Origin: Deltaproteobacteria bacterium
Lineage (GTDB): Bacteria; Myxococcota_A; UBA9160; UBA6930
Assembly: GCA_029261795.1 (NCBI GenBank)
Contig: JAJDAP010000122.1
Span: forward strand, 1-64,000
Direction of reading: 5' to 3'
Length of the DNA stretch: 64,000 nt
In this document: positions 1 to 64,000 of the stretch, one piece after another
Layout: every line of letters starts with the position of its first letter
How positions within the stretch are numbered: position 1 is the stretch's first letter
Notes under the pieces: generated by a model
Database searches by the model: none
What the model was told of the DNA's origin: nothing
Seen by the model: only the letters and a program-made list of their open reading frames with translations
Translations under genes and position numbers: made by a program

Positions 1-1
1 G

Positions 2-343
2 TATCAGGCTGCCAAGGAGCTGCGCCGCAAGGGCGTGCTGCCGCCGGTGAAGCGCACACGGGGGAAGCGGGTTGCGAAACGCACCGCGGAAGCACGTCCT
101 CGCTTCGCCGAGGTGAAGACGGCGGCCGCGGCGCCGCGAGAAAGCGCCGCCTGGCGGGCGCAGCTCCCGAATGGGTTCGTCCTGTGGCAGAAGCGGCTGG
201 AGAAGGACCGGTTCCCGTGGCCGCGGGAGGGAACGGGGGCCGTACTCGAGGTGGCGGGTCGCGAACTCAACTGGCTGCTCGATGGGATCGATGTGTTTCG
301 GTTGAAGCCGCATGAATCGTTGTCGTTTTCGGCGGTAGGGTAG
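2..343 (+). pseudogene. IS66 TnpA/TnpB fused remnant (partial)
   Basis: The frame is open from the window edge to a TAG at 341. The last 55 or so residues, with LWQKRLEKDRFPWP and then LNWLLDGIDVFRL, match the C-terminal half of IS66 TnpB (the usual form is LYxKRLExGRFxWP followed by LLEGIDW). The stretch before it is basic and Ala-rich and ends in AWRAQLPNG, as the C-terminus of TnpA does. The N-terminal half of TnpB is missing, so a deletion has probably joined tnpA to tnpB. TnpB is an accessory protein of transposition; this product is not expected to work. Confidence 0.55.
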
Positions 344-377
344 TGCTCGTTCTCTGCAATATTGTTAGTTTGTGTAC

Positions 378-584
378 ATGGATGAGGGTGCCGTTCTTCC
401 GGTCGATGTAGAGCAACTGCATGCGCTCGTTCTCGACCGCGATGCCGTGATCGAGACGCACCACCTCGCCATCGAAGCGCGCGACAACGCCATCGAAGCG
501 CGCGATCTCGAGATCCAGCAGCTTCGCGAGTACGTGCGGCTGCTGAAGAGCCAGCATTTGGTGCAAGCGCGAATGTCGGCGTGA
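378..584 (+). pseudogene. IS66 transposase TnpC, N-terminal stub
   Basis: The 68-residue product has repeated IEARD units and LREYVRLLKSQHL. This is the coiled-coil leader found at the start of IS66 transposases, normally followed by a zinc-binding region and the DDE domain. A TGA at 582-584 ends it just where the conserved RFG-S-SE stretch would begin. About 450 further residues are missing. It lies in the expected place, just downstream of the TnpB-like frame. Confidence 0.5.
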
Positions 585-614
585 CCGTAGGCGTTGGTGG
601 GTTCTAGGTTGCCG

Positions 615-815
615 ATGGGCGGCACAACTTGGCTGGCTGGCTCCCTCTCGATCACCATATTTCTTCTATTGATCGGCAGAATCACGATTTTCCGCCGGCA
701 CAGCGAGGTGAGCCAAACAACGCCGAGGGGCAGAGCCTTGGCTCTAGCCGGCGCCCTAGCAATCGTCGGGACTATTGTGCTGTTGTGGGTAGGCATCATA
801 CGGCTGGTTTTCTAA
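615..815 (+). CDS. Possible small two-helix membrane protein
   Basis: A 66-residue frame starts at ATG 615. It has two hydrophobic stretches, roughly residues 6-21 and 43-64, separated by a basic loop (RHSEVSQTTPRGR). This would suit a helical hairpin with the loop inside the cell. No clear ribosome binding site is visible, and it sits between two gene wrecks (IS66 and Rhs), so it may be chance or a fragment. I do not recognise a family. Confidence 0.25.
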   Translation: MGGTTWLAGSLSITIFLLLIGRITIFRRHSEVSQTTPRGRALALAGALAIVGTIVLLWVGIIRLVF

Positions 816-985
816 CCCGACGAAGAGACAGCATGCGCGTGATGAACCGAACAATCCTGTGCGCCCGGGGGACCTCGTGGAACTGAGCGTTGTCAGGAGT
901 ACAAGGTGGCGTTTGGGTTGTGTATCGCAGGCGCCTCGAGGCGCGTCAGCGCTCGCTCGAGTGAGGATAGGGACTTTCTCCGCAG

Positions 986-1188
986 TTCTTGAACGACGCC
1001 TAGCACCGCCTCCAGACCTACGGCACCAAGACCTACACCCACAACGCCGCGGGCGACCTCACCCAGGTGGTGGATTCGAGCCTCTCCGTCGGCCAAAGAT
1101 CACCTGGGGTCGCCGCGGTTGGTGGTCGATGAGTCCGACTCGAATCCTGTCATGGCCGTCGTTCATCGCCTCGACTGCGACGAGTTCC

Positions 1189-1202
<14 letters not shown>
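986..1202 (+). pseudogene. Rhs/YD-repeat core remnant
   Basis: Two frames carry consecutive pieces of an Rhs core. At 992-1081 one frame reads NDA, a stop, then HRLQTYGTKTYTHNAAGDLTQ. This matches the YDAQDRLLxYGxxxYTYxxxGxL repeat with the Gln codon changed to TAG. In another frame, 1092-1202 reads AKDHLGSPRLVVDE and then VVHRLDCDEF, the hallmark DHLGSPRLVVD...RLDYDEFG segment that precedes the toxic tip of Rhs proteins. A nonsense change plus a deletion or frameshift show it is dead. It runs into the 3' end of the acyl-CoA dehydrogenase gene on the other strand. Confidence 0.7.
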
Positions 1203-2517
<1,315 letters not shown>

Positions 2518-2618
2518 GAATTCTCCTCATCGTCAGGGTTGCGCGGCAATCGGGGCCGCGGACGAAGAGGGGACTCTAGCAGCGAAACCGGATCGATACC
2601 GACGGCAGCGGGAGCCGG

Positions 2619-3065
2619 CTAGCGCGCGCGAAGCCGGTAGATGAAAGCCTCTTCGAGGCCGGCCGGGTCGCGCCGGAAGATCGATTGACCGGTCCAGGCC
2701 TTCGCGAAGCGTGTGGTCTCGTCTGCCTCGGTGACGCGGTCGGCGTGCATCTCGTAGATCACGCCCCGGATCCGCAGCCGGACGCGGGGATCCTGGAGCA
2801 TGTTCTCGACCCACTGGGTCCGGGTGTCGCCAGCGTTCAGATAGAGCGCTCCGTCGAGCAGCGTGTAGGCGAGGTTCACCGAGTAGGGGGCTTCGGGACG
2901 GGTTTCGAGCTGTGCCGTCCCCGACGCTCCGACGAAACTCCAGTCGTCGGGGACCGCTGCGACGGTCCCTTCGATTCCGCCGCCGGATGCCAGACCGAAG
3001 GGCCCTTCGCAAGCGACGCTGAAGCAAGTGAGAAACAAGACGAACCCGACCAGGGATCGTGTCAT
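2619..3065 (-). CDS. Split-barrel (PNPOx/F420-like) lipoprotein
   Basis: The product is 148 residues from ATG 3065; two further in-frame ATGs lie up to 3080. A hydrophobic leader ends in a lipobox-like FSVAC, so the mature protein should be lipidated and lie outside the cytoplasm. The rest has the strand pattern of small pyridoxamine-oxidase or F420-type barrels: PYSVNLAYTLLDGALYL, then WVENMLQDPRVRLRIRG and YEMHADRVT. That fold normally binds FMN or F420 in the cytoplasm, so a lipoprotein form is unusual. It lies 31 bases beyond the DUF3500 start, on the same strand. Fold assignment is tentative. Confidence 0.5.
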   Translation of the reverse strand: MTRSLVGFVLFLTCFSVACEGPFGLASGGGIEGTVAAVPDDWSFVGASGTAQLETRPEAPYSVNLAYTLLDGALYLNAGDTRTQWVENMLQDPRVRLRIRGVIYEMHADRVTEADETTRFAKAWTGQSIFRRDPAGLEEAFIYRLRAR

Positions 3066-3096
3066 GGATTCCATCCTCATGGTTCGAGGGCGCGGC

Positions 3097-4506
3097 TCAA
3101 CTGTGGGCAGAGAAACCGTGAGCGCTCAGGTGGTCGATGGCGGCGTCTCGCAGCATCCGCCCCGTTTCTTCCGAGTGCACGGTACCGAGAACCACGTCGC
3201 CAAGATAGTCCGAGACATAGGGTGTCGTGGCGATCCGGTACACGCTGTCGCGTTGCGGCGTATCCCCCCGCGCCCGCAGCGCGGCCACCAGGGGCTCGCC
3301 CAGGTCGGCACCCTTCACGGCGACGACCGTCACATCCTCTCGCCAGCTCTCCAGATTGTAGAGATCGCCGGTTCGGATCGTCCCGGCGCGAAGCGTTCCG
3401 GCCACGGACTCCGCGTGATAGTAGGCGAGGTCGGCCCCGGTCTCGGCGAGCAGCACGGTTTCGAACAGCGCCTTCACGCCGCCGCGATCGAGTGCCGTCG
3501 GGTTCTCAGCGACCACTTCACCAACGCTCAGGGGCTGGTCGCCATTCATGCCGACATTGAAGAGCGCATGGAGGTGCGGCTCTCCGCGATAGTGGAAGAC
3601 TGCGGCTGGGCCTTCCAAACGGAAGATCTGGGAAGGTCCGTCGCCGACGTTTCGGCCCGGTTGATGGTCCTCGGCGTAGTCCGCCAGGTGCAGGGCTTCG
3701 ACGCCGCCATTCTGCTCGATGCACTCCCAGGCGTAGCCGGCATCGGCCTCGGCATAGCTGTCGAGGATTCCGGTGAGGAGTCCTCGCACGCGGGCACGGC
3801 TTTCCCGCGAGAGATCTGCAACGGATACGCCGTGAAATTTCCCCTTGCTCCCCTTCAGCTCTACGGCCGTCTGCACCGGCGCCTTCGCTTGGCGCGCCGC
3901 CTGGCGTTCCCCAGACGTCAGCCCGGCGAACAACCGTTGCCCCTGTTCGAGTTGATAGCGGTAGACGTTTCCGGGCAGCCCGACCTTCTGGTTCCCGCGT
4001 TGGTCGCCATAGACCTGGGGCCCGCCGAAGGCGACCGCCTCGCGATTCCGGCCACCGAGCCGGAGATTGAGGTGCGGCCCGGTGACATGGATCTGGTAGT
4101 TCGAAGTTCGCGGGTCGCCGAAGATCGCAACGCGGGTCGCATGGATGCCGGGCAGCCGGACGAAGTACTGCTCGAGAACGCGTTCGCGTCCGGCTTCCGA
4201 AAGGCCGGCGTGGACGAGGTCGACCAACCACTGGCTGGCCTTCCCGTTCAACCGGAACGACCAGGCGCCACCCGTATCGACGCCGCGATTGTGGTACTGG
4301 CGGAGAGGGTGCTCGTAGTCGAAGCACGCCTCAGCGCGCACGTCGTCGTCGAGCGCCTCGAAGAGACGGACCGCGAGGTCGGGCGTCGTGCCGAGGCTCG
4401 CACTTGGCGGCGGCGGCAGCAGCAGGGCTCGGCCGGCGAGGCCCGTGCCTAGCAACGCGCCTGCGCCGACGCCGTACTTGAGCAGCTGTCTCCGGGTCGG
4501 GCTCAT
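3097..4506 (-). CDS. Tat-exported DUF3500 protein with 5'-nucleotidase-like C-terminus
   Basis: A 469-residue protein starts at ATG 4506 after GAGGAG. A twin-arginine leader (TRRQLLK and a hydrophobic stretch to about residue 35) predicts export in folded form. Residues about 45-340 match DUF3500, with GVSVADLSRESR, YAWECIEQNGG, the HLHALFNVG block and a HVTGPHLNLRLGG block. From about residue 345 the sequence changes to ADLAYYHAESVAGTLRAG, TGDLYNLESW and VYRIATTPYVSDYLGD. This reads like the C-terminal substrate domain of UshA-type 5'-nucleotidases. DUF3500 has no firm function that I know. The gene follows the molybdopterin oxidoreductase by 77 bases. Confidence 0.75.
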   Translation of the reverse strand: MSPTRRQLLKYGVGAGALLGTGLAGRALLLPPPPSASLGTTPDLAVRLFEALDDDVRAEACFDYEHPLRQYHNRGVDTGGAWSFRLNGKASQWLVDLVHAGLSEAGRERVLEQYFVRLPGIHATRVAIFGDPRTSNYQIHVTGPHLNLRLGGRNREAVAFGGPQVYGDQRGNQKVGLPGNVYRYQLEQGQRLFAGLTSGERQAARQAKAPVQTAVELKGSKGKFHGVSVADLSRESRARVRGLLTGILDSYAEADAGYAWECIEQNGGVEALHLADYAEDHQPGRNVGDGPSQIFRLEGPAAVFHYRGEPHLHALFNVGMNGDQPLSVGEVVAENPTALDRGGVKALFETVLLAETGADLAYYHAESVAGTLRAGTIRTGDLYNLESWREDVTVVAVKGADLGEPLVAALRARGDTPQRDSVYRIATTPYVSDYLGDVVLGTVHSEETGRMLRDAAIDHLSAHGFSAHS

Positions 4507-4583
4507 GGGGCGACTCCTCGAAACATCCTACCAGAATCCGGAGAGCGGCTTTAAAGCGGGTTCGCAGCCTCCCGAGCGAGGTC

Positions 4584-6737
4584 TCAAGCTTCGAGGGTAA
4601 CGGGGATGCCATTCAAGACGGCGTTGCCCGAGAGCGGATCGAGCAGGGTTTCGTCGGTGAGGGCGTTGCTGTTGACGCCGGGTTGGAGCGCGGATGCGAT
4701 GGCCATGCGTGTGCCCTCGCCGGTGTGGCCGAATCCGTGCGGGAGAGACACGACGCCGGGCATGATCGAATCGCTGAGGCTCACTGGAACACGGACCTTC
4801 CCGCTTCGCGAGCGCAGCGTCGCCAGGTCTCCGGCCTCGAGCCCGCAGCGTTCCGCGTCGCTCGGGTGAACCAGCAGCACACAGCGCTGGCGACCCTTTG
4901 CCAGGGCTCGGACGTTATGCATCCAGGAATTGTTCGATCTCATCTGACGGCGGCCGACCAGGACGAGAGCTTCTGGCTCTTCGTCGAGTGCCGCTTCGAG
5001 GCGATCGAGGTCCGCGATAATCCGCGCGGGTGCCAGCTCGATCTTTCCGGAGGGCGTCGCCAGGGCTCCGGGAAGCCGTGGCTCGAGCGGGCCGAGATCC
5101 GTCCCGTGTGGGTCGAGGTCGTCAAGCGTCAGGCCATAGGGTCCGCTGCGGAGCAGGAGATCGAACAATCGCTCGGGGCCCGCGCTCCCGCCGACCTGTT
5201 CGAGGGCCTCGCCTGCGATGCCGCAGGTTGCTGCGAGGCCGCGGAACAGCAGATCGTCGATCACGGCAGTGTCGGCGCCGGAAAGCCGCGCCGCCAATTC
5301 GAGCAGGACCTGCCACGGGTGCCGCAGCGCCGGGTCGGGTTCCAGTGCCGGCGCGCTCCAATGCACACCGTTTCGCGCCGCCATCGGGTAGAAGAAGACA
5401 TCGGCATTGCCGCGTTCGAGCGGACTCGTCGAGGGCAGGATCACGTTGGCATGCCGCGACGTCTCGTTCACGTAGAGGTCGTGGCAAACCAGGAAGTCGA
5501 GTGTTCCGAGGGCTTTCGCGAGTCGTACGCCGTTCGGGGTCGAGAGCACGGGGTTGCCCATGTGGACGTAGAGGCCGCGCAGGCGTTCGCCGCCGACACC
5601 TTCGATTTCTTCCGCGAGGGCCGCGCTCGGAAGTTGGCCACCGACCTCGGGGAGATTTCGCACGCGCGTATGCCAGCGCCCATAGGGCTCCGGTTCGCCT
5701 TCCCGCACCGGTGCCTGGGGAAACGGCGCGGCGGAGCCGGCGAACATCGCGCCGCCCGGCCGGTCGAGGTTTCCACTGGTCGCGTTCAGGAGGTCGACGG
5801 CCCAGCTTGCCAGCGTCCCGAACCGTTGGGTGCAAGTCCCGATCCGGCCGTAGCAGGCCGCACTCGGTGCTGCGGCAAACTCTCGCGCGAGGCGCCGGAT
5901 GGTGGCGGGTCCGATCCCGACGAAAGCGCCGACCCGCTCCGGCGTGAAGCGTGTCACGTGCGACTCGACCTCGGCCATTCCGTTGGTCAGCTTGCTGATC
6001 GGCCCGAGCGATGCCACTCCGTCCACGAATAACACGTTCACCATGGCCAGGAGCAGGGCGGCATCTGATCCCGGTCGCAAGAAATGATGCTCGTCGGCCA
6101 GCGCGGCGGTCTCCGTGCGTCGCGGATCGATGACGATGAGTTTGCCGCCGCGCTCGCGAAGCGCGCGCAGGCGGCCGGGCATGTCAGGCGCCGTCAGCAG
6201 GCTCCCGTTGGAGATCGCCGGGTTCGCTCCCAGCACCATCAGGTGGTCGGTGCGGTCGATGTCAGGCACCGGAATGACGTACTCGCCGCCAAACATCTCC
6301 CTGCACGCGAGGTTCTTCGGTATCTGGTCGCAGGTCGCCGCCGAGAACGCCCATTTCGAGCCGAGCGCGCCGGTGAACGCCGGCAGGTAGAGCAACGAGC
6401 CCAGATCATGGGCGGTCGGATTGCCGACATAGAGGGCGAGGGCATCCACACCATGAACGGCGCGGACCCTTCCGAGCCCTTCGGCGGCGAAGTCGAAGGC
6501 CGCGCCCCAGGCGACCTCCCGGAATCCAGCGCCGTCTCGGATCAGCGGGCGTCGCAGCCGGTCGGGGTCTTCGTGGAGTCCCTTGAGGCCGTGTGCCTTC
6601 GGGCACAGGTAGCCGTGGCTGTGCGGATCGTCGGCGTCGCCGCGAACCGAAATCACCCGTCGGCGCATGGAATCCGTCTCGACGGAAACGCCGCAGTGGG
6701 CCTCGCATAGCGGACAGGTGCGATACGTCGTCGTCAT
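4584..6737 (-). CDS. Molybdopterin oxidoreductase (DMSO reductase family)
   Basis: This 717-residue enzyme should carry Mo-bisPGD and one [4Fe-4S] cluster. Cluster ligands are Cys8, Cys11, Cys15 and Cys45 (CPLCEAHC and LCPK). The family blocks LGANPAISNGSLL, VIDPRRTETA, SNNSWMHN and SLPHGFGHTGEGTR follow, and the C-terminal molybdopterin domain covers about residues 580-717. Cys145 is conserved in the paralogue at 61.2 kb and is a candidate Mo ligand. No export signal is seen, so it is probably cytoplasmic. There is no electron-transfer subunit beside it. It lies 49 bases downstream of the CoA transferase gene, same strand. Substrate unknown. Confidence 0.88.
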   Translation of the reverse strand: MTTTYRTCPLCEAHCGVSVETDSMRRRVISVRGDADDPHSHGYLCPKAHGLKGLHEDPDRLRRPLIRDGAGFREVAWGAAFDFAAEGLGRVRAVHGVDALALYVGNPTAHDLGSLLYLPAFTGALGSKWAFSAATCDQIPKNLACREMFGGEYVIPVPDIDRTDHLMVLGANPAISNGSLLTAPDMPGRLRALRERGGKLIVIDPRRTETAALADEHHFLRPGSDAALLLAMVNVLFVDGVASLGPISKLTNGMAEVESHVTRFTPERVGAFVGIGPATIRRLAREFAAAPSAACYGRIGTCTQRFGTLASWAVDLLNATSGNLDRPGGAMFAGSAAPFPQAPVREGEPEPYGRWHTRVRNLPEVGGQLPSAALAEEIEGVGGERLRGLYVHMGNPVLSTPNGVRLAKALGTLDFLVCHDLYVNETSRHANVILPSTSPLERGNADVFFYPMAARNGVHWSAPALEPDPALRHPWQVLLELAARLSGADTAVIDDLLFRGLAATCGIAGEALEQVGGSAGPERLFDLLLRSGPYGLTLDDLDPHGTDLGPLEPRLPGALATPSGKIELAPARIIADLDRLEAALDEEPEALVLVGRRQMRSNNSWMHNVRALAKGRQRCVLLVHPSDAERCGLEAGDLATLRSRSGKVRVPVSLSDSIMPGVVSLPHGFGHTGEGTRMAIASALQPGVNSNALTDETLLDPLSGNAVLNGIPVTLEA

Positions 6738-6786
6738 GGAGGAGTCAGACCCTCTTCAGGAACTTCGCCTTCAGCTGCAGCGCGGA

Positions 6787-7974
6787 TCACGGGATCACAC
6801 CCCGTTGTCTCAGTCCGGCCCGGGCTTCGTCGTCGACGCCGAGTTCCTCCAGGATCTCGTCCGTGTGCTCCGCATAGAGTGCCGCCGGGGCCGTGGTCTG
6901 GTTCGCCGTCTCCGAGAAGCGCGCTGCCGGACGAACGCGCCGATAGCGGCCATAGACGGGATGCGTCGCCTCGATGACGCAACCGTTATGCGTGATCTGC
7001 GGGTCGACCAGGACCTGCTGCTGACTGAGGATCGGCGCCACGGGGACGTCGTGGTCGAGCATGCGTTGGTAGGCATCCTCGGTCGTCATGTTGGCAAGGC
7101 CCTTGCGGACCGCGGTCGCGCGCTCGGTCTGATTCTCGTCGCGGATGGCCGCCGCCCCGCGTTGGCCTGGGCTATCCGCGAGATCGTCGCGTCCCACGAC
7201 CCGCAACGTCGCTCGCATCTGTTCGGCGGAACTCGCCCAGAAGACGATGTGGCCGTCGGCGGTCGGTGTCAGTTGATAGCGTTCGCCCGGGACCATGTAG
7301 TTCTCGACGTCGTCGCCGACGAGGGTGTGGCGGAGCATGCCGTCGGGCCAGAAGAACATCAGGCCGGCATCCAACATCGAGACCCGAACGTGCTGGCCCG
7401 GCGCGCCGCGTTCGCGCGCAAAGAGGGCGGCCGTGATTCCCTGGGCCAGCGTGTAGGAACTCGCCTTGTCGACGACCGCGTTCCGCATCAAGTCCGGCAT
7501 CGGAAACTCGGGGTTCAGCTGCGCGTCGGCATAGCCCGTGAGGGCCTGGAAGACCGGGTCGAAGCCGCGCCGATTCGCATAGGGACCGTCGTCTCCGTAG
7601 CCGTTGATCGAGGCATAGATGAGGTCTGGGTTGTGGGTGCGCAGGTCCGCCTCGCCCACACCCAAGCGCTCTGCGACCCCGGGACGCCAGTTCTGCACGA
7701 AGACGTCGGCGCCCCGCACGAGTTCGCGGACGAGCTCGAGTCCTTCCTCGGTCTTGAGGTCGATCCCGATCGAGCGCTTGCCGTGGTTGCAGTTCGCGAA
7801 CAGTGCAGCCATCCCGCTTCGGTAGTTGCTGAGCTGACGGTTGCCCTCGCCGTACTTGGGAGGCTCGACCTTGACGACACTCGCCCCTTGCTCGGCCAGC
7901 ACCATGACGGCGAGTGGCCCCGAGACCATCTCGCTGACATCGACGATTCGGACACCCGCGAGCGGTCCTGCCAT
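6787..7974 (-). CDS. Family III CoA transferase (CaiB/BaiF)
   Basis: The protein has 395 residues, the usual size. The start has LAGVRIVDVSEMVSGPLAVMVLAEQGA and VVKVEPP seen as separate blocks, the CoA-binding start of the family. NHGKRSIGIDLK and FVQNWRPGVAERLG follow, then INGYGDDGPY and VVDKASSYTLAQG. The Asp in VVDKAS fits the catalytic Asp that forms the mixed anhydride. Such enzymes move CoA between a thioester and a carboxylic acid. The ATG at 7974 follows GGGGAG. It heads a likely operon with the molybdopterin oxidoreductase, so it may activate or exchange an acid in the same route; the substrate is not readable. Confidence 0.9.
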   Translation of the reverse strand: MAGPLAGVRIVDVSEMVSGPLAVMVLAEQGASVVKVEPPKYGEGNRQLSNYRSGMAALFANCNHGKRSIGIDLKTEEGLELVRELVRGADVFVQNWRPGVAERLGVGEADLRTHNPDLIYASINGYGDDGPYANRRGFDPVFQALTGYADAQLNPEFPMPDLMRNAVVDKASSYTLAQGITAALFARERGAPGQHVRVSMLDAGLMFFWPDGMLRHTLVGDDVENYMVPGERYQLTPTADGHIVFWASSAEQMRATLRVVGRDDLADSPGQRGAAAIRDENQTERATAVRKGLANMTTEDAYQRMLDHDVPVAPILSQQQVLVDPQITHNGCVIEATHPVYGRYRRVRPAARFSETANQTTAPAALYAEHTDEILEELGVDDEARAGLRQRGVIP

Positions 7975-8219
7975 TTCACTGTCTCCCCATCTCGCCGGGC
8001 CGGGTTCTGCGATCCCGCCGCAGTGAAAATCACCGGGGCCGAGTGGTCACCGCGGCGCGGCTGGCCCGCGACGAGTACTCTCGTCGGCTTGCGAAGGGTT
8101 CGGATGTGACCGCGACGCCGCCGATCCTACTACGAGGCGCCGGATGCCTTCCTCTGGCACGCCGACCCTCGCGGGAACGTACCTCACTCGCCGCCGGAGG
8201 CTGCTAGGGTCGGAAGCCC

Positions 8220-9257
8220 ATGACCACCACATTGAAACCCGTACAGCTGGGACGCAGTGGCCTGCGCGTGTCGCAGCTCTGCCTGGGCACCATGAACTTC
8301 GGAGAGCCGGGCCGCGGCCATCAGGGCGACTGGACCCTGGGCCTCGACGAGGCGCGCCCGATCTTCCAGGCCGCCATCGATCGGGGCCTCTTCTATTTCG
8401 ACTGCGCAGACGCCTACGGCATCGGTGCCTGCGAAAAGGTCGTCGGGAAGCTCCTGCGTGAGCTTCTTCCGCGCGATGAGTTCGTCCTCGCGACCAAGGT
8501 CGCCATGCCGATGGGCGCCGGTGCCAACCAGGGTGGTCTCTCGCGCAAACACATCATGGAGGGCGTCGACGCCTCTCTTCAGCGGCTGGGCGTGGACTAT
8601 GTCGATCACCTGGTGATCCATCGGCATCCCCACGGCGCGTTCGGCCAGAGCAGAACACCGGTCGAGGAATCGATGGAAGCGCTTCACGACGTCGTCAAGG
8701 CCGGCAAGGCGCTCTATCTCGGCGCCTCGTCGATGTTCGCCTGGCAGTTCACCGAACTCCAGCTCATCGCCCAGATGAACGGGTGGACGCGCTTCATCTC
8801 GATGCAGAACCACTACAACCTCGTCTACCGCGAGGAAGAGCGGGAGATGAACCCCTACTGCGCACAGAACGGGATCGCCCTGATGCCCTGGTCGCCCCTG
8901 GCACGAGGCATTCTCGCCGGCTCCTACCAGGGGGGTCTCGACGCTGGGACGACCGACCGAAGCAAGGGTGCGGACCGTAATCGCACGCAAGGCTTGTATC
9001 GCGGCGACTTCGTGTTCGATATCGCAGAGCGTGTCGTCGAACTCGCGAAGAAGTACGCGTGCAAGCCCGCGCAGATCTCGCTGGCGTGGCTGGTCAACAA
9101 ACCCGAGATCGATGCGCCGGTGGTCGGCGTTTCGCGGCTCGAACAGCTCGATCAATTGGTCGAAGCGACCCAGATCGTGCTCGAACCCGATGACGTCGCG
9201 TACCTCGAAGAGCTCTACACGCCGGTCGAGAACCTGCTCTCCATCGGTTTCTCCTAG
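8220..9257 (+). CDS. Aldo/keto reductase
   Basis: The product is a 345-residue NADPH-dependent carbonyl reductase of the AKR (beta/alpha)8 barrel family. LGRSGLRVSQLCLGTMNFG marks the first strand. FDCADAYG gives the catalytic Asp and Tyr, and ATKVAMPMG the catalytic Lys region. The His of the tetrad fits VIHRHPHG. GVSRLEQLDQLVEA at the end is the cofactor-phosphate region. The ATG at 8220 has only a weak ribosome site. A 245-base gap separates it from the divergent CoA transferase, enough for two promoters. Substrate unknown; a second AKR lies at 18.1 kb. Confidence 0.92.
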   Translation: MTTTLKPVQLGRSGLRVSQLCLGTMNFGEPGRGHQGDWTLGLDEARPIFQAAIDRGLFYFDCADAYGIGACEKVVGKLLRELLPRDEFVLATKVAMPMGAGANQGGLSRKHIMEGVDASLQRLGVDYVDHLVIHRHPHGAFGQSRTPVEESMEALHDVVKAGKALYLGASSMFAWQFTELQLIAQMNGWTRFISMQNHYNLVYREEEREMNPYCAQNGIALMPWSPLARGILAGSYQGGLDAGTTDRSKGADRNRTQGLYRGDFVFDIAERVVELAKKYACKPAQISLAWLVNKPEIDAPVVGVSRLEQLDQLVEATQIVLEPDDVAYLEELYTPVENLLSIGFS

Positions 9258-9260
9258 GGA

Positions 9261-9553
9261 GCGGCGTTTCGCGCTCTACGATCGGATCGGGGTCGGTTGC
9301 GACAGCGCGCGTCCGTCGTTCCTGCCGGCTTGGAGGGCAGCTTCCTGTACGTCGGGAGTACCAACCCTCGCGCTACTTCGAGGCTCAGGTGCGCGCGGGC
9401 ATCTCACCGTTCGCCAACCTGTGCACGCCCGAAGAGGTGGCCGCAGGGCTTTCGCGTCTGAGGCAGGATCTGGATTCCGGTCGCTTCGTCGAGGTTGCGG
9501 CCGCGTACCCGACAGTGGATGGCGACTACCTGTTCCTCTGCGCCCACGCCTGA
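9261..9553 (+). pseudogene. SAM-dependent methyltransferase remnant
   Basis: Two ends of one gene are present in different frames. At 9268-9309 the first frame reads FALYDRIGVGCD, which matches the LYDxIGxGYD start of class I methyltransferases of the ubiE/type-11 group. At 9335-9553 another frame reads PSRYFEAQVRAGISPFANL and then VAAGLSRLRQDLDSG. That is the usual C-terminus (RYFDPxVRxxISxFAxL...EGLxRLxxDL). The central SAM-binding Rossmann core, about 170 residues, is missing. A deletion with a frameshift explains both. It sits just after the aldo/keto reductase stop codon. Confidence 0.7.
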
Positions 9554-9603
9554 GGAGGGTGATGGCGAATTTCTGAGCGGTCATTAAGATATTGCCCGCC
9601 CCG

Positions 9604-10239
9604 ATGTGTCCCCCCACTCCCCGAGCCGCCGCCTCCGTGTCCGGTGCTCCCGCCAAGCGCGGGCGTCCCTCGCGTCGCGCCGAGATCTTCGCGGCGGCCC
9701 TTCGCTTGTTCCGCGAGAACGGTTTCCATGCCACGTCGATCAATGACATCGGTTCCGAGGCCGGGGTGGCCGGGACGGCCGTCTACTCGCATTTCTCGAC
9801 GAAGCAGGGTGTGCTCGCCGAGGCGATCGGCGAGGGCGCGGACCGGATCGCGGAGGGGATGCGCGCGGCACTCACCGCAGCTGGGGCGACACCTGAGGTC
9901 GCTCTCGAACGGCTGGTTCGAGCCTATGTGCGCGTGGTCCTCGAGAACGCGGACATGAACGCTTGTTATGTCCTGGAGAGTCGCAACCTCGACGCCGATG
10001 TCGCCGAGCCCCTGCGGCGCAAGGAGCGGAGCCTCCGCGCGGCCTGGCGTCAGCGGTTGATGGCGGTCCGTCCCGAACTCTCGAAGGACGAGGCCCAGGC
10101 CCTAGTGCAGATGGCCATCTTCTCCGTCCTGGCGCTGTGCCTTCACCGCAATCGCATCGAAGCATCTGCACTCGAAGCGCGAGCGACCGCCTTCGTACTC
10201 GGAGCCCTGTCGGGCCCGGTTCCGAGCCATCCATCCTGA
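9604..10239 (+). CDS. TetR-family transcriptional regulator
   Basis: The 211-residue protein starts at ATG 9604; an in-frame TTG at 9592 is less likely. The DNA-binding domain is at about residues 18-65: RRAEIFAAALRLFRENGF, then ATSINDIGSEAGVAGTAVYSHF as the helix-turn-helix. The remaining helices form the ligand and dimer domain. It is followed after 25 bases by a thiolase, a 3-hydroxyacyl-CoA dehydrogenase and an enoyl-CoA hydratase on the same strand. It may therefore control this beta-oxidation-type operon in response to an acyl-CoA. No clear operator was found upstream. Confidence 0.88.
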   Translation: MCPPTPRAAASVSGAPAKRGRPSRRAEIFAAALRLFRENGFHATSINDIGSEAGVAGTAVYSHFSTKQGVLAEAIGEGADRIAEGMRAALTAAGATPEVALERLVRAYVRVVLENADMNACYVLESRNLDADVAEPLRRKERSLRAAWRQRLMAVRPELSKDEAQALVQMAIFSVLALCLHRNRIEASALEARATAFVLGALSGPVPSHPS

Positions 10240-10264
10240 AACAAGACTGAAGAGGAAGCGAAGC

Positions 10265-11429
<1,165 letters not shown>

Positions 11430-11431
11430 CA

Positions 11432-12202
11432 ATGGATCTCGATGGAGCATCGGTCATGGTCACGGGCGGCGCGTCCGGCATCGGAGAGGCGAGCGCACGC
11501 CGCCTCTCGCTGCTGGGCGCCAAGCCCGTCATCTGTGACCTCAACGAAGAAAAGGGCACCGCGGTCGCGGACGAGCTGAAGGGCGTGTTCGTGAAGACGG
11601 ATGTCACGAACACGGAGCAGGTCGAGGCCGCCGTGGCCAGGGCGCAGGAACTCGGACCGCTTCGCGCACTCGTGAACGGCGCCGGCATCGGCAACGCGAG
11701 CCGCACGGTCAACCGGGAGGGCGAACCCTTTCCCCTCGACCAGTTCGAGTTCGTGCTCAAGGTGAACCTGGTCGGAACCTTCAACTGCCTGCGCCTGGCC
11801 GCGGCTGCGATGTCCAAACAGGATCCCGTGGACAGCGAAGGCCAGCGCGGCGCCATCGTGAACATTGCTTCGGTTGCCGCGTTCGATGGCCAGATCGGCC
11901 AGGTCGCCTACTCGGCCTCGAAGGGCGGCGTGGTCGGACTCACGCTCCCGGTGGCTCGGGACCTGTCGGCCATCGGCATCCGCGTGAACTGCATCGCGCC
12001 GGGTCTGATCGACACACCGATCTACGGTGAGGGCGAGTTCTCGGAGAAGTTCAAGGCCAACCTCGGCCAGAACGTGCTGTTCCCGAAGCGGCTCGGACAC
12101 GCCAGCGAACTCGCTTCGATGGTCGCCGAGTGCATCACGAACGATTACATGAACGCCGAGACGCTTCGGGTGGATGGCGGCATCCGCATGCCGCCGAAGT
12201 AG
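11432..12202 (+). CDS. 3-hydroxyacyl-CoA dehydrogenase type-2-like SDR
   Basis: A 256-residue short-chain dehydrogenase begins at ATG 11432, two bases after the thiolase stop. The NAD motif is TGGASGIGEA, with CDLNEEKG after strand 2, which favours NAD over NADP. NGAGIGNA follows. The catalytic Ser is in NIASVAAFDG and the Tyr/Lys pair is in YSASKGG. The order of blocks, including the DSEGQRGAIVNIASVAAFDG region, resembles HSD17B10-type enzymes that oxidise 3-hydroxyacyl-CoA. The thiolase frameshift puts it in the same open frame as the thiolase N-terminus, so a false fusion of 645 residues can be predicted. Confidence 0.9.
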   Translation: MDLDGASVMVTGGASGIGEASARRLSLLGAKPVICDLNEEKGTAVADELKGVFVKTDVTNTEQVEAAVARAQELGPLRALVNGAGIGNASRTVNREGEPFPLDQFEFVLKVNLVGTFNCLRLAAAAMSKQDPVDSEGQRGAIVNIASVAAFDGQIGQVAYSASKGGVVGLTLPVARDLSAIGIRVNCIAPGLIDTPIYGEGEFSEKFKANLGQNVLFPKRLGHASELASMVAECITNDYMNAETLRVDGGIRMPPK

Positions 12203-12212
12203 GGAGAGAGAA

Positions 12213-12965
12213 ATGGCAGACGAAATCCTGACCGAGACCCATGGCCGGGTCCGAGTCATCACCCTGAACCGCCCGAAGGCCAAGAACTCGATCAACAGTG
12301 CCCTCGGTCTGGCATTGGTCGCCGCGATCGAGGAACTCGATTCCGACGATGGCTTGACCGCGGGCGTCCTCACCGGCGCTGGCGGCGGATTCAGTGCCGG
12401 CATGGACCTGAAGGCCTTCGCGACCGAGGGCCCGCCGAAGGGCTTCAACGACTTTCTTCAGAAGGGGTCGGCGAAGCCGCTGATCGCGGCGGTCGAAGGG
12501 TTTGCGCTGGCCGGCGGTCTCGAGATCGCACTCTCCTGCGATCTCATCGTTGCGGCGAAGGGCGTGAAGATCGGGATCCCCGAGGTCAACAAGGGCTTGT
12601 TCGCAGCCGGCGGCGGACTCTTCCGGCTACCGAACCGCGTGCCCTATGGCGTGGCCATGGAAATGGAGCTGACTTCGGATCCGATCCTGGCCGAAGAGGC
12701 CAAGGAGTGGGGCCTGGTGGCACGGCTGTCGGAGCCGGGCAAGGCAGCCGAAGTCGCTCTCGCCCTGGCGGAGCGGATCGCCGAGAACGCACCGCTCGCC
12801 GTCGCCGCCAGTAAGCAGGTCATCCGCGAGACCCGTGGCATGAGCGAGGAAGACAGCTGGGCGCTGCAAGGCCCGCTCCTCGGCAAGGTCTTCACCAGCG
12901 AAGACGCCAGGGAAGGGCCACGTGCATTCGCCGAGAAGCGCGCGCCGAAGTGGACGGGACGTTAG
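12213..12965 (+). CDS. Enoyl-CoA hydratase/isomerase (crotonase family)
   Basis: The product has 250 residues from ATG 12213, ten bases after the dehydrogenase stop, with GGGAGAGAG as ribosome site. LNRPKAKNSINSAL and GAGGGFSAGMDLKAF form the CoA pocket and first oxyanion-hole region. AAVEGFALAGGLEIALSCD carries the second oxyanion peptide, and GIPEVNKGLFAAGGGLFRLP the active-site loop with one Glu. Such proteins hydrate 2-enoyl-CoA or shift double bonds. With the thiolase and 3-hydroxyacyl-CoA dehydrogenase upstream it makes a beta-oxidation set, probably one transcript with the TetR gene. Confidence 0.92.
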   Translation: MADEILTETHGRVRVITLNRPKAKNSINSALGLALVAAIEELDSDDGLTAGVLTGAGGGFSAGMDLKAFATEGPPKGFNDFLQKGSAKPLIAAVEGFALAGGLEIALSCDLIVAAKGVKIGIPEVNKGLFAAGGGLFRLPNRVPYGVAMEMELTSDPILAEEAKEWGLVARLSEPGKAAEVALALAERIAENAPLAVAASKQVIRETRGMSEEDSWALQGPLLGKVFTSEDAREGPRAFAEKRAPKWTGR

Positions 12966-13078
12966 GTCCTCGCACGGGAAGTTCTGCGGCCGGCCTTCGT
13001 GCTCCCAGTGCATGGAGGCCGGCCCATTCCTGGTTGGCCTGACCCCGACCCGGCGGCGGCTCCCTCGCGGCCGACGCG

Positions 13079-13504
13079 CTACTGGGCGTCCTTCATGGAT
13101 TCGAGCATCCTGGCCATCTGGGCGTGGACAGTCTGGATCGCCTGGAGCGGGCGGATCAGCACCTTGAATTCGATGATGCGCCCGTCTTCGTCGCATGTGA
13201 TCAGGTCGACCCCGTTCACGAACTTGCCGTCCATCTCGGTTTCGAATTCCAGCACGGCGTGGTTCCCGGAGAGGATCTCCTTCGTGTAGCGGAATTTTCC
13301 GCCGGACCCGCCCGAATCGATCGGCTCGCCGCCGCCGAGCGTGTTTCCGGCGGCGCCGAGATAGAGCTTGGTGATGGCCTTGCCCTTCTGCGGCGTGAAC
13401 ACGACGGGCGAATAGAAGACGACGTCGTCTGCGAGCAGTTCGTCCAGGACTTCGGGTTTGCCGGAAATGGCTTCGTGCCAGCGTGCAATGGTGCTTTCGA
13501 TCAT
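13079..13504 (-). CDS. SnoaL/NTF2-like small protein
   Basis: The 141-residue product starts at ATG 13504 after GAGGAG. An upstream in-frame start (13558) lacks a ribosome site. The sequence MIESTIARWHEAISGKPEVL, DDVVFYSPVVFTPQKG and VNGVDLITCDEDGRIIEFKVL follows the NTF2-like cone fold: a long helix, then curved strands. Members range from ketosteroid isomerases and hydrolases to binding proteins. No catalytic residues can be assigned with confidence. The gene converges with the enoyl-CoA hydratase and lies 87 bases from the divergent TauD gene. Function unknown. Confidence 0.8.
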   Translation of the reverse strand: MIESTIARWHEAISGKPEVLDELLADDVVFYSPVVFTPQKGKAITKLYLGAAGNTLGGGEPIDSGGSGGKFRYTKEILSGNHAVLEFETEMDGKFVNGVDLITCDEDGRIIEFKVLIRPLQAIQTVHAQMARMLESMKDAQ

Positions 13505-13591
13505 CGGGACTCCTCGAGTTCGGACCCGGAGCATAGGCGCCGCGGCCACGCCGCCCACCGCAGGCTACGCTTGCGCGGCGGAGGAGACGCC

Positions 13592-14458
13592 ATGGCGTGC
13601 GAGATCGAGCCCGTTCCGGCAACGCTCGGGGCGACGGTGACCGGCGTCGAGATCGGTCGACTGAGCGATCCGGAATGGCACGCGATCGAGGCGGCCTTTC
13701 ACGAGTACGCGGTGCTCGTCTTCCCGGCCCAGCATCCGAGCCGAGCGGATCAGGTCGCGTTCGGCAAACGATTCGGTGGCCTCGACCCGCTCGTCGCCGC
13801 CACTGGGCGTGTGGCGATCAGCAACCGACGCGCCGACGGCAGCCTCCGCGACGCTGCCGATCCGCTGAAGCAGATCCTGCTCGGCAACGAGGGTTGGCAC
13901 ACCGACAGTTCGTACATGCCGATCTCGGCCAAGGCGTCACTGCTTTCAGCCGAGCTCGTGACGGAAGAGGGTGGCGAGACGCAGTGGGCCGACATGCGTG
14001 CGGCTTACGATGCCCTCGATGATGCGACGCGCGATCGGATCACCGAGCTCGCCGCCTATCATTCGCTCAAGTATTCGCAGCTGAGGGCCGGATTCTCCGA
14101 GACCGCAGGAGACTACAGCTACGGACTCGACGTGGACGACCCGCCCTTGCGGCCGTTGGTCAAGCGGCATCCGGTCACGGGGCGGGCGGCACTGTTCATC
14201 GGGCGTCACGCGTTCGGGATTCCAGGGCTCGCTTCCGACGACTCCGAGAAGCTGCTCGACGAGCTGCTCGCGTTTGCCTGTCAGCCGCCCCGGCTCTGGC
14301 GGCATACCTGGTCAGCCGGCGATCTCGCGATCTGGGACAATCGCTGTGTGCTGCACCGCGCGCGTCCCTACGATCCTGGCGTCCCGCGCATCCTGCACCA
14401 CACGCGGATTGCCGGCGATGCCGAGACCGAGTCGGCAATCGGGCCGGCTGGAAGTTAG
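13592..14458 (+). CDS. TauD/TfdA-family Fe(II)/2-oxoglutarate dioxygenase
   Basis: The protein has 288 residues, typical for the family. The double-stranded beta-helix carries the metal facial triad: His and Asp in WHTDSSYM and the distal His in CVLHRARPYD. The 2-oxoglutarate-binding Arg fits RILHHTRI. ATLGATVTGVEIGRLSD is the usual TauD start. Members hydroxylate taurine, phenoxyacids, alkyl sulfates and others while turning 2-oxoglutarate into succinate. The ATG at 13592 follows GAGGAG. Its stop overlaps the stop of the convergent monooxygenase by four bases. Substrate unknown. Confidence 0.9.
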   Translation: MACEIEPVPATLGATVTGVEIGRLSDPEWHAIEAAFHEYAVLVFPAQHPSRADQVAFGKRFGGLDPLVAATGRVAISNRRADGSLRDAADPLKQILLGNEGWHTDSSYMPISAKASLLSAELVTEEGGETQWADMRAAYDALDDATRDRITELAAYHSLKYSQLRAGFSETAGDYSYGLDVDDPPLRPLVKRHPVTGRAALFIGRHAFGIPGLASDDSEKLLDELLAFACQPPRLWRHTWSAGDLAIWDNRCVLHRARPYDPGVPRILHHTRIAGDAETESAIGPAGS

Positions 14459-15933
14459 GCGTCCGCCACCGGACTGCTGAAGGTGAGCCGGCCGTCCTCG
14501 AGGGGCGCATTGCGGATCATCTTCTTGTCCTTCGCGAAGTTCTGGGTGTTGAGCCACGGCTCGTGGTCGCCTTGCTTTGGGAACTGGTGCATCTCGCGCT
14601 GCATGTAGCCCGAGGAGAAGTCCTCGATCCAGTTCCGCCGCGGCATGTCCTGATCTTCCGGCCGAAGCCGCGGTGTGCACTGTCGCATGCCCAACTCGTC
14701 CATGTGGCTGATGAGGCGGCAGCAGTACTCGGCCGTCAGATCGGCTCGGAGCGTCCACGAGGCGTTGATGTAGCCGAACGTCTGCGCCATGTTGGGAACG
14801 TCCGAATACATCATCCCCTTGTAGGCGAAGGTGTCGGGGAAGTGGACGCGCTCGCCATCCACCTGGAAGCTTGCGCCGCCTAGCAGCTTCAAGTTGAGGC
14901 CAGTGGCCACGATGATGATGTCGGCCTCGAGTTCTTCGCCGGAGGCCAGCCGGATGCCCTTCTTGGTGAAGCAGTCGATGTGGTCCGTCACCACCGAAGC
15001 CTTGCCGGCCTTGATCGACTCGAAGAGATCCGCGTTCGGGATCAGACAGAGGCGCTGGTCCCAGGGGTTGTAGCTCGGCGTGAAGTGCTTCTCGACGTCG
15101 TAGTCGGGCCCGAGATGCTTGCGGACCTGGCCGAGCAAGAGGGATTTCACCCGCTCCGGGTTCGTCCGGGTCTCCTCGTAGACGCGGTGCTGCATCGAGA
15201 CGTTCTTCCAGCGGGTCAGTCGATAGGCGAGCATCGGCGGCAGGAAGCGGCGTAGGAAGTTCGCGATCGCGTCCTTGTCCGGGCGCGACGCTACGTAGGT
15301 CGGCGAGCGCTGGAGCATGGTCACGTGCTCGGCGTCTTCGGCGATCGAGGGCACGATCGTCATCGCGGTGGCTCCGCTACCGATCACGATGATCCGCTTG
15401 CCGGCGTAGTCGAGATCCTCGGGCCAGTGTTGCGGATGGAACATCAAACCCTCGAAATCCTCTTCGCCCTCGAAGCTCGGCTGGTAGGGGTTCTCGTAGC
15501 TGTAGTAGCCGCTGCACATCAGCACGAAGCCGCAGGTGATGGGCTCGACCCTGGCCGACGCGTCGCGCGGGTCGCCGACCTCGAGGGTCCAGCGCGACTC
15601 CTCGCTCGACCAGGAAGCGTCCTCGAGTCGGCGGTTGAACTGGATCTGCTTGCGGACGTCGTACTCGTCTGCGGTGTCGTTGACGTACTGCAGGATCGAG
15701 GGCCCGTCGGCGATCGCCTTCGCGGCACGCCACGGTTTGAAGTTGTAGCCGAGCGTGTGCATGTCGCTGTCCGAGCGGATGCCCGGGTAGCGGTAGAGAT
15801 CCCAGGTTCCCCCGATCGTTTCGCGGCTCTCGAGGATCGCGACGGTCTTGCCCGGGCAGTGCTTGCGGAAGTGCACGGCGGCGCCGATGCCGGACAGGCC
15901 GGCGCCTACGATGACGATGTCGAAATGGCTCAC
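14455..15933 (-). CDS. Flavin monooxygenase, Baeyer-Villiger type
   Basis: I chose GTG 15933, which gives a 492-residue protein starting right at the FAD motif FDIVIVGAGLSGIGAA. GGTWDLYRYPGIRSD is the second FAD region. The segment FEGLMFHPQHWPED fits the Baeyer-Villiger fingerprint FxGxxxHxxxWP, and RIIVIGSGATAMT is the NADPH Rossmann motif. IIVATGL closes the core. Such enzymes insert oxygen next to a ketone or oxidise heteroatoms. The open frame runs on upstream to 16326, but that part is Ser/Arg-rich and unlike coding sequence. Substrate unknown. Confidence 0.9.
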   Translation of the reverse strand: MSHFDIVIVGAGLSGIGAAVHFRKHCPGKTVAILESRETIGGTWDLYRYPGIRSDSDMHTLGYNFKPWRAAKAIADGPSILQYVNDTADEYDVRKQIQFNRRLEDASWSSEESRWTLEVGDPRDASARVEPITCGFVLMCSGYYSYENPYQPSFEGEEDFEGLMFHPQHWPEDLDYAGKRIIVIGSGATAMTIVPSIAEDAEHVTMLQRSPTYVASRPDKDAIANFLRRFLPPMLAYRLTRWKNVSMQHRVYEETRTNPERVKSLLLGQVRKHLGPDYDVEKHFTPSYNPWDQRLCLIPNADLFESIKAGKASVVTDHIDCFTKKGIRLASGEELEADIIIVATGLNLKLLGGASFQVDGERVHFPDTFAYKGMMYSDVPNMAQTFGYINASWTLRADLTAEYCCRLISHMDELGMRQCTPRLRPEDQDMPRRNWIEDFSSGYMQREMHQFPKQGDHEPWLNTQNFAKDKKMIRNAPLEDGRLTFSSPVADA

Positions 15934-16081
15934 TCTGGGGCTCCGGTCTACGGCTGGCGCGCGGACCGGGGGAGTATATGAGAAGTCGTGAATCCTGCTG
16001 CTGCTCCCAGAGGGCCACTTCGCCCGGGCCGTCGGGCACGCTAAGAGTGGGTCCGGGCTTTTTCCGAGGCGGGGAGATGCG

Positions 16082-16897
16082 ATGAGCGATTTCAGCAAGC
16101 GAACCGAACGCGGGCTCGACGTCCTGGCCAGCCTCGGCGGCTCATCGGAGAGTGGCAGCGCCATCGTCGAGTTCCTCGACGCCCAGGGCGCGCTCGGGCA
16201 CATAGCGCTCCGCACCGGGGCGGGTGAAATCTGGAGCCGCTCCCGGCTCTCCCGTCGGGATCGGAGTCTGGTCGTGATCTCCGCGTTGACCACACTCGCG
16301 CGGGAAGCCGAGTTGCAGCAGCACATCGCCGGGGGACTGAATCACGGACTCAGCCGCGCCGAGATCGACGAGATCATGGTCCAGCTGGCTCCCTACATCG
16401 GGGTCCCTTTCGCCCTGGCGGGGGCCGGGTTGGTTGCCCGCGTCCTCGCCGAGCGCGACGGCACCGAGCAACGTGTGGGGCCGCCGGCAGCGGCCGAGGA
16501 GAAGGACGACGCACAGCGCCGAGCCGATGGGAAGGACGTTCTCGGTACCTTGTTAGGCATGCACGCCGAAGCGGTAGATCGGGCGGAGGCATCGGTCCTA
16601 GAACAGTTGGGCGACGTCGGCGTGTTGGTCCTCGACTACGCCTTCGGCGAGGTGTGGTCGCGTCCCCAGCTCTCGCGTCGCGATCGAAGCCTCGTCGTGA
16701 TCACGGCGCTGGCCGCATTGACGCTCGGTCACGAACTGGAGATCCATCTCGGGGGGGCGCTCCAGCACGGCGTCACCCGCGAGGAGATCGAGGAGGTGAT
16801 GGTGACGATGGTGCTCTACGGAGGCTTTCCCCGAGCCATCGAAGGGATCCAGATCGCCCGCAAGGTGTTCGCGGCGGCGGATTCATCCGCGGGGTAA
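16082..16897 (+). CDS. Tandem carboxymuconolactone decarboxylase-like protein
   Basis: The 271-residue protein is an internal duplication. Residues about 45-125 and 180-262 each contain SRRDRSLVVI, a His-rich HxxGGLxHG helix (QQHIAGGLNHG and EIHLGGALQHG) and a hydrophobic end (LAPYIGVPFALAG and MVLYGGFPRAIEG). Single-domain members are either the beta-ketoadipate decarboxylase or AhpD-type peroxidases. The CxxC of AhpD is absent, so a peroxidase role is unlikely. ATG 16082 follows GGGGAG. The gene precedes a DUF7064-like protein by 42 bases, same strand. Confidence 0.88.
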   Translation: MSDFSKRTERGLDVLASLGGSSESGSAIVEFLDAQGALGHIALRTGAGEIWSRSRLSRRDRSLVVISALTTLAREAELQQHIAGGLNHGLSRAEIDEIMVQLAPYIGVPFALAGAGLVARVLAERDGTEQRVGPPAAAEEKDDAQRRADGKDVLGTLLGMHAEAVDRAEASVLEQLGDVGVLVLDYAFGEVWSRPQLSRRDRSLVVITALAALTLGHELEIHLGGALQHGVTREEIEEVMVTMVLYGGFPRAIEGIQIARKVFAAADSSAG

Positions 16898-16939
16898 CGT
16901 CGGCGATTCCCTGCCCTGCCGACCCACCAGGAGAGCACG

Positions 16940-18064
16940 ATGCCCCTCAGCCCGATGGACGAATACCTCGCCCACCAGACCACGGACACCTTCGATCGCG
17001 TCTTCACCAGCGATCGCAACTTCTACGACCGGTACTACTTCAACATGCACGCGTGCAGTGACGAGATCTTCCTGATCACGAGCATGGGCCAGTATCCGAA
17101 TCTCGGGACGTCGGACGCGTTCGTGACGGTTTCCGTCGGCGAGCAGCAGTACATCGTGCGGGCGTCGAAGGAACTCGACGGCGACCGATCGAGGACCGAT
17201 GTCGGACCCCTGGGCGTCGAGATCATCGAAGGCTTGCGAAAGATGCGCGTCTGGTGCGAGCCCAACGAGTGGGGCCTCTCGATGGACCTCGTCTTCGACG
17301 GCACGGTCGATTGCATCGAAGAACCGAAGACCGTCCAACGCTTTCCGCACGGTCGCATGCAGATGGAAACCTCACGCTATTCGCAGGTGGGGACCTGGAG
17401 CGGAACGCTCGAGGTGGCCGGCAAGCGCTACGAGGTCACGCCCGACCGCTGGCAGGGGGTCCGCGACCATTCCTGGGGCATTCGCGGGATCGGCGAGCCG
17501 GAGCCTCCGGGAATCCGCGTAAAGCACGCGGCGGGCGGGTTCGGGTTCTTCCACACCTGGATGCCGATCCAGACACCCGATGGTCTGGTGAAGCTATTCG
17601 CCGAGGAAGACCAGCACGGCGATCGGATGGTCGAGGAGTCCGTGTGGATCCCGAGCCTCGCGTCCGGCGCCGAGCCCGAAGAGATGGGTTCCCCGAACTT
17701 CCAGTTCCGCTACCAGTCGGGCACTCGCGAGATCGAGGGCGTGACCATCGAGGTGGAAGACCCTGCCGGAAAGCCGCTGACCATCGAGGCCACGCCGCTC
17801 CGTACGCTCTACCTGGCGGCAGGTTCCGGCTACATCCCCCAGCCGGATTGGGCGCTCGGCGCCTATCAAGGAGAACTCGTCGTTCAGGGTCTCGACTACG
17901 ACCTCTCGACGCCCGAGCAGCGCGCCAAGTACGCACCGCTCTACGAGACCCTGGCGCGCTACGAGTTCAGCACGGGTGAGGTCGGCTACGGGCTGCTCGA
18001 AAACATCTGCGTCGGGACCTATCACCCGCACGGCTTCTCGGAGCCCGACGCGGTCGCGCCCTGA
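16940..18064 (+). CDS. Lipocalin-like (AttH/DUF7064-type) protein, function unknown
   Basis: This 374-residue protein starts at ATG 16940 after AGGAGAG. It is strand-rich and holds RWQGVRDHSWGIRG, a motif typical of the AttH/CrtC-like double-lipocalin proteins often met beside acyl-CoA and steroid genes. GFGFFHTWMPIQTPDG and FSTGEVGYGLLEN are further blocks. No signal peptide or membrane span is visible. The neighbours are a CMD-like protein upstream and an aldo/keto reductase 30 bases downstream, which suggests one transcript. I can give a fold suggestion but no reaction. Confidence 0.7.
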   Translation: MPLSPMDEYLAHQTTDTFDRVFTSDRNFYDRYYFNMHACSDEIFLITSMGQYPNLGTSDAFVTVSVGEQQYIVRASKELDGDRSRTDVGPLGVEIIEGLRKMRVWCEPNEWGLSMDLVFDGTVDCIEEPKTVQRFPHGRMQMETSRYSQVGTWSGTLEVAGKRYEVTPDRWQGVRDHSWGIRGIGEPEPPGIRVKHAAGGFGFFHTWMPIQTPDGLVKLFAEEDQHGDRMVEESVWIPSLASGAEPEEMGSPNFQFRYQSGTREIEGVTIEVEDPAGKPLTIEATPLRTLYLAAGSGYIPQPDWALGAYQGELVVQGLDYDLSTPEQRAKYAPLYETLARYEFSTGEVGYGLLENICVGTYHPHGFSEPDAVAP

Positions 18065-18094
18065 CCGGCATTCGCCCAACAAAAGGAGAATCAC

Positions 18095-19090
18095 GTGAAA
18101 TATCGACTGATGGGAAACAGTGGCCTGCGCGTTTCGGAGCTGGCGCTCGGCGCGATGACCTTCGGCATGGATGGTTGGGGCGTCGACAAGGACGAGAGCC
18201 GCCGTGTCTACGAGGGCTTCCGCGAGGCGGGCGGCAACTTCATCGATACCGCCAATGTCTACAGTGGTGGCAAGAGCGAGACGTTCCTCGGCGAGTTCCT
18301 GGCCGAGGATCGCGAGCGCATCGTGCTGGCCACGAAATTCACCGGCCCGACGCGAGGCCGCGATGTGAACGCGTCGGGCAACAGCCGCAAGAACATGATG
18401 GATTCGGTCCACGCGAGCCTGAAGCGGCTCCAGACCGACTACATCGATCTCTACTGGGTCCACGCCCGCGACTTCACCACCCCGACCGACGAGATGATGC
18501 GCGGCCTCGACGACCTCGTGCGGCAGGGGAAGGTGCTCTATGTCGGTATCTCCGATACGCCAGCCTGGGAAGTAGCGCGGGCGAACACGATGGCCGAGCT
18601 CCGGGGCTGGTCATCGTTCGTCGGTCTCCAGATCAAATACAGCTTGCTCGATCGCTCCGTCGAGCGGGATCTGCTGCCGATGGCGAAGGCGCTCGACCTC
18701 ACGGTCACACCCTGGGACACGCTCGGCTCCGGCGTGCTCACGGGCAAGTACAACCGCGATGCATCGACCGAGGGTCGAGCGACGCAACGCGGTCAGGTGA
18801 ACGATCGGGCTCTCGCGATCGCTGCGGAAGTGATCCGGGTGGCGGACGAGATCGGCAAGAGCCCGGCCCAGGTCGCGCTCGCCTGGATTCTCGCGGGCCA
18901 GGGCGTGATCGTGCCGCTCGTCGGTGCCAAGACGCGGGCGCAACTCGACGACAATCTCGGTTGCCTCGGATTCACGCTCGAACCCGAGCTCCGCAAGCGT
19001 CTGGATGACGTCAGCCGGATCGATCTGGGCTTCCCGCATGACTTCCTGCAGCGGATGCTTCCCGGAGCCGTCGAAGATCATCGAGCCTGA
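18095..19090 (+). CDS. Aldo/keto reductase
   Basis: A 331-residue AKR begins at GTG 18095, chosen because AAGGAG lies seven bases before it. MGNSGLRVSELALGAMTFG is the first strand. FIDTANVYSGGKSE gives the catalytic Asp and Tyr, LATKFTGPTRG the Lys, and DLYWVHARD the His. VPLVGAKTRAQLDDNL is the cofactor-phosphate loop. It should reduce an aldehyde or ketone with NADPH. It resembles the AKR at 8.2 kb in outline only. It is probably co-transcribed with the lipocalin-like gene upstream and the sulfotransferase-like gene 19 bases downstream. Confidence 0.93.
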   Translation: MKYRLMGNSGLRVSELALGAMTFGMDGWGVDKDESRRVYEGFREAGGNFIDTANVYSGGKSETFLGEFLAEDRERIVLATKFTGPTRGRDVNASGNSRKNMMDSVHASLKRLQTDYIDLYWVHARDFTTPTDEMMRGLDDLVRQGKVLYVGISDTPAWEVARANTMAELRGWSSFVGLQIKYSLLDRSVERDLLPMAKALDLTVTPWDTLGSGVLTGKYNRDASTEGRATQRGQVNDRALAIAAEVIRVADEIGKSPAQVALAWILAGQGVIVPLVGAKTRAQLDDNLGCLGFTLEPELRKRLDDVSRIDLGFPHDFLQRMLPGAVEDHRA

Positions 19091-19109
19091 GAAGCGACAC
19101 GCCTCTTCG

Positions 19110-19688
19110 ATGAGCACCATGACCACGATCGTCACGGGGATTCCCAGGTCGGGCACGTCCTTGATGATGCAGATGCTAGGTGCTGGCGGGATGCCGCTGC
19201 TCGTCGACGAGGTTCGGCCCGCCGACGCTTCGAACCCGCGAGGCTATTTCGAGTACGCGCCCGTCCTGCGAAGCGAAGCCGATGCGAGCTGGGTGGATGC
19301 TGCGGGCGGGCGCGCAGTCAAGGTGATCCACGCGTTGCTCCCGACACTCCCGCAGGATCGTCCATACCGGGTCATCTTGATGGAGCGGCCCATCGACGAG
19401 ATCCTGGTCTCCCAGGATCGCATGCTGGAGCGGCTCGAAGGGTCTGGAGCTGCCCCCGCCGGGGCGCGGGTTGGCGGAATCTTCGTCCGTCAGCTCGAGC
19501 GTACGCGGGCTCTCCTGTCTAGTTCGCCGTGTTTCGACTGGCTTCCGATCAACTACCCCGAGCTCGTCCAGGCGCCAGATGAACCGCTCGAGTGCCTGCA
19601 GCGTTTCCTGGGCCTCGAGGGTCGGATCGAAGCGATGAAGGCCTGCATCGAACCGTCACTTCATCGGGAGAAGATCCCGAAATGTTAG
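19110..19688 (+). CDS. Sulfotransferase-like P-loop protein
   Basis: The 192-residue product starts at ATG 19110. GIPRSGTSLMMQMLGAGG matches the 5'-phosphosulfate-binding loop of PAPS-dependent sulfotransferases, and VILMERPIDEILVSQDRML resembles the 3'-phosphate-binding region (xxRxPxDxxxSQ). These enzymes move a sulfo group to an alcohol or amine. At 192 residues it is shorter than most members (about 250-300), but both cofactor motifs are present. A kinase of similar fold cannot be excluded. Its end overlaps the stop of the convergent F420-type gene by four bases. Confidence 0.75.
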   Translation: MSTMTTIVTGIPRSGTSLMMQMLGAGGMPLLVDEVRPADASNPRGYFEYAPVLRSEADASWVDAAGGRAVKVIHALLPTLPQDRPYRVILMERPIDEILVSQDRMLERLEGSGAAPAGARVGGIFVRQLERTRALLSSSPCFDWLPINYPELVQAPDEPLECLQRFLGLEGRIEAMKACIEPSLHREKIPKC

Positions 19689-20098
19689 GTTCGGGCGATC
19701 GAGAACACCGGAATCACGCGCGGGGCCGCGGAGGCCACGTACTGCGCGAACTGGGGCACGGTTTCCGCTTGCTCACGGATCTTCCTGCCGGCGTCGGCCT
19801 CGCCCAGCTCGAGCACATTGGCCAGGAACTTCTCGGTGCCGCGCTCGACGGTGATCCGCGGGTTGGCTTTCAAGTTGAAATACCAGACCGGTTGGGTGCT
19901 GGCGCCCGCGTTCGTACCGAAGATCAGCGTCTCGTCGCCGTCGGGCACCACGATCAGGGGCACCTCCCTCAACGCGCCGGATCTGGCACCGATGGTGTGC
20001 AAGATGACGACGGGCAGGTCTCCGAACTGGGCGACCTTGCCACCGTTGGCGCGGAACTCGGCGATGACCCCGGGGTTCAGCTTGCTCCAATCGAACAT
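19685..20098 (-). CDS. F420-type (DDN-like) nitroreductase-family protein
   Basis: The 137-residue split beta-barrel protein has LHTIGARSGALREVPLIVVPDG and FGTNAGASTQPVWYFNLKANP in short blocks. These match the deazaflavin-dependent nitroreductase family (xTxGRxSGxxRxxPL, then GxxxxPxWxxNLxANP). Members use reduced F420, or in some cases FMN or fatty acids. If it uses F420, the host must make or import that cofactor; no F420 biosynthesis gene is in the window. The ATG at 20098 has a weak ribosome site. Substrate unknown. Confidence 0.88.
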   Translation of the reverse strand: MFDWSKLNPGVIAEFRANGGKVAQFGDLPVVILHTIGARSGALREVPLIVVPDGDETLIFGTNAGASTQPVWYFNLKANPRITVERGTEKFLANVLELGEADAGRKIREQAETVPQFAQYVASAAPRVIPVFSIART

Positions 20099-20201
20099 CG
20101 CGCCAGGATACGCGCAGCGATCCGAGGTGTCAGGCGGCGGCCCATGCTCCTCGCCATGGCTGTGCTACCGCATCTCCCCGAACCCCGATCAGGAGATCCC
20201 G

Positions 20202-21233
20202 ATGAGCAAGCTTGCTGACGACCCGCGAATCGATCCCCGCATCAAGGCCGTGATGGGCATGATGCCATCGGCGCCCCAGGCGGACATTGCCAGCCGGGAC
20301 GAACTGCTGGCAGAAGTGAACACCCCCGCAGCACTGGCTGCCCGCGAAGCCATGGTCGGGTTCATGGAAATGGCGGACAACGAGGACGTCGCGCCCTCCG
20401 CCGGGCTCGACGTCTCGACGCGTGAGTTCAGCTCGGCTCCGGATGGCAACACCATCAAGGTCCAGTTCATCCGGCCGCAAGGCGAGGGCGCGATTCCCTG
20501 CGTGTACTACATCCACGGGGGCGGCATGCAGGCGATGTCGTGCTTCGACGGGATCTATCGTGCGTGGGGCAGGATCATCGCCGCCCAGGGCGTGGCCGTC
20601 GCGATGGTCGACTTCCGCAACTGTCTGACGCCGTCCTCGGCGCCCGAGGTCGAGCCGTTCCCGGCCGGTCTGAACGATTGTGTGAGTGGGCTCGAGTGGC
20701 TGCACCAGAACGCCACCGAGCTGGGAATCGACCCGGCACATATCATCGTCGCCGGAGAGAGCGGGGGAGGGAATCTGACACTCGCCACCGGCCTCAAGTT
20801 GAAGCAGGACGGTGATCTCGGACTCATCCGTGGGCTCTTCGCGCTCTGTCCCTACATCGCCGGGATCTGGCCGCAGGATCGATTGCCTTCGAGCACCGAG
20901 AACGATGGCATCCTGCTCCACCTGCATAACAACCGCGGCGCGATGGCCTACGGCATCGAGGCGCTCGAGAAGCGCAACCCGCTGGCCTGGCCCGGCTTCG
21001 CCACCGAGGACGACGTCGAAGGGCTCGTTCCCACGGTCATCAGCGTCAACGAGTGCGATCCGCTTCGGGACGAGGGCATCGAGTTCTATCGGTTGCTATT
21101 GCGCGCCGGCGTCTCCGCACGCTGTCGGCAGGTCATGGGAACCATCCATGGAACCGAGATCTTCGCCATCGCCTGCCCCGACGTCAGCCGCGAGACCGCA
21201 GGGAGCATCGCCCAGTTCTGCCGCGAGGCCTGA
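20202..21233 (+). CDS. Alpha/beta hydrolase (HSL-type esterase)
   Basis: The protein has 343 residues from ATG 20202, after AGGAG. VYYIHGGGMQAMS carries the HGGG oxyanion motif of the hormone-sensitive-lipase family. VAGESGGGNLTLATG holds the nucleophile Ser (GESGG in place of GDSAG). The Asp fits VNECDPLRDEG and the His fits GTIHGTEIF. There is an unusual 75-residue helical N-terminal cap (DPRIDPRIKAVMGMM). It should cleave a carboxylic ester in the cytoplasm, as no signal peptide is seen. The next gene, an amidohydrolase, follows after 159 bases. Confidence 0.9.
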   Translation: MSKLADDPRIDPRIKAVMGMMPSAPQADIASRDELLAEVNTPAALAAREAMVGFMEMADNEDVAPSAGLDVSTREFSSAPDGNTIKVQFIRPQGEGAIPCVYYIHGGGMQAMSCFDGIYRAWGRIIAAQGVAVAMVDFRNCLTPSSAPEVEPFPAGLNDCVSGLEWLHQNATELGIDPAHIIVAGESGGGNLTLATGLKLKQDGDLGLIRGLFALCPYIAGIWPQDRLPSSTENDGILLHLHNNRGAMAYGIEALEKRNPLAWPGFATEDDVEGLVPTVISVNECDPLRDEGIEFYRLLLRAGVSARCRQVMGTIHGTEIFAIACPDVSRETAGSIAQFCREA

Positions 21234-21392
21234 AGGGTGCGCTAGGAAATCTCTGTACAGACGACCCAGCGCGAGCTTCTGGCTGGTCGAGAACGGGCTC
21301 GCGTGGGGTGGGTCGAACGACCCGGTTCAGAGTAGAATCGCACGGGGTCGGAAGCAGCGGTCCGCAGCCCGCGAATCGCAGGAGGAAGCCTC

Positions 21393-22523
21393 ATGGCCGA
21401 GAGCCGCCCGGTCATCATTTCCTGTGACGGTCATGCGACCGGTCGAGCCCAGGACTACGTGCCCTACGTCGAGCCCGCCTACCGCGGCAAGTACCAGGAG
21501 TTCGTGGGCGAACTCGCCGCCAAGCGTGCCGAGGCGAAGCAGAAGGAATCCCTCTTCTCCGACGAGGGCAGTTTCGGTCTCGACCAGGAGACCGGCGACG
21601 CACGCGACGGTGAGTGGAACTCTTCCCTGCGCGCGGAGGTGCTGTTCCCGAACGGCGGCGTTCCCTTCGGCGGCTTCGGTGAATCAGCCGAGCACGAACT
21701 GCGTGGTGTCGGGAACCGCGCCTACGACCGCTGGCTGCTCGATTTCGCGAACGATTTGCCCGGCCGTCGCGCGGCACTGGCCATGTTGACCGTTCACGAC
21801 CTCGCTGCGACCGCTGACGAGATCGCATGGGCGGCCAGGAGCGGCATGAAGGGCGTGATCATTCCCACCGTGCCGGGCAAGGGCCTCCCGTCCTACTACG
21901 ACCGCTGCTACGACCCGCTCTGGGCCGTCTGCCAGGAACACGAGATGCCCGTGCACATCCACGGTGGTGGTGGCACGCCGGACTACGGCGACTACGGGGT
22001 CGTGAGCATGCTGATGTACGCGACCGAGGCCACCTACTTCTCCCAACGGAACCTGTGGGTTTTGATCTGGGGTGGTGTTCTCGACCGCTTCCCGCGCATG
22101 AAGGTGGTCTTCACCGAGGCGCGCTCCGAGTGGGTTCCGAGCACGCTGCGCCTGCTGGACGGGATCCACGCGGCCCCGTTCTTCCAGCATATCGAGGACA
22201 CCGCGAAACTGAAGCCGAGCGAGTACTTCGAGCGCCAGTGTTATGTCGCCGCCAGTTTCATGGCGCCCCATGAATCTGCGATGCGTCACGAGATCGGCCT
22301 CGATCAGTTGATGTGGGGTGCCGACTTCCCCCACGTGGAAGGCACCTGGCCCCGAACACGGAAGTCACTCGCGCGCTGCTTCCGCGATGTTCCGATCACG
22401 GAGGCGAAGAGGATTCTCAGCGACACGCCGGCCGGGCTCTACGGCTTCGACCTCGCAGCGCTTCAGCCACTTGCGGATCGCGTATGCCCGACAGCACGGG
22501 AACTCGTTGGCTCCGACGAATGA
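21393..22523 (+). CDS. Amidohydrolase-2 family TIM-barrel hydrolase
   Basis: The 376-residue product begins at ATG 21393 with VIISCDGHATGR, where the usual DxDxH opening appears as CDGH. PVHIHGGGGTPDYG gives the barrel His. RFPRMKVVFTEARSEWVPS and MWGADFPHVEGTWPRTR give the late metal or base positions, the latter with an Asp. The family (PF04909) includes decarboxylases of aromatic acids and 6-methylsalicylate and some hydrolases. The related gene at 37.3 kb shares the PHVEG ending. Substrate unknown. Confidence 0.88.
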   Translation: MAESRPVIISCDGHATGRAQDYVPYVEPAYRGKYQEFVGELAAKRAEAKQKESLFSDEGSFGLDQETGDARDGEWNSSLRAEVLFPNGGVPFGGFGESAEHELRGVGNRAYDRWLLDFANDLPGRRAALAMLTVHDLAATADEIAWAARSGMKGVIIPTVPGKGLPSYYDRCYDPLWAVCQEHEMPVHIHGGGGTPDYGDYGVVSMLMYATEATYFSQRNLWVLIWGGVLDRFPRMKVVFTEARSEWVPSTLRLLDGIHAAPFFQHIEDTAKLKPSEYFERQCYVAASFMAPHESAMRHEIGLDQLMWGADFPHVEGTWPRTRKSLARCFRDVPITEAKRILSDTPAGLYGFDLAALQPLADRVCPTARELVGSDE

Positions 22524-22622
22524 AGCGAAGCCACACCTGGTGCCAGACCCGGCTGACATGCTGCTGAGGCTGGCCGAGATCGCGATCGTGGGGGCAGGAT
22601 TCACTCGCAAGCGGGGGAACGG

Positions 22623-23879
22623 ATGACACGGATGACACGTCGGGAACTGCTCCAGTCTGCGCTGGTCGCGACCGCGGCAACCAGCATCGGGAGCGTGGCA
22701 GCTGGCAGCGGAAACGCGCCTCACGTCGCCGTGGTCGGAGCCGGGGCTTTTGGCGGCTGGACTGCGCTGGGGCTCCTTCGTCGCGGCGCTCGCGTCACGT
22801 TGCTCGACGCCTGGGGTGCCGGAAACTCGCTCTCGAGTTCGGGCGGCGAAACCCGCGTGATCCGCAGCCTCTATGGCGCGGACGCCATCTACGTGGATTG
22901 GGTGAGGCGCTCCTTCGAACTGTGGCGGGATGCGGAGACCGAGTTCGACACCCGTCTCTACCAGCGCACCGGCGCACTCTGGATGTTCCAGGGCGACGCC
23001 GCCTACGCGAAGAGTTCGATCCCGCACGTGCGCGCCGGGGGCCTGGTGGTGGATCAGATCCCGGTTTCCACAGCGATGGAGCGATTCCCCCAGGTGGCCT
23101 TCGACGGCGTGCAGCACGTCTATTGGGAACCCGAAGCCGGTTATCTCCTTGCTCGCCATGCCTGCCTCGAGGTAACGCGCGCGCTGGCCGGCGCAGGGGC
23201 TGAAGTCCGGCGGGCTCGTGTGGCCCCGGGCGCGATCGGGGCCGACGGCATGGATCCGCTCGATCTCGGGTCCGGCGACCGGCTCCACGCCGATGCCTAT
23301 GTCTTCGCCTGCGGACCGTGGCTTGGAAGCCTCTTCCCGGACGTGATCGGTGAACGCGTGCGTCCGACCCGGCAGGAGATCCGCTACTTCGGAACCCCAG
23401 CGAACGACACGCGCTTCGGCCGGGATCGGATGCCCGTCTGGGTCGATTTCGGCGAGCGTGTCCACTACGGCGTGCCCGACGGGGAAGGGCGCGGCTTCAA
23501 GATCGCCGACGACACGCGCGGCGAGACGGTGGATCCGACCAGCATGGATCGCGTTCCGCGCGGCGAGGGTCTGACGCGGGCCCGCTCCTTCCTTCGCCGT
23601 CGATTCCCGGCCCTGGCGGATGCGCCGCTACTCGAAGCACGGGTCTGCCAATACGAGAACAGCCCCGACGGGCACTTCTGGATCGACCGTCATCCGCGTG
23701 CGGAGAACGCCTGGATCGTGGGCGGCGGTTCCGGCCATGGCTTCAAACTGGCACCGGCATTGGGCGAACACGTTGCCGATGCCGTGCTCGGCCGAGCCGA
23801 GGCGGAGCCCTTCTTCCGACTCGATCGCCTCGAAGATGGCTCGCCGGGGCGCTCGCCGCGCACCCAACTGCAAGGGTGA
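22623..23879 (+). CDS. Tat-exported FAD amine oxidase (sarcosine oxidase-like)
   Basis: This 418-residue protein starts at ATG 22623; a second ATG lies three codons on. A twin-arginine leader (MTRRELLQSALVATAA) ends near residue 30, so the folded FAD enzyme would go to the periplasm. HVAVVGAGAFGGWTAL is the FAD dinucleotide motif. SSGGETRVIRSLYG matches the sarcosine/N-methyltryptophan oxidase block. GHGFKLAPALGEHVADAVLG is the conserved C-terminal FAD contact, but the Cys that usually holds FAD covalently is not seen there. It would oxidise a secondary amine. It follows the amidohydrolase by 99 bases. Confidence 0.87.
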   Translation: MTRMTRRELLQSALVATAATSIGSVAAGSGNAPHVAVVGAGAFGGWTALGLLRRGARVTLLDAWGAGNSLSSSGGETRVIRSLYGADAIYVDWVRRSFELWRDAETEFDTRLYQRTGALWMFQGDAAYAKSSIPHVRAGGLVVDQIPVSTAMERFPQVAFDGVQHVYWEPEAGYLLARHACLEVTRALAGAGAEVRRARVAPGAIGADGMDPLDLGSGDRLHADAYVFACGPWLGSLFPDVIGERVRPTRQEIRYFGTPANDTRFGRDRMPVWVDFGERVHYGVPDGEGRGFKIADDTRGETVDPTSMDRVPRGEGLTRARSFLRRRFPALADAPLLEARVCQYENSPDGHFWIDRHPRAENAWIVGGGSGHGFKLAPALGEHVADAVLGRAEAEPFFRLDRLEDGSPGRSPRTQLQG

Positions 23880-24139
23880 TTCGCGGCCCACCCGGATCGA
23901 ATCCGGCACGGGTCGAATCCGGCGCGACTACGGTCGGAAGGGGCATCGGTCCACGCAAGAATGCGGCGAAACACCCAGAAAAATGAAGAAAACTCAAAGT
24001 CACGCCCCCGCGGGGAAAGAATCGGCGATTCCAAGGATTCTCACTCGCCAGAATCTGCCTAACCTGCTCTCAAGCCAATCTCGCGAGGTCGCGAGGGGTC
24101 ATGACATCGGCCGGAGTCGTCCGGTCACTGGAGGGGAAT
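23880..24139 (+). promoter_or_regulatory. Upstream region of the TonB-dependent receptor
   Basis: No gene is seen in this 260-base gap. It holds a direct repeat TCGAATCCGGC at 23897-23907 and 23913-23923 (16-base step). It also holds AGAATC at 24018-24023 facing GATTCT at 24036-24041, with a further AGAATC at 24050-24055. The GC content drops in the middle (24000 region). This is a likely place for the receptor's promoter and operator, but no regulator can be named. Confidence 0.25.
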
Positions 24140-26560
24140 TTGAGGATCCATCGTTGGGTTCGGGCCAGTGTATTGGCCCTGGGTATGGCGAGCTTCGTCC
24201 TACCGCTGTCTGCGCAGGCCGCGGATGACGAAGAGGGCATCGATACCATCGTCGTCACGGCGCGAAAGCGCGAAGAAGCCCTGGTCGACGTGCCGTTCTC
24301 GCTGGCCGTCAAGACCGGTGAGGACCTGAAGCGCATTGGCGCCTCGAATCTCGAGGATATCGCTGCAGCCACTGCCGGCTTCACGGTGCAGAATCTGGGA
24401 CCGGGTCAGAGCCAGGTTGCCGTCCGCGGTGTTTCGGCTGGCCAGATCGTGCGCGATCAGCCGGGCGTCAAGGAGCAGGTCGGCATCTACCTCGACGAGT
24501 CGCCGATCTCGATGTCGCTGTTCACTCCGGATCTCGATCTGTTCGACCTGAACCGGGTCGAGGTTCTGCGGGGTCCGCAGGGCACGCTCTTCGGCTCCGG
24601 CTCGCTCTCGGGAACGGTCCGTTACATCACGAACCAGCCGAACCTCGAAGAGACGACCGGCCAGATCCAGGTCGGCGCCGACTACGTCGATGGCGGGGAC
24701 CTGGGTGGCAACTTCAAGGCCATGGTCAACGTCCCGTTCAGCGACACGCTCGCCTTGCGCGTCGTTGGCTACTACACCGAGATGAGCGGCTTCATCGACG
24801 CGGTCCAGCCGGGCGGCAGCACCCGCGACGACGTGAACGAAGGAGATCGCTGGGGCTTCCGGGCTTCGCTCCTGTTCCAGCCCACCGAGGACCTCTCGAT
24901 CACGCCGCGCGTGATCTACCAGGAGATCGAGGTCGACGGCTTCCCGCGCGTCGACCGCTTCAACATCCTGGCGAATGAGTTCACCACGACGCAGCCGCCC
25001 GTCAAGCTCGGGGAGCGCGAGCAGTTCACGCAGCTCGAGGAATCGTTCAGCGACGAATTCTTCCTGGCCGACCTGACCATCGAATACGATCTCGGGGACA
25101 TCACGCTGACGTCCGTCACGTCGTACTCGGATCGGGAAGTGCTGCAGGTACGCGACGCGACCCAGCTCACCGGTAGCATTACGGCACAGCCGGGAGCCAT
25201 CACACCGCTGGTTCCCGCAGGCTTCGGCCCAGCGATCTTCAATCTGGACTCGCCGCTCGACGACGCAACGGACGTCAAGACCTTTACCCAGGAGCTACGT
25301 GCCTCGGGTACTTCTGATCGCCTCGATTGGGTGTTTGGTCTCTTCTATACCGATATCGAGCGAGAGTACGGTCAGACGCTCACAGTTTCCGGGTTCGAGA
25401 CCGCCGCTTCCCTCGCGGCTGGGGCGTCGATCCCTACGACCACGCCAGGCGTGCCCGGTACCATCGCTGGGCGCGACAACCTGTTCATCTCGAACATCCC
25501 GTACGATTTCGACCAGTTCGCCGCGTTCGCGGAGGCCACCATCCACATCACCGAGCAGCTCGACCTGACGTTGGGCGCCCGCTACTTCAACTTCGACGAA
25601 GAGCGGGAGCTGAACTTCGACGGCATCTTCGCCGTGCAGACGCTCGGAAGCGATGCCAAGGTCGGCTCCGAGAGCTCTTCGCCCCGCGTGATCCTCGCGT
25701 ACGAGGTGAACGAGAACTTCACCGTGAACGCACAGATCGCGAAGGGCTTCCGCCTGGGTGGTGTGAACGATCCGCTGAACGCACCGCTCTGCTCTGCGAG
25801 CGATCTGACGACCTTCGGCGGCAACGCGAAGTTCGCCGATGAACAGCTCTGGAACTACGAGTTCGGTGGGCGCGGCGTGCTGGCGGATGGCCGGGTCAAC
25901 GTCTCCGGCGCCGTCTTCGTGCAGAAGATCAAGGACTTGCAGGCCACGCTGGATGCGGGTTCGTGCTCGTCCCGCGTGATTCTCAACGTCTCGCGGGCAC
26001 GATCGGTCGGGGCCGAGTTCGAAGTCGCCGCGCAGATCACCGAGGGCCTCGATGTCGCACTCTCGGCGAGCTACGTCGACGCCGAACTGAAATCGAACGT
26101 TCGGGATTCGACGGGCGCGATCCTGGGCGGCTCCCTCAAGAAGGGCAATCGGCTACCGACGGTTCCCGAGTTCCAGCTTGCCGCAGTCCTCAACTACGTG
26201 ACCGATCTCGAGAATGGGATGCAGGGCTTCGCCACAGCGACCTTCCAGCACGTCGGGTCTCGCTACACGCAGATCGGCGACCAGGCTCCTGGTTTTGGCC
26301 AGCTGCCGCTCCAGACGACGCCCATCGGCGCCCCTTCGGCGACCTTCGTCGGGTTCGATCCACAGCTGGACGACTACCAGACCGGCAACCTGCGCGTCGG
26401 TGTCCGCAAGGACAACTGGGAAGTCTCGGTCTTCGTCAACAACCTCTGGGACGAAGAGGCTGAACTCGCGCTCGATCGCGAGCGCGGTGGCCGGGCTCGC
26501 TTCGGCTACCTGACCAACCAGCCCCGCACATTCGGGATTGCGACGACGATCGACTTCTAG
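24140..26560 (+). CDS. TonB-dependent outer-membrane receptor
   Basis: I prefer the TTG start at 24140, because GGAGGGG precedes it and the product then begins with a clean signal peptide (MRIHRWVRASVLALGMAS, cleaved after AQA). ATG 24101 is the alternative. The mature protein has a TonB box (DTIVVTARK), a plug domain to about residue 160 (VEVLRGPQGTLFGSGSLSG) and a barrel that ends in aromatic Phe (TTIDF). It is 806 residues long. It imports a scarce nutrient through the outer membrane using TonB energy. The plug wording resembles the iron-complex or Caulobacter-type receptors, but the ligand cannot be read. A strong terminator follows. Confidence 0.93.
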   Translation: MRIHRWVRASVLALGMASFVLPLSAQAADDEEGIDTIVVTARKREEALVDVPFSLAVKTGEDLKRIGASNLEDIAAATAGFTVQNLGPGQSQVAVRGVSAGQIVRDQPGVKEQVGIYLDESPISMSLFTPDLDLFDLNRVEVLRGPQGTLFGSGSLSGTVRYITNQPNLEETTGQIQVGADYVDGGDLGGNFKAMVNVPFSDTLALRVVGYYTEMSGFIDAVQPGGSTRDDVNEGDRWGFRASLLFQPTEDLSITPRVIYQEIEVDGFPRVDRFNILANEFTTTQPPVKLGEREQFTQLEESFSDEFFLADLTIEYDLGDITLTSVTSYSDREVLQVRDATQLTGSITAQPGAITPLVPAGFGPAIFNLDSPLDDATDVKTFTQELRASGTSDRLDWVFGLFYTDIEREYGQTLTVSGFETAASLAAGASIPTTTPGVPGTIAGRDNLFISNIPYDFDQFAAFAEATIHITEQLDLTLGARYFNFDEERELNFDGIFAVQTLGSDAKVGSESSSPRVILAYEVNENFTVNAQIAKGFRLGGVNDPLNAPLCSASDLTTFGGNAKFADEQLWNYEFGGRGVLADGRVNVSGAVFVQKIKDLQATLDAGSCSSRVILNVSRARSVGAEFEVAAQITEGLDVALSASYVDAELKSNVRDSTGAILGGSLKKGNRLPTVPEFQLAAVLNYVTDLENGMQGFATATFQHVGSRYTQIGDQAPGFGQLPLQTTPIGAPSATFVGFDPQLDDYQTGNLRVGVRKDNWEVSVFVNNLWDEEAELALDRERGGRARFGYLTNQPRTFGIATTIDF

Positions 26561-26580
26561 TCGTTCCCGCGCATCGCCTC

Positions 26581-26620
26581 GAGGGCCGTCCGTGTTCGCA
26601 CGGGCGGCCCTCTTCGTTTT
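26581..26620 (+). terminator. Rho-independent terminator with UUCG loop
   Basis: A 14-bp stem (26581-26594 with 26599-26612, one G-U pair) encloses the tetraloop TTCG at 26595-26598. TTCGTTTT follows. It stands 20 bases after the receptor stop codon and ends that transcript. The stem is nearly symmetric, but on the minus strand it lacks a T run, so it serves the plus strand. Confidence 0.9.
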
Positions 26621-26638
26621 GACGATCAGCGAGGCACT

Positions 26639-27121
26639 CTAGGCTCCGCCTCCCTTGGGCGGGCCGCTATCGGTCCCGTTGAACGCCCATGTCACGCCCG
26701 TGTGTTGGTGGAAGGCCCAGCGGTGGCCCTCGCGGTCGAGGGCCTCGTAGACACGATCGCCGAAGAACTTGTCCTGGAGTTCGGCCACGATCGCGGCGCC
26801 GGCCGAGCGCGCGCGCTCGAAGTGGGCGTCGACGTCATCGACGTAGACCATGAGCAACGTCGACGGATTCGCTGCTCCCTCGGGAGGGAATACGCCGTGG
26901 CCCCCCGGGCCGCCCAACATGATCAGGCCGTCGCCGATCTCCATCTCGGCGTGAACGCCACCCGGCTGCTCGATCCGCGCGTGGCGGCGCTCGACGAAGC
27001 CGAAGGCGCGTTCAAGGAAATCGATCGCGGCGAGCACGTCCTGGTAGGGGAGCTGGGGAATGATCTGGGGCGAGCCGGCCGGCGGACTCGTCACTGCTGC
27101 GTCGTTGTCGATGCTGGCCAT
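26639..27121 (-). CDS. VOC/glyoxalase-fold protein (PhnB-like)
   Basis: A 160-residue protein starts at ATG 27121. PQLPYQDVLAAIDFLERAFGF is the first beta-alpha unit. MLGGPGGHGVFPP and LMVYVDDVDAHFERARSAGA follow, then DKFFGDRVYEALDREGHRWAF. The layout of YxDVxxAIxFLxxAFGF and DREGHRWxFxxH matches PhnB/YdcJ-type VOC proteins. These may act as lyases, dioxygenases or resistance proteins, and many have no known reaction. It faces the terminator of the TonB receptor and lies 281 bases beyond the AST operon end. Confidence 0.85.
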   Translation of the reverse strand: MASIDNDAAVTSPPAGSPQIIPQLPYQDVLAAIDFLERAFGFVERRHARIEQPGGVHAEMEIGDGLIMLGGPGGHGVFPPEGAANPSTLLMVYVDDVDAHFERARSAGAAIVAELQDKFFGDRVYEALDREGHRWAFHQHTGVTWAFNGTDSGPPKGGGA

Positions 27122-27405
27122 CGGTCTTTTCCCTTCGCGTTCGAGGACGACCGCGAGAGGTTCGGCAGATTGCTCCACATCCTCTGGTTTCCCGCGGCTG
27201 GCCTCTCGGTTCGCCAGAGCTTCACCCACCTGGGTGTGTTGCCCAAAACTGAATACCGGTTCGAAATTCAGTTCATGGTTCAGAGCGCTCGCTGGCCCGC
27301 CAGGCGGCGCCCTACGGGGGCGGGTCGATCCAGTTCTTCGCCCTCCTCGAAAAGTGGCGCGCCGACGGAGCTTTCGAGGGTCTCGAGTTCGACGCCGGGA
27401 ACTAA
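27122..27405. other. Gap holding a possible gene tail
   Basis: This 280-base gap has no full gene. On the plus strand, 27286-27405 reads coding-like in one frame: AAPYGGGSIQFFALLEKW, then RADGAFEGLEFDAGN and TAA at 27403. The frame is open only from 27253 and has no good start. It could be the tail of a lost gene, but I do not recognise the family. It overlaps the AST operon end by four bases. Confidence 0.25.
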
Positions 27406-28727
27406 CCGTTCTGGTAGACGGACCCGATGCCGAGGAGGGCCGTCGCGGCATCCACGGCCGCGCGGGATTCCTCGATCAAGGACGGATCCGCGAGGTCGGC
27501 GGGCTCCAATCGCTCGCGGTAGTGGCGATCGATGAGGGCCGCGAGTCTCGCGTGCAAGTGCTCGTCGTAGCGCATGCCGCTTGGGAGAGCTTCCGCTTCG
27601 CTGTCGGTGAGGACGACGCGGAGGCGCAGACATGCGGGGCCGCCACCGTTGCGCATGCTTTCGCGTAGATCGACGAAGTGAAGCGACTCGAAGGTTCCGT
27701 CGGCTCGCAACTCCTCGAGCAGGCGGCTGGTGCCTGGATGCTCCTGGCATTCCCGTGGGCCGATCCAGGCCGTGCCGCCTGAGGCGGTTTCGACCATCTG
27801 GCAGTTGAACAAGTACGTGGCCACGGCGTCCGCCAATGAGAGCCGCTCCCGCTCGACGACGATGAGGCGCAGCTCGCCGTCACACGCCTTTCGAAACCGC
27901 TCGCGAATCACGTCGAGATCCGCTGCTCCGTTCCTGAAGGCATCTTCGTGGACGACCAGCAGGCTGCGATCGCCGCTGGCGATGACGTCGTTGTGGAAGA
28001 CGCCGGCGTCGATCGCGACCGGGTTCTGTTGCAGAAGCAACGCACGACCCGGAGCCAGGCGGTGTTGGCTCGCGAGCTGACGGCTCGCCGCTTCTTCCTG
28101 ACGCGCGTGATGAAGCCGCGGGCCCTGGGCTCCGCGCTCGGCTTGGCCGAACACGAACAATTCCAGGCCCGGTGTGCCGTGTTCGGAGCAGAGCCGAATC
28201 TGGTTCGCGGCTCCCTCGTCTCCCGCGATGCTGAGCGCAGGGTGATGCACGAAGTACGCCCGGTCCGGCAGGGCCGCCCGAAGCGCCGCAGCCGTGAAGG
28301 GGGTTTCAAGTGCACGGTGAGGCTCTCGGCTCAAATTCGCCGGCGTCACGTGCACGCGGCAGTCCGTCGTATCGGCGGAGGGCGAGACGCTCGCGGCGTT
28401 GGCCGCCCACATACAGGAGGCGCTGTAGACGCTGGCCAGAAGCTGCGGTGCATCTCGGGCGGCCCGCTCGACCATCTGGGCATCGCTGCCGTCGAAGCCG
28501 TGATCGCGCAACGGGCCCCACACGGGTCGTGGCTGGGGTGGGAGTACCAGCTGGGGAACCCCGAGCGCGTGAAGTGTCGCCATTCGCTCGAGGCCCTGGT
28601 GTGCGGCTGCGCGAGGGCGAGAGGCATTTCCGCCGTGGCGTTCCGAGGCGAGATTTCCGGGCGACAACCCTGCGTAGTTGTGGGTCGGCCCGACCAATGA
28701 AGCGAACTCGAACTCCCGCGCGTTCAC
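27402..28727 (-). CDS. astB: N-succinylarginine dihydrolase
   Basis: AstB splits N2-succinylarginine to N2-succinylornithine, two ammonia and CO2, the second step of the AST route. The protein has 441 residues (E. coli 447). The start is FASLVGPTHNYAGLSPGN. The catalytic triad is visible: Glu171 in SIAGDEGAANQ, His245 in VFHNDVIASGD and Cys366 in SMRNGGGPACLRLRV, matching E. coli Glu174, His248 and Cys365. The GTG start at 28727 overlaps the astD stop as GTGA, so translation is probably coupled. It is the last gene of the five-gene operon. Confidence 0.97.
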   Translation of the reverse strand: MNAREFEFASLVGPTHNYAGLSPGNLASERHGGNASRPRAAAHQGLERMATLHALGVPQLVLPPQPRPVWGPLRDHGFDGSDAQMVERAARDAPQLLASVYSASCMWAANAASVSPSADTTDCRVHVTPANLSREPHRALETPFTAAALRAALPDRAYFVHHPALSIAGDEGAANQIRLCSEHGTPGLELFVFGQAERGAQGPRLHHARQEEAASRQLASQHRLAPGRALLLQQNPVAIDAGVFHNDVIASGDRSLLVVHEDAFRNGAADLDVIRERFRKACDGELRLIVVERERLSLADAVATYLFNCQMVETASGGTAWIGPRECQEHPGTSRLLEELRADGTFESLHFVDLRESMRNGGGPACLRLRVVLTDSEAEALPSGMRYDEHLHARLAALIDRHYRERLEPADLADPSLIEESRAAVDAATALLGIGSVYQNG

Positions 28728-30202
28728 ACCTTCACCATTTCGACCACACCGGGCGGCAGGTTCGCGGGGGCCTCGAGACGTGCGGCCTCGAGGGACGCGA
28801 TCGGATCGCTGCAGTAGTCGACGGCCCAACCTCCCGCCGGTCGATGGTTGCCGCTACGGCCGACGCCACCGAAGGCGAGTCGACCGCTGGCGCCGGTGGT
28901 CTGGCGGTTCCAATTGACCACGCCAGCGCGGACTTCCCGCCAGAATCGCTCGAAGGATGCACGGTCATCGGAGAAGAGGCCTGCGGCGAGTCCGTAGGCC
29001 GTCCGGTTGGCTTCCTCGATGGCCGCGTCGAAATCCGGCACGCGGACGATCTGGAGGAGAGGGCCGAAGAGCTCCGTGTCGCCGCGCTCCGGGAGCCCGG
29101 TCACGTCGATCAGGCCCGGGTGGAGAAGCGCCGGACTGCGCGGGTCCGAGCGGAGCGGAACCACACACGAGGCGCCTCGCTGGAGCAGCCTCTCGTACTC
29201 GCCTAGCAAGTTCGCGGCGGCTTCCGCCGAGATCAGCGGGCCCACGAACGGTTCCGGCCGATCGGCGGGCAGGCCCACGCGAAGCGAGCCCATCGCCGTC
29301 GCCAGCGCATCGATGAAGCGATCGCCGGCCTCCCCTTCGGGCACGATCAATCGTCGCGCACAGGTGCAGCGCTGACCCGCCGTGATGAACGCCGAGAGGA
29401 TCGTGTGCAGGACGGCAGCCGCGCGATCCTCGACCGATTCGACGACGAGGGGGTTGTTGCCACCCATCTCGAGGGCCACCAACAATTCGGGACGCTCTAC
29501 GACGGCGCGCTGAATGGCGCTTCCACCGGCATAGCTTCCCGTGAAGAGGATCCCGTCGATGCCAGGCTGCGAAACCAATGACGCGCCGGTCTCGCGTCCT
29601 CCCTGGACGAGCTGAAGTACGCCAGCCGGAAGCCCGGCGTCTTCGAAACGTGCGACGAGCCGTGCGCCTACCACTGGAGTCAGTTCGCTCGGCTTCAACA
29701 CCACGCTGTTTCCGGCGAGCAGCGCCGGGACGATATGTCCGTTCGGGAGGTGGCCGGGCAGGTTGAACGGGCCCAGCACGGCCATCACGCCGATGGGCCG
29801 AAAGCGGGTGCGGGCCTCGGCCCCGGCCATCTCGAGGCGTTCCTCGCTGCGACGCTCGGCGGCGAGTTCGATCGAGAGGCCGACCTTGCCGATCATGGCA
29901 TCGAGCTCGGTCAGTGCCTCCCAGAGCGGCTTGCCGGTCTCGCGCGAGATCAGCTCGGCGAAGGCCTGGCGATCTTCCCTGAGCCGTTCGGCATAGGCAT
30001 GAAGAATCGCCACGCGCTCTGCCTCGGGCAAGGCCGACCAGGGAGACAAGGCGCTTCGAGCCCCTTCCACGGCGGCCTCGACCTGACGCGCCGAGGCGGC
30101 CCGAAGTTCGGCCAGCGTTTCGCCGGTCGCCGGATTCAGCGACGAGAAGCCGGCTCCCTCACCGCGCAGCCAATCTGCACCGATCCGCTGCTCGCCCCTC
30201 AC
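28724..30202 (-). CDS. astD: N-succinylglutamate 5-semialdehyde dehydrogenase
   Basis: AstD oxidises succinylglutamate semialdehyde to succinylglutamate with NAD, step four of AST. From GTG 30202 the protein has 492 residues, the same length as E. coli AstD. Catalytic residues are Asn147 (GPFNLPGHLPNGH), Glu245 (ALEMGGNNP) and Cys279 (TAGQRCTCARRL). GPFNLPGHLPNGHIVPAL and FTGSYAGG are typical of this ALDH subfamily. The GTG start overlaps the astA stop as GTGA. An open frame runs further upstream, but it lies inside astA. Confidence 0.97.
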   Translation of the reverse strand: MRGEQRIGADWLRGEGAGFSSLNPATGETLAELRAASARQVEAAVEGARSALSPWSALPEAERVAILHAYAERLREDRQAFAELISRETGKPLWEALTELDAMIGKVGLSIELAAERRSEERLEMAGAEARTRFRPIGVMAVLGPFNLPGHLPNGHIVPALLAGNSVVLKPSELTPVVGARLVARFEDAGLPAGVLQLVQGGRETGASLVSQPGIDGILFTGSYAGGSAIQRAVVERPELLVALEMGGNNPLVVESVEDRAAAVLHTILSAFITAGQRCTCARRLIVPEGEAGDRFIDALATAMGSLRVGLPADRPEPFVGPLISAEAAANLLGEYERLLQRGASCVVPLRSDPRSPALLHPGLIDVTGLPERGDTELFGPLLQIVRVPDFDAAIEEANRTAYGLAAGLFSDDRASFERFWREVRAGVVNWNRQTTGASGRLAFGGVGRSGNHRPAGGWAVDYCSDPIASLEAARLEAPANLPPGVVEMVKV

Positions 30203-31263
30203 CGGGCCAGGTTCCCGGGCCCAGGACGAAGGCGCGCAATGCGCACCTCGTCGCCACGCTTGAGTTCGAGCCGATCGGCCAGCTCCGGCGTGAGGCTGAC
30301 GCCAGCGTCGACCTGCCGGAGCGGCGCCTTTCCCGCGCGGAACGTCAGCCCGCCACGGCGCGCAACGAGCCACTCCTCGGACAGGGGGTCGTCGGGCTCG
30401 CGGCCACCACGGGAGACCTCCTCGACGCCGACGACCTTGGCGATCCGGCTCTCGCGCACGGTTCGGATTTCATCCCGAGGGCAGCGAACCACCGGACCGG
30501 CTTCGAAGATGTCGACCATTCCCGAATCGCTGAAACCCTCGCTTTCGAGCAGGCGGAGCGCCGGCGCCGTGTTGGCGTGCACCTCGCCGATCACGGCCTG
30601 GGCTTCTGGCGGCAGCAACGGGATGTAGATGGGATGGGTCGGCATCAGGTCCGCAATGAAACCCTTGTCCTCGATGCTGAGGTAGTCGGCGGTCGGGAAA
30701 TCGACATCGAAGAAGTGTCTGCCGAGTGCTTCCCAGAATGGCGAGCGGCCGGCGTCGTCGATCACCCCACGCATTTCGGCGATCACCATCGGATCGAAGG
30801 CGTCGGGGCATTCGGCGATCAGCAGGAACCGCGCGAGCGAGAGCAAGCGCCCATTGCCCCCACGCCGTGCATCCGGCGCGAGGAACAGGCTGCCGATCTC
30901 GCAGGGGCCATCGTGCTCGGCGACCAGGTGGAGGGCGCGCACTTCCTTGCGAATCTGGAGCTGCTCCGATTCGTGGACGCGCGTCTCGATTTGATAGGCG
31001 TAGAAGGGCTCGAAGCCGCCGACCTTCGGGACGATTCCGCTGGTGCCGACCACGCTTCCGGCCTCGTCCTCCGCAACCAGCAGGTACGTGTCGCCGGGTT
31101 CGGGTTCGTTCATCCCCCGGGCGAAGGTTCGCTCGGAAGCCCGGATCCGGCGCTCCAGGATCTTCTCGTCACTCGGGAGCGTGGTCAGGCCGTAGGCGGT
31201 GAGCTGGCTCAACGCGAAGAGCGCATCGAGATCGGATTCGCGGACGGGTCGCAGCACAATCAT
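30199..31263 (-). CDS. astA: Arginine N-succinyltransferase
   Basis: AstA transfers succinyl from succinyl-CoA to arginine, the committed step. The product is 354 residues from ATG 31263 (E. coli 344). LRPVRESDLDALFALSQL is the GNAT-fold start and GLTTLPSDEKILERRI follows. CEIGSLFLAPDARRGGNGRLLSLARF carries the CoA loop, read here in pieces, and EMRGVIDDAGRSPFWEALGRHFF is the family hallmark region. It ends in a 35-residue basic tail (LKRGDEVRIARLRPG) after the GNAT core. It starts one base after the aminotransferase stop. Confidence 0.96.
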   Translation of the reverse strand: MIVLRPVRESDLDALFALSQLTAYGLTTLPSDEKILERRIRASERTFARGMNEPEPGDTYLLVAEDEAGSVVGTSGIVPKVGGFEPFYAYQIETRVHESEQLQIRKEVRALHLVAEHDGPCEIGSLFLAPDARRGGNGRLLSLARFLLIAECPDAFDPMVIAEMRGVIDDAGRSPFWEALGRHFFDVDFPTADYLSIEDKGFIADLMPTHPIYIPLLPPEAQAVIGEVHANTAPALRLLESEGFSDSGMVDIFEAGPVVRCPRDEIRTVRESRIAKVVGVEEVSRGGREPDDPLSEEWLVARRGGLTFRAGKAPLRQVDAGVSLTPELADRLELKRGDEVRIARLRPGPGNLAR

Positions 31264-31264
31264 G

Positions 31265-32668
31265 TCACGCCGTCCTCGCCGCGACACGAGCCAGGCTCTT
31301 CTCGAGAATGTCGAGCACCGCGTCGATTTCGTCGTCGCGAATCACACCGACCGGCGGCAGGAAGCGGAGCCGCGCCAACGGCCCGCCGGTCGCGAAGGCG
31401 ATGACGCCGTGGGTGAAGAGATCGTCGAGCAGGGCTCGGGTGGTTTCGCGCTCGCCCTCGAAGGGCGTGAATGCCAGCATCGCACCGAGCCCATACGGGC
31501 CGCGGACCCAGTCGCCATGGCGGGCTCGGATCGTTTCGAACCCCTCGATGAAGCGGCGGGAAACCTGCGCGACCCGGCCGTCCTCGCCGAACAGATCCCC
31601 GGCGGCGAACCGGGAAATGACATGACAACCGACCGCGATCGCCGTGCTCGCGCCGGTAAACGTCTGACTCACCAGCCCCGGCGGGGGTCGGTAACGCGCG
31701 GCGAAGAGCGTGGCGCATACCTGGCTCGTCTTCCCGACCGTGACGATGTCGGCGTAGGCATCCAGCCCGAAATGCTGGAAGGCGAAGGGCGCCAGGGTCC
31801 GGCCGAAGGTCTGGATCTCGTCGAACCAGACCGCAACGTCGTGGGCACGCAGCAGTTGTGCGATCGCCTCGAAGAACGCGGGATTCCCCGCGTGATAGCC
31901 GCCCTCGCCCTGGACGAGTTCGAGGATCATCGCGGCGTGGCGGCCCGGATGCCGCGCCAGGTGGGCGCGAAGTGCGGCCAGTGTCTCGTTCGTGCTGGCC
32001 TCGGCGTCGTCGGGCCGGAAGAACGGTACGTAGTCCACGGCCAAGGAGGTGGGCAGTCCGGCTCGGTAGGCCGGGTTGTCCGTCACCTGGGACATCGCCA
32101 GGGTGCGTCCTGCAAAGGCGCCGGAGAACGCGAGCAAGCGGTCGGCGGGGCGATGTTGGTGGAACGCGAGCTTCAGCGCGTTCTCGTTGGCCATCGCACC
32201 GCTCGTCGTCAGGAAGCCATGTTCGAGGGCCGCGCCCTGTTGGTTGGCGAGGGCGAGGAGTCCTTCGACGAACTGCGCGGACTCGGCGTTCTGCTGCAGG
32301 TTGCCCTGCATTACGGTGTCGCCTAGCGCAGCGTCGAGCTGCGCCTCGGTCGTCGCCGGCGCGCCGTGCCCGAAGTAGTGGACGCCGATACCGCAGATCA
32401 TGTCGAACTTGACGCTGCCGTCCGCCAGTTCCACGAGGGCGCCGTTTCCGAAGCCGCTGCCCAGATACGGATAGAAGAGGGCACCCCCGCGCAGCGCGCC
32501 GAATCGTTCGAGCGTCGCCGCGTAGCCCGAGACGAGTTCGATCCGGGGCGGCCGTACACCTCGGAGTGTTGCGCGATGGTCGCGCGCCGCTTCCGCGAGG
32601 AGCCGGCGTGCTTCGCGTACGCGCGAATCCTGGGCGAACGCTTCGGCGCTCAGTTCGTCGTCGCTCAT
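31265..32668 (-). CDS. Class III aminotransferase in AST operon (AstC role)
   Basis: By position this enzyme should turn succinylornithine plus 2-oxoglutarate into succinylglutamate semialdehyde plus glutamate. It is 467 residues, against about 406 for AstC. It is a PLP class III enzyme: the pyridine-binding Asp283 sits in VWFDEIQTFGRT, and Lys313 sits in TVGKTSQVCATLF. AstC and ArgD have SKALGGG at the lysine instead, so this is not the usual AstC. The GKxSQVC form and the long N-terminus are closer to lysine 6-aminotransferase-like enzymes. Its ATG overlaps the M20 gene's stop as ATGA. Confidence 0.85.
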   Translation of the reverse strand: MSDDELSAEAFAQDSRVREARRLLAEAARDHRATLRGVRPPRIELVSGYAATLERFGALRGGALFYPYLGSGFGNGALVELADGSVKFDMICGIGVHYFGHGAPATTEAQLDAALGDTVMQGNLQQNAESAQFVEGLLALANQQGAALEHGFLTTSGAMANENALKLAFHQHRPADRLLAFSGAFAGRTLAMSQVTDNPAYRAGLPTSLAVDYVPFFRPDDAEASTNETLAALRAHLARHPGRHAAMILELVQGEGGYHAGNPAFFEAIAQLLRAHDVAVWFDEIQTFGRTLAPFAFQHFGLDAYADIVTVGKTSQVCATLFAARYRPPPGLVSQTFTGASTAIAVGCHVISRFAAGDLFGEDGRVAQVSRRFIEGFETIRARHGDWVRGPYGLGAMLAFTPFEGERETTRALLDDLFTHGVIAFATGGPLARLRFLPPVGVIRDDEIDAVLDILEKSLARVAARTA

Positions 32669-33921
32669 GGTTGGTCTCCCCCGGCGGCGAGCGGTGCGGA
32701 TGCCTCCCGAATGGCCGGCGACGCGCCGAGGGCGGCCCGCGCCAGGATCGCAGCACAGAGCTGCGCACGGGGAACCAGGCTGTCGAGCCTCAGATATTCC
32801 CGGTCGCTGTGGATCTCGCCGCCCCGGGGCCCCATCGTGTCGACGTTGGCGAGACCCGCTGCCGCGAGCTTGTTGCCATCACTCACGCCGCCGGATTCCT
32901 GCCAGCCGACGGCCACGCCTACCTCGCGGCCGGCGTGTTCGACCTCACCCATCAATCGTTCCATGGCTGCGTCCATTTCCTTGGGCGGGGATTGGAAGCC
33001 ACCCTGCAGCGCGATCTCCACTTCACAGGATCGACGCACCGCTTCGAGGCACGCTTCCAGGCGCTCCATGGCTTCCTCTTGTTGGACGCGGTCCGCGACG
33101 CGAAGGTTCAGGCGTGCCAAAGCGAAGGCGGGCACGACGTTGACCGCGCCGCCACCGCTCACGAAGCCCGTGTTCGCGATGAGGCCCGGGATCGTGTCGT
33201 TCAGCTGCGCGAACTGGTCGATCACCCGGCCGAGCGCGTGGATCGCACTTCGACCGCGATCGAACTCACGGCCCACGTGGGCGGCCCGCCCGCGAACGAC
33301 CACCGTGAAGTTGCCGGAGCCCTTGCGTTTGCAGATGAGGGTTCCGTCCGGGAGGCACGGCTCGAAGACGAGACCGAAATCTCCCTCGTTGGCGGTCTCG
33401 GCGAGAAGTGGCGCCGAGCACGGGGATCCGATCTCTTCGTCTGGGTTCAGGACGACGGTCCAGCCGAGCTGATCCTTCTGCGGCATTCGCTCGAGCGCTG
33501 CGAGCGCGGCGAGCATGACGGCAAGCCCGCCCTTTGCGTCGGCGACGCCTGGACCGCGGAGCGTGTTCTCGTCGAGCTCGCTGAGGTCCTGGAACGGGTC
33601 GTCAGCTGCGAACACGGTGTCGAGATGGATGGCGAGCACGACCCGGCGCGGCGCCCCCGGTCGGACCCGCGCCACGATCGCGTCCGCGGTCTCGAACGAA
33701 CTCGGCTCTCCGCGATCGTCCACCGAAGCGAACGCGGGCAGCGGCATCCGCGTCACCTCGGCACCCAACTCCTGTAGCGCCGCCACCGCCTGGCAAGCCA
33801 TCGCTTCGATTCCGGCGCGATGGCTACTGCCCGAGTTGATCGTCGCCCAGCGGCGAATGCGCCGCTGCATCCGCGCCTCCTGGCCCTCGATCCACTGCAT
33901 GGCCGCATCGAAGTCGCCCAC
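32665..33921 (-). CDS. M20 metallopeptidase (carboxypeptidase G2-like), possible AstE replacement
   Basis: I chose GTG 33921, after GGGGGAA, giving 418 residues; other starts run to 33957. Two zinc ligands and catalytic residues are visible: His99/Asp101 in AIHLDTVFA, Asp128 in GVADAKGG, and Glu162/Glu163 in NPDEEIGSP. A His sits in EIHSDREYLR near the C-terminus. RKGSGNFTVVVRGRAAHVG marks the dimer domain. The carboxypeptidase G2 branch removes C-terminal Glu from N-acyl glutamates. It is the first gene of the AST operon, where astE (an M14-like zinc enzyme) is missing. I infer that it desuccinylates succinylglutamate. Confidence 0.85.
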   Translation of the reverse strand: MGDFDAAMQWIEGQEARMQRRIRRWATINSGSSHRAGIEAMACQAVAALQELGAEVTRMPLPAFASVDDRGEPSSFETADAIVARVRPGAPRRVVLAIHLDTVFAADDPFQDLSELDENTLRGPGVADAKGGLAVMLAALAALERMPQKDQLGWTVVLNPDEEIGSPCSAPLLAETANEGDFGLVFEPCLPDGTLICKRKGSGNFTVVVRGRAAHVGREFDRGRSAIHALGRVIDQFAQLNDTIPGLIANTGFVSGGGAVNVVPAFALARLNLRVADRVQQEEAMERLEACLEAVRRSCEVEIALQGGFQSPPKEMDAAMERLMGEVEHAGREVGVAVGWQESGGVSDGNKLAAAGLANVDTMGPRGGEIHSDREYLRLDSLVPRAQLCAAILARAALGASPAIREASAPLAAGGDQP

Positions 33922-34006
33922 GGCTTCCCCCGCGCCGGCTCGGCCCAGCGCCAGCACTCCTATCGACCGATCGGGCGCCGCCCTTCAGCGGCCCCGCGCG
34001 AATGCC

Positions 34007-34627
34007 TCAACCAGCGGTCTCCACTGTAACGCGGGCGATGCTCGGCCGTTCCGCCAGGCGCCCGATCAGGTCGCGGATCTGGGGTTGGTCGGCCAACAAG
34101 TCGATGCCGGCGACCTTGCTGGCCAGGGTGCCCGCGAGTCCGAACGTGTAGTAGCTGTAGAGATCCGCGAGCGTGAACTCGGCGCCCAGGGCGTAGGGGT
34201 CGCAGACGTACAGGCGGGATACCGCCTTGATGCCCTGCGCCAGATCTGCCCGCACCTGCTCCTTGGTCTCATCGCTCACCGGCTTGCCGAACAGCAGCTC
34301 GGGCAGGCAGCGACGCGCGACGAGTTCGATATCCAGCTTGAGGTGACTGACCAGTTCCATGACCTTGCCCGCCGCGAACGGATCGCTCGGCAACAGAGCC
34401 GGTTCCGGCTGAAGCCGTTCCAGATACTGGAAGATCGCGAGCGACTCGGACATGTAGCGTCCGTCGACCTCGATGGAGGGCATCTTCCCCATCGGCGAGC
34501 GCTGAAGGTACTCCTCCTTCTGAGCCGGCGGGGCCTTGATCTCTTCGAACTCGAGACCCTTCTCGATGAGCAGGGCCTTGGTCAGGCTGTAGTAGTTGCT
34601 CATTCGAAGACCGTAGAGTCTGATCAT
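34007..34627 (-). CDS. Glutathione S-transferase family protein
   Basis: The product is a 206-residue soluble GST. The thioredoxin-fold half runs to about residue 80: IRLYGLRMSNYYSLTKALLIEKG, then SPMGKMPSIEVDG with the cis-Pro, and SESLAIFQYLE for the glutathione gamma-glutamyl contact. A helical half follows, with FTLADLYSYYTFGL near the usual N-cap region. It would conjugate or isomerise with glutathione. The start codon ATG 34627 overlaps the preceding isochorismatase stop as ATGA, so the two genes are coupled. Specificity unknown. Confidence 0.9.
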   Translation of the reverse strand: MIRLYGLRMSNYYSLTKALLIEKGLEFEEIKAPPAQKEEYLQRSPMGKMPSIEVDGRYMSESLAIFQYLERLQPEPALLPSDPFAAGKVMELVSHLKLDIELVARRCLPELLFGKPVSDETKEQVRADLAQGIKAVSRLYVCDPYALGAEFTLADLYSYYTFGLAGTLASKVAGIDLLADQPQIRDLIGRLAERPSIARVTVETAG

Positions 34628-35049
34628 GATCCCTCTTGTCTGTCTGGATGGTTCGCCGGCGCGTCACCGGCGCAAAGCTCCTCGATGATAGCCTCCGCCG
34701 CGACGACCCGGATCCGGCGGTGCGGATGCAGCAGCTCCTCCCAGACGTAGTGCGCCTGGGCGATGATCGATTTCGCGTCGAGATGGTCGCGGTCGCGCGT
34801 CAGGTGCCCGTCGCGCACGACGGTGACCTCGAAGTCCAGGCTCAGCGCGGCGCGGACCGTGGTATCGACGCAGAAATCCGTCGCCGACCCGGCGATGAAC
34901 AGCTCGCTGATTCTTGCGTCCTTCAGAAGCGCCTCGAGCCGTGTGACCACGCCCCCGAGATCGGGGTCCGAGCCAGGCTCCAGGAACGAGCCCACTTGCA
35001 TGTCGATCACGAGAAGTGCCACGCGTCGTGTACCCATCGGCGCCATCAT
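34624..35049 (-). CDS. Isochorismatase-like hydrolase, internally shortened
   Basis: The 141-residue product starts at ATG 35049 (others at 35046 and 35037). ALLVIDMQVGSF holds the catalytic Asp, and GSATDFCVDTTVRAALSLDF holds the nucleophile Cys. Intact members have about 180-190 residues. Between DMQVGSF and EALLK about 50-60 residues are missing, including the stretch with the catalytic Lys. The frame is kept, so an in-frame deletion is likely and the protein probably has no activity. The ending, HHR..VVAAEAIIEEL, is normal. It is coupled to the GST gene. Confidence 0.75.
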   Translation of the reverse strand: MMAPMGTRRVALLVIDMQVGSFLEPGSDPDLGGVVTRLEALLKDARISELFIAGSATDFCVDTTVRAALSLDFEVTVVRDGHLTRDRDHLDAKSIIAQAHYVWEELLHPHRRIRVVAAEAIIEELCAGDAPANHPDRQEGS

Positions 35050-35191
35050 GCCAGTTGGAACCGGGCGCTGGCGAGGGAAGCCTGAGAGGTCGGGCTCTGC
35101 CTCGCGGTTTTCCGCTCTAGCCGCAGCCGGAACGGCCGCATATGCTTCGGAACAGCGTCCTTCCGACGGATGCCTCCCAGGAGAAACCGCA

Positions 35192-35893
35192 ATGAGCGAT
35201 TCGGAAAGTTTCGAGATCCAGGGTCGAACCGTCACGATCCCGGCCGTGGTCCGCGACGCCTCGTCGGGCACCGCGATGTACATGGTGGATGCCGCGGCAG
35301 CGCAGAAGCTGGTCCCGGACGCCTTCGAAGTCGTGGAGGCCGCCCCCGGCCAGACCCAGCTGACGCTCGTGATCGTCGACTATCGCGACAATGATCTCGG
35401 CGACTACGACGAGGTGGGCATCGTCTTCTTCGTGCGGCCTGCGGGCCGGCCCGAAGCCGAGATGGGTTCCTACATCTACAAGCTCCCGGTGAATCAGGGC
35501 TTCACCTGCGAAGCCGGCTTCCGGATCTGGGGTTTTCCGAAGACCGTCGAAGAGATCGAGTTTCGTTATGCGGACGCCAGCGCGACCTGCAAACTCACGA
35601 TGGATGGCCGACACGTGCTGACGCTGACCGTTCCACGCGGCGGCGACGGATCGACGCCTGACAGCGCCGCCGTCGGATACACGATGATCGAGGGGATCGC
35701 GCACCAGAACGAGTTCATTCGTGGCGGCTCCGGCGAGCAGACCATTCCCGGCGGCGAGGGCGTCACGCTCGAGCTCGGCGATCACCCGATTGCAGACGAA
35801 CTTCGCTCGCTCGGCGTCGAATCCGCCGCGCCACTGCTCTCCAACTGGAGCGAGCACATGCGCGGTAGTTTCGGAAAGAGCGAGAAACTCTGA
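35192..35893 (+). CDS. Acetoacetate decarboxylase-like protein
   Basis: The 233-residue protein starts at ATG 35192. The middle reads YIYKLPVNQGFTCEAG and RIWGFPKTVEEIEF. The Lys in GFPK sits where acetoacetate decarboxylase has its Schiff-base Lys (GYPKK). The usual second Lys of that enzyme is replaced by Thr, which is common in relatives that do not decarboxylate acetoacetate. AMYMVDAAAAQKLVPDAFEV is the usual start. The family includes decarboxylases and aldolase-dehydratases. A P450 follows 58 bases later on the same strand. Confidence 0.8.
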   Translation: MSDSESFEIQGRTVTIPAVVRDASSGTAMYMVDAAAAQKLVPDAFEVVEAAPGQTQLTLVIVDYRDNDLGDYDEVGIVFFVRPAGRPEAEMGSYIYKLPVNQGFTCEAGFRIWGFPKTVEEIEFRYADASATCKLTMDGRHVLTLTVPRGGDGSTPDSAAVGYTMIEGIAHQNEFIRGGSGEQTIPGGEGVTLELGDHPIADELRSLGVESAAPLLSNWSEHMRGSFGKSEKL

Positions 35894-35951
35894 AGGCGGA
35901 TGCTGCGGCGGCCAAGTCGAGCTCCCCGAAATCCCCCGCCTGGGAGGTCCC

Positions 35952-37229
35952 ATGAGCGATTCACCCGACGCGAACTCCGCCTCTGCGAAAAGACAGGCCG
36001 GACTGGATCCGTACTCCATTGCGCTCGACGACATCGACGTATCGGATTCGGAGCTGTTCGAGACGGACACGCTGTGGGGGTACTTCGAGCGTCTCCGCAA
36101 CGAGGATCCGATCCACTATTGCAAGGAGAGCGACTTCGGCGCCTTCTGGTCGGTGACGCGCTATGAGGACATCGTCTACGTGGAGAAGCACCCCGAGCTC
36201 TTCTCCTCGGCGCGCAGCATCGTGGTGGGAGATCCTGATCCGGATTTCCCGCTCGAGTCCGGCTTCATCACGATGGACGGCGCGCAGCATATTTCCCATC
36301 GCAAGGTCGTGCAGCCCGTTGCCTCGCCGCGCAATCTGGCGGTCCTGGAGCCCCTGATCCGCGAGCGCGTCAAGGAGATCCTGGATGCCCTGCCGGTCGG
36401 GGAAACCTTCGACTGGGTCGATCGTGTCTCCATCGAACTAACCACGGGAATGCTGGCGACGCTGTTCGATTTCCCCTACGAGCAGCGCCGCAAGCTCACC
36501 TTCTGGTCGGATATGGCGACGGCCAGCCCGGCCCAGGTCGGTGCCTCCGGCACCACGGAAGAGGAGCGTCAAGCTGCACTGATGGAATGTCTCGAGATGT
36601 TCACCGAGCTCTGGAAGGAGCGGGAGAACCAACCGCCCACGGAGCGCCTGGATTTCATTACGGCGTTGGCAAACGCGGAGGCCACCAGCGGACTCGAACC
36701 GATGGAGTATCTCGGGACGCTGGTCCTGCTGATCGTGGGGGGGAACGACACCACACGGAACTCCATCACGGGTGGTGTGGTCGCATTGAACGAAAACTCG
36801 GGCGAGTACCAGAAGCTGCGCGACAACCCCGATCTGATCCCGAACATGGTGAGCGAGATCATCCGCTGGCAGACCCCGCTGGCACACATGCGCCGGACCG
36901 CCACGCAGGACACGGAGCTCGCCGGCAAGTCGGTCAAGAAGGGTGACAAGGTCGTCATGTGGTACGTGTCCGCCAACCGGGACGATGCGACCTTCGAGCG
37001 GCCGAACGAATTCCTGATCGATCGCGCGAATGCGCGGCAGCACCTCTCCTTCGGACTCGGCGTGCATTTCTGCATGGGAAGCCGTCTCGCCGAGATGCAG
37101 CTCCGCGTTCTCTGGGAAGAGACGATGGCGCGCTTTCGCGATGTGGAAGTCGTCGGAGAACCCCTCCGCGTCCGTTCGAATTTCGTGAAGGGATACGCCG
37201 AACTGCCGGTCCGCGTTCATCCCTGGTGA
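35952..37229 (+). CDS. Cytochrome P450
   Basis: The 425-residue soluble bacterial P450 starts at ATG 35952, after GGGAGGT. The oxygen-activation helix has LIVGGNDTTRNS. The ExxR motif is EIIR in MVSEIIRWQTPL. The haem-Cys region is FGLGVHFCMGSRLAE. RTATQDTELAGKSVKKGDKV lies before the haem. No membrane anchor is seen. It needs an external ferredoxin and reductase, and neither is in the window. It sits between the acetoacetate-decarboxylase-like gene and an amidohydrolase, all on the plus strand. The typical class I length and the GVHFCMG motif suggest a steroid, terpene or fatty-acid hydroxylase; the substrate is unknown. Confidence 0.95.
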   Translation: MSDSPDANSASAKRQAGLDPYSIALDDIDVSDSELFETDTLWGYFERLRNEDPIHYCKESDFGAFWSVTRYEDIVYVEKHPELFSSARSIVVGDPDPDFPLESGFITMDGAQHISHRKVVQPVASPRNLAVLEPLIRERVKEILDALPVGETFDWVDRVSIELTTGMLATLFDFPYEQRRKLTFWSDMATASPAQVGASGTTEEERQAALMECLEMFTELWKERENQPPTERLDFITALANAEATSGLEPMEYLGTLVLLIVGGNDTTRNSITGGVVALNENSGEYQKLRDNPDLIPNMVSEIIRWQTPLAHMRRTATQDTELAGKSVKKGDKVVMWYVSANRDDATFERPNEFLIDRANARQHLSFGLGVHFCMGSRLAEMQLRVLWEETMARFRDVEVVGEPLRVRSNFVKGYAELPVRVHPW

Positions 37230-37264
37230 CGGTCAGCTGGTGAGATGCGCTCTAGAATGAGGTC

Positions 37265-38461
37265 ATGACCTACATCGAAGGACGAACCGTCCACGACGCC
37301 GACGCGCACATCATGGAGACGCCCGACTGGCTGCGCGGGTACGCGGATCCGGGCATTCGCGATCTCATCGAGGCGCCGGGCTATGCGAACGAACTCCGCC
37401 AGACCGGGAGCCACGACGCCCAACGAGGCGACCTCGAGCAGGCGTTCCGAAAGATCGCGGAACGCCACGGCAGCGACGAATATCGAGCGGCAGATGCCGA
37501 CGAGATCATGCTGCGAAAGAACTTCGCCGCGACGGGCTCGTTCCTGGCTGAGGATCGACCGCGTGCGCTCGATCTGATCGGCGTTGCGAGCCAGCTCGTC
37601 TTCAACACCTTCCACAATCGCCGTCTCTACGACTACGAGCACGCTGGAGATCTGGATCTGGCCTACGGGGCGGCGCGCGCCCACAACCGGGGAATGGTCG
37701 AGTTCTGCTCGGTTGATTCACGCCTGCTTCCTACTTGTTATGTTCCGTTGGCAGACTTCGATCGCACCCGGGCGATGGCCGAGGAGGCCATCGTGATGGG
37801 TGCTGCCGCACTCCTGGTGCCGTCCGGGTGCCCGGCGGGTCACTCGCCCAGCCATCGCGACCTGGACCCGCTCTGGGCGCGTGCCGAGGAGGCCGGTATT
37901 CCCGTGGTCTTCCACGTCGGGGGCACCGGCGACCTGATCGCCCCGGACTACTTCCACAACGGCTTGCCGATTCCCGCCGACTTCCACGGTGGGGACGAGA
38001 ACTTCCGCTCGGTGGATTACATGGGCATCCCGGGACCGCCGATGCAGACCCTGGCGACGCTGATCTTCGATGGCGTGCTGGAGCGCTTTCCCGCTCTCAG
38101 GCTGGGCGTGATCGAGCAGGGCGCGATCTGGCTTCCGAGCTGGATGCGCCAGATGGAATCGGCCGTCGAAGCGTTCGGCCGGCACGAGGAGCGCTTGCAG
38201 AAGCTGTCTCTCCGTCCCTCGGAGTACGTGGAGCGCCAGATTCGGGTCACGCCGTATCCCACCGAGGACGTGGGTTGGATCGTCGAACAGGTCGGCCCGG
38301 ACGTGTGCATGTTCTCGACCGACTACCCCCACGTGGAGGGAGGGCGACGCCCCTTCGAGCGTTTCGAGCACAGCCTGGGAGCGGCAAGTGAGGCTGCCCG
38401 AGAGCGTTTCTATGCGGGGAACTTCGTCGACATGATGGGCCGCGGTCTGCCCGCGCTCTGA
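37265..38461 (+). CDS. Amidohydrolase-2 family TIM-barrel hydrolase
   Basis: The product has 398 residues from ATG 37265. It opens with VHDADAHIMETPDWLRGY, the DxDxHxxE metal entry of PF04909. VVFHVGGTGD gives the middle His. FPALRLGVIEQGAIWLPSWM and FSTDYPHVEGGRRPFERFE give the late positions, with the Asp in STDYPH. Relatives decarboxylate or hydrolyse aromatic or lactone compounds. It is flanked by two P450 genes on the same strand, so it may process their product. It is only distantly like the protein at 21.4 kb. Confidence 0.9.
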   Translation: MTYIEGRTVHDADAHIMETPDWLRGYADPGIRDLIEAPGYANELRQTGSHDAQRGDLEQAFRKIAERHGSDEYRAADADEIMLRKNFAATGSFLAEDRPRALDLIGVASQLVFNTFHNRRLYDYEHAGDLDLAYGAARAHNRGMVEFCSVDSRLLPTCYVPLADFDRTRAMAEEAIVMGAAALLVPSGCPAGHSPSHRDLDPLWARAEEAGIPVVFHVGGTGDLIAPDYFHNGLPIPADFHGGDENFRSVDYMGIPGPPMQTLATLIFDGVLERFPALRLGVIEQGAIWLPSWMRQMESAVEAFGRHEERLQKLSLRPSEYVERQIRVTPYPTEDVGWIVEQVGPDVCMFSTDYPHVEGGRRPFERFEHSLGAASEAARERFYAGNFVDMMGRGLPAL

Positions 38462-38596
38462 TCCGGGCCTGGCCTCGATCCCGCCGGCGCGAGTCAGGTG
38501 CCGGTGACGACTCGCCGCTCGATCACCATTGTCTCGCACGCGTTCCCCGACTAGCATGACGGGCCAAGGATCGCCCAACACCCAGGAACGGAACCG

Positions 38597-39832
38597 ATGA
38601 CGAATCAGGACGGAATGAAGCTGCTCGACCCTGCTCTCTATGCGACGGGCGGCCCACCGCACGAGTTTCTTGCCGAGCTACGGCAGAACGCGCCGGTCTC
38701 GCGCTTCGAGATCGATCGGGTCGAGCCCTTCTGGGCCATCACCCGCCACGCTGACATCACGTCGATCTCGAAGCAGCCGGACAAGTTCCTGAGTGGGCCC
38801 GGGATCACGCTCGCGCCGGCGGATCAGGTCGGCGAAGACGTTCCCGGCTTCAGCAGCATGCGCGTCGTCATCAGCATGGATCCGCCCGAACACCGGGACG
38901 TGCGCAAGGTGGCGAGCCCCTGGTTCACGCCACGATCCGTGGGGCGGATCGACGGAGCGGTGGAGCTGAGCGCCAAGCAGCTCGTCGACGCCCTGGCGAA
39001 GAACCCTGAACGCCACGCGGATTTCGCCACCCAGATCGCGATCAAGCACCCGTTGCGAATTCTCGCCACCGCCCTCGGCATTCCGGAAGAACAGGAGGGC
39101 AAGATCCTCGAACTCTCCAACCGGCTCTTCGCTCCCGACGATGAGGAACTCGGCGGCGGGACCCAGCCCGAGGACTTCGCCGAGCTGGGCCAGGAATTCG
39201 TGAAGCTGTTCCTGCCGATCATCCAGAACCGCCGCGAAAACCCGACCGAGGATCTCGCCAGCGTCCTTGCCAATGGCCAGATCAACGGCGCGCCGATGGG
39301 GCCGATGGAGACCCTCGGTTACTACCTGATCGTCTTCAACGCTGGCCATGACACGACCAAGAACGCCCTTGCCGGTGGCATCCGCGCGTTGGTCGAGCAC
39401 CCGGAGCAATTCCAGAAGCTCCGCCGCGATCCCTCACTGATTCCCTCGGCCGTCGAGGAGATTCTGCGTTGGACTTCGCCGGTCAACTACATGAAACGGA
39501 CCGCTGCCGAAGAGGTCGTGGTGAACGGTCAGAAGATTCCGAAGGGCGAGGCGCTCGTGATGTTCTACGCGTCGGGCAACCGGGACGAGGACGTCTTCGA
39601 GAACCCCTTCAGCTTCGACATCGAACGCAAGCCAAACCCCCACATCGCCTTCGGCTACGGCGAACACTTCTGCATGGGGGCACACTTCGCCAGGCGCTCG
39701 ATCGCCGCGATCGTTCGCGAGTTGGTGCAACGCGTCGAGGGCTGGGAGCTGACCGCTGACCCGGAGTGGATCAAGGCCAGCTTCGTTGTCGGGTTGAAGC
39801 ACCTGCCGGTGCGCTACCAGATCGCAAGCTGA
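38597..39832 (+). CDS. Cytochrome P450
   Basis: This 411-residue P450 starts at ATG 38597 after AGGAACGG. FNAGHDTTKNALAGG is the oxygen-activation helix, EEILRWTSPVNYMKRTA carries the ExxR, and FGYGEHFCMGAHFAR the haem ligand. It is soluble, with no anchor. It is a second P450 within 1.4 kb of the first and differs from it in most blocks, so this is no recent duplication. The AGHDTT helix and the length resemble CYP families that hydroxylate steroid side chains or terpenes. No redox partner is nearby. Confidence 0.95.
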   Translation: MTNQDGMKLLDPALYATGGPPHEFLAELRQNAPVSRFEIDRVEPFWAITRHADITSISKQPDKFLSGPGITLAPADQVGEDVPGFSSMRVVISMDPPEHRDVRKVASPWFTPRSVGRIDGAVELSAKQLVDALAKNPERHADFATQIAIKHPLRILATALGIPEEQEGKILELSNRLFAPDDEELGGGTQPEDFAELGQEFVKLFLPIIQNRRENPTEDLASVLANGQINGAPMGPMETLGYYLIVFNAGHDTTKNALAGGIRALVEHPEQFQKLRRDPSLIPSAVEEILRWTSPVNYMKRTAAEEVVVNGQKIPKGEALVMFYASGNRDEDVFENPFSFDIERKPNPHIAFGYGEHFCMGAHFARRSIAAIVRELVQRVEGWELTADPEWIKASFVVGLKHLPVRYQIAS

Positions 39833-39852
39833 CCACTCCGCCCCGGCCGAGC

Positions 39853-41631
39853 TCAGCGGGAGCGGGGCAGCCAGAGACGGAAGCAGGCGCCACCGAGATC
39901 GCTCGTGGCAGCCTCGAGGCTTCCGCCGTGGGCTTCAGCGATCTCGTGGCTGATGGCCAGACCGAGGCCGGTGCCCTCTTCGGGGCCCTTGGTCGTGAAG
40001 AACGGATCGAACACGCGGTCGAGAATCGCGGGGGGAATCCCCGGTCCATCATCGCTGACGGACAACTCGACACCGTCGTCCTTGGTACGCGTATCGATCC
40101 GGACCGATCCGGCAGGCGCGGCGGCCTGGCGGGCGTTGATCAGCAGGTTGAGCACGACCTGTGCCAAGGATTCGGGCGATCCGACCACGCGAGGTAGCTC
40201 CGACGCCCGCCTTGATTCCAGGCGCACCGGCGTGTCGGCCCCGAGCCCGGCGACACGGATGACATCGTCCAGGACCTCGTGGAGGTCGACGGACCGGGTC
40301 TCCGGGCTCTCGTTCCGAGAAAGCCGCCGCGTCGATGCGACGATCAGTGCGATACGTTCGAGCCCGCTCTGGGCCTCATGGATGACGTCGGGCAGCTCCG
40401 CCCAGTCATCGCTGATGCCGTCGGGCATCTCCGGCCCGAGCCGCTTCAGCGCATCGGTGGTCTCAGCGATCAGCGCCAGATTGGTGCGCACGTAGGTCAG
40501 CGGATTGTTGATCTCGTGGGCAATCCCCGCAGCGAGCACGCCCATGCTCTCGAGCCGCTGGCTCCGGTGCACGGTCCGCTCGCGGCGATAGAGTTCGGTG
40601 CGGTCCCGAATCACGCCGATGAAGCCGTTCGCTCCGGAGCTCGATTCGACGTACCGACAGCTCGCCTCGAGAACACGCTCGTCGGATTGACGAAGCAGAT
40701 TCAGCGTCGCGACGCCGTCGCCAGTCGCCATGTTGCAGAGCAGCTCCGGATCGTTGATCGCATTCGGGTCGAGCTGCGAGAGGATCTCCAGCAGCGTCCG
40801 TCCACGGATCTCATCCATCGTGGCGCCAAGTAGCGTGAGCGCCGTCGGGTTCGCGTCGACGATTCGCGTCTGCTCGTCTGCCAGTAGCAGGCCATCATTG
40901 AGTTCGGCGATGACTTCCCTCGCTGCGAGCGGGCTCGTCTCGAGGATCCGGTCCCGCACGACTGCGGTCCCCAATAGCAGGGAAGTCACGCCGAGGTCGA
41001 CGGGTGTGAGCTTCACGTGATTGGGGACCCACTCGAAAACCGTGAAGAGCACGCTTACGAGAGGAACCGCCGCCGCCGCCGCGACCAGTAGGAGGCGTCG
41101 TCGTTCGAGGCGACTCGAAGCACCCCGTGTCGCACCGAGGCAGCAGGTGATGCCACCGATCACGCACAGGTAGGACCATGCCGCGTGCAACCAGAACAGG
41201 GGCCCGGCCCAATCGGCCACCGGGAGAACGAATTGCTCCGCCGTAGTGGCATTGGCGAACAGGCCATGCGACGCGTCGGTCCACATCGCAACGAATACGA
41301 TCGTGGTCGGCGTGAACAGGGCGGCGAGGCTGGCCATCGGCCGTTCGATCGCGGGTGCCTTCCGGGCCAATCGAGCCGAGAGGAAGAGCCACAACGGCGC
41401 CGCGATCATGGCACCCAGGTAGAGGGTCCGTACGCCCACGCGTTCGATCCCGACATCTCCGGCCCCGAATTGGACGATGGCGATCCCGGCCGTCCAGGCG
41501 ATGACGCTGCCCAACAGCGCCAGCACGAGCCAACGCAGGAGAGACCGCTCGCGTTGGAACGCCACATAGACCGCCAGCGCGAAGGCGAGGGCCAGGGTGA
41601 ATGCCGTAGCGGTGAGGGTGCCTTCCGTCAC
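39853..41631 (-). CDS. Membrane sensor histidine kinase, 7TM + PAS
   Basis: From GTG 41631 the protein has 592 residues. The open frame goes on to 41772, but that would run into the divergent cupin gene. Seven or so membrane helices lie in about residues 1-230, of the 7TMR-HisK (N-terminal 7TM) type. A PAS domain follows (LNDGLLLADEQTRIVDANPTAL). HisKA has the phospho-His in GIAHEINNPLTYVR, and HATPase has SPESLAQVVLNLLINARQA, DDGPGIP and GTGLGLAI. It senses an unknown signal at the membrane and phosphorylates a response regulator. No regulator gene is next to it, so it is an orphan kinase in this window. Confidence 0.92.
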   Translation of the reverse strand: MTEGTLTATAFTLALAFALAVYVAFQRERSLLRWLVLALLGSVIAWTAGIAIVQFGAGDVGIERVGVRTLYLGAMIAAPLWLFLSARLARKAPAIERPMASLAALFTPTTIVFVAMWTDASHGLFANATTAEQFVLPVADWAGPLFWLHAAWSYLCVIGGITCCLGATRGASSRLERRRLLLVAAAAAVPLVSVLFTVFEWVPNHVKLTPVDLGVTSLLLGTAVVRDRILETSPLAAREVIAELNDGLLLADEQTRIVDANPTALTLLGATMDEIRGRTLLEILSQLDPNAINDPELLCNMATGDGVATLNLLRQSDERVLEASCRYVESSSGANGFIGVIRDRTELYRRERTVHRSQRLESMGVLAAGIAHEINNPLTYVRTNLALIAETTDALKRLGPEMPDGISDDWAELPDVIHEAQSGLERIALIVASTRRLSRNESPETRSVDLHEVLDDVIRVAGLGADTPVRLESRRASELPRVVGSPESLAQVVLNLLINARQAAAPAGSVRIDTRTKDDGVELSVSDDGPGIPPAILDRVFDPFFTTKGPEEGTGLGLAISHEIAEAHGGSLEAATSDLGGACFRLWLPRSR

Positions 41632-41770
41632 GGCCTGCACATCGGCTGCGCGCCCGACCGCCTTGATAGGCGCGGGCCGGGAGGTCCCGAAAAGGGCTGT
41701 TCCGCGCCGGGCATGGGTCTCATCGCCCCCGGTCCCGGGCAGCCGGCTCGGGTCGCGGTAGTCTTTCCGC

Positions 41771-42112
41771 ATGGCAGATGAATGGCGTGTGTTTGATCTG
41801 GAGGAGCTGCGGGAGCAGGCAGGGGCCGAGCGTTCCCCGTACCTGGAGTTCCTACGCGTTCCGGCACTCAGTTCCGGGATCTACCAGCTCCCGGCCGGAG
41901 CGACGGATCTCCAAGGGCCCCACGATGAAGACGAGGTCTACCTGGTGGTCGACGGCAAGGCTCGCGTGAGGGTGGGCGGCGCGGAGCGATCGGTCGGACG
42001 TGGCTCGCTCCTCTACATCCCGGCAACCGAGAGCCACAGCTTCTTCGAGATCGAAGAGGACATGACGCTGCTGGTCTTCTTCGCCTCCGGCGGACCGGAC
42101 CTCTCGAGGTAG
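41771..42112 (+). CDS. Small cupin protein
   Basis: A 113-residue single-domain cupin. The first motif reads GPHDEDEVYLVVDGKARVRVGG, with a His and Glu where Gxx(H)xH...E is usual, so metal binding may be reduced to two or three ligands. The second reads YIPATESHSFFEIEED, with the His. The start ATG 41771 lies 140 bases from the chosen start of the divergent kinase gene and has no strong ribosome site. Such proteins may bind a small molecule or be dioxygenases or isomerases. Function unknown. Confidence 0.85.
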   Translation: MADEWRVFDLEELREQAGAERSPYLEFLRVPALSSGIYQLPAGATDLQGPHDEDEVYLVVDGKARVRVGGAERSVGRGSLLYIPATESHSFFEIEEDMTLLVFFASGGPDLSR

Positions 42113-42152
42113 CGATCGCTGGACCACGCCCAAGGGCATGTGCAGGGATTCC

Positions 42153-43088
42153 CTAGACCGCGGGCCCGGTGCTCGAACTGGAATCGGTTTGGTCCCGGTC
42201 ATGGTCCAGGAACAGGCGCGCGCCGGCGTGTTCGGGATCGGTTTCGAGCGCGCGTTCGAATTGTTGCCGGCCGTCCTCGTGGCGGCCGGCGAGGTAGTAC
42301 TCGTAGCCGAGCAGGAACTGGACGTCGGCGCTCGCGGATGGATCCCCGGCGCGCGCTTCCAGGGCCGCGAACGCGCGGTCGTAATCCTTCCGGTCCCGGT
42401 GGAATGCGGCTCGATCGATCTGGTAGCTCGGCCAGTCCGGAACGAGGCGCAAGCCACGCTGGATCGCCTGGGCGCTGAGCTCGAAATCGTGCAGCGCGAA
42501 ATGGGCGTGCCCCAGCGCGAGCGGGGCCAGGCGATAATCGAGGGCGACGGTCTGCGAATCGCTCGGCACGAGTTCGTCGATCAGATCGGCAGCCCGCTCG
42601 AACGCGGCCGCAGCCTCCTCGTACTGGGCGCGTTTGAAGTACTGGTCGCCCAGTGCAACCCAGGAAGCGACGCGATCGAAATCGGCGCTCCATTCGAGCA
42701 GGGCGGCATCGAATCCGAAGCGAAGGGCCCACGCCTTGCGATCAGCGGACGCGTACCCTTCCGAGCGGCGCGCGGCCTCGCGGAGTGGAACGAGCATGCG
42801 ACGGGTCGAGTCGCCGGGCGCGTCTCGTGATCGCTCGAGAATCGTCTTCACGATGAGCGCATAGATCTCGTAGGTGTCGCCATGCGCTCCCCCGTTGTAG
42901 AGCGGAGCGCCCCGATCGATCGCGGCTTGAATCGTCTCTGCCACGCGACCTCTCGTGAACGTCGTATGCAGTTCGATCGGATCGGCGATCCTGGCTTCGA
43001 GTTCTCGCCAGATCCGCTCGACGTTGTTTTCGGCCGCGGCAGGCTGCACGACCAACAGGGCGAAGACCAATCCGCAACGGAACCACAT
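42153..43088 (-). CDS. Secreted TPR-like repeat protein
   Basis: The 311-residue product starts at ATG 43088. A signal peptide (MWFRCGLVFALLVVQPAAA) sends it across the inner membrane by Sec. The body is helical, with repeated pairs seen at about residues 168-280: WVALGDQYFKRAQYEEAAAAFERA, LALGHAHFALHDFELSAQAIQRG, then DRKDYDRAFAALEA and FLLGYEYYLAGRHEDGRQQFERAL, given here as short blocks. These are tetratricopeptide repeats, used for protein binding. It lies after the cupin on the opposite strand. Partner unknown. Confidence 0.85.
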   Translation of the reverse strand: MWFRCGLVFALLVVQPAAAENNVERIWRELEARIADPIELHTTFTRGRVAETIQAAIDRGAPLYNGGAHGDTYEIYALIVKTILERSRDAPGDSTRRMLVPLREAARRSEGYASADRKAWALRFGFDAALLEWSADFDRVASWVALGDQYFKRAQYEEAAAAFERAADLIDELVPSDSQTVALDYRLAPLALGHAHFALHDFELSAQAIQRGLRLVPDWPSYQIDRAAFHRDRKDYDRAFAALEARAGDPSASADVQFLLGYEYYLAGRHEDGRQQFERALETDPEHAGARLFLDHDRDQTDSSSSTGPAV

Positions 43089-43282
43089 CAAGGCAGAGAG
43101 TCCTTGTTCTCGGAGGGCTTCAAAGGGCGAACGCAGCGTCGATGTCCGTCATCCGTTGCCTTCGCCCCTCGGGTTCCCGTTTCGCTCGGGGCCTGGGCGA
43201 CGACAGTGTAGAGCGAGTCCCGGGAAACGCGGTTCAGAAACGTTGCCGCTCATCGAGGATCCCGGGTCCCGACGGCGTTCTC
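43089..43282. other. Intergenic gap
   Basis: About 190 bases separate the TPR gene start from the PLP decarboxylase stop. I see no coding signal, terminator or clear promoter here. Confidence 0.3.
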
Positions 43283-44731
43283 CTAGCCCGACGCGAGCTC
43301 GTCGCCGATTCGGGTGACGGCAGCGAGCACGGTGTCGATATCGGCGTCGGTCGTCCGAAGGTTGGTGAAACAGGCGCGCAGCCCGGCTGCGCCCTGGACT
43401 CGGGCCGGGCCGAGGTAGGCGATGCCCGAATCGAGCAGTGCGCGGAGCAATGCCGCGTTGCCAGCCTCGTCGAGGCCCCGATGACGGAAGCACACCGCCG
43501 TGAACGTCACGGGCGCGAGAAGCTCGAGCGAAGGATGGGCCTCGACGGCTTCTCCCATGCTATGCGCGAGGTCGAGCAGCCGATCGAGGGTGCGCTGATA
43601 GGCGCCTCGTCCGAACGCGCGAATTCCCCACCAGACCTTGAACGCCTTGATGCTGCGCGAGAGCTGCGGCCCGTAGTCCGTGAAATCGATGAGATCCGGG
43701 TCGGTGTTTCGCGCGATGTAGCTGGACGTCTGGCCGAAGGATTGCCGCGCTTGCTCGCGATCCCGGATCAACACGCATCCGGCCTCGAGGGAGTTGAAGA
43801 GGAGCTTGTGGGGATCGAGCGCGATCGAATCGGCGTGTTCCACTCCGGCGAGACGAGGTGAGATCCGGCTGCACAGGACGCCGAGCGCGCCGTAGGCGCC
43901 GTCTACGTGAAGCCACAGCCCTTCCCTCGAACACAGCGCCGCGAGTTCGGGCAGCGGATCGAAGGCGCCGGTGGTGACCGTGCCTGCCGAGGCGACCACG
44001 CACATCGGTTCGAAGCCGGCGGCGCGATCCAGCTGGATCTGCTCGGCCAGGAGGTCGACGCGAATCCGGAAGGCGTCGTCGACGGCGATGCGCTGGAGGT
44101 GGTCGGTGCCGAGGCCTAGCATGGAGATGGCCTTGTCGACCGAGCCGTGCACTTCCGTCGAAGTGTAGACGCGGAACGGGGCATGCCCGCCCTGGAGGCC
44201 TTTCGCGCGTGCATCCGCTCCGAGCTTGCGATCCCGGGCTGCCTGGAGCGCGACCAGGTTGGCCATCGAGCCGCCGCTGGTGATATGGCCAATGGCGTCG
44301 GAAGGGAAGCCGAACAGCTCGGCCAGCCAGCGGAGCACGGTCTGCTCGATCGCGTTCGCAGCCGGAGACAGCGTCCAGATGGACGCGCTCTGATTCAGCG
44401 CGGCGGATAGGGCCTCGGCAAACGGGGACAAGCCGTGAGGCGAGGCGAGCACGTAGGCGAGGTAGCGCGGGTGTGCGATGTGCGCCGAGTTCGGAACGAT
44501 CAGCGCCTCGAACTCGTCGAACAGCGTCGCGATGGGGCGACCCTGCTCTGGCCACGGCTCGTCCAGGATACGCCGGAGCGCGGTGCGATCGAGCTCGGGA
44601 AGCACCGGGCGCTCCTCGAGGGAAGACTCGTAGCCGACCAGGATTTCCGCCATGCGCGCTGCGGCGTCGCGAATCTGGTCCGGTGTGAGCAGCAGTTCGT
44701 TCATCGGGCGAGGTTCGTCGGTTCCGGTCAT
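43283..44731 (-). CDS. PLP group II decarboxylase (Glu/aromatic amino acid type)
   Basis: The protein has 482 residues from ATG 44731, typical of aromatic-amino-acid or glutamate decarboxylase relatives. HPRYLAYVLASPHG and GHITSGGSMANLVALQAARD mark the fold. WLHVDGAYGA carries the Asp that holds the PLP nitrogen, and SIALDPHKLLFNSLEAG carries the Schiff-base Lys (DPHK rather than DAHKW). It would remove CO2 from an amino acid; the substrate cannot be told. The gene is divergent from the acyl-CoA dehydrogenase, with a 146-base gap between starts. Confidence 0.9.
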   Translation of the reverse strand: MTGTDEPRPMNELLLTPDQIRDAAARMAEILVGYESSLEERPVLPELDRTALRRILDEPWPEQGRPIATLFDEFEALIVPNSAHIAHPRYLAYVLASPHGLSPFAEALSAALNQSASIWTLSPAANAIEQTVLRWLAELFGFPSDAIGHITSGGSMANLVALQAARDRKLGADARAKGLQGGHAPFRVYTSTEVHGSVDKAISMLGLGTDHLQRIAVDDAFRIRVDLLAEQIQLDRAAGFEPMCVVASAGTVTTGAFDPLPELAALCSREGLWLHVDGAYGALGVLCSRISPRLAGVEHADSIALDPHKLLFNSLEAGCVLIRDREQARQSFGQTSSYIARNTDPDLIDFTDYGPQLSRSIKAFKVWWGIRAFGRGAYQRTLDRLLDLAHSMGEAVEAHPSLELLAPVTFTAVCFRHRGLDEAGNAALLRALLDSGIAYLGPARVQGAAGLRACFTNLRTTDADIDTVLAAVTRIGDELASG

Positions 44732-44877
44732 GGGAACACCTTGGCCCCGGCTTCGCGTCGAAGCAAGGCGTGCTCTCGGCCCGGCCCTGCACCGAATGCT
44801 GGACTCGGGGGCCGAGTTCAGCCAGAGTCGGATGCGCACGAGTACCCACCGAGACGGATTCACGCGAAGGAGCACAG

Positions 44878-46158
44878 ATGGCTTGGGATTTTTCGACGGA
44901 ACCGGACTTCCAGGAGAAACTCGATTGGGTCGATGAGTTCTGCCGAAACGAGGTAGAGCCCCTCGACCTGGTCTTCCCCTACGCGGTGCGCTCGAAGGAC
45001 CCCAAGATCAAGGCCCTCGTGAAGCCCTTGCAAGACCAGGTCAAGGCGCAGGGGCTCTGGGCGATCTTCCTCGACGAGGATCTGGGAGGACCCGGTTACG
45101 GGCAACTCAAGCTAGGCCTGCTGAACGAGATCCTCGGTCGCTATGGCTCGGCGCCCCAGATCTTCGGCGCCGGCGCGCCGGACACGGGGAACATGGAAAT
45201 GCTCGCCGCCTATGGGACGGAAGAGCAGAAGAAGCGTTGGCTCGAGCCGATGCTCAACCAGGAACTCTGGTCCGCCTACTCGATGACCGAACCCCAGGGA
45301 GGCTCCGACCCGCGCTTGTTCAAGACCCACGCTGCCAAGGTCGGCGACAACTGGGTGATCAATGGGGAGAAGTGGTTCACGAGCGCTGGGCGTGCGGCGG
45401 ACCTTCTCTTCGTGATGTGCACGAACGGCATGTTCGTCGTGCCGCGCGATACGGAGGGGGTGGAAATCATGCCCGAACCGCGCTCCCACAATCACATCAA
45501 GTACAACGACGTGATGATTCCGGGCGATCATCTGCTCGGCCCCGAAGACGGCGGCCGGGTCCTGGCGCAGCGTCGGCTGGGAGGCGGCCGGATTCACCAC
45601 GCGATGCGTACGATCGCGCAGTGCAAGCTTGCCTTCGACATGATGTGCGAGCGGGCGCTCAGCCGCGAGTCGCACGGCAAGATCATCGGTGAGCATCAGA
45701 TGGTGCAGGAGAAGATCGCCGAGTCCTATGCATCGATCCGGATGCTGCGCCTGTTCGTTCTCGAGACGGCCTGGAAGATCGACAACACCAGCACCCAGGA
45801 GGCCCGCACCGATATCGCCGCGGTCAAGTACACCATGGCCAAGGTGTTGCGCGAGGTGTCCTTCAACGCACTGCACATCCTCGGCTCGTTGGGCACCACG
45901 AACCTCACGCCCATCCAGGCGATGTATGCCGGAGCACCGACGATGGGAATCGCGGACGGCGTAGACGAGGTGCACAAAGCCACGGTGGCGCGAAACGTGC
46001 TGCGCACCTACGAGCCGCACGAGGGCTTCTGGCCGACCGAGTACATCCCGGCCAAACGCGAGAATGCGCGCAAGAAGTTCGAGCCACTCTTCGCCGCAGA
46101 CCCGGACCTACGCAAGATCGCGGATGGCTATGCCAGGTACATCGCCAGCCGCACCTGA
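44878..46158 (+). CDS. Acyl-CoA dehydrogenase
   Basis: This 426-residue flavoprotein begins at ATG 44878, after GAAGGAG. SAYSMTEPQGGSDPR and WVINGEKWFTSAGRAADL form the FAD region. RIHHAMRTIAQCKLAFDMMCE, FNALHILGSLGTTNLTPIQ and IADGVDEVHKATVARNVLR, taken separately, complete the family. The ending with GVDEVHK is the ACAD10/11 sort, like the gene at 1.2-2.5 kb, though the two are clearly different. Substrate is likely a medium, long or branched acyl-CoA. The next gene, an SDR-like protein, follows 17 bases later. Confidence 0.92.
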   Translation: MAWDFSTEPDFQEKLDWVDEFCRNEVEPLDLVFPYAVRSKDPKIKALVKPLQDQVKAQGLWAIFLDEDLGGPGYGQLKLGLLNEILGRYGSAPQIFGAGAPDTGNMEMLAAYGTEEQKKRWLEPMLNQELWSAYSMTEPQGGSDPRLFKTHAAKVGDNWVINGEKWFTSAGRAADLLFVMCTNGMFVVPRDTEGVEIMPEPRSHNHIKYNDVMIPGDHLLGPEDGGRVLAQRRLGGGRIHHAMRTIAQCKLAFDMMCERALSRESHGKIIGEHQMVQEKIAESYASIRMLRLFVLETAWKIDNTSTQEARTDIAAVKYTMAKVLREVSFNALHILGSLGTTNLTPIQAMYAGAPTMGIADGVDEVHKATVARNVLRTYEPHEGFWPTEYIPAKRENARKKFEPLFAADPDLRKIADGYARYIASRT

Positions 46159-46175
46159 TCGGAGGTAGAAAAGTC

Positions 46176-46940
46176 ATGAAGCCTGTCTGTCTGGTACTCG
46201 GCGCCGGCGCCGGAATCGGCGGCAACGTCGGAATGCGATTTGCTCGAGGGGGCTATCACGCTGCACTTTGTCGCCGCAGCGACGAAGACGGCCTCCACAA
46301 GCTGGTGGAGGGAATCGAGGGCGAAGGCGGATCGGCCTCGGGCTACCTGCTCAACGCCGTCGAACCCGACAGCATCGAAAAGCGGGTCGCGGCCATCGAA
46401 GCCGAGATCGGCCCGATCGAGGTCGTGGTCTTCAACCTGGGCGCGCAGATCGGCGATCGTGCGCTGGCGGACACGAGCTACAAGGCTTTCGAGGTGGGCT
46501 GGCGGCTCGCGACCTTCGGGCTCTTTCGGCTGGCCTCCGCTGTCTGTCCGTTGATGGAGCAACGGGGCAAGGGAACCATCCTGGTGACCTCGGCGACCGC
46601 GGCGGTGCGCGGAAACCGCGGCCAACACTCCCACGCGGCCGCGATGGGCGGGCGGCGCATGCTATGCCAGACCCTCAACGCGGAGTTTTCGCCCAAGGGC
46701 ATCCATGTCGCCCATATCCTCATCGACGGTGCCGTCGACGCGCCCGATACCCTCGGCAAGATGTTGGGCCCGGAGGGTTTCCAGCAGCTCCGGGAAGCGC
46801 GCGGCATGGAGCACGACGGCCTGCTCCTCCCCGCCGAGATCGCGGACACCTACTTCCACATCGCCCAACAGCATCGATCGGCCTGGACCCACGAACTCGA
46901 CCTGCGCTCGTTCTCCGACCGGCCGTGGTGGAATCACTGA
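46176..46940 (+). CDS. SDR-family protein lacking the Tyr-Lys pair
   Basis: The 254-residue protein has a Rossmann start (LVLGAGAGIGGNVGMRFA), so it should bind NAD(P). VVFNLGAQ replaces NNAG. The Ser of the SDR active site remains in VTSATAAVRG. The Tyr-x-x-x-Lys site is not there: that stretch reads GQHSHAAAMGGRRM (residues about 149-162), with His and Met instead. It is therefore probably not a normal oxidoreductase, but a binding protein or an altered enzyme. It follows the acyl-CoA dehydrogenase by 17 bases and is likely co-transcribed. Confidence 0.85.
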   Translation: MKPVCLVLGAGAGIGGNVGMRFARGGYHAALCRRSDEDGLHKLVEGIEGEGGSASGYLLNAVEPDSIEKRVAAIEAEIGPIEVVVFNLGAQIGDRALADTSYKAFEVGWRLATFGLFRLASAVCPLMEQRGKGTILVTSATAAVRGNRGQHSHAAAMGGRRMLCQTLNAEFSPKGIHVAHILIDGAVDAPDTLGKMLGPEGFQQLREARGMEHDGLLLPAEIADTYFHIAQQHRSAWTHELDLRSFSDRPWWNH

Positions 46941-46953
46941 GCGCGCCGGCTTC

Positions 46954-47400
46954 TCAGAACTCCGCTTCGAGCTTGTCGAAGACCTCGCCCCAGCCGCGGC
47001 GACGCTCCTCAGTCGTGTCTCCGCCGTCCAGGATCGCGATCTGTTCGGTCATCGCGACGCGTGTGCCCGTGTCGATCGCGGCGAATTCGATCGTGACCAT
47101 GGACGACGTGATCCGTCCGGCGCCAGTCGCGACGGTCATCGAGTAGAGGATCCGCTCGTCAGCCACGATGTCTTCGTAGCGACAGTCTTCGGTGTAGGGC
47201 GGTTCTCCGGCCGGACCGAAGGAAAGATGTTTGCGCCCGCCCACCTTGAATTCGTGCTCGAGGACCTGGCTCTCCCAGCCCTCGACGCCGGGTAGATACC
47301 AGCGCTCGAGGGCCTTGGCGTCACACCAGACACCGAAGACGGTGGCCACGCTCGCCGGCAGGTCTCGCGAAACGATGATGGTGTCGTGATGAACGGTCAT
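46954..47400 (-). CDS. SRPBCC/AHSA1-type protein
   Basis: The 148-residue START-like protein starts at ATG 47400. RDLPASVATVFGVWCDAKALERW is the N-terminal strand-helix. EGWESQVLEHEFKVGGRKH and TIEFAAIDTGTRVAMTEQIAILDGGD (read in parts) are typical of the AHSA1/COG3832 branch. RRRGWGEVFDKLEA is the long final helix over a hydrophobic cavity. It faces an ArsR gene across 67 bases. This pair is widespread and the cavity protein is thought to respond to a small hydrophobic ligand, which is not known. Confidence 0.9.
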   Translation of the reverse strand: MTVHHDTIIVSRDLPASVATVFGVWCDAKALERWYLPGVEGWESQVLEHEFKVGGRKHLSFGPAGEPPYTEDCRYEDIVADERILYSMTVATGAGRITSSMVTIEFAAIDTGTRVAMTEQIAILDGGDTTEERRRGWGEVFDKLEAEF

Positions 47401-47462
47401 GAGGTTCTCCTGGTCTGCCCGATCTGCACGATTGGCTTTCCCGGGCGAGAAGCCTAAAGTAA

Positions 47463-47472
47463 ACCATATGGT
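47463..47472. promoter_or_regulatory. Palindromic operator over the arsR-type start codon
   Basis: The sequence ACCATATGGT is a perfect 10-bp palindrome, flanked by TAA on the left and AAA on the right. The ATG of the regulator (47468) lies inside it. The same shape (AACCATATGGTT) is often found between such ArsR and SRPBCC genes. It lies between the two divergent starts and suggests that the ArsR protein represses both. Confidence 0.6.
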
Positions 47473-47812
47473 AAAGCAAACGCAAGCGCTCGATTCGAGC
47501 TTCAAGGCCCTTGCGGACACGACGAGGCGGGCGGTCCTGCTGCGGCTAGCGGATGGTCCTGGCGGCATCACCGAGTTGGCCGACGAGCACCAGATGACGC
47601 TGGCGGGAATGCTGAAGCACGTGCGCATCCTGGAAGAGGCGGGGATGGTGCGAACGGTCAAACATGGACGCCGGCGGATCTGCGAGATGAACGCAGGCTC
47701 GTGCGATCACGCGTCCGATTGGCTCGCGGCCACCCGGAAACGCTGGGAGAACCGCTTCGACTCGATGGAGCGCTATCTCGAAGAACTCGAACGCTCCGGG
47801 CGACGCGGCTGA
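47468..47812 (+). CDS. ArsR-family winged-helix repressor
   Basis: The 114-residue protein starts at ATG 47468. FKALADTTRRAVLLRLADGPGGITELADEHQM and LAGMLKHVRILEEAGMVRTVKHGRRRICEM (seen in blocks) form the winged helix. The recognition helix reads TLAGMLKHVRIL. No metal-binding Cys cluster is seen, so it is not a classical arsenic or zinc sensor. It belongs with the SRPBCC neighbour, which it probably regulates together with its own gene through ACCATATGGT. Confidence 0.9.
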   Translation: MVKQTQALDSSFKALADTTRRAVLLRLADGPGGITELADEHQMTLAGMLKHVRILEEAGMVRTVKHGRRRICEMNAGSCDHASDWLAATRKRWENRFDSMERYLEELERSGRRG

Positions 47813-47883
47813 GTCGACGCTTCGCCCTGTCGCCCTTCGGGCGGCTCGTCGCTGGCCCGGCTTCGCACAGGCACCCCGAGCCT

Positions 47884-48669
47884 TCAGCGCCCGGTGAACC
47901 TGGGCTCACGCCGCTCCAGGAACGCGCTGACGCCCTCCCGGTGGTCTTCGGAGTCGAAGCATTCGCGGAGCGCTGCCGTGTGGGCGTGCATGTGGTCGTC
48001 GATTTCACGTGTGAGGCCTTCGTAGGTCAGGGCCTTGATGCGCTGGATCGAAAACGGCGAGCCCTTCAGGAAGCGCGAGGCCTCGGCGTGAGCCGCAGCC
48101 GTGAGGTTGTCCGACTCCACCAGCTCGGCGACGTACCCCATTTCGTGGGCCGCCTCGGCTGTGAGGAACTCGCCGGAGTAGAGCAGGCGCAGCGCAGCCG
48201 GCAGGCCGATCAGTCTGGGAAGCAGCCAGGTGCCAGCGCCCGTGTCGGGCACGAGTCCGCGATGTGCGAAGTTCCAGGCGAAGCGTGCCCGGGGCGTTGC
48301 AATGCGCACGTCGCACTGGCTGGTGAACTCGGCACCCATGCCGACGGCTGGACCGTCGATCGCGCCGATCACGGGCTTCGGGCACGCGATGAGCGGCCAC
48401 CAGCTCGACCGTTCTTCGGCAGCGCCGCGCAAGCCGCGATCCTTGCCCGGGATCGTGTTCAGATCCGAGAGGTCAGTGCCAGCGCAGAACGCGCCGGGTA
48501 CTCCCGTCACGATGAGGACCCGGACGGCGTCGTCCTCGCCCGCTTGCCTCACCAGTGCGGTGAACTCGGCGAGCATCGCGAAGGTCATCGCGTTCTTCTT
48601 CTCCGGGCGCGCGATGGTCAGGGTCGCGATCCCGTTCGGTTCGACTTCGAGCTGCAGATGGTCGGCCAT
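47884..48669 (-). CDS. Enoyl-CoA hydratase/isomerase (crotonase family)
   Basis: A 261-residue crotonase starts at ATG 48669 after GGAGAA. ATLTIARPEKKNAMTF and FCAGTDLSDLN are the CoA and first oxyanion blocks. AIDGPAVGMGAEFTSQCDVRIA is the second oxyanion block. FAHRGLVPDTGAGTWLLPRLIG follows in the active-site region; there the position of the usual Glu (LGLxPExG) holds Asp (VPDTGAG). Such changes occur in isomerases and hydrolases, so the exact reaction is open. It converges with the arsR gene. Confidence 0.9.
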   Translation of the reverse strand: MADHLQLEVEPNGIATLTIARPEKKNAMTFAMLAEFTALVRQAGEDDAVRVLIVTGVPGAFCAGTDLSDLNTIPGKDRGLRGAAEERSSWWPLIACPKPVIGAIDGPAVGMGAEFTSQCDVRIATPRARFAWNFAHRGLVPDTGAGTWLLPRLIGLPAALRLLYSGEFLTAEAAHEMGYVAELVESDNLTAAAHAEASRFLKGSPFSIQRIKALTYEGLTREIDDHMHAHTAALRECFDSEDHREGVSAFLERREPRFTGR

Positions 48670-48782
48670 GGCTTCTCCTCGCTCCGACCCTACACCAGCT
48701 CGCCCGAAATGGCGGCAAGCCGGAGCGGCTGCGATACGCTCCGGACCGCGCTCCTGGCTGGAGCGTTTCGGAGGTACACCCG

Positions 48783-50303
48783 ATGGCGAGATGGTCTGCG
48801 TGGGTCCTTTGTTTCGTGCTCTTCTCGAGCGGGGCGTGGGCCGCGGATCGCCCGAACATCCTGGTGATCTGGGGCGATGACATCGGGGTGTGGAACATCA
48901 GCGCCTACCACCGGGGCATGTTGGGCGGTCGCACGCCCAACATCGATCGATTGGGCGAGCAGGGCGCCATCTTCACCGACTACTACGCAGAGCAGAGTTG
49001 TACGGCCGGGCGCTCCGCATTCATCACGGGGCAACATCCGCTTCGCACCGGTCTCTTGAAGGTGGGCATGCCCGGGGCTGACACCGGGCTGCGTCCCGAG
49101 GACCCGACCATCGCGGAGTTGCTCAAGCCCCAGGGCTACGCGACCGGACAATTCGGCAAGAATCACCTCGGCGACAAGGACGAGTTCCTGCCGAGCAACC
49201 ATGGCTTCGACGAATTCTTCGGGAACCTCTACCACCTGAACGCCGAGGAGGAGCCGGAGACCTATTTCTATCCGAAGGATCCTGCGTTTCACGAACGCTA
49301 TGCGCCACGCGGCGTGATCCACTCCTACGCGGACGGGAAGGTGGAGGACACCGGCCCGCTCTCGCGCAAGCGGATGGAAACCGCAGACCAGGAGTTCACC
49401 GATGCCGCGCTGAACTTCATGGAACGCTCCCAGCAGGCGGGCAAGCCCTTCTTCGTCTGGTTCAACGCCACGCGCATGCACGTGTGGACGCGGCTTTCGG
49501 ATGAGTGGGAAGGCAGCACCGGCCACGGTCTCTACGCCGACGGGATGAACGAACACGATCACCACGTTGGCCAGCTTCTCGACAAGCTCGATGAGCTCGG
49601 GATCGCCGACGACACCATCGTCGTCTACTCCACCGACAATGGCTCGCAAACCAACACCTACCCGGACGGCGGCGCTGAACCCTTCCGCGGCGAGAAGGGC
49701 ACGACCTGGGAGGGGGGCTTCCGGGTGCCCGCGCTGATCCGCTGGCCCGGTGTGGTCGAGCCCGGCCGTGTGATCAACGACGTGGTCAATCATCAGGACT
49801 GGCTGCCGACGTTGTTGCGCGCCGCCGGAGTCCCCGACATCAACGCAAAGTTGAAGCAGGGGCATCGGGCCGGCGACCGGACCTACAAGGTACACATCGA
49901 CGGCGTCGACCAGACCGAGTTGTTGGCGGGCAGGGGGCCGGGTTCCCGCGAGACGGTCTTCTTCTTCGACGACAACGCCAACCTCAACGCCCTCCGCTGG
50001 CGCGATTGGAAGATCCACTTTGCCACGATGGAGAGCTGGTCGACGGGAAGGCGCCCACTCACGTTCCCCACGGTCGTGAATCTGCGCTCCGACCCCTTCG
50101 AGACCTCGATGGACTCGGGGCTCTACACCCGCTTCATGGCGGACCAGCTATGGTTGTTCGTTCCGATGCAGGACGTCGTTGGCCGTTGGTTGGGCACGTT
50201 CCGCGCGTTCCCGCCCCGGCAGGCTACCGCGAGCTTCACCATCGACAAGATCATGCAACAGATGCAGATGATGGCCGCCCAGGCGGAACGTCGACGCCAG
50301 TAG
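48783..50303 (+). CDS. Exported arylsulfatase
   Basis: The 506-residue product has a Sec signal peptide (MARWSAWVLCFVLFSSGAWA) and acts in the periplasm. PNILVIWGDDIGVWN holds the Ca-binding Asp pair. SCTAGRSAFITGQHP carries Cys73 in the C-x-A/P-x-R sulfatase motif. This Cys must be turned to formylglycine by FGE or another maturase. GYATGQFGKNHLGD and VVYSTDNGSQTNTYP complete the active site. It frees sulfate from an organic ester. No maturase gene is near it. The next gene, a phosphatase, begins nine bases after it. Confidence 0.93.
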   Translation: MARWSAWVLCFVLFSSGAWAADRPNILVIWGDDIGVWNISAYHRGMLGGRTPNIDRLGEQGAIFTDYYAEQSCTAGRSAFITGQHPLRTGLLKVGMPGADTGLRPEDPTIAELLKPQGYATGQFGKNHLGDKDEFLPSNHGFDEFFGNLYHLNAEEEPETYFYPKDPAFHERYAPRGVIHSYADGKVEDTGPLSRKRMETADQEFTDAALNFMERSQQAGKPFFVWFNATRMHVWTRLSDEWEGSTGHGLYADGMNEHDHHVGQLLDKLDELGIADDTIVVYSTDNGSQTNTYPDGGAEPFRGEKGTTWEGGFRVPALIRWPGVVEPGRVINDVVNHQDWLPTLLRAAGVPDINAKLKQGHRAGDRTYKVHIDGVDQTELLAGRGPGSRETVFFFDDNANLNALRWRDWKIHFATMESWSTGRRPLTFPTVVNLRSDPFETSMDSGLYTRFMADQLWLFVPMQDVVGRWLGTFRAFPPRQATASFTIDKIMQQMQMMAAQAERRRQ

Positions 50304-50311
50304 AAGGTCGC

Positions 50312-50977
50312 ATGTCGAGCGTTCAACATCTCCTGTTCGTCAGGCACGGCGAGACCGTGGGCAACCTCGAACAGATCGCCCATGGTCAATCCGAATCTCC
50401 GCTCAACGAACGCGGCGTTCGGCAGGCCGAGATCACGGCGCAGATGCTCCAAGATTGGCAGCGCGACTATCATCGCGTCGTTACCAGTCCCCTGAGTCGC
50501 GCTCACCGTACCGGTCAACACATCGCCAGGAGTCTCGAGCTGCCCATCGACATCCATCATGGGCTGATCGAAGGGTTCCTGGGCGACTGGGAGGGTGTGA
50601 GCTACCAGGAGTTGGACGACTTCGGTTTCGGAAGACGCTCGATCAAGGATGATGATTTCCGGGGCCACAACGGCGAGTCTCCCAACCAGCTCGGGGAGCG
50701 CATGGCCCGAACGGTGGGCGAGATCCGTCATCGGCATCCCGGCGAGAACATCATCCTGGTGAGCCACGGTGCTGCGATCGCACATCTGATCGCGCGGTTG
50801 TTGGGTACCCGGCCCGCCTTCGGCCATCAGTACATCATGCACAACTCGGCGGTAACGGAACTGGCCTTCAGCAACGGCGCCGAGAAGCCCGAGCTCTCGA
50901 CCCTGAACTTCCACGACCACCTGCCTGAGGATCTGAAGATCGACCCCACAAGACAGCAGAGGCGAAGTCGAAAATGA
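50312..50977 (+). CDS. Histidine phosphatase (phosphoglycerate-mutase-like)
   Basis: The 221-residue enzyme starts at ATG 50312. HLLFVRHGETVGNLEQ carries the phospho-His (RHG). SPLSRAHRTGQHIA gives an Arg of the phosphate pocket, GFLGDWEGVSYQEL the Glu proton donor, and LVSHGAAIAHLIARLLG the second His. PLNERGVRQAE is the usual linker. It removes phosphate from small molecules or proteins. Its last four bases, ATGA, are shared with the start of the phosphotransferase, so the two are coupled. Confidence 0.9.
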   Translation: MSSVQHLLFVRHGETVGNLEQIAHGQSESPLNERGVRQAEITAQMLQDWQRDYHRVVTSPLSRAHRTGQHIARSLELPIDIHHGLIEGFLGDWEGVSYQELDDFGFGRRSIKDDDFRGHNGESPNQLGERMARTVGEIRHRHPGENIILVSHGAAIAHLIARLLGTRPAFGHQYIMHNSAVTELAFSNGAEKPELSTLNFHDHLPEDLKIDPTRQQRRSRK

Positions 50978-52128
50978 AGCTGCCTCTCACGGTTGACGAA
51001 CTCACCACGGAGTGGCTCCAGGCCGCGCTGGGTGGCGCTACGCAGGGTGGAACGATCGAGGCGTTCGCTCGCGAGGTCATCGGGGTCGGGGCGGGCTTCA
51101 TGGGACAGGTGGCCAGAGTGACGCTGCGCTACGCGCAAGATTCGCCGGCTGCACCCAGCAGTGTGATCGCGAAATTCGCCTCGCCGCTTCCCGAGACCCG
51201 GGAGATGGCCAGGGATCAGAATCTGTACCAGCGCGAGATCGCTTTCTATAGGGATATCGGCCATGACGTGGGGGTCCCCGTGCCCACTTGTTATTTCAGC
51301 GAGTTGGTCGAAGACTCCTACCGCTTCGTGATGCTCCTCGAAGACCTCGCACCCGGGGTTCCAAGCGACCAGGTGATTGGCACCGATCGGGAGACGTCCC
51401 GCGAGGTCATCGAACAGTTCGCAAAGCTACACGCGAAGTGGTGGAACAGTGAGCAGCTCGCCAACCTCGAGTGGGCCCGGTGGGTCATTCAGGAAGTGCC
51501 GATCGAACAAGGGCTCGCGCTCTTTCGGGCGAGCATGGAAGAAGCGGAAGCGACGGGGAAGTTCGACGCCTATCCGGAAATGAAGCGACTGATGCCGCTG
51601 CTGCCGCCGCTCTTCAAGCTGGATCCGCCATCCCCGTTTCCGTTCACGCTGACCCATGGAGACCTGCGGTCCGACAACATCATCCAGCCATCGGCCGAGG
51701 GCGGGCGGTTCGCCGTGATCGACTGGCAGTTGGCCGGCGTCGGAGATCCCGTCAACGACATCGCCCGGTGGCTGGTACAGAGCATCTCGATCGAGGACCG
51801 CAGGGAGACCGAGCAGGAACTCCTGAAGCTCTACCACGCCCGCTTGGTCGAATACGGTGTTACCGGATACAGCTACAAGAAGTTCATCAACGACTACAAG
51901 ACCAACCTGATCGTGGTCCTACTGATGTTCTCGATGTCCATGGACGCTGTCGATCAGAGTTCGGAGCGCGCCCAGGCACTCTTCCACCAGTTCTATTCCC
52001 GCCTCGACGCCGCCCTGGTCGATTGGGAGATCGAAAAGCCCTTGAAGGCATTGCCGTACATCTACCCGTTCATCAAGGCGATGCTCTTGCTGAGAAAGGC
52101 ATTCAGCAAGAAAACAGCGAACGGATGA
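50974..52128 (+). CDS. APH-like phosphotransferase (EcKinase-like)
   Basis: The 384-residue protein starts at ATG 50974, overlapping the upstream stop. MLLEDLAPG marks the hinge between the lobes. The catalytic loop is HGDLRSDNI and the metal Asp is in VIDWQLAGVGDPVNDIARWL. REVIGVGAGFMGQVARVTLRY is the N-lobe. FSMSMDAVDQSSERAQALFH lies in the C-terminal helices. The family (ecdysteroid kinase and aminoglycoside phosphotransferase-like) phosphorylates hydroxyl groups on steroids, choline or antibiotics. With the coupled phosphatase, a phosphorylation cycle is possible. Substrate unknown. Confidence 0.85.
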   Translation: MKLPLTVDELTTEWLQAALGGATQGGTIEAFAREVIGVGAGFMGQVARVTLRYAQDSPAAPSSVIAKFASPLPETREMARDQNLYQREIAFYRDIGHDVGVPVPTCYFSELVEDSYRFVMLLEDLAPGVPSDQVIGTDRETSREVIEQFAKLHAKWWNSEQLANLEWARWVIQEVPIEQGLALFRASMEEAEATGKFDAYPEMKRLMPLLPPLFKLDPPSPFPFTLTHGDLRSDNIIQPSAEGGRFAVIDWQLAGVGDPVNDIARWLVQSISIEDRRETEQELLKLYHARLVEYGVTGYSYKKFINDYKTNLIVVLLMFSMSMDAVDQSSERAQALFHQFYSRLDAALVDWEIEKPLKALPYIYPFIKAMLLLRKAFSKKTANG

Positions 52129-52150
52129 CGACGCTCGACGTGCCTTCGGC

Positions 52151-53605
52151 CTAGGCCCGCCGCACGGGTGGCCCGGTTCCCTCGACCAGTGCGAGCACTT
52201 CGGCGAATCCGTCCTCGAGGCAGCGCCCGAACAGGTCGGGATCCGTGACGGCGGCGCGGTCGACGTTGGCGGCGATACAGCAGATGTCGCCGTGGGTGAC
52301 GAGCGTGATCATCGTGGCACAGCCCGGCAGGGGGCCAAAGCCGTAGACGCGCTCGATGCGCGCACCGGCGATGAAGCGCTCCTCCCGGTAGCCCGGGACG
52401 TTGCTGGCCTGGAGATCGTTCGACTGGGTGAGGCCGCCGGAAAGCGCACTCACGAGCGGCGCCGGAAGGCGCGTGAGGGCAGGGGCGACCAGCGCCATCG
52501 CGTCGATGGCCACTTCGCCGCGCGCCGATCGCACCAACTTGCCGATCGCCTTCATTCGCTCTTCGGGGTCGCGGATCGCCACCGGTGCCGCCAGGCGTGC
52601 GCCCGCGAACTTGTTGCCGCCGGCGGCATCGTCTTCCTTGCGCACCGAGATCGGAATCGCGATCGGGATCGTCTCTACCGGCTCGCCCAGCTTCTCATGG
52701 TAGAGCCGGAATCCGCCTAACAGTGCCGCCAGGAACGCGTCGTTCAGGCTCGAGTCGGCTTGCTTCGCGGCAGCGCGGAGGTCCGGGAAGCGCACGTCGA
52801 GCGCCAGGAAGCGCCAGGACAGGCTGCGGTTGCGCAGCAGCGGGGAACTCTCGGCTTCGGGTGTTCCAATCACCCGGCCCAACGACGATGCGAAGCGAGC
52901 GATCTCCTGAGCCGTATCGACGGGATTCATCAGCCCACGCAACAGGCTGCCGGCATTCTCCCAGATGTCGCCGGAGGAGGCGCGCGCTCGGCGGCTCAGC
53001 TGGTCGGTCAGGACATCTTCCGGTGTGACCCACTCGGGCTGCGGCGCCGCCGGCTGGGGTTTGTCCGCCTGATGCTCGCGTGTCTTCGAGTGCAGCTGCG
53101 AGAACAGCTGGAAGCTGCCCAGCCCGTCGGTCGTCGAGTGGTGCATCTTCAGCAGTTGGGCGCCACGCCCATCCGGGAGGCCCTCGAATAGCACCGTCTC
53201 CCACGGCGAGCGGGCGCGATCGAACGGCGTCATCGCGAGCTGCTCGGCATTCGAAAGCAGCTCCTGCCAGCCCCCGTCGCCGCTCAGCCGCACGCGCCGC
53301 ACGTGGTAGTGCAGGTCGAAGTCGGGGTCGTTCACCCAGCGCGGGTAACCGATCCCGAGGGTCGGCTCGACCACCTTCTGGCGGAAGCGTGGTGCCATGC
53401 GCGTGCTCCACTCGCAGGCTGCAACGAAGCGCTCCCATTCCGGGACACAATCGAGGATCGAGAGGGAGCAGATCGTCGAGCGCAGGTGCGGGTCGCTTTC
53501 GGCCCGCCACATCAACGTCTCGAGTGCGTTCATCTCGCGACTGCGACCCCAATCCAGAGGCTCGTCCCGGCCGATACGGGAACTCGCGGTTCGCTCTTCC
53601 GACAT
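52151..53605 (-). CDS. Wax ester synthase/diacylglycerol acyltransferase (WS/DGAT)
   Basis: The 484-residue enzyme starts at ATG 53605. LKMHHSTTDGLGSFQLFSQL carries the active-site HHxxxDG. The C-terminal domain has NDAFLAALLGGFRLYHEK, ISVRKEDDAAGGNKFAG and SNVPGYREE, the last like the SNVPGP motif. Such enzymes join acyl-CoA with a fatty alcohol or diacylglycerol to make neutral lipids at the membrane surface. The TetR gene lies 61 bases upstream on the same strand, and the AlkB-type hydroxylase is divergent, so the three look like one lipid module. Confidence 0.93.
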   Translation of the reverse strand: MSEERTASSRIGRDEPLDWGRSREMNALETLMWRAESDPHLRSTICSLSILDCVPEWERFVAACEWSTRMAPRFRQKVVEPTLGIGYPRWVNDPDFDLHYHVRRVRLSGDGGWQELLSNAEQLAMTPFDRARSPWETVLFEGLPDGRGAQLLKMHHSTTDGLGSFQLFSQLHSKTREHQADKPQPAAPQPEWVTPEDVLTDQLSRRARASSGDIWENAGSLLRGLMNPVDTAQEIARFASSLGRVIGTPEAESSPLLRNRSLSWRFLALDVRFPDLRAAAKQADSSLNDAFLAALLGGFRLYHEKLGEPVETIPIAIPISVRKEDDAAGGNKFAGARLAAPVAIRDPEERMKAIGKLVRSARGEVAIDAMALVAPALTRLPAPLVSALSGGLTQSNDLQASNVPGYREERFIAGARIERVYGFGPLPGCATMITLVTHGDICCIAANVDRAAVTDPDLFGRCLEDGFAEVLALVEGTGPPVRRA

Positions 53606-53666
53606 GGCAGTTCCTCCTGCGACCCCCCTCCGATCCCATGGTGCCACAGGCGGCGGCGATTTCCGG

Positions 53667-54317
53667 CTAGCGGTCGGTCGTCTCGGAAGGGGCCAGCAAC
53701 GTGAGCAGTGCATCCCGGGTGCGCCCAACATCCATCGGGAGTCCGAGATCCGCCGCACTCAGCACCCCGAGGGCAGCCAGGAGCAGGAGGTTCGCGATCT
53801 CCCGGGCGCCGACCTGCGCCGCTCGGCCCGTTCGCTCGGCCACCGCGACGGACTCTTCGAGCCGACCTCGTGCCATGCCGAGCGCGTCACGCAGGGTCTC
53901 TGCAATCCGGGGATTGCGGTGGGCGGCGGCCATCAAGGTGTCGAAGCGTTGCCCTGGGCCGGGGGGCGTGGCAGCGGCTGGATCGTTCCAGACCAGTGAG
54001 GCCAACTCCGCATAGCGCCGGATCGTGTCGGCCAGGCCACCTTCCTGCTCGGCCCCGGCCAGCAGCACATCGACGAAATCGCGCAGGGTGTGGTCGACCA
54101 CCGCCTCGACCAGTTCCTCGCGGCTCCGGAAGTGCACGTAGAAGGCGCCCCGGGTAAAACCGGCGCGTTCGCAGATGGCGTCGAGACTGGGTCCGTCGAG
54201 CCCGTCGGCACTGAAGGCTTCACGGGCGGCGAGGATCAGCCGATGACGGGTCTCCTGCTTGGCCTCCTGCCTGCGCGCGGCGCCGGAGGGGATCTCGGGG
54301 GTGGCTCGGGCGGGCAT
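53667..54317 (-). CDS. TetR-family repressor of lipid module
   Basis: The 216-residue protein starts at ATG 54317. ETRHRLILAAREAFSADGL and GPSLDAICERAGFTRGAFYVHF form the DNA-binding domain. The rest is the ligand and dimer domain (about residues 70-216). No ribosome site precedes the ATG. A -35/-10 pair (TTGATT, 17 bp, TATGTC, minus strand) lies only six bases before it, so a leaderless transcript is likely. Two inverted repeats ACATAC-N6-GTATGT lie just upstream. It should repress itself with WS/DGAT and the divergent AlkB gene; an acyl-CoA or alcohol ligand is plausible. Confidence 0.9.
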   Translation of the reverse strand: MPARATPEIPSGAARRQEAKQETRHRLILAAREAFSADGLDGPSLDAICERAGFTRGAFYVHFRSREELVEAVVDHTLRDFVDVLLAGAEQEGGLADTIRRYAELASLVWNDPAAATPPGPGQRFDTLMAAAHRNPRIAETLRDALGMARGRLEESVAVAERTGRAAQVGAREIANLLLLAALGVLSAADLGLPMDVGRTRDALLTLLAPSETTDR

Positions 54318-54321
54318 GTGA

Positions 54322-54374
54322 TTGACATACCGAGTCGTATGTGGATAATCAAGTGACATACGATCTCGTATGTC
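54322..54374. promoter_or_regulatory. Two TetR operators over divergent promoters
   Basis: Site 1 is ACATAC-CGAGTC-GTATGT at 54325-54342. Site 2 is ACATAC-GATCTC-GTATGT at 54356-54373, extended to nine-base arms (54355-54374). The sites repeat at 31 bp, three turns of DNA. A plus-strand promoter is TTGACA (54322-54327), 16 bp, GATAAT (54344-54349), with its start near 54356 inside site 2. A minus-strand promoter is TTGATT (54352-54347), 17 bp, TATGTC (54329-54324). The arrangement suits one repressor controlling both sides. Confidence 0.8.
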
Positions 54375-54441
54375 GGCTCGGCCAACTCGAACGCGCGCTG
54401 CGATTGCGCGCGCGAGGCAGACGAGCCAGGAGAGGCGAGCG

Positions 54442-55581
54442 ATGAGCACAGCGATGGCCCCTTCGGCCGCCCCTTCCGAGCATGCGCCCGCTGGGCGCGG
54501 GCTTCTCGCGATCGTCGGGCGCCACCTGCTGTCGCTGTACTTCCCGCTCGTTGCGACCGTGTTCCTGCTGACGGGCCCCCATCCGTGGTGGGGCGCCTTG
54601 CTCTTCATGCTTCCCCTCGACCTGGCGTTTCGCTTCGATCGCCGAGCCCGGGCCGAAGCGCGGCAACCTCGCGCCGATCTCCCAGCATGGCCATTCGACG
54701 CCCTGGTCTACCTCCTGGCTGCCCTGCAGTTCCTGAACGTCGCGCTGTTGGCGCGCATGTACATCGATGTGTCCTGGCTCTCGCTCGATCTCTTGATGGC
54801 TGCCGTGGTCGTCGGCGGTAGCTCGGGATTCTCGATCATCACGGCCCATGAGCTGATTCATCGGCGCGGCCGCATCGAGCAGTGGCTCGGTCGCTTGTTG
54901 TTATGCACGGTGTTGTACGAACACTTCTACACCGAACATCTCCGGGGGCATCACGTCCGGGTGGGCACGCCCGAAGATCCCGCTACCGCACGCTTCGGCG
55001 AGACCTTCCGTCAATTCTATGCACGCACGGTACCGGCCCAGTTCCGCAGTGCCTGGGCGCTCGAGAAGAAGCGCCTGGGCGATCCGGAGATGCGTCTTCT
55101 CGACCCGCGCATGTTGCGAAATCGCATCGTCCACGGGATCGCCATCGGCTGGGGGCTAGCCGCTGCCATCCTCGTCCTTGCGGGCCCCGTCGCCTTCGCC
55201 GCGTTCCTGATCCAGGCCCTGATGGCATCGCGCTTGTTGGAAGTCGTCAACTATTTCGAGCACTGGGGGCTGGTCCGCGCCCACAAGAAGGTGCGCCCCC
55301 AGGATTCCTGGGACACGCACAGCGCATTCACCTACTACGGTCTGGTCGGACTCTCCCGCCACGCCGATCATCACGCCTACGCGGCGCGCCCCTACCAACA
55401 GCTCCGTGTCTGGGAGGAGCCGCCGATCCTGCCGAGTGGTTATGTGGCCACGATCGCGATGGTGCTCCTGGCGAACCGCCGATACTGCGAGTACGCCACC
55501 GAAGAGCTCCGCCGGCGCGAACTCGGGCCCTTCGTCGTGCCCCCGGCCGGGACGGCGCTGGCACCGCAGGCCGTCGGCTGA
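54442..55581 (+). CDS. AlkB/XylM-family diiron membrane hydroxylase
   Basis: The 379-residue membrane protein starts at ATG 54442 after AGGAGAGG. Four to six hydrophobic segments lie near residues 22-62, 78-122 and 230-265. The His clusters of membrane diiron enzymes are present: HELIHRR, EHLRGHH, NYFEHWGL and LSRHADHHAYAARPY. The order and the NYxEH-GL box match alkane hydroxylases and xylene monooxygenase rather than desaturases. It would hydroxylate a terminal methyl and needs rubredoxin or a similar partner, not found here. It is divergent from TetR and WS/DGAT. Confidence 0.93.
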   Translation: MSTAMAPSAAPSEHAPAGRGLLAIVGRHLLSLYFPLVATVFLLTGPHPWWGALLFMLPLDLAFRFDRRARAEARQPRADLPAWPFDALVYLLAALQFLNVALLARMYIDVSWLSLDLLMAAVVVGGSSGFSIITAHELIHRRGRIEQWLGRLLLCTVLYEHFYTEHLRGHHVRVGTPEDPATARFGETFRQFYARTVPAQFRSAWALEKKRLGDPEMRLLDPRMLRNRIVHGIAIGWGLAAAILVLAGPVAFAAFLIQALMASRLLEVVNYFEHWGLVRAHKKVRPQDSWDTHSAFTYYGLVGLSRHADHHAYAARPYQQLRVWEEPPILPSGYVATIAMVLLANRRYCEYATEELRRRELGPFVVPPAGTALAPQAVG

Positions 55582-55622
55582 TCCCGCCCACTGCGAAGGG
55601 AACCGGGCCACCTGCCAACTGT

Positions 55623-56867
55623 TCAGCGAGCGTCCGAGACGCCCGCCCAGCGTTCGCGCAGCTCCTTTGCACTGCGACCGGTGATGCCCTCCAGGAGGTC
55701 AAGGGTGCGCCCGGCTTCGAGGTCTGCCGGCTCGAGCCTGACCTGGAGATCGCGCGCGGAGCGGTAGGAGGGGCTCTCCACATCGACCATGCGGACGCGG
55801 GTGCGGCCGGTCCTGGCGTCGAGGATCTGGTCGAAAGGCACGGGAACGATGGCGTCGGATTCGCGCGTGATCATCACGGCGTTGGCGCCGTCGAGAAGGC
55901 AGCGGACCGCACCGGCGCCGAGGTCCCGGGTGTAGGCGATGTCGAACGCGTTGGGCGGCGCCGAGCGCAGTTCGTAGCCGACATCCTTGGCGACGAGCGT
56001 CGTAGGCAGCTTCAGTTCCTCGAGACCGTTCCGCACGCGCTCGACCAGGAGCCGACCCAGCGGCAGCTCCGCCAGTCGCGGATGCCCATGCTCATCGAGC
56101 GGGACCTCCGCCGAGCCCTCGAGATCGGCCGGGTCGAGGCGCTCGCCGATCCCTTCGGCGACGACGGCGACGCCGTAGGGTCGGCCATGGGCGAGGCGTT
56201 TGACGATTGCGGCTTCGATCGTGCGAGCGACCGGACCCAACCCGATGGAACCTGTGGGATGGTCTTCCGCCAGTAGCGCCAAAGTCGTCCCCGCCGCTCT
56301 CGCCGCGCCCAACGCCAAGTGTCCGGCCGATCGGCCCATTACCACAACGACGAACCACCGGCCCGTGGTGCGGGCATCCTCCATCAGGTGGCTGAGTATG
56401 CGCGCCGCCTCCTCACGGGCGGTCTCGAAACCGAAGGTGGGGATGCCCGGCGGAAGCGGCAAGTCGTTGTCGATGGTCTTGGGTACGTGGGCCACGCGGA
56501 TGCGACCGGCCGCTTCTTCGGCGACGCACCGTGCGGAATAGCAGGTGTCATCGCCACCGATCGTGATCAGGTGGTCGACCCCTAACGTTTGCAACGATCC
56601 GACGACCCGAGCGAGATCCTCGGGGTCTCGGGTCGGGTTCGCCCGCGAGGTCTGTAGGACCGAGCCGCCGAGAAGATGAATGCGAGAGACCTCGGCGATG
56701 TGGAGATCCCGCGCATCGTCGATGGAGCCGGCCATCAAGCCCGCGAAGCCGCGGCGAATCCCGACGATGCGATCACCGTTGCGGCGCGCCAGGATCGCGG
56801 CGGCGCCGATCACGCTGTTGATTCCGGGGGCCGGGCCCCCGCTGACCAGGATGCCGAAGGTCGCCAA
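55623..56867 (-). CDS. 6-phosphofructokinase, pyrophosphate type
   Basis: The 414-residue protein starts at TTG 56867, seven bases after GGGAGAA. VSGGPAPGINSVIGAAAI is the phosphate loop. ITIGGDDTCYSA shows GGDD, and VPKTIDNDL shows a Lys at the key position. ATP-type enzymes have GGDGS and PGTIDND there, so this should use PPi as donor. MGRSAGHLALGAARAAG and AEGIGERLD follow. It makes fructose 1,6-bisphosphate from fructose 6-phosphate, and this step is reversible with PPi. It stands alone between the AlkB gene and a dead SDR. Confidence 0.92.
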   Translation of the reverse strand: MATFGILVSGGPAPGINSVIGAAAILARRNGDRIVGIRRGFAGLMAGSIDDARDLHIAEVSRIHLLGGSVLQTSRANPTRDPEDLARVVGSLQTLGVDHLITIGGDDTCYSARCVAEEAAGRIRVAHVPKTIDNDLPLPPGIPTFGFETAREEAARILSHLMEDARTTGRWFVVVVMGRSAGHLALGAARAAGTTLALLAEDHPTGSIGLGPVARTIEAAIVKRLAHGRPYGVAVVAEGIGERLDPADLEGSAEVPLDEHGHPRLAELPLGRLLVERVRNGLEELKLPTTLVAKDVGYELRSAPPNAFDIAYTRDLGAGAVRCLLDGANAVMITRESDAIVPVPFDQILDARTGRTRVRMVDVESPSYRSARDLQVRLEPADLEAGRTLDLLEGITGRSAKELRERWAGVSDAR

Positions 56868-57077
56868 TGCGGGTTCTCCCAGAGTCGAGCGGATGACACT
56901 ATCTGTCTTCCACCCCGGAAGCGACCTGCGCCGGGGCCATCGGCCATGCCGAGCGCCTGGCAGAAGAACCCCGCACGGCGATCGGACAGCCGTCAGGCAA
57001 CGAGATTCGCTCGATCGTTGCTACAACAAGGGTGTCTGGCCGTGCCCCGAACCCGCCGCGCCCAACCGGAGGAACGG
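56868..57077. other. Intergenic gap
   Basis: These 210 bases lie between the phosphofructokinase start and the dead SDR. No gene or strong hairpin is visible. Promoters for the two divergent genes may lie here. Confidence 0.3.
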
Positions 57078-57754
57078 ATGAGACTCGAGCACAAAGTGGC
57101 GGTCGTGACCGGAGCGGGCTCGGGCATCGGCGGGGAGCCGCATCGGGCGTTCGTGGCCGATGTCTCGGACGGCGCGTCGGTCAGCGAAGCATTCGAGGCC
57201 ATCGACGCGGCCTACGGGCGAGTCGATGTGCTGGTCAACAATGCCGGCGTCGATCGCGTCGCCGGCGACGGCTTCGACGAGATGATGCAAGGAGAGGTCC
57301 AGCTGCTCCACATGTCCGACGATGCGTTTCGCCGGGTCATGACGATCAACGTCGATGGTGTCTTCTACGGCACCCGGGAAGCGGTGCGACTGATGCAGCG
57401 CGAGAAATCGGGCGGTTCGATCGTCAACATGTCGAGCATCGCGGGGCTGGCGGGGCAGGGCGTGCCGCATTGCGCGGTTCGAAAGCGGCCGTACTGGGCT
57501 CGACACGTTCCTGCGCACGACAGCTCGGGCCGCTCGGGATCCGCGTGAACGCGGTCTGCCCTGGCGTGATCGAGACGCCGATGACGGAAGCCGTACCCGA
57601 CGCCTTGTTGAAGGGACTGATCGCGACGACGCCGCTGGGCCGGGTCGGCCAGCCCGAGGACATTGCCCAGGCGACACTCTTCCTGGCGAGCGACGAGAGC
57701 GGCTTCGTGACCGGCCAGTGGCTCTCGCCAAACGGCGGCCTCGTCACATTCTAG
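57078..57754 (+). pseudogene. SDR oxidoreductase, broken in three ways
   Basis: The N-terminus reads RLEHKVAVVTGAGSGIG, then jumps to FVADVSDGASVSEAFEAID. About 30-40 residues with strands 2 and 3 of the NAD fold are missing. VLVNNAGVD and IVNMSSIAGLAG are normal. At about 57470 the active-site YAASK reads HCA, so Tyr has become Cys. The frame then shifts; GSKAAVLGSTRSCARQLGPL, VCPGVIETPM and GFVTGQWLSPNGGLVTF continue in another frame to TAG at 57752. The gene is dead. It lies seven bases before the FadH-like gene. Confidence 0.85.
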
Positions 57755-57761
57755 GAGCCCC

Positions 57762-59882
57762 ATGTACCGCGACCTGCTCTCCCCTACCCGCATCGGAAGC
57801 GTCGAACTGCGCAACCGGATCGCCATGGCGCCGATGGGGGTCGAGATCGCCGAGGCAGATGGCAAGGTGCGCGAGCCGTTGGTCCGCTACTACGAAGAAC
57901 GCGCCAGGGGTGGCGTGGGTCTCATCATCACCGAGAACACCGCCGCCATGTACCCGCGCGGCGCGAACTCGGCCCACGAGATCGCGGTCTCCGACGAGGC
58001 GTATCTGCCCGGACTCTCGGAACTGACGGCTGCCGTGCACCGCCACGGCACGAAGATCGCCATCCAGCTGGCGCACCATGGCAAGGTCGGGCGTCTCGAC
58101 ACGGTGCAGGGCCGCGAGATCTGGATGCCGTCGCTACCGCGTGGCCACGCCGGGCCTACGGGCCCCCTCGACTTGACCCGCGAGGAGCTGGGCCTGATGG
58201 CGAAGGCGGCCGGAGGCGGGAAGCCGACGATCCGGGAGATGACGACCGAGGATCTCCGCGAACTCACCGCCGGTTTTGCGAGCGCGGCCGCGCTCGCCAA
58301 GCGAGCCGGCTTCGACGCCGTCGAACTGCATGCGGCGCACGGCTACATCTTCTCCGAGTTCCTTTCGCCGGCCTGGAATCTCAGGGCCGACGAGTACGGC
58401 GGGCCGGTCGAGAATCGGGCGCGCCTGTTATGTGAGGTACTGCGCGCCTGCAAGGATCGCGTCGGAACGGACTTTCCGGTCTGGTGCCGCCTGGACGCGG
58501 TCGAGTTCGGGACGCCCGACGGGATCACCCTCGAGGATGCGAAGCGCACGGCCGAACTCGCCGACGCGGCGGGCGCCGACGCGATTTCGGTCTCGGCCTA
58601 CGCCAATCCACTCGGCGCCGGATTCACTGACGGCCCGATCGTCCACGAGCCAGGTCGCTATGCGTCGTTCGCGGCCGAGATCAAGGCCCGCGTCTCCGTA
58701 CCCGTGATCGTGGCTGGGCGAATCGAGCCCGAAGTCGGAGATCGGCTGATTCGTGAGGGCGGGGCAGACGTCATCGCGATGGGTCGCAAGCTGCTGGCCG
58801 ATCCAGAGCTTCCCGCGAAGCTGGCCGCCGACCGGGAGCATCACGTACGGCCATGCATCTATTGTTATGTCTGTGTCGCGCAGCCGTTCTTCGATCGCCG
58901 GGTCAAGTGCGCCGTGAATCCCCTTCTCGCTCGCGAAGCCGAGCTGGCCGACCTGCTGCGCGAGCCGACATCCGAGCCACGCAAGGTGCTCGTCGTCGGC
59001 GGCGGGCCCGCCGGGATGGAGGCGGCCCGTGTCGCAGCACTTCGAGGCCACACCGTGACGCTCTGCGAGAAGGGGGCTCAGCTCGGTGGAACGCTGCGCT
59101 TCGCGGCGCTGCCCTACGAGCCGAACGAACGACTCTTGCGATGGTTCGAGGCGCAGCTCCAGGCGCTGCCCGTCGAAATACGCCTCAATAGCGAGGTCAG
59201 TGATGCGACCGTGCGCGAAATTGCGCCCGACGTCGTGATCGCGGCCGTCGGCGCAACCCGCGCGAGACCCGAGATTCCCGGCATCGATTCGGCGCACGTT
59301 CTCGACGGCGACGATCTGCGAGATCTGCTCACCGGTGCTGCGGGTTCGCGCGGTGCTCCTGCGCTCTCGCTCTTCGCTCGCGTCGCCATCGGCGTCGGAC
59401 GTCTGCTCGGGATCACACGAGACCCGGCGCTGCTGCGCACGGCGTCGAAGCTCTACATGCCCGTCGGGCGGCGGGTGGCCGTCGTCGGCGGCGGCCTCGT
59501 GGGGATCGAATTCGCCGAGTTCCTGGCCGAACGCGGTCGCGAGGTTGCGGTGCTCGACGAGGCAGCGGTGATGGCTCCCGAGATGGCACATCCGCGCCGC
59601 TGGCGGGTGCTTCACGAGCTACGCGAGCGGGGCGTTCGCCTGGTCGGGGGCGCCGAGATCCTCGAGATCGGAAGCAGCGCCGTCCGCTTCCGCGCGGATG
59701 GTGGCGAACACGAGGTTGCCGCCGACACGGTCGTCGTCGCGACTGGACTCGAGGCGAACCCGGCCGCCATCGAACGAATTCGCGCCGGCGGCGTTTCCGT
59801 GATCCCGATCGGGGACGCCAAGGGCGTGGGGTACATCGAGGGTGCGATCCACGACGGCTTCCGAGCGGCACTCGAGCTGTAG
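57762..59882 (+). CDS. FadH-like NADH:flavin oxidoreductase (OYE + FAD/NAD domains)
   Basis: The 706-residue protein starts at ATG 57762. Residues 1-340 form an old-yellow-enzyme barrel with FMN (IQLAHHGKVGR, AAHGYIFSEFLSPAWNLR, MGRKLLADP). A [4Fe-4S] site follows in PCIYCYVC and KCAVNP. From about residue 405, VLVVGGGPAGMEAARVAAL is the FAD motif. A second dinucleotide motif is VAVVGGGLVGIEFAEFL near residue 570. It resembles 2,4-dienoyl-CoA reductase and trimethylamine dehydrogenase. It moves hydride from NAD(P)H through FAD and the cluster to FMN. The substrate may be a 2,4-dienoyl-CoA or an enone. Confidence 0.92.
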   Translation: MYRDLLSPTRIGSVELRNRIAMAPMGVEIAEADGKVREPLVRYYEERARGGVGLIITENTAAMYPRGANSAHEIAVSDEAYLPGLSELTAAVHRHGTKIAIQLAHHGKVGRLDTVQGREIWMPSLPRGHAGPTGPLDLTREELGLMAKAAGGGKPTIREMTTEDLRELTAGFASAAALAKRAGFDAVELHAAHGYIFSEFLSPAWNLRADEYGGPVENRARLLCEVLRACKDRVGTDFPVWCRLDAVEFGTPDGITLEDAKRTAELADAAGADAISVSAYANPLGAGFTDGPIVHEPGRYASFAAEIKARVSVPVIVAGRIEPEVGDRLIREGGADVIAMGRKLLADPELPAKLAADREHHVRPCIYCYVCVAQPFFDRRVKCAVNPLLAREAELADLLREPTSEPRKVLVVGGGPAGMEAARVAALRGHTVTLCEKGAQLGGTLRFAALPYEPNERLLRWFEAQLQALPVEIRLNSEVSDATVREIAPDVVIAAVGATRARPEIPGIDSAHVLDGDDLRDLLTGAAGSRGAPALSLFARVAIGVGRLLGITRDPALLRTASKLYMPVGRRVAVVGGGLVGIEFAEFLAERGREVAVLDEAAVMAPEMAHPRRWRVLHELRERGVRLVGGAEILEIGSSAVRFRADGGEHEVAADTVVVATGLEANPAAIERIRAGGVSVIPIGDAKGVGYIEGAIHDGFRAALEL

Positions 59883-59910
59883 CCGCAGCTCGCTCGCGTC
59901 GGCCCCGCGC

Positions 59911-61065
59911 CTAACGGGGATCGACCTGCATGCTGAACACGGGTGCGTCGTTTTCCGTCTCGACGACGTGGAGCAAGGCACGTTCTCCCTCCGGTGTGCC
60001 GATTACATCGAACACCATGAAGCCGGCGTGCCCGTGTGCGAAGAGCGTGCCTGGAATGTCCGTTACGTGGCCGTCACGGACGCGGATCGTGGCGCCGGCG
60101 CCGCTGACGATCTGCAGGCTCGCGTACTCGCCACCTTCGAGAACCTGGAGATTGTGGTCATGGCCGGCGACGTAGAGGGTCGGCGGTGCGGAGGCGAGGG
60201 CCGTTTCGATCGGCGCCATGATCGCCCGGTAGCCGTCCTCGTAGGTGTCCTGCAAGGTGCCGAAGATCAGGTAGATCATTCCCGTCAGCAAGTCGGCGAC
60301 CGCGCCGCGGGTGAGGCCGCCGTGCGGTCCGCCGGTTCGCAGCGGGTGGTGCGCACCGACGAGCAGCCACTGGCCCTGGTTCGCCTTCAGCATTTCAGTG
60401 AGTTCGGCCGCGAGCTCCTCGGGCGTCTTGTTGCCCGGGCAATCGCCGACCGTCTCGGTTCCGAAGTACCAGGGATCGATGTCGAACAAGATGGCGCTGA
60501 TGCCGCGTGTGGAGCCTTCGCCAGGAGCGGATAGCGGCCGCAATACAGGCCCGGGGCAACCGTCACGCGGCATGAACTCTGCCTCGCTCGCATCGACGTA
60601 GGCCTGCTGTCGCAACAAGCGATCCGTGCCGACGTGCCCCCAGTCGTGGTTGCCCGGGACGAACACGCGCGCCGCGGTGGTCGCCGAGATCTGCTTGCGC
60701 AGGATTTCCTCGCCCTCTGCCACAGCGCCTTCCTCGACGCCGGCCGGGTAGACGTTGTCGCCGAGGAACAGCACGGTGGTCTTCTCGGGGTAGCGATCCG
60801 CCCACTGCGTGAGCGAGGTGAGCACCGGTTCGCTTTCCATCGGGACGCCAGCGTCGCCGATCAGGACGACCCGGTGAACCAGATTCTCCTGCTCGGGAAG
60901 CCCGGCACCCGGTTCGATACGCGCTGCGCCCTCGGCAATGAACGGCGGATCGGCGACGGAATAGTTGGTGCCCTCGAGGCGTTCGGGCAGGGCGAGGCAG
61001 CCGGATAACAGCGAGGTTGTTGCCACCAGGGCGAGAAGGCTCTTCCAGCGAATCGGGTTCGTCAT
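59911..61065 (-). CDS. Metallophosphoesterase lipoprotein
   Basis: The 384-residue product from ATG 61065 has a lipoprotein signal ending LLSGC (Cys at about residue 22). It should be held in a membrane facing the periplasm. The calcineurin-type blocks are RVVLIGDAGVP (the usual DxH is changed to DAG), LFLGDNVYPAG, VPGNHDWGHV, GAHHPLRTGG and VAGHDHNLQV. It should hydrolyse phosphate esters with two metals. The first motif lacks the His, as in purple-acid-phosphatase relatives. It converges with the FadH-like gene. Confidence 0.9.
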   Translation of the reverse strand: MTNPIRWKSLLALVATTSLLSGCLALPERLEGTNYSVADPPFIAEGAARIEPGAGLPEQENLVHRVVLIGDAGVPMESEPVLTSLTQWADRYPEKTTVLFLGDNVYPAGVEEGAVAEGEEILRKQISATTAARVFVPGNHDWGHVGTDRLLRQQAYVDASEAEFMPRDGCPGPVLRPLSAPGEGSTRGISAILFDIDPWYFGTETVGDCPGNKTPEELAAELTEMLKANQGQWLLVGAHHPLRTGGPHGGLTRGAVADLLTGMIYLIFGTLQDTYEDGYRAIMAPIETALASAPPTLYVAGHDHNLQVLEGGEYASLQIVSGAGATIRVRDGHVTDIPGTLFAHGHAGFMVFDVIGTPEGERALLHVVETENDAPVFSMQVDPR

Positions 61066-61174
61066 ACGGGCAACGGTGGACGGAGGGGGGCCGTTCGTCA
61101 ACCACAAGGCTGTATCGGATGGAGGAATGGCGCTGGCGGTCTCCAACTTCTCGCGGAGCAGGTAGTCTTCCGCG

Positions 61175-63406
61175 ATGAGCCAGACCTCGACCCACTACCG
61201 GACCTGCCCCCTCTGCGAGGCCACCTGCGGCCTCGAAATCAGCGTCGAGAAGGGGCGCGTGACGAAGACGCGGGGCGACAAGCAGGATGTCTTCAGCGCG
61301 GGATTCATCTGCCCCAAGGGCACGACGCTTGGAGCGCTCCACGAGGATCCGGATCGACTGCGGCAGCCCCACGTCCGAAAGAATGGCACTCACGTCGCCG
61401 TCTCGTGGCAGGAAGCCTTCGTCCATATCGAGCAGGGGCTGGCCCGGGTGCGCGAGGCCGATGGCGACGATGCGCTCGCGATCTACCTGGGCAATCCGAA
61501 CGTCCACAACCTGGCTGGCGCCTTCTACGTCGGTCCGTTGATCCGCGCGCTTCGCACCCGCTCGGTCTACTCCGCGTCAACAGTGGATCAGATGCCCCGC
61601 CACGTTTCGTGCGGCCACATGTACGGGAGCGGCGGGACGATCCCGGTTCCCGACCTCGATCGCACGGACTATCTCCTGATGTTAGGTGCGAACCCCTACG
61701 AATCGAACGGCAGCCTGGCAACGGCACCAGACTGGCCCGGCCGCATGTCGCGTATCCAGGAGCGCGGCGGAAAGATCGTGGTGGTCGATCCGCGCCGGAC
61801 GCGCACCGCGAAGGCCGCCGACGAACACCTGACCATCCTGCCAGGTACCGACGCCCACCTCCTGCTCTCGATCGCGAACGTGATCGTCGAGGAAGACCTT
61901 TCGGATGCAGGGGCGGCCGCTCTTCACATCGAAGGCTTCGAGTTGGCTCTGGCTGCGGTCAAGGCCTTCACGCCCGAACTCGCGGCGGCGCGCACCGGGA
62001 TTCCGGCCCAGGACATCGTGCGAATCGCACGCGAGTTCGCGGCGGCGCCGAGTGCGGCCGCCTATGGCCGAATGGGCGCACACACGACGAGGTTCGGAAC
62101 GCTGGCGAGTTGGGCCGCGGACTTGATCACCATTCTCACCGGGAACCTCGATCGCGCCGGCGGGATCATGTTCCCGCTGGCCGCGCACGCGCGGCCGCGG
62201 CGCACGGGCCCCGGCAAGGGCTTCAAGGTCGGGCGCTGGTCGAGCCGCGTTCGGGAGCTGCCGGAAGTGCAGGGCGAGTTCCCGGTCTCTACCCTCGCCG
62301 AAGAGATCGAGATCGAGGGTCCGGGCCGGATCCGGGCGCTCTTCACCGTGGGTGGGAATCCGGCCATCTCGATTCCGAATGGCGGCGGACGCCTGGACGA
62401 AGCGCTCGCTGGCCTCGACTTCATGGTGAGCGTGGACCCCTACCTGAACGAGACCACGCGCCACGCCGATGTGGTTCTGCCGCCGCCCTCGGCGCTCGAA
62501 CGCTCGCACTTCGATGTCTCGTTCACCGGCATCGCGATCCGCAACGTTGCGAACTACTCGGCTGCGGTATTCCCCGCAGCGGGCCCGAGCGAAGCGGACA
62601 TCCTCGCGAAGCTCAGCCTGATCGCGTCGGGTCAGGGCGCCGACGCGAAGACCGAAGACATGCACCAACTCCTCCTGCGCGGGCTGGTCCAGTCCGAGGT
62701 GGGCAAGGCCCATTCGAGGATCGCGGGCAGGGATGTCGACGAGATCCTGGCCGGGTGCGCCGGGCGACCGCCCGAGGAGCAGTTCCTCGACGTGCTGATC
62801 CGGACCGGAAGCTACGGAGACGGCTTCGGCGCCGATCCAAGGGGCCTCTCACTGGCCAAACTAGAAGCGTCTCCCCACGGAATCGACCTAGGCGCGATCG
62901 AGCCCGGTCTTCCCGGCGTTCTCAGCACGCCAAGCGGAAAGGTCGAACTCCTGCCCGAAGCGATCGCGGCCGACCTCGGCCGACTCGAAGCGGATCTCGA
63001 AGCGAGCCCAGAAGATGGCCTCCAGCTGATCGGTCGCCGCACCGTGCGCTCCTGCAACTCCTGGATGCATAACGTCGAGGTCCTGGTGAGAGGGCGCGAT
63101 CGTTGCACACTGCACGTCCACCCGGACGATGCCGCCAGGCTAGGCGTGAGGGATGGCGCACCCGTGCGCGTGGCATCGCGCGTCGGCGCGCTGGAGGTTC
63201 CGGCAGAAGTGACGGATGAGATCCGCCCCGGTGTCGTGAGCCTTCCCCACGGCTACGGGCACGGTTTGCCGGGCGCCCGGGCTGACGTCGCCGCGAGGCA
63301 GCCCGGCGTGAACTCCAACCTGCTCACCGACTCCGAGCCGATGGACCCGCTCTCCGGAAACGCCGTCCTCAACGGGATTCCGGTCGAGGTGACCGCCGCC
63401 GGCTAG
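61175..63406 (+). CDS. Molybdopterin oxidoreductase (DMSO reductase family), second copy
   Basis: The 743-residue enzyme is a paralogue of that at 4.6-6.7 kb. Cluster ligands are Cys11, Cys14, Cys18 and Cys46 (CPLCEATC and ICPKG). Cys146 in RHVSCGHMYGS matches Cys145 of the other copy, and is the candidate Mo ligand. LGANPYESNGSLATAP, VVDPRRTRTAKAADEH, SCNSWMHN and SLPHGYGHGLPG are shared blocks. It is a cytoplasmic protein, with no leader and no partner subunit. It lies 110 bases from the divergent phosphoesterase. Substrate unknown. Confidence 0.9.
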   Translation: MSQTSTHYRTCPLCEATCGLEISVEKGRVTKTRGDKQDVFSAGFICPKGTTLGALHEDPDRLRQPHVRKNGTHVAVSWQEAFVHIEQGLARVREADGDDALAIYLGNPNVHNLAGAFYVGPLIRALRTRSVYSASTVDQMPRHVSCGHMYGSGGTIPVPDLDRTDYLLMLGANPYESNGSLATAPDWPGRMSRIQERGGKIVVVDPRRTRTAKAADEHLTILPGTDAHLLLSIANVIVEEDLSDAGAAALHIEGFELALAAVKAFTPELAAARTGIPAQDIVRIAREFAAAPSAAAYGRMGAHTTRFGTLASWAADLITILTGNLDRAGGIMFPLAAHARPRRTGPGKGFKVGRWSSRVRELPEVQGEFPVSTLAEEIEIEGPGRIRALFTVGGNPAISIPNGGGRLDEALAGLDFMVSVDPYLNETTRHADVVLPPPSALERSHFDVSFTGIAIRNVANYSAAVFPAAGPSEADILAKLSLIASGQGADAKTEDMHQLLLRGLVQSEVGKAHSRIAGRDVDEILAGCAGRPPEEQFLDVLIRTGSYGDGFGADPRGLSLAKLEASPHGIDLGAIEPGLPGVLSTPSGKVELLPEAIAADLGRLEADLEASPEDGLQLIGRRTVRSCNSWMHNVEVLVRGRDRCTLHVHPDDAARLGVRDGAPVRVASRVGALEVPAEVTDEIRPGVVSLPHGYGHGLPGARADVAARQPGVNSNLLTDSEPMDPLSGNAVLNGIPVEVTAAG

Positions 63407-64000
<594 letters not shown>

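Follow-up and report, generated by a model that had tools for sequence, protein, structure and literature searches.

In Escherichia coli, the arginine succinyltransferase (AST) route of arginine degradation is encoded by the operon astCADBE, and ArgD enzymes of this organism are able to act on succinylornithine as well. The arginine/ornithine succinyltransferase of Pseudomonas has two subunits. Enzymes that remove succinyl groups are also known within the M20 family of metallo-hydrolases, DapE among them. In Bacteroides, a distant DapE relative has been proposed from genetic data to act as an N-succinylcitrulline desuccinylase (PMC7311316).

We analyzed a 64,000-nucleotide stretch of a myxococcotal draft genome (assembly GCA_029261795.1, contig JAJDAP010000122.1, hereafter the window) and compared one of its operons with these systems. 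As in astCADBE, the operon carries astA, astD, and astB in the same relative order, places an aminotransferase gene immediately before astA, and is tightly packed (Table 1). Unlike astCADBE, it lacks astE and begins with an M20 gene, and its aminotransferase (AT) does not belong to the AstC family (27% identity to E. coli AstC over the matched part). On the strength of gene context and phylogeny, we consider it likely that this is an operon for arginine degradation by the AST pathway in which an M20 enzyme serves as succinylglutamate desuccinylase and a non-orthologous enzyme as succinylornithine aminotransferase. A preliminary description of the locus had proposed five packed minus-strand genes in the order M20, AT, astA, astD, astB, joined by ATGA, a one-base gap, GTGA, and GTGA; the boundaries, order, strand, and all four junctions were found in the sequence as described. 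The M20 gene starts with GTG at 33921, in agreement with the starts of its homologues.

Table 1 Features of the ast operon in the window, and related clusters lacking astB in other Myxococcota (positions within each locus).
Feature	Position	Strand	Evidence and assignment
M20 metallo-hydrolase (NF005602/PRK07338 "hydrolase")	32665..33921	(-)	NF005602 468 bits; proposed N-succinylglutamate desuccinylase, AstE substitute
Class III aminotransferase (AT), separate ast-linked family	31265..32668	(-)	PF00202 165 bits; proposed N-succinylornithine aminotransferase, AstC substitute
astA, arginine N-succinyltransferase	30199..31263	(-)	PF04958 411 bits; TIGR03243
astD, succinylglutamate-semialdehyde dehydrogenase	28724..30202	(-)	TIGR03240 625 bits, cut-off 579
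astB, N-succinylarginine dihydrolase	27402..28727	(-)	PF04996 528 bits; NF009789
ATGA overlap, M20 stop/AT start	32665..32668	(-)	sequence
One-base gap, AT stop (31265)/astA ATG (31263)		(-)	sequence
GTGA overlap, astA stop/astD start	30199..30202	(-)	sequence
GTGA overlap, astD stop/astB start	28724..28727	(-)	sequence
AT-astA-astD + dimethylargininase/arginine-dihydrolase-like gene	L112 8317-13101		
AT-astA-astD + dimethylargininase/arginine-dihydrolase-like gene	L113 6439-11279		
AT-astA-astD + dimethylargininase/arginine-dihydrolase-like gene	L142 8072-12910		
AT-astA-astD + dimethylargininase/arginine-dihydrolase-like gene	L143 4435-9233		
AT-astA-astD + dimethylargininase/arginine-dihydrolase-like gene	L144 4535-9437		
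AT-astA-astD + dimethylargininase/arginine-dihydrolase-like gene	L145 4201-9302		
AT-astA-astD + dimethylargininase/arginine-dihydrolase-like gene	L147 4165-8994		

Curated Pfam and NCBIfam models back the assignment of astA, astD, and astB, with AstA and AstB falling under the equivalog cut-offs. AstA exceeded the subfamily model TIGR03243 (374 bits, cut-off 284) and scored below the stricter equivalog TIGR03244 (355 bits, cut-off 391), while AstB exceeded NF009789 (531 bits, cut-off 452) and scored below the equivalog TIGR03241 (494 bits, cut-off 538). All three genes are present and co-oriented, as expected of an AST operon. The flanking genes, which encode a glyoxalase-like protein, a glutathione transferase, a TonB receptor, cytochromes P450, and amidohydrolases, have no evident tie to arginine. 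An isochorismatase-like gene at 34624-35049 of the window may be shortened internally, as its best match spans only positions 102-157 of the 175 in the Pfam model.

We asked whether the canonical enzymes are encoded elsewhere in the genome, a 5.7 Mb draft in 139 contigs that is ~91% complete. It holds a single AstA and a single AstB. Searches with two AstE models (PF04952, NF003706) returned zero matches in this ~91% complete draft, which extends to the genome the absence of AstE originally noted for the operon, and AstC was not found among its class III aminotransferases; at this completeness, a distant astE or astC may have been missed. The remaining class III aminotransferases included HemL, two proteins below all listed cut-offs, and one ArgD just above its cut-off, the only bona fide ArgD of the genome and encoded on a different contig from the ast operon. 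The earlier proposal that two of the five steps have been taken over is supported: proteins belonging to neither the AstC nor the AstE family appear to occupy these steps, and neither canonical enzyme turned up in the rest of the draft genome. Among 379 Myxococcota genomes, we detected AstA in 167, AstB in 49, and AstE above the cut-off in just 1, indicating that absence of AstE is the norm in this group. The one exception (G031, contig C10, locus L120 7467-12303) belongs to the same order as the source genome and carries a canonical astA-astD-astB-astE run, the only one with AstE above the cut-off in the 379 genomes, which was possibly gained by transfer.

The M20 protein passes the curated model NF005602 (PRK07338; 468 bits, cut-off 357), which NCBI names only "hydrolase" and to which it attaches no function. 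Its nearest solved structures were the chains of carboxypeptidase G2 (CPG2), at 171 to 173 bits, with all others at or below 92. H99, D128, E163, E187, H371, and E162 of the M20 protein align with CPG2 H112, D141, E176, E200, H385, and E175, of which the first five (His, Asp, Glu, Glu, His) are the metal ligands and E175 is the general base; CPG2 His229 and Asn275 are likewise kept. This bears out the earlier placement of the enzyme with the carboxypeptidase G2 kind. The further step, from this kinship to cutting of N-acyl-glutamate, needs correction, since kinship does not by itself establish a glutamate pocket: in a low-identity alignment, CPG2 Arg324 and Lys208 are replaced by S311 and T194. 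Because these residues are not conserved, the glutamate pocket of the M20 enzyme must differ from that of CPG2, as does its operon context. Arg199 and Lys314, which are invariant in six ast-linked M20 proteins and lie near the aligned positions of Arg324 and Lys208, could take over their role. Structure predictions made from two-sequence alignments were poor (mean pLDDT 48 and 38).

The preliminary description had suggested looking in related genomes for M20 genes beside ast genes without astE, and such loci were found in Myxococcota, Sphingomonas, Novosphingobium, and Legionella. Relatives in NF005602 adjoin astA in two further Myxococcota, which belong to the same order as the source genome and to other families. 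In one (G347), M20, AT, astA, and astD run up to a contig end and an astB fragment begins another contig; in the other (G040), M20 and AT lie at one contig end and astA and astB at the start of another. The layout is not a product of chance, as these two members of other families share it. Public plasmid records place a hydrolase gene before astA-astD-astB in Legionella adelaidensis and before astA-astB in Sphingomonas parapaucimobilis; these two clusters resemble ours in their linkage to ast genes and in having no astE nearby, and differ in lacking the AT gene. A Novosphingobium plasmid record likewise has astB, astA, astD, and M20 together. In this plasmid (Novosphingobium sp. KACC 22771, locus L045 5309-11158), two AstA-family genes flank astB and are followed by astD and M20; by analogy with the Pseudomonas enzyme, the two may encode two subunits.

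The ast-linked M20 proteins of the source genome, the two further Myxococcota, Legionella, and Sphingomonas all score above the NF005602 cut-off, and phylogenetic analysis grouped these five and the Novosphingobium protein, six ast-linked M20 proteins in all, into one clade (support 100/100) apart from the unlinked M20 proteins of Myxococcota. As NF005602 adjoins astA in alphaproteobacteria and Legionella too, the exchange of AstE for M20 is wide and not peculiar to the source genome. AstE was not found in the examined loci of the other M20 carriers or in the whole genomes of the myxococcotal carriers. In the few genomes that allow a comparison, AstE and NF005602 excluded each other: the source genome, G347, G040, and the control Caulobacter vibrioides have AstA, AstB, and an NF005602 match without AstE, whereas G031 and E. 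coli have AstE without an NF005602 match (four of the control genomes had such a match, one of them above the cut-off, which may or may not be that of C. vibrioides). A check for ast links in the sister clade of M20 proteins (family f12; L049-L051, L053-L056), whose genomes all have AstA, was negative: these genes are fixed beside dnaX-ybaB-recR, neighbours unrelated to ast genes.

We next consider the AT, which was described as about 60 residues longer than AstC with TVGKTSQVC at the pyridoxal phosphate (PLP) lysine; we measured 467 residues against 406 in E. coli AstC and located the lysine at K313 of this motif. The protein shares the PF00202 family, the PLP lysine, and a DE(I/V)Q motif with AstC/ArgD, GabT/PuuE, and lysine 6-aminotransferase; around this lysine, its own family has GK-x-x-(Q/H) in place of the AKALGGG of AstC and ArgD. 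The AT passes no NCBIfam cut-off, and every named aminotransferase family was matched far below its cut-off, including AstC (TIGR03246, 93 bits, cut-off 610) and lysine 6-aminotransferase (TIGR03251, 107 bits, cut-off 521). The kinship to lysine 6-aminotransferases that the preliminary description had marked for testing did not hold: profile ranking placed PuuE (175 bits), GabT (151 bits), and ArgD (141 bits) ahead of AstC and lysine 6-aminotransferase (2cin), both at ~125 bits, and we dropped the latter as a candidate identity. In a tree whose references were E. coli AstC, ArgD, GabT, PatA, and BioA together with the paralogues of the source genome, the AT family formed a separate branch of 22 entries on a long stem (support 100/100). 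Profiles and phylogeny set the AT apart from both AstC and the lysine 6-aminotransferases, as a distinct, deep branch within class III.

The AT family occurred in 59 of the 379 Myxococcota genomes. In 40 of these, the AT gene immediately precedes astA on the same strand, and 5 to 90 bases separate the two matched stretches. These 40 genomes represent several families and two types of cluster. Four genomes (G229, G356, G054, and G056; loci L137, L138, L139, and L146) carry the AT without an adjoining AstA gene, so that a second role or a leftover is possible there.

In the second type of cluster, inspected in seven Myxococcota genomes, a gene of the guanidine-modifying superfamily comes after AT-astA-astD (Table 1). 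Like the operon in the window, these clusters place a member of the AT family immediately before an AstA-family gene, together with an astD-like gene; they differ in that AstB had no match in any of the seven genomes, that no M20 gene adjoins the cluster, leaving the last step unlinked, and that their AstA belongs to a lower-scoring branch. Two of the guanidine-modifying proteins were scanned against NCBIfam and came nearest to dimethylargininase and arginine dihydrolase, both below cut-off, and the others match these two at 66 to 72% identity. It is possible either that this protein converts arginine to ornithine, which the AstA-family enzyme would succinylate, or that it substitutes for AstB on succinylarginine. 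Both routes lead to N-succinylornithine, the would-be substrate of the AT, as the next compound. Since the AT is also found in clusters without astB, it appears to go with the succinylornithine step whichever enzyme supplies that compound, and we infer that the astB-less cluster is the strongest independent reason for placing the AT at this step.

In the pathway we propose, AstA would convert arginine and succinyl-CoA to N-succinylarginine, and AstB would convert this to N-succinylornithine with loss of two ammonia and CO2. The AT would transfer the side-chain amino group of N-succinylornithine, giving N-succinylglutamate semialdehyde, which AstD would oxidize to N-succinylglutamate, and the M20 enzyme would split N-succinylglutamate into succinate and glutamate. 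The roles of AstA, AstB, and AstD are taken from their families. For the AT and the M20 enzyme, the roles are suggested by gene context, by the lack of AstC and AstE, and by superfamily chemistry (omega-amine transamination and DapE-type desuccinylation). The AT need not be the sole enzyme at its step, because ArgD can use succinylornithine in E. coli. A broader generalization strikes us as evenly balanced: NF005602 may be a second, M20-type succinylglutamate desuccinylase that replaces AstE in alphaproteobacteria, Legionella, and some Myxococcota, and the AT family may be the succinylornithine aminotransferase of many Myxococcota, also serving an unreported route whose ornithine or succinylornithine would come from an arginine-dihydrolase-like enzyme, rather than from AstB, clustered with an AstA-family enzyme.

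Other explanations of the two unusual genes carry less weight. The M20 enzyme might act at the pathway entry, releasing arginine or its precursors as a peptidase or N-acyl-amino-acid hydrolase, with an unlinked, unrelated enzyme performing the last step. The leading position of its gene in the operon, the frequency of di- and carboxypeptidases among M20 enzymes, and the absence of the CPG2 pocket residues would all suit such a feeder, and the astB-less clusters without an adjacent M20 gene indicate that some carriers finish the pathway with unlinked enzymes. We nonetheless think this improbable, as NF005602 is present where AstE is absent and vice versa in the testable genomes, and as its link with ast genes spans three distant groups, which better fits a missing core step than an optional feeder. 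A similar doubt attaches to the AT, which could serve another omega-amine (GABA, putrescine, or ornithine itself) while ArgD handles N-succinylornithine. Its fixed place right before astA across 40 genomes, several families, and both cluster types speaks against this, as do its scores far below every named family cut-off, and we regard the idea as distinctly unlikely even though its best profile matches are the GABA aminotransferases PuuE and GabT, a genuine ArgD is present in the source genome, and AstA was not detected in the four genomes mentioned above that carry the AT apart from it.

It is likewise unlikely that there is nothing new here, that is, that the AST operon is an ordinary one and its M20 gene encodes a known hydrolase lacking a database name. 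NF005602 is indeed already curated at NCBI, and a "hydrolase" stands beside astA in public records; however, the model carries no function, the AT scores below all NCBIfam cut-offs, and a literature search, with most subscription journals outside its scope, gave no paper assigning a function to PRK07338 or describing desuccinylation by an M20 enzyme in the AST pathway. Within the same scope, no paper turned up on the AT family, on the astB-less cluster, or on an arginine dihydrolase with a succinyltransferase, and astE goes unmentioned in the GapMind catabolism paper. Because both the family and its position at the side of astA are already in public annotation, the M20 half of our proposal, that of a succinylglutamate desuccinylase, is a new assignment for a known family and not a new object.

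These assignments offer a testable function for a nameless curated NCBI family and for an aminotransferase family whose representative in this operon reaches no NCBI cut-off. Predictors for which AstC and AstE are required would score arginine degradation as interrupted in bacteria such as these Myxococcota, Caulobacter, and sphingomonads, where the pathway is probably whole. Several steps of one pathway, namely amino transfer and desuccinylation here and the dihydrolase step in relatives, appear to have been refilled from other enzyme families.

Follow-up and report, generated by a model that had tools for sequence, protein, structure and literature searches.

We describe a TetR-family regulator and two predicted operators that very likely form a local, divergent repressor switch for one AlkB-type hydroxylase gene. 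Phylogenetic footprinting, based on sequence comparison, strongly supports this TetR/tandem-operator/AlkB switch. The region lies in a window of 64,000 nucleotides, which is the whole stretch of DNA analyzed here, and contains the following features.

52151-53605, minus strand: WS/DGAT acyltransferase, 484 aa (Pfam WS_DGAT_cat and WS_DGAT_C; HHSTTDG motif)
53667-54317, minus strand: TetR-family regulator, 216 aa (Pfam TetR_N)
54322-54349, plus strand: alkB promoter, TTGACA (54322-54327), N16, GATAAT (54344-54349), a sigma-70-like pattern match
54324-54352, minus strand: putative tetR promoter read from the sequence, TTGATT (54352-54347), N17, TATGTC (54329-54324)
54325-54342: operator 1 (tetR-proximal), ACATACCGAGTCGTATGT, exact ACATAC-N6-GTATGT
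54356-54373: operator 2, ACATACGATCTCGTATGT, exact ACATAC-N6-GTATGT
54442-55581, plus strand: AlkB-type membrane di-iron monooxygenase, 379 aa (Pfam PF00487)

The WS/DGAT and tetR genes are co-directional and the AlkB-type gene is divergent, as originally predicted, and the gene identities are backed by Pfam. The tetR gene starts at the ATG at 54317, not at the start of the long upstream open reading frame, and the WS/DGAT gene follows 61 bp downstream of it. Elsewhere in the window, positions 57762-59882 (plus strand) encode a large OYE-type flavoenzyme that resembles the BaiCD and mycofactocin OYE families, with an apparent short-chain dehydrogenase gene upstream.

Predicted operators and overlapping promoters

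The gap between tetR and alkB contains two exact copies of ACATAC-N6-GTATGT with a start-to-start distance of 31 bp, a pattern for which 0.28 chance matches are expected in the window when up to two mismatches are allowed. The placement is the one claimed in the original prediction, with one site on the -35 element of alkB and the other on its predicted start point. Operator 1 shares the final ACA of the -35 TTGACA and occupies the spacer, and operator 2 spans the predicted start point, from +1 to about +18. TTGACA-N16-GATAAT is the sole sigma-70-like site in 2.2 kb (11/12 matches; 0.2 expected). On the opposite strand, the putative -10 element of tetR is also covered by operator 1. Across loci, the tetR start codon is mostly 7-9 nt from operator 1, leaving no room for a ribosome-binding site, and we infer that tetR transcription starts at the ATG, which would give a leaderless mRNA. 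About half of the alkB-type loci retain the sequence AATCAAG (CTTGATT on the other strand) in the spacer between the operators, where it may act both in the alkB -10 region and, on the opposite strand, as the tetR -35 element.

Conservation of the operator pair

Within the order of the source genome, AlkB was found in 40 of 79 genomes (E<=1e-60), and 42 of 43 alkB places were inspected. The operator pair is present at 10/10 alkB loci with a visible divergent tetR ortholog, some copies having 1-2 mismatches, versus 0/31 alkB loci without tetR; one of the latter (L021) has a single one-mismatch site. The hypergeometric p value is ~1e-9 if the loci are independent, and the true figure is weaker because the loci are related. 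The nearest relative (G073, 78% AlkB identity) has an exact operator pair, at which its contig ends.

Beyond the order, 84,980 species genomes across GTDB were scanned for pairs of such palindromes separated by 8-20 bp. The tandem pattern was found in 73 stretches, whereas we estimate from the count of fixed bases a chance expectation far below one. Many of these stretches adjoin orthologous tetR genes (30-46% identity) in Myxococcota and Gammaproteobacteria; we examined 31 ortholog-linked loci, which include a few near-duplicates and related strains. In all 31, the bases TTG directly precede the tetR-proximal operator, forming TTGACA; the -35 box is thus fused to the operator. The operators start 31-33 bp apart in 29 loci, mostly 31-32 bp, with the two exceptions at 29 or 37 bp. 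The refined consensus of these loci is ACATAC[G/C]-N4-CGTATGT. The TTG is absent at the ACATAC tandem sites of more distant TetRs, in Magnetococcales and others. The two sites are therefore conserved next to homologous genes, the point on which the original prediction had staked its refutation, and the local TetR-AlkB switch is well supported by this conservation.

The scan also returned loci of other kinds. Some genomes have two or three tandem operators (L050, L060, and L102 in one Myxococcales MAG; L072 and L108; L084 and L101), which suggests larger regulons there; the operator of L060 precedes an acetoacetate decarboxylase-like gene. L101 and L084 both come under a record titled Klebsiella pneumoniae MAG, and since the alkB and tetR genes of L101 are Myxococcota-like, the species label looks wrong. 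In a UBA9160 contig (L074/L112), the tetR frame no longer matches its homologs over the C-terminal half, which points to a frameshift or an assembly error. Tandem ACATACCTTGAGGTATGY-like sites lie between two small divergent genes in Marinicella, Lysobacterales, Bacteriovorax, and others (L038, L045, L047, L048, L057, L059, L062-L064, L088, L098, and L099; one gene in L063 is PNPOx-like), and probably belong to a different regulator family. A separate system is seen in Rhodobacteraceae (L056, L097, and L105), where ACATACA-N4-TGTATGT-like pairs with a spacing of about 26 bp separate a possible TetR gene from a gene whose product starts with MNRAFTNI.

A scan of the source genome for further operators, as proposed with the original prediction, found no third copy of ACATAC-N6-GTATGT at 0-1 mismatch (5.74 Mb, 91% complete). 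At two mismatches, there are 14 further places versus 9 for a reversed-pattern control, which is near background. We therefore reject a wider regulon in this genome.

The AlkB-type enzyme

The best PDB matches of the AlkB-type protein are the alkane 1-monooxygenases 8f6t and 8sbb, aligned over 275-300 residues, and the histidine motifs shared with them (HExxH, EHxxGHH, NYxEHxG, and RHxDHH) are all present. The protein differs from these enzymes in the HYG signature, having NYFEHWGL for NYxEHYGL; the tryptophan occurs in nearly all homologs of the clade and tyrosine in three. It also differs in rubredoxin, as none was found, either fused or encoded: PF00301 has no match in the source genome (91% complete) or in 75 of the 79 genomes of the order. 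The enzyme may therefore use a different electron donor or catalyze a different reaction. We name the gene product AlkB-type and treat alkane hydroxylation as putative. The AlkBs without tetR and operators group in one clade (L006, L008-L026, L028, L029, and L145), and most of them are longer at the C terminus by a hydrophobic stretch of ~100 residues. A ferredoxin or rubredoxin fused to these longer proteins was considered and rejected, as the extension is hydrophobic and has no cysteine-rich motif.

Proposed switch and alternative explanations

The regulator has a clear TetR_N helix-turn-helix (51 bits for PF00440, whose cut-off is 24), and its recognition helix TRGAFYVHF is conserved in 25 homologs. 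Its AlphaFold model (pLDDT 90) has nine helices in an all-helical two-domain fold. A fold search gave 332 PDB matches at E<=0.001, and among the matches listed all are TetR-family proteins. These Foldseek matches are generic TetRs (GusR, MexL, SmeT, FadR, EthR, and NemR), none of them close; the search among PDB entries found no close relative with a known ligand, and structural analogy was rejected as a route to the ligand.

In the switch that we propose, a TetR dimer would bind the two ACATACS-N4-CGTATGT operators. Occupied operators would exclude RNA polymerase from alkB, because operator 1 runs into the -35 box and takes up the spacer and operator 2 covers the start point. The likely tetR promoter also lies under operator 1, which predicts autorepression of tetR. 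The repressor may then be released, and alkB turned on, by a hydrophobic compound that is either a substrate or a product of the oxidation (an alkane, alcohol, fatty acid, or acyl-CoA); the sensing of a lipid intermediate, part of the original prediction, is plausible by analogy with AlkX (see Discussion). Some TetR-family proteins act as activators, and TetR could instead activate alkB, or operator 2 could be the only site that matters, with operator 1 a promoter-embedded coincidence. However, the two sites are both conserved and the distance between them hardly varies, and in every locus operator 1 lies across the -35 box, where a repressor would be expected to bind. We consider activation or coincidence highly improbable.

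The divergent gene facing the regulator is usually alkB in Myxococcota-type genomes, including Minicystis rosea. In Marinobacter and Oleispira, the related TetR faces an FMO-like monooxygenase gene followed by a patatin gene; in HdN1, Moraxellaceae, Salinisphaerales, Kofleriaceae, and others, it faces a short-chain dehydrogenase (SDR) gene, and in Labilithrix a gene for a 3beta-HSD/epimerase-like enzyme. The TetR clades track the type of target gene, and the regulator therefore travels with one divergent gene of the lipid-oxidation type. This family of TetRs may sense a compound shared by several routes of lipid or ketone oxidation, AlkB being one interchangeable target. The shared operator architecture facing such different enzymes and the agreement between TetR clade and target type are consistent with a common signal, but the same agreement means that ligand specificity may have changed with the target, and we regard this explanation as close to an even call, leaning slightly against it. 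More tentatively still, the loci could represent an undescribed TetR subfamily of Myxococcota and Gammaproteobacteria that responds to one class of hydrophobic signals, with exchangeable lipid-oxidizing targets (AlkB, FMO, and SDR), an AlkB that is rubredoxin-free in the order, and one fixed cis-architecture. This architecture would consist of a -35 box fused to operator 1, operator 2 at the start point ~31-32 bp further on, and a back-to-back leaderless tetR.

The original prediction held that one switch links hydroxylation to storage. The hydroxylation part, TetR-AlkB with conserved operators, is well supported, but the storage part is not, as the WS/DGAT gene adjoins tetR in the source genome alone. 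The WS/DGAT protein has both WS_DGAT domains and the HHxxxDG motif (HHSTTDG), and scores 301 bits against NCBIfam TIGR02946, just under the cut-off of 310. Coupling would require tetR and WS/DGAT to form one operon, released from repression at the same time as alkB; the alcohols or acids produced by AlkB would then go into storage as wax esters or triacylglycerols. The shared strand and the 61-bp gap are consistent with it, the operator region would govern a tetR-WS/DGAT transcript, and the two enzymes could act in sequence. However, in nine other genomes of the order, the close ortholog of this WS/DGAT (62-70% identity) has no tetR, alkB, or operators nearby; one of these genomes is the operator-bearing G073. 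No relative of WS/DGAT was found at the other tandem-site loci, for which flanks of up to ~8 kb were inspected. Genes following tetR in other genomes are varied or convergent. Moreover, the source genome encodes five further WS/DGATs besides the tetR-adjacent one, and has no further operator. From the locations of its orthologs and the tandem-site loci as a whole, we reject the view that the module includes WS/DGAT as a conserved component. We therefore consider storage coupling unlikely and not supported, although it would have been the system's most surprising feature. WS/DGAT is probably a lineage-specific neighbor outside the conserved TetR-AlkB switch, possibly co-transcribed with tetR in the source genome.

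Discussion

TetR repression of alkB is already known from AlkX and AlkU, and the version with a divergent tetR and an operator pair is new. AlkX of Dietzia and Mycobacterium tuberculosis represses alkB-rubA-rubB and binds the alkB promoter, and palmitic acid reduces the DNA binding of the Dietzia protein (PMC9430723). Like the regulator described here, Dietzia AlkX belongs to the TetR family and is encoded close to an AlkB hydroxylase gene, and it is the nearest functional analogue. In gene order, however, alkX follows alkB-rubAB in the same direction, whereas here tetR is divergent, rub genes are absent, and both operators sit inside divergent promoters that overlap. AlkU of Rhodococcus jostii RHA1 is a TetR repressor that binds upstream of alkB, in a promoter with two inverted repeats, GATTTacAAATC and ACAAATcTtcAtATTTGT (PMC6921075). 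The association of a TetR gene with alkB and the two inverted repeats in the promoter are shared with our system, in which the operators are predicted. The AlkU repeats, however, are unlike ACATACS-N4-CGTATGT, and alkU lies within an alkB-rubA1-rubA2-rubB operon, in contrast to the divergent tetR without rub genes.

AcuR of Rhodobacter sphaeroides is a TetR repressor whose operator overlaps its own promoter (-35 TTGATT) and whose mRNA is leaderless; together with TetR of Tn1721, it provides a precedent for autorepression and a leaderless mRNA (PMC3017554). AcuR was ruled out as the same system by its different operator, TAATAGAC-N6-GTCTATTA, and it further differs in its co-directional operon and acrylate inducer. 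PA3973 was ruled out as a match, as its 13-bp motif is unrelated. In our literature search, we recognized no paper with an ACATAC-N6-GTATGT operator beside a TetR gene, which is not proof of absence.

These results supply a regulator, an operator consensus, and a target set for AlkB-type hydroxylases of largely uncultured Myxococcota-related lineages, and flag AlkB clades without rubredoxin. The same switch is predicted for FMO and SDR genes of marine bacteria, e.g., Marinobacter and Oleispira. The compact repressor/promoter pair may also serve as a sensor of hydrophobic compounds.
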